Shown here: positions 1 through 35,049 of the stretch, one piece after another
How positions within the stretch are numbered: position 1 is the stretch's first letter
Layout of the letters: each line of letters starts with the position of its first letter
Origin: Clostridia bacterium
GTDB taxonomy: Bacteria > Bacillota > Clostridia > Oscillospirales > CAG-272
Reading direction: 5' to 3'
Assembly: GCA_029007295.1 (NCBI GenBank)
Contig: JAQXHN010000056.1
Span: 1 to 35,049 of the forward strand
Length of the DNA: 35,049 nucleotides
Notes under the pieces: generated by a model
Seen by the model: the letters and a program-made list of their open reading frames with translations, nothing else
Databases searched by the model: none
What the model was told of the DNA's origin: nothing
Translations under genes and position numbers: made by a program

Positions 1-423
1 CATTTGTTGTTCACCGCCGGAAAGCGTACCTGCAATCTGCTTTCTTCTTTCCTTCAGCCTGGGAAATCTTTCATATACATCGTCAAGAGAAGTGCTAATC
101 TCACTGCCGGGTCTTGTATAAGCGCCCATATCGAGATTTTCCTCTACGGTCATGTGCTGAAAAATAAGTCTTCCCTCGGGTACCTGAGACAGGCCCAGCG
201 TTAATATTTTATTTGCCGGTACATTGGAAATATTTTTGTCAAGAAATTCAATCGAACCCGTTTTTGAGCGCAAAAGTCCGGAAATTGTGTGCAGAACGGT
301 CGATTTGCCTGCCCCGTTTGCACCTATAAGCGTTACGATTTCGCCCTGATTTACATTAAAGCTGACATCCTTTACAGCGTGAATGCTGCCGTAATATACA
401 TTGATATTATTTACCTTAAGCAT
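1..423 (-). CDS. livF: Branched-chain amino-acid ABC transporter ATPase LivF (partial, C-terminus outside window)
   Basis: This is one of the two ATPases that power branched-chain amino-acid import by the LivKHMGF system at the cytoplasmic face of the membrane. The 141 visible residues begin MLKVNNINVYYGSIHAVKDV. Walker A (GANGAGKST) is at about residues 34-42, and the LivF-typical run LSQVPEGR follows at about 78-85. The ABC signature LSGGEQQM reaches the window edge, so Walker B and the H-loop lie outside. The ATG at 423 is one base after the livG stop, which points to translational coupling in a liv operon. The order livG then livF and the family-typical residues separate it from LivG. Only the missing C-terminus is uncertain. 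Confidence 0.95.
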   Translation of the reverse strand, partial: MLKVNNINVYYGSIHAVKDVSFNVNQGEIVTLIGANGAGKSTVLHTISGLLRSKTGSIEFLDKNISNVPANKILTLGLSQVPEGRLIFQHMTVEENLDMGAYTRPGSEISTSLDDVYERFPRLKERRKQIAGTLSGGEQQM

Positions 424-424
424 C

Positions 425-1270
425 TTACTGTACCTGTCCCTTTCCGAGATAAGCCTCAATTACAGTGGGATTGTTTTGAATTTCTTCAGCTGTTCCCTTT
501 GCTATTACCTTACCGAAATTGAGAACACAGATTCCTTCGCAAATACCCATAACGAGATTCATATCATGTTCAATCAGTAATATTGCTATACCGAACATAT
601 CACGGATTTTGACAATGGTTTCCATTAGGTCGGCAGTTTCGGCGGGATTCATACCTGCCGCAGGCTCGTCGAGCAATAAAAGGCTCGGATTTGTAGCCAA
701 CGCTCTGACAATTTCAAGTCTTCTCTGCGCTCCGTACGGTAAGGAACCTGCTTTCCAATTGCCGAGATTTTGCATATCAAATATTGAAAGAAGCTCCATT
801 GCCCTTTCATGAGCATACTTTTCCTTTTTCCAAAACGACGGTAAACGAAGAATACCGCTTGCCGTCGTATAACGGACAGAATTATGAAGACCTATTTTAA
901 CATTGTCTTCTACTGTTAAGTTATTAAACAAACGGATATTCTGGAAGGTTCTTGCGATTCCCATCTTGTTTATTTGAACCGTATTTTTACCGGCAGTGTC
1001 AACTCCGTTTAAAAGAATTGTACCTCTTGTCGGCTGATATACCTTTGTTAACAGGTTAAAAACGGTTGTTTTTCCTGCTCCGTTCGGTCCGATAAGTCCT
1101 GCAATTTCGGTAGCACCTATAGTCAAATCAAAAGAATCGACTGCTCGAAGTCCGCCGAAATCAATTCCGAGATTATGACACTCAAGAACAGGTTTTTTAT
1201 CAATATCTCTTTCCGGAACAATTGACTTACTCGGAACCGGTACCATTTTTGTTTTAAGTATCTTAGCCAT
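425..1270 (-). CDS. livG: Branched-chain amino-acid ABC transporter ATPase LivG
   Basis: This is the second ATPase of the LivKHMGF importer. Walker A GPNGAGKTT is at about residues 61-69. The LivG-type signature region LPYGAQRRLEIVRAL and Walker B LLLLDEPAAGMNP are followed by the switch histidine in LLIEHDMNLV. The start chosen is the ATG at 1270, giving 281 residues beginning MAKILKTK. It has a GGAGGTGACAATA ribosome-binding site directly upstream and overlaps the livM stop by 8 bases. A longer reading frame from 1327 would intrude 65 bases into livM and has no comparable site. The N-terminal extension of about 28 residues before the ABC fold is a little longer than usual. The family assignment is secure. 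Confidence 0.96.
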   Translation of the reverse strand: MAKILKTKMVPVPSKSIVPERDIDKKPVLECHNLGIDFGGLRAVDSFDLTIGATEIAGLIGPNGAGKTTVFNLLTKVYQPTRGTILLNGVDTAGKNTVQINKMGIARTFQNIRLFNNLTVEDNVKIGLHNSVRYTTASGILRLPSFWKKEKYAHERAMELLSIFDMQNLGNWKAGSLPYGAQRRLEIVRALATNPSLLLLDEPAAGMNPAETADLMETIVKIRDMFGIAILLIEHDMNLVMGICEGICVLNFGKVIAKGTAEEIQNNPTVIEAYLGKGQVQ

Positions 1271-2489
1271 TATTGTCACCTCCGCTAATATTGTCGGCGA
1301 CAGCAGCCTTTTTATTCTTTTTAGCAAATATTGATTTTATTCCTGAGCATATCTTTGAGATAAAGTTTTTAAGCAATGGATTGTTTGTAGCAAGCATAAC
1401 GATAATCAATACAATAGCGTAAATCAGCATACGGTACGTTGAAAATTCACGCAACAGCTCGGGAAGTATATACAGAAGTGCGGCGGCAACCATTGAACCG
1501 AGCATGTTGCCGAGTCCGCCGAGAACAACGAACACAAGCACCAATATAGAAGTGTCAAATCCGAATTTAGTCGACTGCAAAGTCGGCATATTCATTGCGT
1601 ACAGGGTACCCGCCGCTCCTGCAAGCGCTGCGGATATTACAAACGCAATCATTTTATGTCTCATAACGTTTATGCCTACGGACTCAGCCGCAATACGGTT
1701 ATCGCGAATAGCCATTACCGCACGTCCGGTACGGCTTCTTATAAAGTTAAGAATAATTATTAGCGATACAAGGACGAGTACTGCACCGATAATAAACATT
1801 ACCGTATTTCCTTCAAGCTTTGCAACCGAAGCTTTAATTTTGGTGCCGCTTGCTTTTGCATTGGCTCTGATTGTTTCAGCTATAGAGGAGCTGGGCAACT
1901 TTAAATCAGAAACGCCTACAGCACCGTTAATGATTACTATACCGTCGTCAGCAAGCTTTAAATCGGCGGCAGTCTTTTTTGAGAATGCTCCGAATATAAA
2001 ATGCAGTCCCTTAGAATCAAAGCCTACATAAAGGCAGTTAATAATATCCTTAATTATTTCTCCGAAGGCAAGCGTTACAATAGCAAGATAGTCGCCGTTC
2101 AGACGAAGCACGGGGATTCCGATCAGGAAGCCGAATATCGCCGCCATTAAAGCGCCTATAATCATGGATATAACTACTCGTAATACCGTATTGGGAATAG
2201 CTTCGGAAAACGCAATGTAAGAAACAACTCCGGTAAATGCGCCTATACTCATAAATCCGGCATGTCCCAAGCTAAGTTCCCCTAAAATACCAACTGTAAG
2301 ATTCAGAGAAATCGCCATAGTCATGTAACAGCAAACAGGGATAATCCAACCGACTTGCTGATTATTTAATTTTCCGCCGGAAAGAAGAAAATATACAATA
2401 ATAAAAGCGATAATAATGAAAAGATAAGTAATAAAATCAAATGAATTGAACTTATGAGATTTATTGATTTTCATTGTTTTTGTTTTCAT
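1263..2489 (-). CDS. livM: Branched-chain amino-acid ABC transporter permease LivM
   Basis: This is a membrane-spanning permease subunit that pairs with LivH to form the translocation channel. The 408 residues show about ten hydrophobic segments and the family stretches LNLTVGILGELSLGHAGFM (about 62-80), LRLNGDYLAIVTLAFGEI (about 128-145) and the EAA-type cytoplasmic loop near SRTGRAVMAIRDNRIAAES. The start ATG at 2489 is preceded by AAGGTGACGGC. It lies 9 bases after livH and overlaps livG. A hydrophilic stretch at about residues 157-228 makes the protein longer than many LivM proteins (usually about 320-360). It sits between transmembrane segments and is probably an extracellular loop expansion. 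Confidence 0.95.
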   Translation of the reverse strand: MKTKTMKINKSHKFNSFDFITYLFIIIAFIIVYFLLSGGKLNNQQVGWIIPVCCYMTMAISLNLTVGILGELSLGHAGFMSIGAFTGVVSYIAFSEAIPNTVLRVVISMIIGALMAAIFGFLIGIPVLRLNGDYLAIVTLAFGEIIKDIINCLYVGFDSKGLHFIFGAFSKKTAADLKLADDGIVIINGAVGVSDLKLPSSSIAETIRANAKASGTKIKASVAKLEGNTVMFIIGAVLVLVSLIIILNFIRSRTGRAVMAIRDNRIAAESVGINVMRHKMIAFVISAALAGAAGTLYAMNMPTLQSTKFGFDTSILVLVFVVLGGLGNMLGSMVAAALLYILPELLREFSTYRMLIYAIVLIIVMLATNNPLLKNFISKICSGIKSIFAKKNKKAAVADNISGGDNNG

Positions 2490-2498
2490 GCCGTCACC

Positions 2499-3377
2499 TT
2501 ATACCTTTTCCTGAATCTTCTTACCCAGAAGTCCTGAAGGACGAACAAGCAAGACAACAATCAGCACTGCGAATACAATAGCATTTGCCAACTGAGAAGA
2601 AATATATGCTTTTGCAAAGGATTCAATTATACCGAGTAAAATACCGCCGAGAAACGCACCCGGAATAGAACCTATTCCACCGAAAACAGCGGCTGTAAAC
2701 GCCTTAATACCGGGCATTGAGCCGGTTGTAGGAATAAGTGTAGAATAAGACGAGCAAAGCAAAACACCGGCAATGGCGGCAAGCGCAGAGCCTATCGCAA
2801 ACGTAAGAGAAATAGTTCTGTTTACATTGATACCCATTAACTGAGCGGCATTCTTATTTTCGGAGCAGGCTCTCATTGCCTTACCGATTTTGGTTTTATC
2901 AGTGAAAAATGTAAGCGCAACCATAATAAGCACGCATACAGCTATCGTTACGATTGATACGACGGATATAGTCAATTCACCGTTAAACAGCTCTATGTTT
3001 CCGGGGAAAATTGACGGATATGACTTTGTATTGGCAGTCCAAATAAGTAACGCCGAATTTTGCAGAAAGTATGATACGCCTATCGCAGTAATAAGAACAG
3101 CCAGCGATGTTGCCTGGCGCAGGGGTCTGTATGCGAGTCCTTCAATTATAACTCCGATAACGGTACATACGATTACAGCGCATATTATGGAGACCCAAAT
3201 CGGTAATTCCCAATACATCATTGCACAGAATGAAATATATCCGCCGACCATTATGACATCACCGTGGGCAAAGTTCAGCATTTTCGCAATTCCGTATACC
3301 ATTGTATATCCAAGAGCGATAATTGCATATACACTGCCAAGACTAACGCCGCTTATTAGATATTTTAAAAAATCCAT
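2499..3377 (-). CDS. livH: Branched-chain amino-acid ABC transporter permease LivH
   Basis: This is the second permease of the Liv importer, an integral membrane protein of 292 residues, the normal family length. The N-terminal YLISGVSLGSVYAIIALGYT and the following LNFAHGDVIMVGGYI are diagnostic of LivH. KIGKAMRACSENKNAAQLMG matches the cytoplasmic coupling loop that contacts the ATPases, and PGIKAFTAAVFGGIGSIPGA is the conserved C-terminal half motif. A GAGG ribosome-binding site sits 7 bases before ATG 3377. The gene is separated from livK by 111 bases that contain a hairpin and is followed closely by livM. Confidence 0.96.
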   Translation of the reverse strand: MDFLKYLISGVSLGSVYAIIALGYTMVYGIAKMLNFAHGDVIMVGGYISFCAMMYWELPIWVSIICAVIVCTVIGVIIEGLAYRPLRQATSLAVLITAIGVSYFLQNSALLIWTANTKSYPSIFPGNIELFNGELTISVVSIVTIAVCVLIMVALTFFTDKTKIGKAMRACSENKNAAQLMGINVNRTISLTFAIGSALAAIAGVLLCSSYSTLIPTTGSMPGIKAFTAAVFGGIGSIPGAFLGGILLGIIESFAKAYISSQLANAIVFAVLIVVLLVRPSGLLGKKIQEKV

Positions 3378-3423
3378 AAGGGTACCTCAAGCTAAATATG
3401 AAATATAAAAAACCTTATAAATT

Positions 3424-3462
3424 ATCATAACTGTCGAGCATAAATTGCCCGACAGTAATGAT
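3424..3462 (-). terminator. Intercistronic hairpin between livK and livH
   Basis: A stem of seven perfect pairs (ACTGTCG at 3430-3436 with CGACAGT at 3450-3456) can be extended past one mismatch by ATCAT/ATGAT on the outside. No strong T-run follows on the minus strand, so it is more likely a partial terminator or mRNA-stabilising stem than a full stop. Such elements often leave the binding-protein mRNA more abundant than the permease mRNA. That role is inferred here. Confidence 0.5.
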
Positions 3463-3488
3463 ATTTATTTTGTAATTATTAATTGTAA

Positions 3489-4721
3489 TCAGTCGTTTGT
3501 GGGGAGAACGTAGTTGCCGTCTTTAATAACAACTGCCATAGGAGTTTTGGAAACTGCGCCGGATTCATCCCAAGTCATAGTTCCCGTAAGACCTGATACC
3601 TCAAGCTCCGGCATAACTTCGATAAGTGCGTCGCAGATTGTTTCACAATCCTGGTCTGCTGTGCATCCTGCAACAAGAATCGCTTCATAAATCGCATAAA
3701 CAGCGTCGTATGCATCGGCTGCAAACTGGTTGGGGATGTCGTTTGCAAGCTCTTCAAAGCTCTTTACAAAGGTCTTGGTACGTTCATCCTGTGCGTCAGC
3801 TGAGAAAGGAGTAAGAAGCATTACGCCTTCCGCAAGACTGGTATCAAAGCCTTCCATTGCAAGAATACCGTCCATACCGTCTACTCCGAAGAATGTAGGA
3901 GCATAGCCCATATCGCTTGCCTGCTTCAAAATAACGGAAGCGGGAGTGTAGTACATGGGAAGGAAAATAAGATCTGCACCCTTTGATTTAGCAGCAGTAA
4001 GCTGTACTGTGAAGTCTGTAGAGGTATCCTTTGTGAATGTGCCCTCGTAAACTACGCTGAGGTTCTTCTGTTCAGCTTCCTCAACGAAGGTGTTACGAAT
4101 ACCCTGAGAGTAAATATCATCATTCATATAAATGATAGCAATTTTTGCATCAGGCATATTTTCCGCCATATAGTCAGCGGATGCAATACCCTGGTTGGGG
4201 TCTGTGAAGCAAATCTGATACATATTATCCTTGTTATCAATTACGTCTGTAGAAGAAGCAGAGGGAGTCATCATAAAGACTCTGTCTTCATAAGCCTTAG
4301 CTGAAACAGCTACGCAGGGGCCTGTTGTAACACAACCTACGATAGCCTGAACGTCCCAGTCAAGAAGAGTATTATATGCGTTAATGGAGGTTTCGTTGTC
4401 ATGAACGTCATCTTCGCACTTAAGCTCCAACTTAACGTTTCCGTTAAGCGCGTTAATCTCGTCTACGGCGATCTTTGCGCCGTTCATAGCAGCTGTACCG
4501 TAAATAGCGGCGCCGCCGGTAATGGGTCCGATAAATCCAATCTTAAATGTTCCGGAAGCTTCGGATTCTTCCGGATCTGTTGTTCCGGTAACATCCGACT
4601 TATTCGGATTATCAGCCTTTGTATCTTCTGAATCAGAAGTATTATTTCCGCAGGAAACAAAGCAACCGACAAGAAGAACAACAGCTAAAAATGCGCTTAA
4701 AATTCTAAAAGTCTTTTTCAT
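3489..4721 (-). CDS. livK: Branched-chain amino-acid ABC transporter substrate-binding lipoprotein LivK
   Basis: This is the extracellular solute-binding protein that captures branched-chain amino acids, or a related small substrate, for LivHMGF. It has a lipoprotein signal: MKKTFRIL, then a hydrophobic core, then LVGC with the likely lipidated cysteine at residue 20. A second possible FVSC lies four residues on. A Ser/Asp/Thr-rich linker leads to the mature type-I periplasmic-binding fold starting FKIGFIGPITGGAAIYG. The start at 4721 is preferred because GGAG lies about 8 bases upstream. The alternative ATG two codons earlier (4727) is too close to that site. The protein has 410 residues. 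A strong promoter lies 50-80 bases upstream. The exact ligand cannot be read from the sequence. Confidence 0.95.
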   Translation of the reverse strand: MKKTFRILSAFLAVVLLVGCFVSCGNNTSDSEDTKADNPNKSDVTGTTDPEESEASGTFKIGFIGPITGGAAIYGTAAMNGAKIAVDEINALNGNVKLELKCEDDVHDNETSINAYNTLLDWDVQAIVGCVTTGPCVAVSAKAYEDRVFMMTPSASSTDVIDNKDNMYQICFTDPNQGIASADYMAENMPDAKIAIIYMNDDIYSQGIRNTFVEEAEQKNLSVVYEGTFTKDTSTDFTVQLTAAKSKGADLIFLPMYYTPASVILKQASDMGYAPTFFGVDGMDGILAMEGFDTSLAEGVMLLTPFSADAQDERTKTFVKSFEELANDIPNQFAADAYDAVYAIYEAILVAGCTADQDCETICDALIEVMPELEVSGLTGTMTWDESGAVSKTPMAVVIKDGNYVLPTND

Positions 4722-4772
4722 TGTCATCTCTCCTCAATAACAAAATAATTTCGCTTATTAGCAAGCAAAAGT

Positions 4773-4801
4773 ATTATACTACTATAATTTTTTTTTGTCA
4801 A
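4773..4801 (-). promoter_or_regulatory. Sigma-A promoter for livK operon
   Basis: On the minus strand, TTGACA (4801-4796) and TATAAT (4778-4773) are both perfect consensus hexamers with a 17-base, A-rich spacer. The predicted start near 4766 gives an untranslated leader of about 45 bases ending in the GAGGAG ribosome-binding site of livK. It is divergent from the dusB promoter about 85 bases away. Confidence 0.85.
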
Positions 4802-4884
4802 TAAATATTCAACAAAAATGTCTTTTTTAACAAAAAAAATTTATAATAATATTATTTTTAGTTGATTTTACAGATAAAACGTAC

Positions 4885-4913
4885 TTGAAATTGCGGCAAA
4901 ATGAATATATAAT
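4885..4913 (+). promoter_or_regulatory. Sigma-A promoter for dusB
   Basis: TTGAAA (4885-4890), a 17-base spacer and TATAAT (4908-4913) lie about 33 bases before the dusB start codon. AGGAG at 4931-4935 is the ribosome-binding site. Confidence 0.8.
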
Positions 4914-4945
4914 ATACATTACTATATTAAAGGAGAGCCAAACAA

Positions 4946-5893
4946 GTGAAAAAGCCTCTGCTTATGCTTGCTCCCATGGCAGGATTTTCGGACAAGGCAA
5001 TGAGAAAAATTTGTTCCGATATGGGATGTGATATTGCCGTTTCCGAAATGGTTTCCGCAAAAGCAATACACTACAAAGACAGCAAGACCGACACGCTTGC
5101 CGAGCTTGACGATATTCAATGCTCTCAGGCCATACAGATTTTCGGCTCCGACGCCGAGATTATGGCAGAGGCCGCAGAATATCTGTGCGCAAAATATAAT
5201 CCCGATTATATTGATATAAACATGGGCTGTCCCGTTAAAAAAATTTCCGGCAACGGAGACGGCGCCGCACTCATGAAGGAGCCCGTTAAAGCCGCAGGAA
5301 TTGTCAGTGCCGTTGCAAAATCGGTAAAAACCCCTGTCAGCGTTAAAATTCGCTCGGGATGGGACGACAGCTCAAAAAATGCGCCGGAATTTGCAAAAAG
5401 AATGGAAGCAAGCGGCGCAGCTTTAATTACCGTTCACGGAAGAACAAAGCAGCAGATGTATTCATTACCGGTAGATACCGATATTATTGCCGAGGTAAAA
5501 AAATCAGTTTCAGTTCCCGTTATTGCAAACGGCGGAATAAATTCGGTTGACGATGCCGTAAACATGCTTAACCGAACCGGATGCGACGGATTAGCCTTAG
5601 CAAGAGGAGTAATCGGCAATCCGTGGCTGTTTTCAAATATACGTTCCTATTTCTTAGGCAAGCCTTTGACTATTCCAACCGTAAAAAACAGAATCGAAAC
5701 GGCAGAAAAACATCTGAAGCTTGAAATTCAAAATAAAGGCGAGCTGACTGGAGTGCGTGAATCAAAGTCCGTCATCGGTCATTATCTTTTCGGCTTAAAA
5801 GGCGCGGCTTTTGCAAGAATGAAAATCAATATGTCAGAATCCGCAAACGAAATATTTGAAATTCTTAAATTTATTCTTACAGAAAATAATTGA
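4946..5893 (+). CDS. dusB: tRNA-dihydrouridine synthase (DusB-like)
   Basis: This FMN-dependent enzyme reduces specific uridines in the tRNA D-loop to dihydrouridine in the cytoplasm. The 315-residue protein starts MKKPLLMLAPMAGFSD, the conserved FMN-binding opening of the Dus TIM barrel. It carries YIDINMGCPVKKI with the catalytic cysteine, VKIRSGWDD, the phosphate-contacting ITVHGRTKQQMY, and VIANGGINSVDDA followed by DGLALARGVIGNPWLF. The start is GTG at 4946 with AGGAG ten bases upstream. It forms its own unit, with a promoter before it and a terminator after it. The DusB class is the usual bacterial type in Firmicutes, but the exact modified position is not readable here. Confidence 0.93.
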   Translation: MKKPLLMLAPMAGFSDKAMRKICSDMGCDIAVSEMVSAKAIHYKDSKTDTLAELDDIQCSQAIQIFGSDAEIMAEAAEYLCAKYNPDYIDINMGCPVKKISGNGDGAALMKEPVKAAGIVSAVAKSVKTPVSVKIRSGWDDSSKNAPEFAKRMEASGAALITVHGRTKQQMYSLPVDTDIIAEVKKSVSVPVIANGGINSVDDAVNMLNRTGCDGLALARGVIGNPWLFSNIRSYFLGKPLTIPTVKNRIETAEKHLKLEIQNKGELTGVRESKSVIGHYLFGLKGAAFARMKINMSESANEIFEILKFILTENN

Positions 5894-5917
5894 TTGTACT
5901 ATATTTCCCAAAATTTT

Positions 5918-5945
5918 AAAGCGCCCTGTTTTACAGGGTGCTTTT
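5918..5945. terminator. Bidirectional terminator between dusB and rnj
   Basis: AAAGCGCCCTG and CAGGGTGCTTT (one G-T pair) form an 11-bp stem around the loop TTTTA. It ends in TTTT on the plus strand, and the flanking A/T tracts allow use in both directions. It lies between two convergent genes. Confidence 0.75.
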
Positions 5946-5978
5946 AAGTTAAATATAAAACGTTATCTAAACAGAAAT

Positions 5979-7679
5979 TCAGATGTTCATAATTATGGGA
6001 ATTATCATTGGGCGACGCTTGGTCTGTCCGTAAACATATTTTGACAGTTCGTCCTTAACCTTGTTCTTCAGCTGAGTCCAATCCACTATATTGTTATCAA
6101 GACAATTCAGCAACGTATCCGTGCAGATATTTCTTGCCTCCTCCATCAGTTCCTCGGATTCTCTGACATATACAAATCCTCTCGAAACAATGTCGGGGCC
6201 CGATAACAGTATTCTTTCATTGATATCAACGCTTGCAACGACAATAATAATACCGTCCTGAGAAAGCAATTTTCTGTCGCGAAGCACAATACTGCCTACA
6301 TCTCCTATACCGTAACCGTCAATCAATACTCTTCCCGACTGAACGCTTCCGGTAATTTTAGCTTCGTTTTTGTCAAATTCAAGAACCTGTCCCAAATCAA
6401 GAACGAAAATATCATCGTCGCTTTCTCCCATTTCTTCGGCAAGCTCCTTATGCTGCATTAAATGCTTATACTCACCGTGAACGGGAACAAAATATTTCGG
6501 TTTAGTCAATGCGTGCATCAATTTTATTTCTTCACGGCAGGCATGTCCCGACACATGTACTTCAACATCCGCATCATGAAAAACGCAAACGCCGTTTCTG
6601 TAAAACTCGTTAAGTATTTTATCAACAAGCTTTTCGTTTCCCGGAATTGCATGTGCGGAAATAACAACCAAATCTTTATTGCCGAGTTTAATTTGAGCAT
6701 GGTCTCCGAACGCCATTCTGTAAAGCGCAGACATAGGCTCGCCCTGACTTCCCGTGGTAATTACCGTTACGTTTTCGGGTGCGAACTTATTAATTTCATT
6801 CATATCTATTATCAGTCCGGCAGGAACATTCATGTAACCCAGCTCGATAGCGGCCTTAACTATATTCAGCATGCTTCTTCCCGTTATCGCGACCTTACGG
6901 TTATAAACCGCACTGGTATTAATAATTTGCTGAACACGGTGTACGTTGGACGAAAATGTAGCTACTACGATTCTCTTGTCCTTATTTCTGTGGAAAATGT
7001 TAGACAGCGACGCACCTACTGTTTTTTCGGAGGGCGTATAGCCGGAATGCTCGACATTGGTTGATTCGCACATCAAAAGGGATACGCCGTTTTTACCTAA
7101 CTCGCTTAATCTCGCAATATCCATAACCTCGCCCTCGATAGGCGTCAAATCAAGCTTAAAGTCGCCGGAATGTACAATCACACCCTGCGGCGTATCGATA
7201 GCCAGAGCGCACGCATCGGCAATGGAGTGGTTAACACGGATAAATTCAACGCTGAATGCGCCGGCGTCAACGACGTCTCCCGCGGCAATGCAGAAAAGCT
7301 TTGCGCTGTCAAGAAGATTGTGCTCTATCAATTTATTTTTAAGTATACCGATAGTTAATCTCGTTCCGTAAACCGGAACATTTAATTCCCTGAGCACATA
7401 AGGCAGAGCGCCTATGTGATCCTCGTGTCCGTGAGTTAAAAATATACCTCTTATTTTTTCACTGTTCTTTTCAAGGTATGTCACATCAGGAATTACCGAG
7501 TCTATACCGAGCATATCGTCGTCCGGAAAGCCCATTCCGCAATCTATTACTATTAAATCGTCCTCGTATTCTATAACCGTCATATTTTTGCCGATTTCGC
7601 CCAAGCCTCCGAGACCGATGACCTTAACTTTGGACAAATTCTGCAACTGCTGTTTATTTGTTTTTTTCTTTCTTGCCAT
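5979..7679 (-). CDS. rnj: Ribonuclease J
   Basis: This is a metallo-beta-lactamase/beta-CASP nuclease with endonuclease and 5'-3' exonuclease activity, central to mRNA decay and rRNA maturation in Firmicutes. The zinc motif HGHEDHIG is at about residues 83-90, within LTHGHEDHIGALPYVLR. Other family landmarks are the HSGDFKLD run, ITTGSQGEPMSAL in the beta-CASP region, and VPVHGEYKHLMQH, which supplies a late metal-binding histidine. The start at ATG 7679 (566 residues, beginning MARKKKTN) has GAAAGGA five bases upstream. A start 13 codons earlier lacks a site. Only one RNase J is present in the window, so J1 versus J2 is not assigned. The gene has a long structured leader. Confidence 0.95.
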   Translation of the reverse strand: MARKKKTNKQQLQNLSKVKVIGLGGLGEIGKNMTVIEYEDDLIVIDCGMGFPDDDMLGIDSVIPDVTYLEKNSEKIRGIFLTHGHEDHIGALPYVLRELNVPVYGTRLTIGILKNKLIEHNLLDSAKLFCIAAGDVVDAGAFSVEFIRVNHSIADACALAIDTPQGVIVHSGDFKLDLTPIEGEVMDIARLSELGKNGVSLLMCESTNVEHSGYTPSEKTVGASLSNIFHRNKDKRIVVATFSSNVHRVQQIINTSAVYNRKVAITGRSMLNIVKAAIELGYMNVPAGLIIDMNEINKFAPENVTVITTGSQGEPMSALYRMAFGDHAQIKLGNKDLVVISAHAIPGNEKLVDKILNEFYRNGVCVFHDADVEVHVSGHACREEIKLMHALTKPKYFVPVHGEYKHLMQHKELAEEMGESDDDIFVLDLGQVLEFDKNEAKITGSVQSGRVLIDGYGIGDVGSIVLRDRKLLSQDGIIIVVASVDINERILLSGPDIVSRGFVYVRESEELMEEARNICTDTLLNCLDNNIVDWTQLKNKVKDELSKYVYGQTKRRPMIIPIIMNI

Positions 7680-7872
7680 AAAAATCCTTTCAAAAAATCT
7701 CAAAAAGACTGCAAACACAGCCCAAAAGAGCCTGCAAAAAGCAAGCTTATCCTACGGAGAAACATAGTTTCTCATTTATGTATAACACGGATATTGTCCC
7801 GTTCAACGGCGTTCCGAACGGGTTTTACCGTGTTTTTTTACCGCACTCGTTCGTGCGGCTGCGAATTAAGAT
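7680..7872 (-). promoter_or_regulatory. Structured 5' leader of rnj
   Basis: About 190 bases separate the predicted transcription start from the rnj start codon. The RNA can form three hairpins: CCGCAC/GTGCGG (7841-7858); a two-part stem AACACGG/CCGTGTT (7784-7790 with 7828-7834) enclosing CCCGTTC/GAACGGG (7798-7804 with 7816-7822); and GAGAAAC/GTTTCTC with loop ATA (7757-7773). The part next to the start codon is U-rich. The leader matches no riboswitch I recognise. A role in feedback control of RNase J is plausible but inferred. Confidence 0.55.
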
Positions 7873-7878
7873 GATTAA

Positions 7879-7907
7879 AGAATAGCATATATTGGTTTTT
7901 TTGTCAA
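7879..7907 (-). promoter_or_regulatory. Sigma-A promoter for rnj
   Basis: On the minus strand, TTGACA (7907-7902), a 17-base spacer and TATTCT (7884-7879) begin only seven bases after the stop codon of the upstream hypothetical gene. The predicted start is near 7872. Confidence 0.8.
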
Positions 7908-7913
7908 GTTTTA

Positions 7914-8216
7914 TTATCTTATAAGCTCCATGAATAAAAATACAAATGAAGAACCAAGCATTGCGCCTAAGAAAAACCAAAGCATTCTTTGGTTATGTTT
8001 CCTTTTCGAAAAAGAAACACGTTTTTTGGGTTCGGAGTTATTTATCAGCTCGTTACGCTTAATTGCCTCGCTCACTATTCGGTTGGCTTCCTTAACAATA
8101 TCGGACTCGGAAGCGTCTGCGTTTTTATCCTTCAGGATAAAATAAGCCTGTTCAAATACATCTCCCCCGATATTTCGTATAATTATTATTTTTCGTTGGC
8201 AGTCCTTGTAAGTCAT
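7914..8216 (-). CDS. Hypothetical small protein with C-terminal membrane anchor
   Basis: I do not recognise this 100-residue protein. Residues 1-55 are soluble and predicted helical (MTYKDCQRKIIIIRNIGG and following). A basic stretch KKRVSFSKRKHNQR is at about 64-77, and a single hydrophobic segment WFFLGAMLGSSFVFLFM ends the protein, so it should be a tail-anchored membrane protein facing the cytoplasm. The ATG at 8216 has GGAGG seven bases upstream, good evidence that it is translated. It lies between rnj and the divergently read spoIIR, so a sporulation link is possible but unsupported. It is probably not co-transcribed with rnj, which has its own promoter right after this stop. Confidence 0.75.
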   Translation of the reverse strand: MTYKDCQRKIIIIRNIGGDVFEQAYFILKDKNADASESDIVKEANRIVSEAIKRNELINNSEPKKRVSFSKRKHNQRMLWFFLGAMLGSSFVFLFMELIR

Positions 8217-8305
8217 ACCATTACCTCCGCTGAGTATTTTACATAATTATTCTCCCAAGACCTTTGATTATATTCAAAAATTTTCGGAAATATTTTTAGA
8301 TAAAC

Positions 8306-8335
8306 GAATATTTTCAAAAAAATGAGCAAATAATC
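8306..8335 (+). promoter_or_regulatory. Possible sigma-F-type promoter for spoIIR
   Basis: GAATA (8306-8310), 15 bases, then GCAAATAATC (8326-8335) resemble the remembered sigma-F form GYATA-N15-GGNNANANTN, with one mismatch in each box. It would start transcription about 25 bases before the spoIIR ATG. Known spoIIR genes are forespore sigma-F targets. The match is modest and the region is AT-rich. Confidence 0.35.
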
Positions 8336-8363
8336 GATTTATCGAAACGAAAGGAATAAAAAA

Positions 8364-8981
8364 ATGAAAACACAATTTATTAATCCAAAACGCTTTCTTG
8401 TAATTTTTTCAATACTTACCGTTATCCTGAGCTTGGTTATTCCCTTTCTTCCTTTATCCGGAGAAGAACGGGTATACAACGATACGTTAAGATTTCACGT
8501 AATCGCAAATTCGGATTCCGAACAGGATCAGCTCCTAAAGCTTAAGGTCAGGGATGCCGTTTTATCGGGTATATCCAATTCGCTTGATAAATGCTCTTCA
8601 AAAAGCGAAGCTGTTGCTACGGTAAACAGCAATAAAAATTATATTGAAAGTATCGCAAAAAATACCGTTGCAGAAAACGGATACGAATACAATGTTTCCT
8701 TTTCTCTTTGCGAAGAATATTATCCGGAAAGAGAATACGAAGGGGTTCGTTTGCCAAGCGGAACATATACCTCCCTTCGACTTATAATAGGCAAGGGAGA
8801 GGGGCACAACTGGTGGTGTATTCTTTACCCAACGCTGTGTACAGGCGCATCAAAGCCCGAAAAAGAGCTTGCAAGCGCAGGTTTTACCCCAAATCAAATA
8901 AGAGTTCTTACCGAAAATGAATCTACGAAGTATAAGGTAAGATTTAAAATAATCGAGTTTTTCGGAAATCTTTTTTCATAG
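8364..8981 (+). CDS. spoIIR: Stage II sporulation protein R
   Basis: SpoIIR is a forespore-made protein secreted into the intermembrane space, where it triggers SpoIIGA to process pro-sigma-E in the mother cell. The 205-residue protein has an N-terminal signal/anchor (about 11-32), then LRFHVIANSDSEQDQLLKLKVRDAVL and the C-terminal VRLPSGTYTSLRLIIGKGEGHNWWCILYPTLC, both hallmarks of the family. The ATG at 8364 has AAAGGA upstream. It is a single-gene unit ending in a strong terminator. Its presence is the clearest sign that the organism forms endospores or descends from one that did. Confidence 0.95.
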   Translation: MKTQFINPKRFLVIFSILTVILSLVIPFLPLSGEERVYNDTLRFHVIANSDSEQDQLLKLKVRDAVLSGISNSLDKCSSKSEAVATVNSNKNYIESIAKNTVAENGYEYNVSFSLCEEYYPEREYEGVRLPSGTYTSLRLIIGKGEGHNWWCILYPTLCTGASKPEKELASAGFTPNQIRVLTENESTKYKVRFKIIEFFGNLFS

Positions 8982-9009
8982 AACAAAATTAACTAAAAAT
9001 ACTCATATA

Positions 9010-9033
9010 GGACGGAATATTCCGTCCTTTTTT
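9010..9033 (+). terminator. Rho-independent terminator after spoIIR
   Basis: A perfect inverted repeat, GGACGGAAT followed directly by ATTCCGTCC (9010-9027), is followed by six T. It sits 28 bases after the spoIIR stop. Confidence 0.9.
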
Positions 9034-9063
9034 GTATATTTTTGTAAAATTTAATATCTAATA

Positions 9064-9092
9064 TTGATTTTTGCGACGCTACGCATTATAAT
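9064..9092 (+). promoter_or_regulatory. Sigma-A promoter for galU operon
   Basis: TTGATT (9064-9069), a 17-base spacer and a perfect TATAAT (9087-9092) give a start near 9099, about 43 bases before the galU ATG. It is the only clear promoter I see ahead of the next thirteen genes. Confidence 0.8.
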
Positions 9093-9141
9093 ATATTTTA
9101 TATTATGGATTTTTATGTTTATATAGGAGAAGTTACCGATT

Positions 9142-10014
9142 ATGAAAAAAGTTACCAAAGCCGTTATTCCGGCAGCCGGTCTCGGCACCCGAATGTTGCC
9201 CATTGCGAGAAGCGTTCCGAAAGAAGTATTACCTATAGTCGACAGACCCGTCATGGAATATCTCGTAAGAGAAGCCGTTGACAGCGGAATTAAGGACATT
9301 CTTATCATTACTAACCGAGGAAAAGGGGTTATCGAGGATTACTTCGATCACTCTCCCGAATATGAAGATAAACTCCGTGCCAAGGGTAAGCTTGATGAAA
9401 TTGAAGCCATGAGAGAGCTTACCTCCAAGGCTAACATCTATTTCATACGTCAGAAAGAGCCCAAGGGTCTCGGTCATGCCATTTCATGTGCTAAGGCATT
9501 TACAGGCGACGATCCGTTTTGCGTGCTTTACGGAGACGATGTTATTGCTTCCGAGGTTCCGGTATGCAGGCAGTTAATTTGCGCTTATGACAAATACGGT
9601 CTGGGCGTTGCCGGAGTAAACCGAGTAACGGACGAGCAAATTGTAAAATACTGTTCGCTTAAGGTTGATCCTATCGAAAATAACGAATACAAGGTAAGCG
9701 ATATGATTGAAAAGCCGAAAATCGAGCAGAAATTCAGTAATTTTTCAATTCTCGGAAGGGTTCTTTTAACAAGCGACATATACGATATTCTCGACCGTAC
9801 CGAGCCCGGAGCCGGAAATGAAATTCAGTTAACAGATGCAATGAGGGAGCTTTGCCGGACAAAAGGTATGACGGCAGTTGAATTTGAGGGAACGAGATAC
9901 GATATGGGTTCAAAGCTCGGCTTCCTCTACGCAAATGTTGAATATGCGCTCAGACATCCCGAATTATCAGAGCCCTTTAAGGCATATCTTCGGGAATTGA
10001 CAAAAACTCTGTAA
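9142..10014 (+). CDS. galU: UTP-glucose-1-phosphate uridylyltransferase
   Basis: GalU makes UDP-glucose from UTP and glucose-1-phosphate in the cytoplasm, supplying cell-wall, capsule and glycolipid synthesis. The 290-residue protein opens with VTKAVIPAAGLGTRMLPI, the nucleotide-binding loop, and KEVLPIVDRPVMEYLV. FIRQKEPKGLGHAI and LYGDDVI are the central substrate-binding motifs. GNEIQLTDAM and GTRYDMGSKLGFLYANV are typical of the C-terminal half. AGGAG lies about 11 bases before the ATG. It is the first gene of the long operon. A membrane glucosyltransferase later in the same operon could use sugars derived from its product, but that link is inferred. Confidence 0.96.
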   Translation: MKKVTKAVIPAAGLGTRMLPIARSVPKEVLPIVDRPVMEYLVREAVDSGIKDILIITNRGKGVIEDYFDHSPEYEDKLRAKGKLDEIEAMRELTSKANIYFIRQKEPKGLGHAISCAKAFTGDDPFCVLYGDDVIASEVPVCRQLICAYDKYGLGVAGVNRVTDEQIVKYCSLKVDPIENNEYKVSDMIEKPKIEQKFSNFSILGRVLLTSDIYDILDRTEPGAGNEIQLTDAMRELCRTKGMTAVEFEGTRYDMGSKLGFLYANVEYALRHPELSEPFKAYLRELTKTL

Positions 10015-10036
10015 TGTAAATAAGGAATTATACGAG

Positions 10037-10525
10037 ATGGAAAGAGTTTCAAAGACAAACTATTATCTTGATATTGCTCAGACAGTAGCCGAACGCAGCA
10101 CATGTTTACGACGTCACTTCGGAGCTATTATAGTTAAAGACGATTCCATTGTTTCTACCGGCTATAACGGCGCTCCGCGAGGCAGAGAAAACTGTTCCGA
10201 TATCGGTCACTGTTACCGTGAAGCTCTCGGTATTCCGAGAGGCGAACGCTATGAGCTTTGCAGAAGCGTTCACGCAGAGGCAAATGCGATTATTGCCGCT
10301 TCGTATCAGCAAACGCAGGGCGCAACGCTATATCTTGCCTGCACCGATCCGAAAACGGGAAAGATTCAGCCGAGCACAAATTCCTGCTCGATGTGCAAAA
10401 GGTTTATTATCAATTCAGGCATCAAAAAGGTTATCGTCCGTGAAACAAAGGACACCTTCTCGGAGTATGATGTCGAAAAATGGGTTATTGATGATGACAG
10501 CATTTCCGGAAAATTCGGCTATTGA
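10037..10525 (+). CDS. Deoxycytidylate (dCMP) deaminase
   Basis: This zinc enzyme deaminates dCMP to dUMP for thymidylate synthesis. The 162-residue protein has the catalytic zinc motif HAEANAI (H79, E81) and the paired cysteines of SCSMCKR (C117, C120), together with GAIIVKDDSIVSTGYNGAPRG typical of dCMP deaminases. Extra cysteines near 53, 59 and 75 fit the structural zinc seen in phage-type family members. AAGGA lies ten bases before ATG 10037, and galU ends 22 bases upstream. Homologs are often called ComEB in Bacillus, but nothing here supports a competence role. Confidence 0.92.
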   Translation: MERVSKTNYYLDIAQTVAERSTCLRRHFGAIIVKDDSIVSTGYNGAPRGRENCSDIGHCYREALGIPRGERYELCRSVHAEANAIIAASYQQTQGATLYLACTDPKTGKIQPSTNSCSMCKRFIINSGIKKVIVRETKDTFSEYDVEKWVIDDDSISGKFGY

Positions 10526-10565
10526 AATTTCGGCTGTAAAATCGCTTACAAAGGAACCGACCGTA

Positions 10566-11039
10566 TTGACCCATAAATTACCGTTGCAGGATTTTAAACT
10601 GAAAAAAATTTGCTTTGTCTGCACCGGTAATACCTGCCGTTCTCCTATGGCTGCGGCAGTGGCAAATGAATTGGGACGGAATATCGGCATTACCGCAGTT
10701 TCCGCAGGGTTGTTTCCGAATGTCGGTGAAAAAATCTCCGAGAACGCTCTTATCGCTCTGTCAAAAGCAGGCTTTAAGCCCGTCGAAGGAAACATGTTTG
10801 TCAATCATAGAGCGATACCTCTGACAAAGGAAATCTTAATTCAATGCGACTGCGTTATCGGTATTACCGAAAGTCATTTCATGACTATGTTAAGAGCCTT
10901 TCCATCATACGCCCAAAAGCTTTCCGTAATGCCGAAAAACATCCGGGATCCTTACGGATGCGATATTAAAGAATACGATAACTGTCTTCTTGAAATAACA
11001 AAAGGTGTAAAGGAGCTGCTCGGAATTGAAAATAATTAA
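10566..11039 (+). CDS. Low-molecular-weight phosphatase, YwlE-like (candidate protein-arginine phosphatase)
   Basis: This is a cytoplasmic phosphatase of the LMW-PTP fold. The P-loop reads VCTGNTCRSP (CX5R), and the general-acid DP motif is in IRDPYGCDIKEYDN. The threonine at the fifth P-loop position matches Bacillus YwlE, where that residue favours phospho-arginine over phospho-tyrosine. This suggests but does not prove arginine specificity. The start is uncertain. I mark TTG 10566 (157 residues, AAGGA ten bases upstream). A CTG at 10599, with AGGA seven bases upstream, would give a protein starting exactly where relatives start. ATG codons at 10491/10494 overlap the previous gene and lack a site. 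The 3' end overlaps rimI. Confidence 0.85.
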   Translation: MTHKLPLQDFKLKKICFVCTGNTCRSPMAAAVANELGRNIGITAVSAGLFPNVGEKISENALIALSKAGFKPVEGNMFVNHRAIPLTKEILIQCDCVIGITESHFMTMLRAFPSYAQKLSVMPKNIRDPYGCDIKEYDNCLLEITKGVKELLGIENN

Positions 11040-11460
11040 AGCCCGCGCCTGCGATTTAGACATTATTGCCGATTTTGAAAACAAATATTTTTCGCATCCT
11101 TACTCCAAAGAGTTGATTATTAAAACTCTTAAAAACGAGAATTATCTTATTGTTATTGCAACAAAAGACGGATCTCATGCCGGTTATGCGGAATTCGGAT
11201 ATTTCATCGACAGCGTGTCTGTTGACAGGGTATGTGTGTCATACGGCTTTAGACGTCAGGGTATTGCAAAAATGCTTCTTGCCGAAGGCGAAAAATGGGC
11301 AAAACGGCTAATGTGTAATACGATGACCCTTGAGGTGAGGAGTCAAAATTCAGCCGCCGTTGCGCTTTATGAAAAGTCAGGATACATTTTATGCTCAAGG
11401 CGCAGCCATTATTACACCTGTCCAAAGGACGACGCTTTGATATATACAAAACTACTGTAG
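11026..11460 (+). CDS. rimI: GNAT acetyltransferase, RimI-like
   Basis: This 144-residue acetyl-CoA-dependent N-acetyltransferase is of the type that acetylates the N-terminal alanine of ribosomal protein S18. Motif A is VSYGFRRQGIAKMLL, containing the RRQGIA acetyl-CoA loop. The C-terminal TLEVRSQNSAAVALYEKSGY is a RimI hallmark. The start is TTG at 11026 inside the last codons of the preceding phosphatase gene, with AAGGAG about 11 bases upstream, so translation is probably coupled. Location just before tsaD is the common bacterial arrangement and supports the RimI name. The usual partners tsaB and tsaE are not adjacent. Actual substrate is inferred. Confidence 0.85.
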   Translation: MKIIKARACDLDIIADFENKYFSHPYSKELIIKTLKNENYLIVIATKDGSHAGYAEFGYFIDSVSVDRVCVSYGFRRQGIAKMLLAEGEKWAKRLMCNTMTLEVRSQNSAAVALYEKSGYILCSRRSHYYTCPKDDALIYTKLL

Positions 11461-11473
11461 AGAAAGAATTACT

Positions 11474-12481
11474 ATGCTTATACTCTCATTTGAAAGCTCC
11501 TGCGATGAAACATCCTGTGCGGTGTGCAGATTTGACGGCGAAACGTCGACAGTTTTATCTAATATTGTCGCATCGCAAATTTCAATACATGCGCTTTACG
11601 GAGGAGTAGTACCTGAAATTGCAAGCCGCGCTCATATTGAAGCCGTATCTAATATCGCTTATAAAGCAATCAGCGAAGCAAGGGTATCTATGGCTGAGAT
11701 TGACGCTGTAGCTGTTACAAACACGCCGGGGCTTATCGGAGCTCTTCTTGTATGCGTAAGCTTTGCAAAAGGAATTGCATTTACGTACAAAAAGCCCTTG
11801 ATTGCGGTAAATCACATAAGAGGACATATCGCTGCAAATTATTATTCAACTCCGGCGCCGAAGCCTCCGTTTACTGCGCTTGTCGCCTCCGGAGGTCACA
11901 CATCTATTGTTAACGTCGAAACATACACACGTATTAATACGATAGGTAAAACGAGAGATGACGCTATCGGCGAAGCTTTTGACAAGGTTGCAAGAAAATT
12001 AAATATACCGTATCCGGGAGGTGCCGAAATGGATGTCCTTGCATCAAAAGGAAATCCAAACGCCATTCCCTTTCCGTTGGGAGCCATTCCCGACGATACC
12101 CTTGATTTTTCGTTCAGCGGGTTAAAAACCGCAGTTGTGAACTATCTTCACAGGGAAGAACAGAACGGAAACGAAATAAACCGTTGCGATGTGGCGGCGT
12201 CATTTACAAATTCCGTTTGCAAGTCAGTAATAAAAAAGCTTTCAAAAGCATTGGAGATAACAGGTCACAGCCGCCTTGTTCTGGCAGGAGGTGTCGCCGC
12301 TAATTCTCACTTAAGAAAAGCGCTCGAAGAGCTTTCCCTTGAAAAAGGTATCGCTCTGTTTATCCCGCCGAAGGCTCTGTGCGGCGATAATGCCGCGATG
12401 ATAGCGGCTCAGGCCTATCACGAATTCAAAGCCGGAAATACGGCTGATTTTAACTTAAATGCATACGCTACCAAGCGATAA
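11474..12481 (+). CDS. tsaD: tRNA N6-adenosine threonylcarbamoyltransferase TsaD
   Basis: TsaD transfers the threonylcarbamoyl group to A37 of ANN-decoding tRNAs, working with TsaB and TsaE in bacteria. The 335 residues show the ASKHA opening LILSFESSCDETSCAV, the metal-binding NHIRGH (H114, H118), VASGGHTS (about 137-144) and VLAGGVAANSHLRKAL near the C-terminus, all in normal order and length. The ribosome-binding site is weak (AGAAAG), consistent with translation following rimI 13 bases upstream. tsaB and tsaE must lie elsewhere in the genome if the pathway is complete. Confidence 0.96.
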   Translation: MLILSFESSCDETSCAVCRFDGETSTVLSNIVASQISIHALYGGVVPEIASRAHIEAVSNIAYKAISEARVSMAEIDAVAVTNTPGLIGALLVCVSFAKGIAFTYKKPLIAVNHIRGHIAANYYSTPAPKPPFTALVASGGHTSIVNVETYTRINTIGKTRDDAIGEAFDKVARKLNIPYPGGAEMDVLASKGNPNAIPFPLGAIPDDTLDFSFSGLKTAVVNYLHREEQNGNEINRCDVAASFTNSVCKSVIKKLSKALEITGHSRLVLAGGVAANSHLRKALEELSLEKGIALFIPPKALCGDNAAMIAAQAYHEFKAGNTADFNLNAYATKR

Positions 12482-12491
12482 GGAGGCAAAA

Positions 12492-13664
12492 ATGAATCCA
12501 AAATACGAACAGCAGATTAAAGCTGCAAGCGCACACTTTGAAAAAGTTCTTGAAGAACAGCTCGAAAGAGTTGATAGAATTAACTCGTCAAAAGAAACGG
12601 TAGACTTCGCAAAGCTTGATAAATGTGTTATCGGCATTTGCGGCGGAGACGGAATAGGCCCTATTATTACAAAAGCCTCTCAGGAGGTTCTTGAATATCT
12701 TTTGGCAAACGATGTTAAGAACGGTACAGTCGAATTCAAGGTTATTGACGGTCTTACAATTGAAAACAGAGCAAAATGCATGAAGGCCATTCCCGATGAC
12801 GTCATGGAGGAATTGAAAGCATGTAACGTAATATTAAAAGGTCCTACAACAACTCCTCATCAGGGGGATGGATGGCCAAATATAGAAAGTGCGAACGTTG
12901 CAATGAGAAAGGGTCTTGATCTTTTTGCAAATGTTCGTCCCGTTAAGGTACCCGATCAGGGCATCGACTGGACCTTCTTCCGTGAAAACACCGAAGGAAG
13001 CTATGCCGTAGGCAACAAGGGCGTTAATGTTACTAACGATTTGGCCGTAGACTTTTGCGTTACGACAACAGAGGGAACCGAACGTCTTGCCCGTCTTGCC
13101 TATGATTATGCGAGAAGAAACGGTAAGGACAGAGTTTCGGTAGTAACAAAAGCAAATATTATAAAGACAACAGACGGTAAATTCTTAAATCTTTGTCTTG
13201 ATATTGCCAAGGATTACCCCGAAATTATAACCGATACATGGTTTATTGACATTATGACAGCAAAGCTTATTGACGAAAAACGCCGCCGTGACTTTAAGGT
13301 TATCGTTCTCCCCAACCTCTACGGTGATATCATCACCGACGAGGCTGCGGAATTTCAGGGGGGGGTAGGTACCGCAGGCAGTGCAAATATCGGTAAGAAG
13401 TACGCTATGTTCGAGGCAATTCACGGCTCTGCGCCGAGAATGATTTCGGAAGGCAGAGGTTGCTATGCAGATCCCTGCTCCATGCTGAGAGCGACCGTTA
13501 TGCTCCTTTCTCATATCGGCAGACAGAAGGAGGCCGACAAGCTTGAAAGAGCGCTCGATATCTGTATGTATGAGGATAAAAAATATGTCATAACCGGAAG
13601 AGATACCGGAGCTACCTGCGACCAATTTGTGGAATATCTCACACAAACCATTAAATCTTTATAA
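12492..13664 (+). CDS. Isocitrate/isopropylmalate dehydrogenase-family protein, probable NAD-dependent isocitrate dehydrogenase
   Basis: This is a decaboxylating beta-hydroxyacid dehydrogenase of the IDH/IPMDH fold. The 390-residue protein has VIGICGGDGIGP (about 46-57), LKGPTTTPHQGDGW, the substrate loop RENTEGSYAVG, the metal-binding region VLPNLYGDIITDEAAEFQGGVG, and the NAD-loop region EAIHGSAPRM. The NTEG loop fits isocitrate or homoisocitrate better than isopropylmalate (which usually has an L-T-G-G type loop). The start at ATG 12492 has AGGAGG five bases upstream, ten bases after tsaD. An earlier start would overlap tsaD. Eight consecutive G occur near 13360. No citrate synthase, aconitase or leucine genes are nearby, so the substrate is inferred. 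Confidence 0.82.
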   Translation: MNPKYEQQIKAASAHFEKVLEEQLERVDRINSSKETVDFAKLDKCVIGICGGDGIGPIITKASQEVLEYLLANDVKNGTVEFKVIDGLTIENRAKCMKAIPDDVMEELKACNVILKGPTTTPHQGDGWPNIESANVAMRKGLDLFANVRPVKVPDQGIDWTFFRENTEGSYAVGNKGVNVTNDLAVDFCVTTTEGTERLARLAYDYARRNGKDRVSVVTKANIIKTTDGKFLNLCLDIAKDYPEIITDTWFIDIMTAKLIDEKRRRDFKVIVLPNLYGDIITDEAAEFQGGVGTAGSANIGKKYAMFEAIHGSAPRMISEGRGCYADPCSMLRATVMLLSHIGRQKEADKLERALDICMYEDKKYVITGRDTGATCDQFVEYLTQTIKSL

Positions 13665-13677
13665 ACCGGATTACATT

Positions 13678-14367
13678 ATGGAAAATTCAAATAAAAAGCT
13701 TCAGCAGGGCGTTTCGGCTCAGGTCATAAAAAGACTGCCGAGATATTTTCGTTATCTGCGTCTTCTGTTGAATGAAAACCGATTACGAATCAGCTCCGGA
13801 GATCTTGCTAAAATGATGAATGTTACCGCATCTCAAATTCGACAGGATTTAAACTGCTTCGGCGGCTTCGGTCAGCAGGGTTACGGCTATAACGTTACCT
13901 ATCTTTACGGTAAAATAAGTGAAATTCTCGGCGTTAACGAAAATTACCAGGCGGTAATAATTGGAGCCGGAAAATTAGGTCAGGCGCTGTGCGGCAGTCC
14001 CGTATTTACAAAGCGCGGTGTTGAAGTTATCGGTCTTTTTGATAACGATAAGAAAATTATCGGGAAAATAGTTGACGGTCTTAATGTTGCGTCCATTGAT
14101 ACGCTCGGCGATTTCTGCAAAAAAAACCGTGTAGATATCGCGGCGCTCACACTTACATCAAAAAACGCTCCCTTGGCGGTTGAGCTGATTTCCAGCGTCG
14201 GAATACCCGGAATATGGAACTTTACAAGCTATGACATTAACCAAACAAATACAAATATTTCTGTTCAGAACGTTCATTTAGGCGACTCGCTCATGATGCT
14301 CTGTCTTTCTCTGCGCGAAAAGTATAATAATGAGAAAGAGCATCATTCGGGGGGAATTACAGAATGA
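13678..14367 (+). CDS. rex: Redox-sensing transcriptional repressor Rex
   Basis: Rex binds operators when the NADH/NAD ratio is low and releases them when NADH rises, controlling fermentation and redox genes. The 229-residue protein has an N-terminal winged helix (LPRYFRYLRLLL, SSGDLAKMMNVTASQIRQDL and FGGFGQQGYGY) and a Rossmann domain with VIIGAGKLGQAL (glycines about 96-101) and VEVIGLFDND. The start at ATG 13678 is 13 bases after the dehydrogenase gene. The upstream site is weak, and a start at 13627 would overlap that gene. Its stop overlaps dnaD. I see no convincing Rex operator in this window. Confidence 0.95.
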   Translation: MENSNKKLQQGVSAQVIKRLPRYFRYLRLLLNENRLRISSGDLAKMMNVTASQIRQDLNCFGGFGQQGYGYNVTYLYGKISEILGVNENYQAVIIGAGKLGQALCGSPVFTKRGVEVIGLFDNDKKIIGKIVDGLNVASIDTLGDFCKKNRVDIAALTLTSKNAPLAVELISSVGIPGIWNFTSYDINQTNTNISVQNVHLGDSLMMLCLSLREKYNNEKEHHSGGITE

Positions 14368-15320
14368 AATACGAACTGAATTTCGGCTGTGACGTAATTA
14401 CTCTGCCGGGCAAGGTACTCACCGAAAGACTTCACCAATGCAAAGAAATCGAATTAAAGGCGCTGATTGCGCTGGCTTCCGACGCAGAGCTTCGCTCCGA
14501 TTTCGAAGCCGGCGCCGAGGCTCTTTGTCAAAGACTTGCGTGCGACAGAGCTGCCCTTGACACGGCGATAGCTTTTTGGAGGGGGGCCGGAGTTGTTTTG
14601 ACATCCAAAGAAGCAAGCAGCGTTAAAAATCCGAAATCAAGACGCAGAAGCAATGCCCCGACATACACAGGTCAGGAGCTTGCGTCTATTATCGAGGACG
14701 AAAATTTGTCAATGATAATAAATGAACTGCAGAAGATATTAAAAAGGACCTTTAACCCGACAGAAGCGAACACCGTTGTTTCCCTTATGAGATATTTGAA
14801 CGTAGACGCCGATTATCTTATGCTTCTTTGCCGCTACTGCTCCGAAATCGGGAATCCTTCAATGAGATATATAGAAACAACCGCCTATTCCCTTTTTGAC
14901 GAAGGAATTACAAATTCCCAATTACTTGACGCTTACATAAAAAGCAAGGCGGAGATAAACTCGTTTTTCGGAATGGTACGCAGTATTATAGGAATCGGAG
15001 GCAGAGCGCTTTCAAAATCAGAGAAAACAACTTTTGAAAAATGGGCTTCCGAGTTTGGATACAGCGAAGAAATCATTCGGCTCGCTTACGATATTACCGT
15101 TGAAAAAACCGGGAAATATTCCATAAGATATCTGGATAAAGTACTTACAAATTGGCATTTATCTGGCTTAAATACCATTGAAGAAATAAATAAATATATA
15201 GAAAACGCACAGAACAAGCCCGAAAAATCGGATAATAAAAGCTTTGAGACCGACGAATTTTTCGAAGCGGCGCTTCGTCGCAGCTACGAAAGTAAAATAG
15301 AAAGACCTAAGGACAAATAA
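14364..15320 (+). CDS. dnaD: DnaD/DnaB-domain primosome protein
   Basis: This protein helps remodel DNA and load the replicative helicase at origins and restart sites in Firmicutes. The 318 residues contain an N-terminal winged-helix-like part and two DnaD (DnaB_2) helical repeats, roughly 115-185 (ending in MRYIETTAYSLFDEGI) and 200-275 (ending in KYSIRYLDKVLTNWHLSGL). The YxxKxLxxW-type motif is preserved as YLDKVLTNWH. The C-terminal 40 residues are charged. The ATG overlaps the rex stop by four bases, and dnaI follows after two bases, so this is a helicase-loading pair. Confidence 0.9.
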   Translation: MKYELNFGCDVITLPGKVLTERLHQCKEIELKALIALASDAELRSDFEAGAEALCQRLACDRAALDTAIAFWRGAGVVLTSKEASSVKNPKSRRRSNAPTYTGQELASIIEDENLSMIINELQKILKRTFNPTEANTVVSLMRYLNVDADYLMLLCRYCSEIGNPSMRYIETTAYSLFDEGITNSQLLDAYIKSKAEINSFFGMVRSIIGIGGRALSKSEKTTFEKWASEFGYSEEIIRLAYDITVEKTGKYSIRYLDKVLTNWHLSGLNTIEEINKYIENAQNKPEKSDNKSFETDEFFEAALRRSYESKIERPKDK

Positions 15321-15322
15321 TT

Positions 15323-16306
15323 ATGAGCTTTAATCGTGACAGCATAATACAAGTCAAGGAACTTTTCAAGGAAAAAAGAAATAATGCGATAATCAAGGCG
15401 GAAAATGAAAAATTTCGTCTTTATTCCGATATACCGCTTTTAGCCGAAATAGATAGAAAACTATCCGGTACCGGTATTGCCGTATTTGAAGCCGCATTGC
15501 AGGGCGGGAACGGCTTAAATGAAAAGCTTAAGGAGCTTGAAAAAAACAATACGGCTTTGCAAGCTCAAAGGAAAAGGCTACTTGAAGAAAACGGTTATAC
15601 ATATGACCCTTCAAAGCCGAAATTCGAATGCAGTATCTGTGAAGATACGGGTTATACGGAAAATGGAATGTGCGAGTGCTTTCGCAGTGAGCTGATTAAC
15701 GCTTCAATTAAAAATGCGGGATTAGCAATGCTTGCCGCAAAGCAAAGCTTTGATACTTTTTCCTTTGATTATTATCAGGATAACAAAAAGGCGCTTGATA
15801 ATATAAAATTTATAGTATCTAAGTGCCGGGAATTCTCAAAAAATATCGACGACACAAACACACCCTCTCTTTTGCTTCTCGGCGCAACCGGTTTAGGCAA
15901 AACACATCTTTCTACCGCAACAGCCGTTGAAACGGTAAAAAACGGCTTTGATGTAGTTTACGAAACAGCGCAAAACATTATTGCCGATTTTGAATATGAA
16001 AGATTTGAAAAGAGCTACAACGGAGCAGCCGATAGAAGAAAAACCGATAAATATTTTGACTGTGAGCTTCTTGTCATCGACGACCTCGGCACCGAGGTAA
16101 CCAATCAATTTACACTTGCCTGCCTGTACAATATTATAAATACCAGAATCATAAGAGGCGGGAAAATGATAATTAACACTAATCTGACCGCAGAGGAGCT
16201 GCGTAAACGCTATTCCGACAGAATAACTTCCCGCCTTTTAGGTGAATTTCAGCCTCTTTTGTTTATCGGCTCGGACATCAGAGCTAAAAAATTGAAGATG
16301 AAATAA
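15323..16306 (+). CDS. dnaI: Helicase loader, DnaI/DnaC-type AAA+ ATPase
   Basis: This ATPase loads the replicative DnaB/DnaC helicase onto DNA with the DnaD-type protein encoded just upstream. The 327 residues comprise an N-terminal helical region (about 1-95), a cysteine cluster C103-x2-C106 ... C117-x-C119 typical of clostridial loaders and probably binding zinc, and an AAA+ domain. Walker A is GATGLGKTH (187-195), Walker B is LLVIDDLGTE (about 249-258), and sensor/arginine-finger residues are in RYSDRITSRLLGEF. AAGGA lies nine bases before the ATG. It is called DnaC in some annotations; dnaI follows Bacillus usage. Confidence 0.92.
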   Translation: MSFNRDSIIQVKELFKEKRNNAIIKAENEKFRLYSDIPLLAEIDRKLSGTGIAVFEAALQGGNGLNEKLKELEKNNTALQAQRKRLLEENGYTYDPSKPKFECSICEDTGYTENGMCECFRSELINASIKNAGLAMLAAKQSFDTFSFDYYQDNKKALDNIKFIVSKCREFSKNIDDTNTPSLLLLGATGLGKTHLSTATAVETVKNGFDVVYETAQNIIADFEYERFEKSYNGAADRRKTDKYFDCELLVIDDLGTEVTNQFTLACLYNIINTRIIRGGKMIINTNLTAEELRKRYSDRITSRLLGEFQPLLFIGSDIRAKKLKMK

Positions 16307-16321
16307 TTATCGGAGAATGCA

Positions 16322-17899
16322 ATGATAAGAACAGAAAAAAAGGAAAATAATATTTTTTCAGGAATTTCGGTTTCGGCTAAAACCGCATTTATTGCTTGCT
16401 TTGCTGCGGGGCTTTTGGTTCATTTATTTGCATTTACCAATATTATCCCAAATTCAGACGGGCTTTCACGCGTGTACGATACTCAGCAGATGACCGTTTC
16501 GGGAAGGTGGTTTTTGCATTATGCGTCATATCTTAACGGCTTTATTCAAGCCCCCTCGCTGATCGGTTTGATTTCCGTTTTCTTTTTCTCGATTTCAAGT
16601 GCACTGACATGTGAAATACTTAATATTAAAAGCCGGTTGTTTTCGGCATTATGCGGAATCACAATGGTTGTATTTCCCTGTGTTTCATATACGTATATGT
16701 ACATGTTTACCGCTTCTGCCTACTCAGTCGGCGTTTTTCTTGCCGTCATTTCGGTATATCTTTGCAGAAGGTATAAATTCGGATTTATTGCCGGTATTAT
16801 TCCCCTTGCCCTTGCTACCGGAACATATCAGGCGTATTTTTCGGTAGCTTCGTCGCTTTGCGTTTGTGTGCTGATGCTTGATATTTTCTCAAGCGAAAAA
16901 ACGTCTGGCATACTGAAAAAAGCGGGAAAATACCTGTTATTTCTTTTCGGCGGAATTTCTCTTTACTATATAATTCTGAAAATATTTCTTTCGGTAAAGC
17001 AATTAAAGCTCCTGTCATATCTTGGTATGAGCTCACTTTCCCTCTCGCCGAAAGCGATTTTTTCCGGTATAGTCAGCGTATATAAACAGTTTGTTCTTTC
17101 ATTCTTTGTTCCGAATCGGGAACCCGGCGTGAATGCAGCGTGGGTATTTATCAACATTTTGGTTTTATCGGCGTTTATTGGCGCACTTACCGTTTTAATA
17201 CGAAAAAACAAATCCAAAATCTCCGTTTCAAAAATATTAATTCTTCTTTTTCTGATTGCATTATTCCCTGTTTGCTCAAACGTAATGGGAATCCTGTCAT
17301 ACGCAACGCCGATAATGAAATATGCTTATGTACTTGCATACGTTCTTGTTATGGCAATGTGCTCGATGTCATTTAACGGAATCGGTTTTACCTTATTATC
17401 TCCCGTTTCCCTCGTAACGCTGATATTCTCCGCCGTTATTATGCTTTCCGCACAAACCGACAATACGATTTATACGGCGTCGGCAACAGCTATGCGAGCA
17501 ACGCAAACCTTTGCGTCAAATCTTGTCAGCCGTGTCGAGTCGCTTGACGGTTATAAAAGCGATATGGAGGTTGTAATAATCGGAGTATTTCCCAATGATA
17601 CATATTATAATGAAAATATCGGATTTGATTATATCGAGCATTACAGTGCCGACCCATCGTCCGCAATACTGAGGAATAAACATATTTATTATTATCTGAA
17701 TGACTGGCTGAACGTTCCGTGGTCAATGCCCGAAGAGCAAACCTTAATTACGGTTTCCGAGAGTGATGAATTTAAAAAAATGCCTCTCTATCCTTCCTCG
17801 GGAAGCGTTAAGCTTATTGATGGCAGGGTTGTAGTTCGTTTATCGGAGGAATATACTCCGCTTGAGCAATATGAAATAGACTACGAAAACAGACATTGA
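16322..17899 (+). CDS. Multi-pass membrane glucosyltransferase-like protein (GtrII family)
   Basis: This 525-residue integral membrane protein has about eleven to twelve hydrophobic segments up to residue 395, then a hydrophilic C-terminal domain of about 125 residues. The N-terminal SDGLSRVYDTQQMTVSGRW (acidic loop after TM1) and the internal ATGTYQAYFSVA resemble GtrII-type GT-C enzymes, which move glucose from a lipid carrier to surface polysaccharide on the outer face of the membrane. CGGAGAATGCA precedes the ATG, 15 bases after dnaI. It begins the four-gene membrane/signalling portion of the operon. Acceptor and donor are not determined, and the family call rests on motif memory. Confidence 0.72.
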   Translation: MIRTEKKENNIFSGISVSAKTAFIACFAAGLLVHLFAFTNIIPNSDGLSRVYDTQQMTVSGRWFLHYASYLNGFIQAPSLIGLISVFFFSISSALTCEILNIKSRLFSALCGITMVVFPCVSYTYMYMFTASAYSVGVFLAVISVYLCRRYKFGFIAGIIPLALATGTYQAYFSVASSLCVCVLMLDIFSSEKTSGILKKAGKYLLFLFGGISLYYIILKIFLSVKQLKLLSYLGMSSLSLSPKAIFSGIVSVYKQFVLSFFVPNREPGVNAAWVFINILVLSAFIGALTVLIRKNKSKISVSKILILLFLIALFPVCSNVMGILSYATPIMKYAYVLAYVLVMAMCSMSFNGIGFTLLSPVSLVTLIFSAVIMLSAQTDNTIYTASATAMRATQTFASNLVSRVESLDGYKSDMEVVIIGVFPNDTYYNENIGFDYIEHYSADPSSAILRNKHIYYYLNDWLNVPWSMPEEQTLITVSESDEFKKMPLYPSSGSVKLIDGRVVVRLSEEYTPLEQYEIDYENRH

Positions 17900-17905
17900 A
17901 AATTT

Positions 17906-19702
17906 ATGAAAATTTTTTCACCGGATAAAGATACTTCAAATGATGAAAATATCTTAAGCAATATATTCAAACGATTTTATTTCAGCTCCGTTTTGGCAAT
18001 TATATGCTCCTGCCTGGGTCAGATTGTTGGAAACATAGTTGTCGGAAATACTCTCGGAGAAGATAAGCTTTCCGTCATGTCGCTGGTCTTGCCTGTTTAC
18101 TATATTTTTGCAACAATCGGAAATATGACGGGCATCGGCGGAAGCGCACTATGCGGTAAATTCATAGGCAAATTGAAGCACGATGATTGCAAAAAGGCGT
18201 ATACCGTTTGCTGTATTTTTACACTGCTTGTATGCGCTCTGTTTTCAGTTATTATTCTTTTGTTTTTAAATCCCGCGGTCGACTTGCTTGGAACGCCCCA
18301 AAGCATTAAAAAAGAAGTCAGGGATTATCTCTTTGTTATGGTTTTATCCGGTCCGTTTATTGCAGGCATATACATCTATTTTAATATGCTTCGCCTTGAC
18401 GGAAAGCCGATTGCCACAACTATGACGTTTATTATTATGGCAGGCATAAATGTTATACTTGATTTTGCTTTGTCGTTCTTAGGTATATTGGGAGTTGCCA
18501 TTGCTTACTCAACGGGAGTTATAAGCGCAACTTTTTTCGGCTTACTCATGACGAGAAACAGTCAGTCTCTCAAATTTACCAAGGTAAGCTTAAAAGAATT
18601 TTTCCGTTATACCTTTGAAATTTTGAAAACCGGCTCTCCCGGAGCGACAGAAAATGCGTCCATATTATTCAGAAGCTACATATTAAATCAGATGATTGTA
18701 GCATATGTCGGCGCTTTTACATTGTCGACGTTTTCCGTTATCAGCTCTGTTAATTCTTTTTCAATGTCAATAACGGTAGGCTGTGCCGGCTCTCTTGTTC
18801 CGATTATCAGTATTTTTGCGTCTGAAAAAGATAATGTCAGTATACGAAGAGTTTTGAAAAACGCTTTGAGAACTGCCGGAGCCGTTCTTCTTGCATTTAT
18901 TCTTATACTTATAGTTTTTTCACCTCAGCTTGCCTCGCTTTTCGGCGTTGGCTCCGCTTTAAATAAAACGGCCAAGGCAATTCGAATTTTCGCATTTTCT
19001 CTTCCTTTCGCTTTATTTGCAAATGTAGCCGTCTATTTCTTTCTTGCCAATTCGAAAACCGTAATTTCTAATATACTGACCTTTTTGCACTCCTTTGTAT
19101 ATCCGCTGATCTTCGCTTTGTATTTGATGAATATTATGAGCGTAAACGGATTGTGGCTTTCCTTTGCGGCATGCGAGGGCGCAACCGTTCTTACGGTTCC
19201 CATACTTAATTATTTTGCAAGAAGAAAGAATCCTAATTTGTCTCCTGTTTTGCTGCTTGACTCTTCATATGAGAAAAACGGCAATGCAATAGATATGAGC
19301 ATTAAGGACGATGATATCAGCATTTCAAAGGCGGTTGAAAAGCTCGGCGAATTCTGTGATTCAAACGGCATTGAACCTAAAAAAAGCATGATTATTACCC
19401 TTTCAATGGACGAAATGCTTCACATGGCGTCAAAATATTCAACGTCAAAATCAAATAATCATGTAATTTCGATAAGGGTATTGATTTCTCCTACCGTGCT
19501 TGTTTTGCGGCTTCGTTATGAGGGCGCCGTATTTAATCCCGTTTCATACTATGAAAACAATAAAAAAGACGCAAAGGATATTGACGCCATGCTCGAAATG
19601 GGTGATTGCTTAGGCATGGCAATGGTTACAAAAGCGTGTGATGTTGTAAATTACAGAACAACATTCGGAATAAACAATTTATCTATTTTAATTTATGATT
19701 AG
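17906..19702 (+). CDS. MATE-family transporter fused to a degenerate RsbW-like HATPase domain
   Basis: Residues about 20-440 form a twelve-segment MATE/MOP-type transporter (QIVGNIVVGNTLGEDKLSVMSL, GIGGSALCGKFIGK, LRLDGKPIATTM, EILKTGSPGATENASILFRS). Residues about 460-598 form a cytoplasmic tail resembling the anti-sigma-factor/RsbW histidine-kinase-like ATPase fold: IITLSMDEMLHMASKYS in the N-box position, RYEGAVFNPVSYY where DxGxxFxP is expected, and LGMAMVTKACDVVNYRTTFGINNLSI as the terminal strand-helix unit. The N-box asparagine is Met507 and the DxG aspartate is Tyr538, so ATP binding is probably lost or altered. There is no clear ribosome-binding site; it starts six bases after the previous stop. 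Substrate is unknown. Confidence 0.85.
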   Translation: MKIFSPDKDTSNDENILSNIFKRFYFSSVLAIICSCLGQIVGNIVVGNTLGEDKLSVMSLVLPVYYIFATIGNMTGIGGSALCGKFIGKLKHDDCKKAYTVCCIFTLLVCALFSVIILLFLNPAVDLLGTPQSIKKEVRDYLFVMVLSGPFIAGIYIYFNMLRLDGKPIATTMTFIIMAGINVILDFALSFLGILGVAIAYSTGVISATFFGLLMTRNSQSLKFTKVSLKEFFRYTFEILKTGSPGATENASILFRSYILNQMIVAYVGAFTLSTFSVISSVNSFSMSITVGCAGSLVPIISIFASEKDNVSIRRVLKNALRTAGAVLLAFILILIVFSPQLASLFGVGSALNKTAKAIRIFAFSLPFALFANVAVYFFLANSKTVISNILTFLHSFVYPLIFALYLMNIMSVNGLWLSFAACEGATVLTVPILNYFARRKNPNLSPVLLLDSSYEKNGNAIDMSIKDDDISISKAVEKLGEFCDSNGIEPKKSMIITLSMDEMLHMASKYSTSKSNNHVISIRVLISPTVLVLRLRYEGAVFNPVSYYENNKKDAKDIDAMLEMGDCLGMAMVTKACDVVNYRTTFGINNLSILIYD

Positions 19703-20435
19703 AATGAATTTCAGAAAAGATAACGATATAATTACCGTACGACCCGCTGAATTATCCGACGCTAAGACAATCGGCAAAATGTATAAAGCTATTGCAGTAA
19801 CGGATGATAATTACAGACTTGTGCTCTCTGACGGAGAAAAATCCTTTTCAAAGAGGGGCGGTATGTTTGAAATACCGTCGGAAGAAGAAATAATAAAAAT
19901 AATTGAAGATGATAGGTATAAAATAAATGTCGGAGAATATAACGGCTTTGCCGACTCGGTTATATGGTATACTATGCCCGACAGATATACGTATTCTACA
20001 CTAAAGCCGGATTCGGGCAGTGAAGATAAGGTATCTTTTGTCTTATCAAATCTTGAAACCGGAAAGCTCGGTCTCGGTAAAGAAATTATTTCAACCTGCA
20101 CAAATCCCCACATAGCTCCGTATGCTTTGTTCTGCTTTATGATGTACGATTATTTCACTAACAAGGTGCCCTATATGACAGGCGAAGTATATACGGTCAA
20201 TTCATATGAAGATTCTCGCGGAATAACCTATTGCAATTTATTGAATATTCCTTCGTTTAACGTTCTTTCCAAAAGCTCCGGTTTCCTTATCGGTCATACA
20301 GCTCCGAAAACGGTAAAATTTAACACCTTTACCGTAAATATTACTCCTAACGTGTTCTTTTGGGACACCGAAAAGGCATTTAATACAACAAAGGAAATTC
20401 TTTACTCCAAGGGCTGGATAATTAATGATATATAA
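19695..20435 (+). CDS. Divergent GNAT-like protein
   Basis: The 246-residue soluble protein opens with IITVRPAELSDAKTIGKMYKAI, a usual GNAT beginning, and has GEVYTVNSYEDSRGITYCNLLNIPS followed by LSKSSGFLIGHTAP, resembling the beta4-alpha4 to beta6 end of the fold. It lacks a clear Q/RxxGxG/A acetyl-CoA loop, so catalytic activity is doubtful. A long insertion (about 35-110) is rich in charged residues. The ATG at 19695 overlaps the MATE-HATPase stop. A second ATG at 19704 would follow the stop by one base. Neither has a strong site, so translation is likely coupled. Its position between transporter and phosphatase suggests a part in the same device; function is unknown. Confidence 0.65.
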   Translation: MIRMNFRKDNDIITVRPAELSDAKTIGKMYKAIAVTDDNYRLVLSDGEKSFSKRGGMFEIPSEEEIIKIIEDDRYKINVGEYNGFADSVIWYTMPDRYTYSTLKPDSGSEDKVSFVLSNLETGKLGLGKEIISTCTNPHIAPYALFCFMMYDYFTNKVPYMTGEVYTVNSYEDSRGITYCNLLNIPSFNVLSKSSGFLIGHTAPKTVKFNTFTVNITPNVFFWDTEKAFNTTKEILYSKGWIINDI

Positions 20436-20446
20436 AGGGCATGGCT

Positions 20447-22498
20447 ATGAACAAAGATTTTAAGATTAAAAAAAGCATTCAAAAAAAACTCGTTAAAAGA
20501 ATTGCCGTACTTTTACTGATTACGGTTGTCCTATCGCTGACATTCAGCGAAATAACGATGATAATTCTTCGCAAAAAGAACGAAAATCTTCTTGTTGACC
20601 GAGCAATAGAATCGTCTACCGTATTTACCGAAGGTCAGTCCGAAAAAATCAGCGAACAGATTTCCGGAATTGTGTCAAATGTACGTCTAGCTTCTCAATA
20701 TGCCGAAAATATTTACAAGAACCCCGATTATTTTTCACCGCATCCTATTATGACTCCTAAGGAATTCCCGTCTGATACAACCGGAAATACATTTCACTGG
20801 ATTCCCTATTTCAAGGACGAGATAAACAATCCCGAAATTGTGGGAGAAGCAGAAAAATTAACCGCCTTAGAGCCTGTTTTTGAAGCCATTATGAGAGACA
20901 GTCCTATGATAGTCAGCTTGTATGTCGCAACGAATACTCATATTAATATAGGATACGATCAAAATGTTCTTTTAAAGCTTGTTGACGAATATAATCCTGA
21001 GGAATCGGGCGCTCTGTGGTATACTGCGGTTATGGATACGCATGAGCAGTTTATTTCCGATACCTATACCGATTCGTTCGACAGAGGATTGACGGTAACT
21101 ATTTCCGAGCCTTATTATGTGGACGGAGAAATCAGAGGCGTTATCGGAGCCGATATTATTATTGAGAATATCGCAAACAACATACTGAATATAGACACCG
21201 GAACAAAGGACGGCTATGCAATGCTTTTTTCCGATGAAGGGTATCCGATATGCGCAAAAGGCATGAATGAAAATACAACCTCCCTTCAATTACTCGGCAA
21301 TGAGAAAAATGTTAGGGAAATCGCAGAAAATCAAAACGGAATTATCAAGACAACCCTTAAAGGAAAAGAGGTATATATAATTTACGACACTATAGAATAT
21401 ACCGATTGGACATTTGCAGTCGTTCTCGATGTAGACAGTATTATTGCGCCGGCAAAGGAATCCTCGCGTTATATTATGAAAACAATACTTCTTTTGCTTG
21501 CAATTAATGCAGTCATATTTACGGTAATGATATTTTATGCAAAAAAAGACGCATACAGCCTTTCGGCTCCCATAATTCAGCTTACAAACGACGTTAAAAA
21601 AATCGGCGACGGTCAGCTGGATTACTCGTCTTCAATTAAAACAGCCGACGAAATAGAATTACTGAGCCGTTCGTTTGAAGATATGACGGTTTCGCTTAAG
21701 CAATATATTGAAAACTTAACTTCAATCACAAAAGAAAAGGAACGAATAGGAGCCGAGCTTGACGTTGCGGCTCATATCCAGTCCTCTATGCTACCGTGCA
21801 TCTTCCCTGCTTTTCCCGATTCCAACGAATTCGATATTTACGCAACGATGAATCCGGCAAAGGAGGTCGGCGGCGACTTTTATGACTTCTTTATGGTTGA
21901 CGATACGCATATAGCTATAGTAATGGCGGATGTTTCCGGTAAGGGAATTCCGGCGGCCTTATTTATGGTTATCGGCAAAACACTGATAAAGGATCATACC
22001 CGCTGCGACTGCGACCTCGGTGAGGTTTTCACCACGGTTAACAATCTGCTTTGCGAATCAAACAGCGAGGGCTTGTTTATTACTGCCTTTGAGGGTGTTC
22101 TCGACATAGTTACCGGTGAATTTAAATTTGTAAATGCAGGTCACGAAATGCCTTATATTTCAAAGAAGGGTTCTCCCTTTGAGCCGTATAAAATTAAACC
22201 CGGATTTGTTCTTGCAGGTATGGAAGATATTCAGTACAAGGCAGGCTCAATGATGTTAGAGCCCGGAGATAAAATATTCCAGTATACCGACGGCATTACG
22301 GAAGCTACAAATGAAAATAACGAGCTTTACGGCATGGACAGACTGACAAACGTTCTTGCCGAGTGTTCAAAAAAACCTCCGAGCGAAATTCTGCCTTATG
22401 TAAAGCAGGATATAGACAAATTTGTCAAAGACGCCCAGCAGTTTGACGACATTACCATGCTTTGCCTTGAATACAAATCGAAGAAAAATATTCAATAA
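20447..22498 (+). CDS. Membrane-bound Cache-HAMP-PP2C phosphatase (RsbU/SpoIIE type)
   Basis: This is a receptor phosphatase of the type that dephosphorylates a STAS anti-anti-sigma protein in partner switching. Order in 683 residues: TM1 (about 17-40), extracellular Cache-like sensor (about 43-338), TM2 (about 343-365), HAMP (about 366-420, PIIQLTNDVKKIGDGQLDY), short helix (EKERIGAELDVAAHIQSSMLP), then SpoIIE/PP2C domain (about 463-678). The metal-binding motifs are intact: EVGGDFYDFF, ADVSGKGIPAALFM, YTDGITEATN and FDDITMLCLE. The start is placed at 20447 because AAAGGG lies seven bases upstream; the ATG at 20441 is one base from it. It ends the operon before a strong terminator. No STAS-domain partner is present in the window. 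Confidence 0.9.
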   Translation: MNKDFKIKKSIQKKLVKRIAVLLLITVVLSLTFSEITMIILRKKNENLLVDRAIESSTVFTEGQSEKISEQISGIVSNVRLASQYAENIYKNPDYFSPHPIMTPKEFPSDTTGNTFHWIPYFKDEINNPEIVGEAEKLTALEPVFEAIMRDSPMIVSLYVATNTHINIGYDQNVLLKLVDEYNPEESGALWYTAVMDTHEQFISDTYTDSFDRGLTVTISEPYYVDGEIRGVIGADIIIENIANNILNIDTGTKDGYAMLFSDEGYPICAKGMNENTTSLQLLGNEKNVREIAENQNGIIKTTLKGKEVYIIYDTIEYTDWTFAVVLDVDSIIAPAKESSRYIMKTILLLLAINAVIFTVMIFYAKKDAYSLSAPIIQLTNDVKKIGDGQLDYSSSIKTADEIELLSRSFEDMTVSLKQYIENLTSITKEKERIGAELDVAAHIQSSMLPCIFPAFPDSNEFDIYATMNPAKEVGGDFYDFFMVDDTHIAIVMADVSGKGIPAALFMVIGKTLIKDHTRCDCDLGEVFTTVNNLLCESNSEGLFITAFEGVLDIVTGEFKFVNAGHEMPYISKKGSPFEPYKIKPGFVLAGMEDIQYKAGSMMLEPGDKIFQYTDGITEATNENNELYGMDRLTNVLAECSKKPPSEILPYVKQDIDKFVKDAQQFDDITMLCLEYKSKKNIQ

Positions 22499-22506
22499 TA
22501 GCATAT

Positions 22507-22542
22507 ACACACTCCCAAAATTTTTTGCGGAGTGTGTTTTTT
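22507..22542 (+). terminator. Rho-independent terminator ending the galU operon
   Basis: ACACACTCC (22507-22515) pairs perfectly with GGAGTGTGT (22529-22537) around an A/T loop, and the stem is followed by a T-run. It lies 9 bases after the phosphatase stop and is the first clear terminator after 9010-9033. Confidence 0.9.
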
Positions 22543-22715
22543 AGCATAGTAATTAACAGACGAAAATGTAAACATATCAAATTTAACCGCACATTTTTCC
22601 GCACGTTGCCAAGACAGTTTCGGCGGTTATAAAAGATAATTAAAATTAATTTCATTTTTTTCGATAAAAATACTGAAATACTCGGTGAAAATTTACATTT
22701 TATACTGTAAAATCA

Positions 22716-22744
22716 TTGACATAATTTGAATATTTTGCTATAAT
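22716..22744 (+). promoter_or_regulatory. Sigma-A promoter for alaS
   Basis: TTGACA (22716-22721), a 17-base spacer and TATAAT (22739-22744) are both perfect hexamers. The predicted start near 22751 leaves a leader of about 32 bases, too short for a T-box. The stretch 22543-22715 between the terminator and this promoter is AT-rich and holds nothing else I can support. Confidence 0.9.
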
Positions 22745-22782
22745 TATTTAGTTATATTAGCCAATTTCGGAGGAAACAAGAA

Positions 22783-25425
22783 ATGAAATGGACAGGACTT
22801 AACGAACTGCGTGAAGCTTTCCTTTCCTTCTATGAATCAAAGGAGCATCTTCGTCACAAGAGCTTTCCGTTAGTTCCTATAAATGATAAATCATTGCTTT
22901 TAATCAATGCGGGTATGGCGCCGCTTAAAAAATATTTTACAGGAGAGCAGGAGCCGCCCCGTCACCGTATGACTACCTGTCAAAAATGTATACGCACACC
23001 CGATATTGAGCGCGTAGGATTGACCGCAAGACACGGTACTTACTTTGAGATGCTGGGCAACTTCTCATTCGGCGACTACTTTAAGACCGAGGCAATTCAT
23101 TGGGCTTGGGAATTTGTTACTACCGTACTTGAGTTGCCTAAAGAAAAGCTTTGGACTACCATTTACGAAAATGATGATGAAGCATTTAAAATTTGGAACG
23201 AAGAAATAGGTATGCCCAAAGAGCATATTGTCCGCTTGGGAAAGGACGACAATTTCTGGGAAATCGGTTCGGGACCGTGCGGTCCCTGTTCCGAGATTTA
23301 CTTTGACAGGGGAGAAGAATACGGTTGTGGCTCGCCGGATTGCAAGCCCGGTTGCGATTGCGACAGATATATGGAATTCTGGAACCTCGTATTTACTCAG
23401 TTTGACGGAGACGGAAACGGAAATTACACGCCGCTTGATCATCCAAACATTGACACCGGAATGGGCCTTGAGCGTCTTGCTTGCTTAATGCAGGGTGTTA
23501 ACAATCTGTTTGAAGTTGACACTGTACAGAATATTATGTCCGCCGTATCAGCTAAAGCCAAAGTTAAATACGGCGACTCGGAAAAAACAGATATTTCGCT
23601 TCGTATTATTACCGACCACATCCGTTCAACGACATTTCTTGTGGGCGATGGCGTTGTTCCGACAAACGAAGGAAGAGGCTATGTTCTCCGCCGACTTTTA
23701 AGACGCGCAGCCCGTCACGGCAGGCTGCTCGGAATTAAGGGTCCCTTCCTTTACGAAATTGCTGATGTTGTCGCAAAGGAAAACATTTCCGAATATGAAG
23801 AGCTTACCGAAAAGCTTGATTATATTAAAAAGGTTATTCGCACAGAGGAAGAGCGCTTTGCTCAGACTATCGACCAGGGTATGGAAATTCTTTCCGAGGT
23901 TATCGAAAAAACAAAGGCGGACGGTAAGAGCGTTATTCCCGGCGAAGCAATATTCAAGCTCGGTGACACATACGGTTTCCCGATTGATTTGACAAGAGAA
24001 ATTGCGCAGGAAAATGCGCTTACACTCGATGAAGAAGGCTTCAATACTCTTCTCACAGAACAAAAGGAAAGAGCAAGAAATGCAAGAGCAAAGCTCGGCG
24101 ACTTCGGCTGGACCGGCGAAAGCTTTGATTTCATCGAAGGACTCGCTGTTACCGAATTTACAGGTTACACCGAAAACCAGTCAAGTGCTTGCGTTATCGG
24201 GTTATTCAATGCAGAAACCACCGAAGCTGTTGACAATGCAACGGAAGGTAAGGTTATCGTAGTACTCGACAAAACTCCGTTTTACGGCGAAGGCGGCGGA
24301 CAGGTTGGCGACACAGGCATTATCGCAACCGACAACGCCTCGCTCAAGGTTCTTGATACAAAGAAGCACGACGGCGTATTTATGCATGTTTGTGAAATAG
24401 AAAGCGGAATGATTTCAAAGAACGATACCGTAAGAGCTGAAATTGATGTTGAAAGAAGAAATGCGATTCGCCGCAATCATACCTCGGCTCACTTGCTTCA
24501 GGCAGCTTTGCGCCGGGTTCTCGGCAATCATGTTGAGCAGGCAGGCTCTTATGTGGATGAAAAAAGACTCCGTTTTGACTTCTCGCACTTTACGGCAGTA
24601 ACTCCTGAGGAGCTGGCGCTTGTTGAAAAGTCGGTAAATGACGAAATTCTACTCGGAGAAGCCGTTGATACTATCGAAACGGACATTGACACAGCAAAGG
24701 CTATGGGGGCTATGGCTTTGTTCGGCGAAAAGTACGGCAAGACCGTTCGTATGGTTAAAGCCGGAGATTATTCAACCGAGCTTTGCGGAGGCACTCATCT
24801 TGACAATACCGCAAAAGCCGGATTATTTAAAATTATTTCGGAATCCTCCGTTGCCGCCGGAGTTCGACGCATTGAAGCAACAACAGGCTTCGGGGTTCTT
24901 GAATTTCTTGCCGAAAAGGATACCTTGATTGCCGAGACCGCTTCGGAATTAAAGGTTGCAAATCCTGTAGATATGCCTAAGCGAGCTTTAGCGCTGCAGA
25001 CGGAGCTTAAAAACGAGAAGCACGAAATTGAAGCGCTTAATGCGAAAATTGCGGCAGCCAAAGCTTCGGAATTGCTTTCGGGCGGTAAAAAAATAGGAGA
25101 GCTGACGCTAATCACCGACAAGACAAGCGCAATGCCTTTGGACGTTGTCCGTACAATGTGCGACAACGCTAAGGCAAATGACGATAATATCATCATTGTG
25201 CTTGCCACCGACTGTGACGGAAAGCAAAATCTTGTTTGCGTTTGCGGTAAGAACGCCGTTAAATCAGGCGCTAACGCCGGAAAGATAGCAAAACAGGCAA
25301 GCGCAGTTACAGGCGGTAACGGCGGAGGACGTCCGGACAGTGCTGTTTCCGGTATTAAGGACTCATCCCTTGTTGACAAGGCTTTGGAAGCCGTATACGG
25401 TATCGTTTGCGATATGATAAAGTAA
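22783..25425 (+). CDS. alaS: Alanyl-tRNA synthetase
   Basis: AlaS charges tRNA-Ala and edits mischarged Ser and Gly. The 880-residue length is normal. The class II catalytic core begins MKWTGLNELREAFLSFYESK, with MAPLKKYFTGEQEPP and FEMLGNFSFGDYFK; YVLRRLLRRAARHGR is the tRNA-recognition helix region. The editing domain has HTSAH (H566, H570) and CGGTH (C668, H672), which bind zinc. The C-Ala domain ends with GGNGGGRPDSAVSG. GGAGG precedes the ATG. The gene is monocistronic or shares read-through with the GTPase gene downstream, from which it is separated by a palindrome. Confidence 0.98.
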   Translation: MKWTGLNELREAFLSFYESKEHLRHKSFPLVPINDKSLLLINAGMAPLKKYFTGEQEPPRHRMTTCQKCIRTPDIERVGLTARHGTYFEMLGNFSFGDYFKTEAIHWAWEFVTTVLELPKEKLWTTIYENDDEAFKIWNEEIGMPKEHIVRLGKDDNFWEIGSGPCGPCSEIYFDRGEEYGCGSPDCKPGCDCDRYMEFWNLVFTQFDGDGNGNYTPLDHPNIDTGMGLERLACLMQGVNNLFEVDTVQNIMSAVSAKAKVKYGDSEKTDISLRIITDHIRSTTFLVGDGVVPTNEGRGYVLRRLLRRAARHGRLLGIKGPFLYEIADVVAKENISEYEELTEKLDYIKKVIRTEEERFAQTIDQGMEILSEVIEKTKADGKSVIPGEAIFKLGDTYGFPIDLTREIAQENALTLDEEGFNTLLTEQKERARNARAKLGDFGWTGESFDFIEGLAVTEFTGYTENQSSACVIGLFNAETTEAVDNATEGKVIVVLDKTPFYGEGGGQVGDTGIIATDNASLKVLDTKKHDGVFMHVCEIESGMISKNDTVRAEIDVERRNAIRRNHTSAHLLQAALRRVLGNHVEQAGSYVDEKRLRFDFSHFTAVTPEELALVEKSVNDEILLGEAVDTIETDIDTAKAMGAMALFGEKYGKTVRMVKAGDYSTELCGGTHLDNTAKAGLFKIISESSVAAGVRRIEATTGFGVLEFLAEKDTLIAETASELKVANPVDMPKRALALQTELKNEKHEIEALNAKIAAAKASELLSGGKKIGELTLITDKTSAMPLDVVRTMCDNAKANDDNIIIVLATDCDGKQNLVCVCGKNAVKSGANAGKIAKQASAVTGGNGGGRPDSAVSGIKDSSLVDKALEAVYGIVCDMIK

Positions 25426-25442
25426 TTTACTTCAGGATATGA

Positions 25443-25468
25443 ATACCCACTGAGTACTCAGTGGGTAT
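25443..25468. repeat. Perfect 26-bp palindrome between alaS and the GTPase gene
   Basis: ATACCCACTGAGT (25443-25455) is followed without a loop base by its exact reverse complement ACTCAGTGGGTAT. In RNA it would be a hairpin with up to 11 stem pairs and a four-base loop. No T-run follows in either direction, so it is not a standard terminator. It lies 17 bases before the next start codon, so a protein-binding site or translational control element is possible. Confidence 0.7.
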
Positions 25469-25485
25469 ATTACTAAAGGTAGCTT

Positions 25486-27417
25486 ATGAAAAAATGCGTT
25501 ATAGGAATACTTGCCCACGTCGACGCAGGCAAAACCACGCTTGCCGAGTCAATTCTATTTTTGTCCGGCATAATAAGAAAACAAGGCAAGGTCGACGACG
25601 CCACCTCAACTCTTGATTCACACGATATCGAGAAAAAACAGGGTATAACTGTTTTTTCCGGTGAAGCAAATTTTAAATGGAAGGATACCTCGTTTACGCT
25701 GATCGACACGCCCGGACATGTTGACTTTTCCGCCGAAACCGAGAGAGCCGTTCGTGTTCTTGATATTGCGGTTTTATGTATCAGCGCAGTTGACGGAGTT
25801 CGCCCGCACACACGTACATTAATGCATTTACTTTCGGATTATCATATTCCGACTTTCATTTTCGTGACAAAATGCGACTATATGCGCTCAACCGAAGATA
25901 AAATCATGGAGCAGTTAAATTCCGAATTCAAAGCCTGCATAAAATACGCTCCTTCGGGTAAATTCGAAGCAGAATACGAAAACATCGCTTCCCTTTCCGA
26001 CTCCTTGCTTGAGGAATATATAAAGACCGAAGCTTTATCCTTTGACAGCGTTAAAAAAGCCGTATACAGTAGAGCTATGTTTCCCTGCATTTTCGGCTCC
26101 GGCTTGAAAAATACAGGGGTTAACGAATTACTTGACGCTCTTGCTCTCTTCTCTAATGAATGCGAAGCCGAAAAGCCCTTTTCCGCAAAAGTATATAAAA
26201 TTAGCCATGACAAATCGGAGAGACTGACTCATATTAAAGTTACAGAAGGCAAAATATGCGTGCGCGACGGAATATCAATAGGTAATACTACCGAAAAAGT
26301 GTCTCAAATCAGAATTTACAACGGTGCTAAATATGAGTGTGTGAATGAGGCGTCAAAAGGAGACGTTTGTTGCTTATGCGGTCTTTCAAAAACGAGCTGC
26401 GGTATGGGGCTCGGCGGTGAAAAGGATGACGAAAAGCCGTTTCTTGAGAGTGTTATGCGATACAGAATCTCTTTGCCCGACTCACTTGACCCAAAAAACG
26501 TTTATTTAAAAATCAAGCCTCTTGAAGACGAAGAGCCTATGTTAAGATTAACATGGAATGAGTCTTTGGCGGAGATATATGCCGACATAATGGGAGAAGT
26601 TCAAATTCAGATTCTGACGGAAATACTTAAAACACGCTTCGGCGTCGAATGTGTTATCGATAAAGGCAGAGTTGTTTACAAGGAAACTATTTCAGGAGCG
26701 TCAATAGGCGTAGGTCATTATGAGCCTCTTAGGCATTATGCAGAGGTTCATTTAAGATTAAAGCCTCTGAAAAGAGGCTCGGGAACGGTATTTGAAACAA
26801 ATTTACCGGTTAACGAGCTGAATACAAACTATCAAAGACTTATTTACACCAATCTTACGGAAAAAAAGCATAAGGGTGTGCTTATCGGCGCTGAGATAAC
26901 CGATATTAAAATTTCACTTTTATCGGCAAGAGCTCATATTAAGCATACCGAGGGCGGAGATTTCCGAGAATCCGTATACAGAGCCGTCAGACACGGTTTA
27001 ATGAGGGCGATGGAGCAAGGAAATTGCAAAATTTTGGAGCCGTACTATAATTATTCCGTACACATTCCCACAGAGTATTCGGGACGATTTATCACGGATA
27101 TCTGCTCAATGAACGGAACATATAACAATCCCGAATTTTCAATTGAAGGCGATACTGTAATTTGTGGCAGAGTTCCGGTGTCAACTATATGCGGATATAC
27201 CGATATTCTTGCCTCATACACCTCCGGAAAAGGATATTTATCCCTCGAATTTGCAGGATATTTTGACTGTCATAATCAAGACGAGGTAATTGAAGAATAC
27301 CGTTATTCTCCGACTGCCGACCATGAAAACACTCCGGATTCTGTTTTCTGCGCTCACTGGGCGGGATTTAACGTCAACTGGAAGCTGGTTGAAAATTATA
27401 TGCATATAAAGGACTGA
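25486..27417 (+). CDS. EF-G/Tet(M)-like translational GTPase without the tetracycline-release loop
   Basis: This ribosome-associated GTPase belongs to the TetM/TetO branch of EF-G-like factors. It has G1 AHVDAGKTT (10-18), ITVFSG near switch I, G3 DTPGHVDF (74-81) and G4 TKCD (128-131), with all EF-G-type domains in 643 residues (Tet(M) is about 639). In domain IV, where Tet(M) has the loop YGLYYSPVSTPADFR that dislodges the drug, this protein has LLSARAHIKHTEGGDFR (478-494). The Tyr-Ser-Pro-Val contacts are therefore absent, and true tetracycline resistance is unlikely. A ribosome-rescue or specialised translation role is possible. GTPase identity is firm; function is not. Confidence 0.85.
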   Translation: MKKCVIGILAHVDAGKTTLAESILFLSGIIRKQGKVDDATSTLDSHDIEKKQGITVFSGEANFKWKDTSFTLIDTPGHVDFSAETERAVRVLDIAVLCISAVDGVRPHTRTLMHLLSDYHIPTFIFVTKCDYMRSTEDKIMEQLNSEFKACIKYAPSGKFEAEYENIASLSDSLLEEYIKTEALSFDSVKKAVYSRAMFPCIFGSGLKNTGVNELLDALALFSNECEAEKPFSAKVYKISHDKSERLTHIKVTEGKICVRDGISIGNTTEKVSQIRIYNGAKYECVNEASKGDVCCLCGLSKTSCGMGLGGEKDDEKPFLESVMRYRISLPDSLDPKNVYLKIKPLEDEEPMLRLTWNESLAEIYADIMGEVQIQILTEILKTRFGVECVIDKGRVVYKETISGASIGVGHYEPLRHYAEVHLRLKPLKRGSGTVFETNLPVNELNTNYQRLIYTNLTEKKHKGVLIGAEITDIKISLLSARAHIKHTEGGDFRESVYRAVRHGLMRAMEQGNCKILEPYYNYSVHIPTEYSGRFITDICSMNGTYNNPEFSIEGDTVICGRVPVSTICGYTDILASYTSGKGYLSLEFAGYFDCHNQDEVIEEYRYSPTADHENTPDSVFCAHWAGFNVNWKLVENYMHIKD

Positions 27418-27514
27418 AAATATCCTTAAATTGAGCTTTTTAGTGCATGTAATAGGCTGTTAACAGATTAAAATGTATATGAAATAATTCTACTACTTAT
27501 TTTGAGAGGTTGTT

Positions 27515-28834
27515 ATGGAAAAGAAAAATAATTATTTAGCTCTTTTACCCATTATGGTATTCCTTGTTTTATACCTCGGTATGGGTGTGCTTTTTGAATA
27601 TATTCTGAAAATCGAAATGGGTTTTTATCAGATTCCCATTGTAGTTATTTTCTTAATTTCAATTATCGTAGCTTGCCTACAGAACAGAAAAGTAAAATTT
27701 GACGATAAGCTTTTTATCATGGGTCAGGGCGTAGGTGATAAAAATATAATTACTATGCTCCTGATTTTCTTTGCCGCAGGTGCATTTGTCGGTATTGTAG
27801 GACGTTCCGGAGCCGAGAGCGTCGCATATTTTCTTTTGTCGGTTATTCCTCCGAGGTTCTCGGTTGTCGTTATTTTTATTGTCAGCTGTTTCATCTCAAC
27901 CGCTATGGGTACAAGCTGCGGTACTATCACATTGATTGTTCCGATAGCTATAGCCATTGCCAATGCATCGGGATATCCCATTGCGCTTTGCGTGGCATCT
28001 GTAATCGGCGGAGCAATGTTCGGCGATAATCTCTCCTTTATTTCCGATACAACTATTGCGGCATGTAACGGTCAGGGCTGCAAAATGAAGGATAAATTCC
28101 GTACAAATTTCTGGATTGCGCTTCCGGCCGCTGTTGTTACAATAATAATTATCACTCTTCTTACCGTTACAAAGAACCCCGGCGTGCTTGACATTAAGGA
28201 GTACGATCTCGTTCAGATTATCCCCTATGTTCTTGTTCTTGTCGGCGGCATAATAGGTATAAATGTATTTTTAGTATTACTGATCGGTATTGTTTCTGGT
28301 TGTTTAATTATGCTTGTAACGGGTGCTGTTGCTCCGACCGATGTCCTTGCCAATATGGGTTCGGGCGTTACCGGAATGTTTGAAACCTCTATCGTTGCCG
28401 TATTAGTTGCCGCAATGTGCGCTCTAATCCGTGAAAACGGTGGCTTTGAAGCATTACTTTACGGTATAAGAAAGCTCTTCAAGGGAAAAAAGTCGGGACA
28501 GCTCGGCGTCGGCTTACTGGTAGGCGCCATGAACATTGCAACCGCCAATAACACCGTTGCAATAGTAATGGCAAATCCCATAGCAAAACAGATGAGCGAG
28601 GATTACGGTATCACTCCTAAAAAAACCGCCTCCTTACTTGACACATTCTCATGTATTTTCCAGGGAATTATTCCATACGGAGCTCAAATGCTTCTTGCGG
28701 TTTCTGCTGCTAAAACGCTCGGATTTACCGTTTCCGCATTTGATATTATTCCCTTTCTCTTCTATCCGTTCCTTCTTCTTTTGAGCTCAATTATATTTAT
28801 TTTCATAATCCCGGATAAGAAAAATAATAAATAA
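27515..28834 (+). CDS. NhaC-family Na+/H+ antiporter-like transporter
   Basis: This 439-residue integral membrane protein has about eleven hydrophobic segments. Family landmarks are AMGTSCGTITLIVPIAIA, GGAMFGDNLSFISDTTIAA, GQGCKMKDKFRTNFWIALPA and, in the second half, ATANNTVAIVMANPIAKQM. These polar breaks in membrane helices are where ions are bound in NhaC-type carriers. GAGAGG precedes the ATG by five bases. The 97-base region upstream (27418-27514) contains the short palindrome CTGTTAACAG at 27457 but no clear promoter, so read-through from the GTPase gene is possible. The substrate could be Na+/H+ or a malate/lactate-type exchange; the family call is firmer than the substrate. Confidence 0.85.
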   Translation: MEKKNNYLALLPIMVFLVLYLGMGVLFEYILKIEMGFYQIPIVVIFLISIIVACLQNRKVKFDDKLFIMGQGVGDKNIITMLLIFFAAGAFVGIVGRSGAESVAYFLLSVIPPRFSVVVIFIVSCFISTAMGTSCGTITLIVPIAIAIANASGYPIALCVASVIGGAMFGDNLSFISDTTIAACNGQGCKMKDKFRTNFWIALPAAVVTIIIITLLTVTKNPGVLDIKEYDLVQIIPYVLVLVGGIIGINVFLVLLIGIVSGCLIMLVTGAVAPTDVLANMGSGVTGMFETSIVAVLVAAMCALIRENGGFEALLYGIRKLFKGKKSGQLGVGLLVGAMNIATANNTVAIVMANPIAKQMSEDYGITPKKTASLLDTFSCIFQGIIPYGAQMLLAVSAAKTLGFTVSAFDIIPFLFYPFLLLLSSIIFIFIIPDKKNNK

Positions 28835-28865
28835 TCATACTTTTTTCAATAACAACTCTATCGTG

Positions 28866-28894
28866 TTGAAATTTGTCTTGCGTTGCGGTAAAAT
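28866..28894 (+). promoter_or_regulatory. Promoter for the 43-codon RhaM-like ORF
   Basis: TTGAAA (28866-28871), 17 bases and TAAAAT (28889-28894) lie about 26 bases before the start codon, with GAGGAG at 28911-28916 as ribosome-binding site. The -10 box has one mismatch. Confidence 0.55.
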
Positions 28895-28920
28895 AATCTA
28901 AAAAAGTATTGAGGAGAGAT

Positions 28921-29052
28921 ATGGGAAAAATGAACGAAGACCCGATAACACAGGAGTGGTGGAAGCATACAAAACCCTGCTTTGAAAGATTTGCAGTGGA
29001 CAAAAATGACGAATTCTATTCCGATATGAAGCAGATTTTCTATTTTGAATAA
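28921..29052 (+). CDS. Short ORF matching the C-terminus of L-rhamnose mutarotase (remnant or microprotein)
   Basis: This is a 43-residue reading frame. After MGKMNEDP, it reads ITQEWWKHTKPCFERF and ends DMKQIFYFE. This fits the C-terminal third of RhaM proteins (E. coli has CQRWWKYM ... ELQEVFYLP). Full-length RhaM is about 104 residues and contains catalytic residues in the missing N-terminal part, so mutarotase activity is not expected. A ribosome-binding site (GAGGAG, four bases away) and a plausible promoter are still in place, so an internal deletion that joined the first codons to the tail is the simplest history. No rhamnose genes are nearby. It could be a decaying pseudogene or a retained small protein. 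Confidence 0.6.
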   Translation: MGKMNEDPITQEWWKHTKPCFERFAVDKNDEFYSDMKQIFYFE

Positions 29053-29122
29053 TCTGCTTTATAATTCCGGAATTTTATAATTAGCCTCGGAACAAATATT
29101 TATATTTTTTTGATAAAAAGTA

Positions 29123-29151
29123 TTGCATTTTTCTAAAAGGTATGCTATAAT
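29123..29151 (+). promoter_or_regulatory. Promoter for tRNA-Glu
   Basis: TTGCAT (29123-29128), 17 bases and TATAAT (29146-29151) stand 18 bases before the first tRNA base. Confidence 0.8.
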
Positions 29152-29169
29152 ATTTTTCGTTGGTGACAC

Positions 29170-29244
29170 GGCCCGTTGGTCAAGCGGCTAAGACGCAGCC
29201 CTCTCACGGCTGAATCGGGGGTTCGATTCCCCCACGGGTCACCA
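29170..29244 (+). tRNA. tRNA-Glu (anticodon CTC)
   Basis: The cloverleaf is complete: acceptor GGCCCGT/ACGGGTC with one G-T pair, D-arm TTGGTCAAGCGGCTAAGAC, anticodon stem CAGCC/GGCTG with loop CTCTCAC, and T-stem GGGGG/CCCCC with loop TTCGATT. CCA is encoded after discriminator A. Anticodon CTC reads GAG; the usual TTC isoacceptor would have to be elsewhere. It is a solitary gene with its own promoter and terminator. Confidence 0.95.
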
Positions 29245-29271
29245 AACCGTAGATTTTTTCTACGGTTTTTT
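29245..29271 (+). terminator. Rho-independent terminator after tRNA-Glu
   Basis: AACCGTAGA (29245-29253) pairs with TCTACGGTT (29259-29267) around a T loop and is followed by TTTT, directly after the tRNA CCA end. Confidence 0.85.
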
Positions 29272-29327
29272 GTTTTCTCAAAAATATAAGCGCATTCAAC
29301 AGCAAATTTTGAAGGCGCTTTATTAAT

Positions 29328-30713
29328 CTATATTTCGTTTTTTTGCTGTTTAGTGCTTAATTTCAGCATCCAAAGAGCAAATATTCCGCCAAACAGCTCT
29401 CCTGCAACGAGAGCTCCTACGAGGCCGTTTATACCGAAGAGGCTGTTCATAATATACATTAACGGAATATAAAACACCGCCTCACGAACCAAAGCGTGAA
29501 TAAGAGTTTTCATCCCGTTGCCCATCGCTTGAAGACAGAAGGATGAGTGATAATTAATAAACTGCATAGGTGAAGCTAACGCTCTTATGGCAAGAAATAC
29601 GGTTGCAAATTCAATTGTATTTACGGCGTCTTGAATATTTCCTACCCCGGCATTCATAAACAGCTTAATTATATTTTCTCTGAAAATCTCAAAAAATATA
29701 ACGCTTAAAAGTGAAATAATCATTCCGGCATATCTTGCAACGCTTATAGCTTTCTTCATTCGATTTCTATCTCCGGATGAGTAGTTATACGCCACCAACG
29801 GTAACATTCCCTGACATAATCCTATATTTATTGCATTCGGCAAGCGCTCAGCTTTCATTACAATACCGATTGCGGCAAGCTCGAGATCGCCGTGGTTAGC
29901 CATTAGCTTATTAAGAAATATATTCGCAATGTCAAACAAGCCCGTCAGCATTGCAGACGGTACTCCTACCGAAAACAAAGCCTTTATGTCCTGTCTTCTT
30001 ATTCCTTTAAGATATTTCGGATTTGCTGTCAAAGGGGAGCTTTTTGACGCCTTATATGTACAAATAAGAAGAAATACGCAAGAAAAAACATTTGACAGCA
30101 TTGTTGCCAGTGCAGCGCCTAAAACCTCATAGCCTTTCGGAAGGACTGCAAACATCAAAATTGGGTCGAGTATAATATTTAGAATTCCGCCTCCCGATAA
30201 ACCTACGCTTGCATACCTTGAATATCCCGCATTACGGAGCAGATGAGACAAGCACATCGAGAGTATCATTGGAACGTTCCCTATAATGCATACAACGGTT
30301 ACATACTGTATCGCATAACCAATTGTATTTGAGCTTGCTCCGAAAAGATACAAAATCGGTTTTAAAAATACGGCGATTACAAGAGAATAAAAAATTGCTA
30401 TTCCGAGCGAACCGTAGACGCTGAATGCGCAAACCTTCTTCGCATTTTCGTTGTCGTGTTTTCCCTGCAATCTTGCGATTAAACTGCCGCCTCCGACCCC
30501 GAATAAATTTGAAAGCGCAATAGTCATCATGAATATTGTGAAGGCAAGCGTTACAGACGCCATCATATATGAATTTCCGGTTCTTCCGATAAAAAAAGTA
30601 TCTACTATGCTATAAACCAGATTTACAAGCTGACTGATAATTGTCGGTACCGCAAGTGAACACAGCGCTTTCGGTATCGGTATTTTCTCAAATAATTCCT
30701 GCTTTGAGTCCAT
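29328..30713 (-). CDS. MATE-family efflux transporter
   Basis: This conventional multidrug and toxic-compound extrusion transporter has 461 residues and twelve hydrophobic segments, with no extra domain. The N-terminal ALCSLAVPTIISQLVNLVYSIVDTFFIGRTG and NLFGVGGGSLIARLQGK are MATE hallmarks, repeated in the second half as FSVGVPSAMLTGLFDIANIFLN and ININIGLCQGMLPLVAYNYSSG-like residues. The start at ATG 30713 (MDSKQELFEKIP) has GGAG six bases upstream; a start 32 codons earlier at 30809 has none and would add an unlikely charged extension. The C-terminus is short and basic. Unlike the MATE protein at 17906, it carries no HATPase tail. Export substrate is unknown. Confidence 0.92.
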   Translation of the reverse strand: MDSKQELFEKIPIPKALCSLAVPTIISQLVNLVYSIVDTFFIGRTGNSYMMASVTLAFTIFMMTIALSNLFGVGGGSLIARLQGKHDNENAKKVCAFSVYGSLGIAIFYSLVIAVFLKPILYLFGASSNTIGYAIQYVTVVCIIGNVPMILSMCLSHLLRNAGYSRYASVGLSGGGILNIILDPILMFAVLPKGYEVLGAALATMLSNVFSCVFLLICTYKASKSSPLTANPKYLKGIRRQDIKALFSVGVPSAMLTGLFDIANIFLNKLMANHGDLELAAIGIVMKAERLPNAINIGLCQGMLPLVAYNYSSGDRNRMKKAISVARYAGMIISLLSVIFFEIFRENIIKLFMNAGVGNIQDAVNTIEFATVFLAIRALASPMQFINYHSSFCLQAMGNGMKTLIHALVREAVFYIPLMYIMNSLFGINGLVGALVAGELFGGIFALWMLKLSTKQQKNEI

Positions 30714-30801
30714 TTTCCTCTCCTTATATCGATACGACAGTATATCATGTTTTTCAGCATATTTCAGTATATTTGTGTAAATATATTCCTTTTTAATTAT
30801 T

Positions 30802-30834
30802 AAATGCACCCCGATTCTTTCTCGGAGTGCATTT
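30802..30834 (-). terminator. Hairpin downstream of the SLH protein gene
   Basis: AAATGCACCCCGA (30802-30814) pairs with TCGGAGTGCATTT (30822-30834), with one G-T pair. It lies 17 bases after the SLH gene stop and before the MATE promoter region. The following T-tract is weak, so termination is probable but incomplete. Confidence 0.6.
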
Positions 30835-30850
30835 ATCTTTAAATTGGTTT

Positions 30851-33800
30851 TTATCCCTGCTTTGCTACATAATTTTCTTCAAAGCTCTTGAAGATTACAG
30901 CGACCTGCGCTCTTGTAGCATAGCTTTTAGGCGAAAGCGTTGTAGGACCCGTGCCTGAAATCAATCCTTCGGCAACAGCCCACTTAACGGCGTTTAGCGC
31001 CCATTTAGACACTGTATCCTTGTCTGAGTATGCGTCAATCGAGACGGAAGCGGAAATATCATAATCCATATATTTGCAGTAAGCATAGAAGAAGGTGGCA
31101 AGCTGTTCTCTTGTTACGGGAGAATTAGGAGAGAACGTGGTTGCCCCGGTTCCGCCCGTAATATTACAGTCAACTGCCCACTGTACTGCTTTCGTATACC
31201 ATTTATTCGCCTCAACATCACTGAATCTTCCTGAATATTCAACGGTATTCAGATCAACTCCGTTAAACTTGGCAAGGATTTGAACAAACATCGCTCTTGT
31301 AAGCTTAGCGGACGGCGAGAAGGTTGTATCGCTTGTACCGGTGATATAGCCTTTTGCATTGCACCAAAGCGCAGCTTCGGTATACCATGATTTTTCGGGA
31401 ACGTCAATGTAAGTGTTCTCTATCGGTTGCATCAATGTCAGTGAGAAATCTCGTGTAATGTTATCACAAATTATAGCGACATATGCTTCGGCTGATAAAT
31501 GACCGTCCTTTTCGACCTTCATTATATACAGTCCCGGCTCAACCTTATTTATCTCATATCTCGAATTATTTCCGTTTAATTCTGAAGAATATGAAGCCTT
31601 TTCATCACCGTATCTTGTGAGCGAAACCGTAATCTTATCGCTCTTTGCAGAAAAGGAGGAAATTTTACCGGAAACCGAAATTTCAAATCTCGGTTGTTTT
31701 TTATCAATGCTGAGCGAACCGTTATTACTGAAGGAAGCTTCACCGACAAGGTGATGATCATCTCCCTCGCCCTCCCAATATGCTTCATTATTTAAACCGG
31801 TCAATTTGAGAGCTCCGCTGTCGTTTAACTCTATGGAACCTATAACTAAATGAGGATAATATCCCTGTTCTTCGTCCTCATAGAAATCCCACCAGCATTC
31901 ATTGTTGATTTCATTTGCCTTGAGAGTACCGTCGATTACCATAAAACCGGAATTGTTTATGCGCTGAACTATTGCGCTGACATCAACGCTTTCACCCTCC
32001 TTGATTTCTACGGAACTGCCACTGTAAATATCAAGACGCATTACCGCAAAGCTGCTGTCGCATTGATTGTGGTCTATTGTCCAAAAGTCTGCATCGCCGT
32101 GATCGGCTTCACAGTCAAAGCCAATGCTTGCTCCTCCCTTTATCGGAAGACCGTTTAAGTAGAAGCTTCTGTCAGCATAGGTAACATCGGTCGGAGCCAA
32201 CGCCAATACTTCGGCATTTTCGGGAAGACCTCTCAATTCAATCCTTGAATTATTAAACAGTTTTGCGCCTTCCTTTTTGATAACGCAAACGGCGGCGTCC
32301 TCTTCGAATTCGCAATTCGTATTAAACTCGACGCCCGAGTTGAAATCTTCGTTATAAATAACAATTATCTTGTCGTCAAAGATGCAATTATCAAAGAATA
32401 CCATTCCGCCCCAGTTATCATAATCGTCTGTTTTTTCGGTAACGCATTCAATAACTACGGGCTTTGTAAAATGACGGTTTCGTACCGTGTTGCCGTTATA
32501 GCCCTCAACCTCTTCATAGAAATAGTTATCTTCATCATAAACACGGCGAACTTTTAATGTAACAACGGAATCTACCGTCGGTAAAGGCAGTAATTTCTGT
32601 AAATCGTCCGCAATAATACTCAGTTCATCCGTATATCTGTCTTCTTCGGGTAAATAAATCCAATTTCTTTGAACATATTCATAGCCTTCAATGTCGGTAT
32701 AAGACTTGCCTTCGGTTCCGGCAATTTTGTTGCCGAGTCTGTTAATTATTTCGGCGATGCCGTTTTTTGTAATTAATCCGTAGGGATTAAGAGAATTTTC
32801 GGGATTTCCGTCATATTCGGGCACTATACCGTTTTTAATAAACCAAGAAAATGCCGTCAGACCTTCAAAGTCAGACATGTCGGGCTCTTCATTGTTAACC
32901 ATATGCTCTCGCACGTCAGGATAGCTGAGCGCCGGCTGCAAATCAACGGATCCCATTATGTCTTCGGCATCCAAAACGAGCTCCGCCATATTATCATATC
33001 CGTTAAACCGATCATAAAGCCGACAAACAACATCGCGTAAATTAGCGTATTCTATCGGTTCATTTCCTGAAAAATGCTCTTCGGAACGCTCAAAGCCACC
33101 GAAATTTTCAATTACTCCGTTATTCACCAATAAAAAGCGCTCACTGTCGCCTCCGACCCAACAATTTTCTCCGATTACAAGCAGTCCGCCGTCTGATATT
33201 GTAAGTTCGGTTTTTTCTTCCTCCTGCGCATCATCGGGCGTTCTTAAAAGCAAAGAGTGTCTGCCGCTAAGCTCCAAGGTGCCGTTTACCGTACTGTCTT
33301 GGGAAAGTACGACTTCCATATATTTAAGTGTAAGCTTAGCGTCTTTTTCAACTGTGAGACCGGGTATAATAAACAAGTCGTTACTGTAACAAATAAGCTC
33401 GGTATTCTTATTTACCGTAACCCCGCCTTCAAGCGTAACATTTGAAAAGAATTCTTCATTATCAAGGTTAAACGGCAACAAAATATATGATCCGCCGTTT
33501 GACAAAGCCTTATACAAGTCGCTTAAATTATTAATAAAGTTCTCGCCGTAAACGGTAAACTGACCGAAGCTGATGAATGCGCCGAGGTTGTTAAGCTCGC
33601 CTGCCACGGTTAATTCGCCCTCGCCGTAGCATTCAAGAACGGAATCGCGGCATAAGGTCAAGGTTTTATTTTGACCAATAATAAATTTGTTGTCATAACC
33701 GCCCTCACCGCCGTCATAATAAGCTTCGAGGATTAATGACGTTCCTTTCGGAACTGTTATACCGCCGATTTCAACTATGTTATCCTCGGCGCTTTTTCCC

Positions 33801-35026
33801 TGCGGAATAACAATGCCGTATCTCCTGACGCAATTTTCGTTATTGTCTGCCCGATATTCTTCTTCGTCAATTGTGCTCTGTATCAGCTCCGAATCAAATA
33901 CGTATGCCACAACATTGAAATTATGATTATCATATCCGTTTTTGTGCACCCTCGAAAAAGTACTGTCTCCGGACAAATAATTCCAGCTGCATTTAACGTC
34001 CGAGGAATCTCCGTATATATTATCTGTTACGGAGATATTATCATTTAAGGTTCCGATTTCTTCACCGATAAAGTTGTTTACGGTTGCACCGTCTAATAAA
34101 GCGACGGAGGATGAATATGTCGGCTGTTCGTCAAACTCGCCGTTAACCAGACCCTCAATATTGCCTTTGTTGTTTAAGGTGCCTTTTGATATCTCAATAC
34201 GGTTGTGATTTAATATACAGCCCTTATTATTAAGCGTACCGTTGACATATATTAATCCGTTAACCTGCACCGTACCGCTTTCTTCAATAGTCAGCGTTAC
34301 GCCTTCGGGTACCTCAAGCGTACATAAATCACCGATAAATACAGTTTTTGTTACCGATAAATCGTTTTTAATTTCTATACTTCTTTCCGGCCAAGCTACG
34401 GTCGTACATTTTATGTCCTTCAGTGCGTAAACGAGCTGAGATTCGTTATTTACGGTAAATTGAACATACTCCGGTTTATTATTTCCGAGAATTAAGGCGT
34501 CGCTGTCCGAGCCGTTCTCGCCGTATTCATAATTGATAACACACTTTTCGTCAATAATACCGTTTTCGGCATTGAGACTTCCTCCGAAACGGACGCTGAC
34601 TCTGCCGAAATATAAATAATTCTCTTCCTCCGATTCGCTTTGGAAGCATTCATTCTTTAAGACAGCATTATCTTCAAGCGTCAGCGAGCCTCCATCGCAT
34701 ATAATAAGGTCATTGTAATCAATTCCGAATTTTTCTTCGCTGTTATACGCTTTTACGTTAAGAGTCTTTCCGGATGCTACGGTAACGCTTTTCCTTATCT
34801 CCAGACTTGAAAAATCGTTATCGGCGGGAATATCAATATCGTCAGTAATAAGAATGCTCGTTACGACCTCATCACAAAGGGCCGAAATAAGCTCTTCATA
34901 ATTACTCACCGACTGCGTCTTGCCTTGGCGGTTGCTTTCAATTTGTTCCGCCGAAATCATCACCCCGGGAATGACGCCTATAAGCATCACGATGCATAGA
35001 ATAAAGCTTGCTAATCTTTTTTTCAT
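30851..35026 (-). CDS. Secreted 1391-residue SLH-domain surface protein with beta-helix-like repeats
   Basis: Layout: signal peptide (MKKRLASFILCIVMLIGVIPG, cleavage near 26); repeat-rich beta-helix-like region (about 38-650) with recurring hydrophobic rungs and phrases such as VNGTLNNKG; a helical stretch resembling an extra SLH unit (about 724-770, NGIVPEYDGNPENSLNPYG then ITKNGIAEIINRL); a second beta-rich region (about 815-1110); a carboxypeptidase-regulatory-like domain (about 1112-1198, ISVSGKISSF to GLYIMKVEKDGH); and three SLH domains (about 1206-1252, 1267-1315, 1331-1383) with LTRAMF, VTREQL and ATRAQV. SLH domains bind pyruvylated cell-wall polymer and hold the protein on the surface. 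It is strongly acidic. GGAGG is six bases before ATG 35026; the promoter is probably outside the window. Ligand unknown. Confidence 0.9.
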   Translation of the reverse strand: MKKRLASFILCIVMLIGVIPGVMISAEQIESNRQGKTQSVSNYEELISALCDEVVTSILITDDIDIPADNDFSSLEIRKSVTVASGKTLNVKAYNSEEKFGIDYNDLIICDGGSLTLEDNAVLKNECFQSESEEENYLYFGRVSVRFGGSLNAENGIIDEKCVINYEYGENGSDSDALILGNNKPEYVQFTVNNESQLVYALKDIKCTTVAWPERSIEIKNDLSVTKTVFIGDLCTLEVPEGVTLTIEESGTVQVNGLIYVNGTLNNKGCILNHNRIEISKGTLNNKGNIEGLVNGEFDEQPTYSSSVALLDGATVNNFIGEEIGTLNDNISVTDNIYGDSSDVKCSWNYLSGDSTFSRVHKNGYDNHNFNVVAYVFDSELIQSTIDEEEYRADNNENCVRRYGIVIPQGKSAEDNIVEIGGITVPKGTSLILEAYYDGGEGGYDNKFIIGQNKTLTLCRDSVLECYGEGELTVAGELNNLGAFISFGQFTVYGENFINNLSDLYKALSNGGSYILLPFNLDNEEFFSNVTLEGGVTVNKNTELICYSNDLFIIPGLTVEKDAKLTLKYMEVVLSQDSTVNGTLELSGRHSLLLRTPDDAQEEEKTELTISDGGLLVIGENCWVGGDSERFLLVNNGVIENFGGFERSEEHFSGNEPIEYANLRDVVCRLYDRFNGYDNMAELVLDAEDIMGSVDLQPALSYPDVREHMVNNEEPDMSDFEGLTAFSWFIKNGIVPEYDGNPENSLNPYGLITKNGIAEIINRLGNKIAGTEGKSYTDIEGYEYVQRNWIYLPEEDRYTDELSIIADDLQKLLPLPTVDSVVTLKVRRVYDEDNYFYEEVEGYNGNTVRNRHFTKPVVIECVTEKTDDYDNWGGMVFFDNCIFDDKIIVIYNEDFNSGVEFNTNCEFEEDAAVCVIKKEGAKLFNNSRIELRGLPENAEVLALAPTDVTYADRSFYLNGLPIKGGASIGFDCEADHGDADFWTIDHNQCDSSFAVMRLDIYSGSSVEIKEGESVDVSAIVQRINNSGFMVIDGTLKANEINNECWWDFYEDEEQGYYPHLVIGSIELNDSGALKLTGLNNEAYWEGEGDDHHLVGEASFSNNGSLSIDKKQPRFEISVSGKISSFSAKSDKITVSLTRYGDEKASYSSELNGNNSRYEINKVEPGLYIMKVEKDGHLSAEAYVAIICDNITRDFSLTLMQPIENTYIDVPEKSWYTEAALWCNAKGYITGTSDTTFSPSAKLTRAMFVQILAKFNGVDLNTVEYSGRFSDVEANKWYTKAVQWAVDCNITGGTGATTFSPNSPVTREQLATFFYAYCKYMDYDISASVSIDAYSDKDTVSKWALNAVKWAVAEGLISGTGPTTLSPKSYATRAQVAVIFKSFEENYVAKQG

Positions 35027-35049
35027 TTTTGACCTCCGTAATATGTTTA

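Follow-up and report, generated by a model that had tools for sequence, protein, structure and literature searches.

A candidate partner switch acting on RsbW-tailed MATE transporters in Clostridia

Known partner switches and related transporters

Partner switches are best known for the control of sigma factors, and in the known switches STAS proteins bind domains of the RsbW type. To our knowledge, few outputs other than sigma factors have been established. The closest described systems are RsbU-RsbV-RsbW and SpoIIE-SpoIIAA-SpoIIAB of Bacillus, which resemble the system described here in having a sensor PP2C phosphatase, a STAS protein with a phospho-site serine and an RsbW-type kinase with an intact ATP site. 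However, the present module has no adjoining sigma factor, and its transporter bears a degenerate RsbW-like domain. SiaABCD of Pseudomonas aeruginosa is a partner switch with a non-sigma output (PMC7647112), a diguanylate cyclase, whereas the genes found here encode a transporter and GNAT and APH proteins. In Mycobacterium smegmatis, RsbW3 pairs with RsbW1, so that an RsbW paralogue acts as a partner and not as the anti-sigma kinase (PMC10950880); that paralogue is a free protein in SigF control, while the RsbW-like domain described here is fused to a transporter. The SLC26/SulP transporters carry a fused STAS domain (PMC8256260), i.e. the STAS half of a switch, whereas the MATE transporter described here is fused to the RsbW-like half, and its host genomes also encode the phosphatase, the kinase and STAS. 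It shares the fold and the Pfam domain of the DinF/NorM-type MATE transporters but adds a cytosolic tail of about 140 residues. No description of an RsbW-like domain on a MATE or SDF protein was found in the open-licence PMC literature, covered mostly as titles and abstract openings.

The three-gene locus and the transporter tail

The window, the whole stretch of 35,049 nucleotides that was analysed, comes from a relative of Clostridia of gut and rumen and contains three forward-strand genes at 17906-22498, which a sequence-only reading had described as overlapping or nearly touching. The open reading frames were exactly as claimed: the MATE transporter gene (17906-19702, 598 amino acids) is followed by a divergent GNAT-fold gene (19695-20435, 246 amino acids) starting 8 nt upstream of its end, and after a further 5 nt by the gene of a membrane phosphatase (20441-22498, 685 amino acids). 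The domains proposed for the three proteins were borne out by Pfam, hhalign and AlphaFold with Foldseek. The transporter domain covers residues 1-450 (17906..19255; Pfam MatE, E 2.2e-30), and its assignment to the MATE family is supported by this domain and by the fold; VIA-align of the whole model returned MATE/MOP rows only, a result that is informative for the MATE part alone, as the tail was barely probed. The phosphatase consists of a dCache_1 sensor domain (residues 139-328, 20855..21424; 69.9 bits, cut-off 45, E 3.1e-19), a HAMP domain (residues 372-420, 21554..21700; 30 bits, cut-off 25, E 6.6e-07) and a PP2C/SpoIIE catalytic domain (21899..22474; Pfam SpoIIE 149.8 bits, E 1.2e-43), which was located at the same spot in the whole-genome search. 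The PP2C motifs GGDFYD (477), DVSGKG (497), YTDG (615) and FDDIT (668) are in place, and the best NCBIfam match is SiaA, at 69.9 bits and thus short of the family cut-off of 700. The three proteins had no match in PADLOC. A GtrII gene upstream of the MATE gene was considered as a fourth member and dropped, as it was not recognised in the neighbourhood gene lists of relatives.

The C-terminal tail (19250..19702) is related to RsbW by profile comparison and by the order of its secondary structure elements, and so does not show the unrelated fold that the sequence-only reading had named as refuting its proposal. Its comparison with the RsbW profile gave an hhalign probability of 96.9% (E 1.6e-10), as opposed to 0.1-0.2% for five control pairs of unrelated profiles, and the AlphaFold model shows the order b-a-a-b-b-a-a-a-b-b with 10-residue pLDDT means of 69-94. 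The match to Pfam HATPase_c_2 (17.8 bits) lies below the gathering cut-off of 27.4, and the SpoIIAB structures found by the tail profile (E 0.65-0.77) are too weak to stand alone. The tail keeps the N-box Glu503 and has lost the N-box Asn and the G1 Asp, which are present in none of 40 window-type tails; RsbW domains keep the N-box, G1 and G2 residues in 39 of 39 cases (an alignment of 40 rows, one a repeat). With these ATP-site residues lost, and with an intact RsbW encoded by a gene of its own (on contig C31, and within the same locus in many relatives), the part carried by the transporter is unlikely to act as the kinase. The sequence-only reading, which had placed a kinase-like arm on the transporter, is partly supported: the relation to RsbW stands, but a kinase role of the tail is improbable. 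In the wider tail family, 12 of 55 tails (the first copy in L040, L080, L081, L084-L086 and L088-L093, called group B) retain both residues and three (L082, L094, L095) the Asp alone, so not every tail of the family is dead, which counts against the mechanism proposed below.

The protein encoded between transporter and phosphatase had no Pfam match apart from a single chance-level score (E 0.18), and a protein search returned one protein, 100% identical. Its AlphaFold model (pLDDT 90.9) has a GNAT fold with PaiA as the best Foldseek match (E 6.6e-07); among the 50 PDB matches listed, 46 are named acetyltransferase or transacylase, and the remaining rows belong to an acyl-homoserine lactone synthase and to two proteins without a name. 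GNAT enzymes bind acetyl-CoA through the motif Q/R-x-x-G-x-G/A, which was not clearly recognised by eye in the family of the window protein. Homologues occupy the same position between MATE and PP2C in L031-L034, L078 and L079, but across the wider set the intervening gene switches between subfamilies, encodes a formyltransferase in L095 and is absent in L080, which counts against the proposed mechanism.

Conservation of the neighbourhood and the remaining switch parts

The set of MATE-tail, GNAT and Cache-PP2C genes is a conserved module, and a neighbourhood missing in relatives, which the sequence-only reading had named as counting against its proposal, was not what the genome search revealed. 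Two close relatives (L032 and L033) contain a run of six genes in the order STAS-APH, RsbW, STAS, MATE-tail, GNAT and Cache-PP2C, whose counterparts in the window genome share 62% (STAS-APH), 55-59% (RsbW), 60-61% (STAS), 54-55% (MATE-tail), 29-31% (GNAT) and 70-72% (PP2C part) identity. With the parts located by tblastn and ORF lists, tail, PP2C, RsbW and STAS occur together in 19 of 37 tail-bearing pieces, the window being one of the 37. Several loci count against control of the transporter by the switch: four of the 18 tail genomes have no PP2C and no RsbW within 6 kb of the tail; in L088 and L090, RsbW and PP2C are about 4-5 kb away from a MATE-tail gene that lies on the other strand; and in L110 a tail-less MATE adjoins STAS, PP2C and STAS-APH-RsbW. 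The 126 neighbour proteins, drawn from longest-ORF lists that include some false ORFs, match 105 families. A family of 200 residues beside STAS (L089-L091, L110, L111, L115, L117; fused to a glyoxalase in L080) was dropped as another degenerate RsbW after hhalign values of 0.1% and 4%.

In the window genome itself, neither a STAS nor a Sigma70_r4 match is present on the window contig, which was searched along with the whole genome, in line with the claim that the locus holds no STAS or sigma gene. The STAS protein that had been supposed to be encoded elsewhere was found on contig C18 (ant_ant_sig, 77.2 bits, cut-off 53.45) and corresponds best to the STAS that adjoins MATE in close relatives. 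Together with an RsbW on C31 (HATPase_c_2, 72.3 bits) and a STAS-APH fusion on C43, it is one of three lone genes that are 55-62% identical to the relatives' counterparts. The genome carries three partner-switch parts, namely a sensor-bearing PP2C of the SpoIIE/RsbU class, a STAS with the phospho-site Ser and an RsbW with an intact ATP site. All 41 aligned STAS domains keep the phospho-site serine, and the PP2C metal-site residues are conserved in 43 of 43 sequences, save one Asp (41 of 43). That STAS and RsbW are unlinked to the module in this genome counts against a common function. A sigma factor as output was not found: among the Sigma70_r4 matches examined (RpoD, SigE, SigF, SigG, SigK, one ECF sigma, one ECF-like gene below cut-off and YlxM; one weak match on C51 left out), SigF and SigG are the only ones of the SigB/F/G type; a role of SigG as a client of the switch is conceivable in principle.

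The MATE-tail occurs in 18 of the 197 genomes of the host's order, and these 18 come from nine families. As raw counts that ignore kinship, the RsbW subfamily is found in 18 of 18 tail genomes versus 43 of 197 overall, the PP2C subfamily in 18 of 18 versus 45 of 197, and a stand-alone STAS in 16 of 18 versus 42 of 197. The trio of RsbW, PP2C and STAS is present in 41 genomes, of which 25 lack a tail, the pattern predicted for a transporter that is a client of the switch. In the survey of the class (391 genomes), the RsbW subfamily accompanies 21 of 24 tail genomes against a background of 55 of 391, again ignoring kinship, and its absence from the other three counts against the client reading.

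Proposed mechanism and alternative explanations

Judged from the sequence data, we consider it fairly probable that the module belongs to a sigma-less partner switch in which the phosphatase with its predicted outside (Cache) sensor dephosphorylates STAS, STAS binds the RsbW-like tail, and MATE transport is thereby likely turned on or off. An outside ligand would alter the phosphatase through the Cache sensor; the RsbW on C31 would phosphorylate two targets, the lone STAS on C18 and the STAS portion of the STAS-APH fusion on C43, and the phosphatase would undo this. Unphosphorylated STAS may then partition between RsbW and the tail, and the tail, predicted to lie in the cytosol after the last membrane helix, could relay the signal to the MATE domain. 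Changes to the cargo, or to some small molecule under the same regulation, may be the task of the GNAT protein and of the APH domain joined to the second STAS. The exporter would thus likely be under direct control by an outside signal and not controlled via gene expression. If true, a transporter bearing the RsbW half would represent a new output class, in which a ligand outside the cell controls transport quickly and reversibly. This would also assign a function to proteins that are named, if at all, MATE efflux transporters, and would explain why Clostridia have STAS and RsbW genes that stand alone and lack a SigB-type partner.

The tail could instead pair with RsbW, forming a heterodimer that tethers or sequesters the kinase at the membrane. 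We consider this unlikely, although it is the strongest of the alternatives: the tail is homologous to RsbW, the mycobacterial RsbW3-RsbW1 heterodimer provides a precedent (PMC10950880), and RsbW accompanies every tail genome of the order, whereas stand-alone STAS is missing from two. However, SDF symporters bear a related domain at the opposite protein end, next to STAS. It is also improbable, and ranks next, that the output lies elsewhere (GNAT, APH or an unseen regulator), with the tail merely structural or ligand-sensing and the transporter just an operon-mate. The trio genomes without a tail, the several kinds of enzymes sharing these loci and the tail-less MATE in L110 fit such a view, but the tail is akin to the domain class bound by STAS proteins in known switches, and its association with the RsbW subfamily holds in the order and largely in the class.

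Far less credible is the view, implied by the wording of the sequence-only reading, that the tail works as a transporter-anchored STAS kinase. The group B tails would allow it; in the window-type tails, however, both residues are gone in 40 of 40, and a separate intact RsbW is present. Least likely of all are chance neighbours without a functional link, for which the location of STAS and RsbW on other contigs speaks, against a gene order kept in many relatives, the survey counts and the spread of the tail genomes over several families.

The preferred reading, control of the transporter through STAS binding to its tail, may extend to a second fold. SDF symporters that carry an RsbW-like domain at the N-terminus (hhalign 94.8%) were found in L098 and L107, in loci also holding STAS, PP2C and RsbW, and this domain occurs in 5 of the 197 genomes, all five with the RsbW subfamily. 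Tentatively, and with somewhat more doubt than confidence, we suggest that RsbW-like domains without an ATP site are standard docking plugs on transporters of unrelated folds (the C-terminus of MATE, the N-terminus of SDF), through which one phosphatase-STAS-RsbW switch would directly gate transport and small-molecule-modifying enzymes with no sigma factor. Partner switching would then be a general means by which Clostridia control transport post-translationally. Sets with all four switch parts occur in Anaerotruncus colihominis DSM 17241 (L036) and Lachnospiraceae bacterium P6B14 (L042).

Switch genes around the transporter and elsewhere in the genome

A scan of genome contigs yielded 17 loci with the module formed in the window by the MATE transporter (17906-19702), the GNAT-fold protein (19695-20435) and the dCache-HAMP-PP2C phosphatase (20441-22498). 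PP2C lies downstream of MATE in 15 of them, and the remaining two (L035, L040) end at contig ends, that of L040 falling within the Cache part of the phosphatase. The interval between MATE and PP2C holds a gene in all 16 loci that extend that far; of ten proteins encoded there, six scored above the Pfam cut-off for GNAT, one scored below it and three, which are window-like, were unmatched. RsbW is a same-piece neighbour of the tail, the C-terminal RsbW-like domain of the transporter (19250..19702), in 10 of the 17 loci and STAS in 9; in L036 and L037 STAS is about 7 kb away from RsbW on the opposite strand. Tail-bearing pieces number 37 once the window and 20 pieces found in the order survey are added to the scan loci (L035 excepted); 29 of them carry PP2C and 19 unite tail, PP2C, RsbW and STAS. 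In loci L032 and L033, six consecutive same-strand genes encode STAS-APH, RsbW, STAS, the tailed MATE, GNAT and Cache-PP2C.

The genome to which the window belongs (1.75 Mb in 60 contigs; completeness 97.1%) encodes three SpoIIE-type phosphatases, on contigs C56 (the module's own), C21 and C17, and, above cut-off, three HATPase_c_2 proteins (C48, C31, C25) and three STAS matches (C18, C48, C43). By gene order and sigma match, C48 carries the SpoIIAA-SpoIIAB-SigF locus; SpoIIAA is only 22-24% identical to the L032/L033 run, and SpoIIAB found no match in these six genes. The RsbW on C31 (55-59%), the STAS on C18 (60-61%) and the STAS-APH on C43 (62%) are identical to genes of that run to the extent given. 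The sequence-only reading had supposed a STAS protein encoded elsewhere, and such a protein is indeed present on C18 with its likely kinase on C31, both identified as the distant parts because of this identity. The C17 phosphatase (L028 4731-5903, G000:C17; 390 residues) adjoins a gene of ferredoxin-like sequence, as judged by eye.

Immediately upstream of the MATE-tail gene, L082 (12113-13003) and L094 (6815-7681) encode LPG_synthase_C proteins, whose fold is related to GNAT. The window has a GtrII-type membrane protein (Glucos_trans_II, 16322-17899) ending 6 nt upstream of the MATE gene, and no GtrII-type gene was recognised adjoining the module in the neighbourhood gene lists of the listed relatives. 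The sequence at 22716-22744 matches a sigma-70-type promoter perfectly (TTGACA-17-TATAAT, including TG) and directly precedes a gene at 22783 that encodes 880 residues and, by eye, looks like alaS.

The RsbW-like domain on two transporter families

In profile-profile comparison, the tail profile (16 sequences) matched that of stand-alone RsbW (12 proteins) with 96.9% probability, while the controls, namely STAS, GNAT, PP2C and APH each against RsbW and STAS against the tail, gave 0.1-0.2%. The N-box Glu is conserved in all 55 aligned tails. N-box Asn and G1 Asp are both kept in 12 of these, with Asp alone in three, and occur in none of the 40 window-type tails (the window, P0002-P0022, L031-L047 minus L035 and the first copy of L040, plus L078 and L079), a set that includes very closely related P and L rows. 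All three residues are intact in 39/39 RsbW domains, stand-alone or fused. Because it matches the RsbW profile and has lost the N-box Asn and G1 Asp, the window tail is, on sequence grounds, best called a degenerate RsbW domain. L040 carries two MATE-tail genes (3-1727 and 5164-6933, 3.4 kb between), one with intact N-box/G1 residues and the other without.

A gene for an SDF (Na+/dicarboxylate-type) symporter adjoins STAS in L098 (7634-9211) and L107 (8993-10648), loci that also hold PP2C and RsbW genes. Its N-terminal domain matched the RsbW profile with 94.8% probability and, by eye, is without N-box Asn and G1 Asp. This domain was found in 5 of 197 genomes of the order, all five with the RsbW subfamily, and a database search with it returned 222 proteins, with an SDF domain in 120 of 120 among the matches listed. 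The strongest hint of a possible docking-plug role for the RsbW-like domain on transporters is this second transporter family, which has a related domain in the same type of locus. Among the papers listed by searches of the open-licence PMC literature, none described a MATE or SDF protein with an RsbW-like domain.

Co-occurrence across genomes and sigma factors

In the order survey (197 genomes), MATE-tail was defined by an A3 match of at least 42 bits, and the RsbW subfamily, PP2C subfamily and stand-alone STAS by at least 77, 115 and 70 bits, respectively. MATE-tail occurs in 18 genomes across 9 families, always with the MATE part; in G036 the gene as assembled (L096 about 9620-11300, minus strand) is split between two reading frames, a split that may be real or an assembly error. 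The RsbW subfamily is present in 43/197 genomes and 18/18 tail genomes (p = 4e-14), the PP2C subfamily in 45/197 and 18/18 (p = 1e-13), and stand-alone STAS in 42/197 and 16/18 (p = 1e-10; hypergeometric, all uncorrected for relatedness); G169 is without STAS, and in G028 STAS gives only a weaker match, within a longer frame. Within 6 kb of the tail, PP2C was found in 14 and RsbW in 13 of the 18 genomes, and neither in G003, G015, G028 and G047. A class survey of 391 genomes, where the tail was a match of at least 46 bits outside a frame of PP2C-RsbW size (G453, frame 958, excluded), gave 24 tail genomes, 21 of them outside the order survey and defined by the tail match alone. Of these 24, 21 carry the RsbW subfamily at E up to 1e-15 (all but G515, G523 and G546), as opposed to 55/391 overall. 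Of the 41 genomes of the order with the trio of PP2C, RsbW and STAS, 25 have no tail, and nesting of this kind would be expected if the transporter is a client of the switch.

Searching the whole window genome for Sigma70_r4 gave ten matches, none of them on the window's contig. Two fall on RpoD; SigE, SigG, SigK, SigF, an ECF sigma factor and a homologue of YlxM account for six more; the last two are a weak match on C51 and an ECF-like gene that scored just short of the superfamily cut-off. The 126 genes adjoining tail modules matched 105 Pfam families with at most three members each, and no sigma factor is among the 25 of these families that were listed. In Anaerotruncus loci L036 and L037, RsbW is followed, at a distance of about 1.2-1.5 kb, by a gene that appears ECF-like on inspection by eye.

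Proposed transporter output and locus variants

Known outputs of partner switches are a sigma factor or, in SiaABCD, a diguanylate cyclase (PMC7647112), whereas the output proposed for the window module is a transporter. Other single-domain STAS proteins depart from this scheme, or their targets are unknown (PMC10120452). In the passages covered, a review of STAS-only proteins mentions no transporters other than SLC26/SulP proteins to which a STAS domain is fused (PMC8256260). The switch parts and their conservation are all that our data establish, and the mechanism beyond them is a reading to which we commit. An outside ligand would act on the Cache-HAMP part of the phosphatase and alter PP2C activity, which would yield unphosphorylated STAS; this would bind the transporter tail and alter transport by MATE, and RsbW would undo the effect of PP2C. 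In the switch locus L110 the MATE has no tail, which counts against the tail being required. The recurrence of GNAT, APH and other small-molecule enzymes in the loci suggests that the MATE cargo may be a modified small molecule.

Both switch arms are fused into one RsbW-PP2C chain in L080, L082, L093, L096, L103, L104 and L112-L114. Proteins of about 530 residues combine STAS, APH and RsbW in L081, L089-L091, L110, L111 and L115-L117; their APH part is a TIGR02172-like APH-type phosphotransferase, and in the window genome STAS-APH is a separate gene (C43). HD-type (p)ppGpp hydrolase-like genes (by eye) are close to switch genes in L032 (1096-1707), L033 (7445-8035) and L098 (5746-6276). Large genes between STAS and PP2C in L098 (9575-13765) and L109 (10875-15140) appear NRPS-like by eye, from a condensation-type HHxxxDG motif, and one of them adjoins a phosphopantetheinyl-transferase-like gene (weak Pfam match). 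An unnamed family of about 200 residues, without Pfam match, adjoins STAS in L089 (12420-13037), L091 (5232-5816) and relatives, and a member is fused to a glyoxalase domain in L080 (17836-19026).
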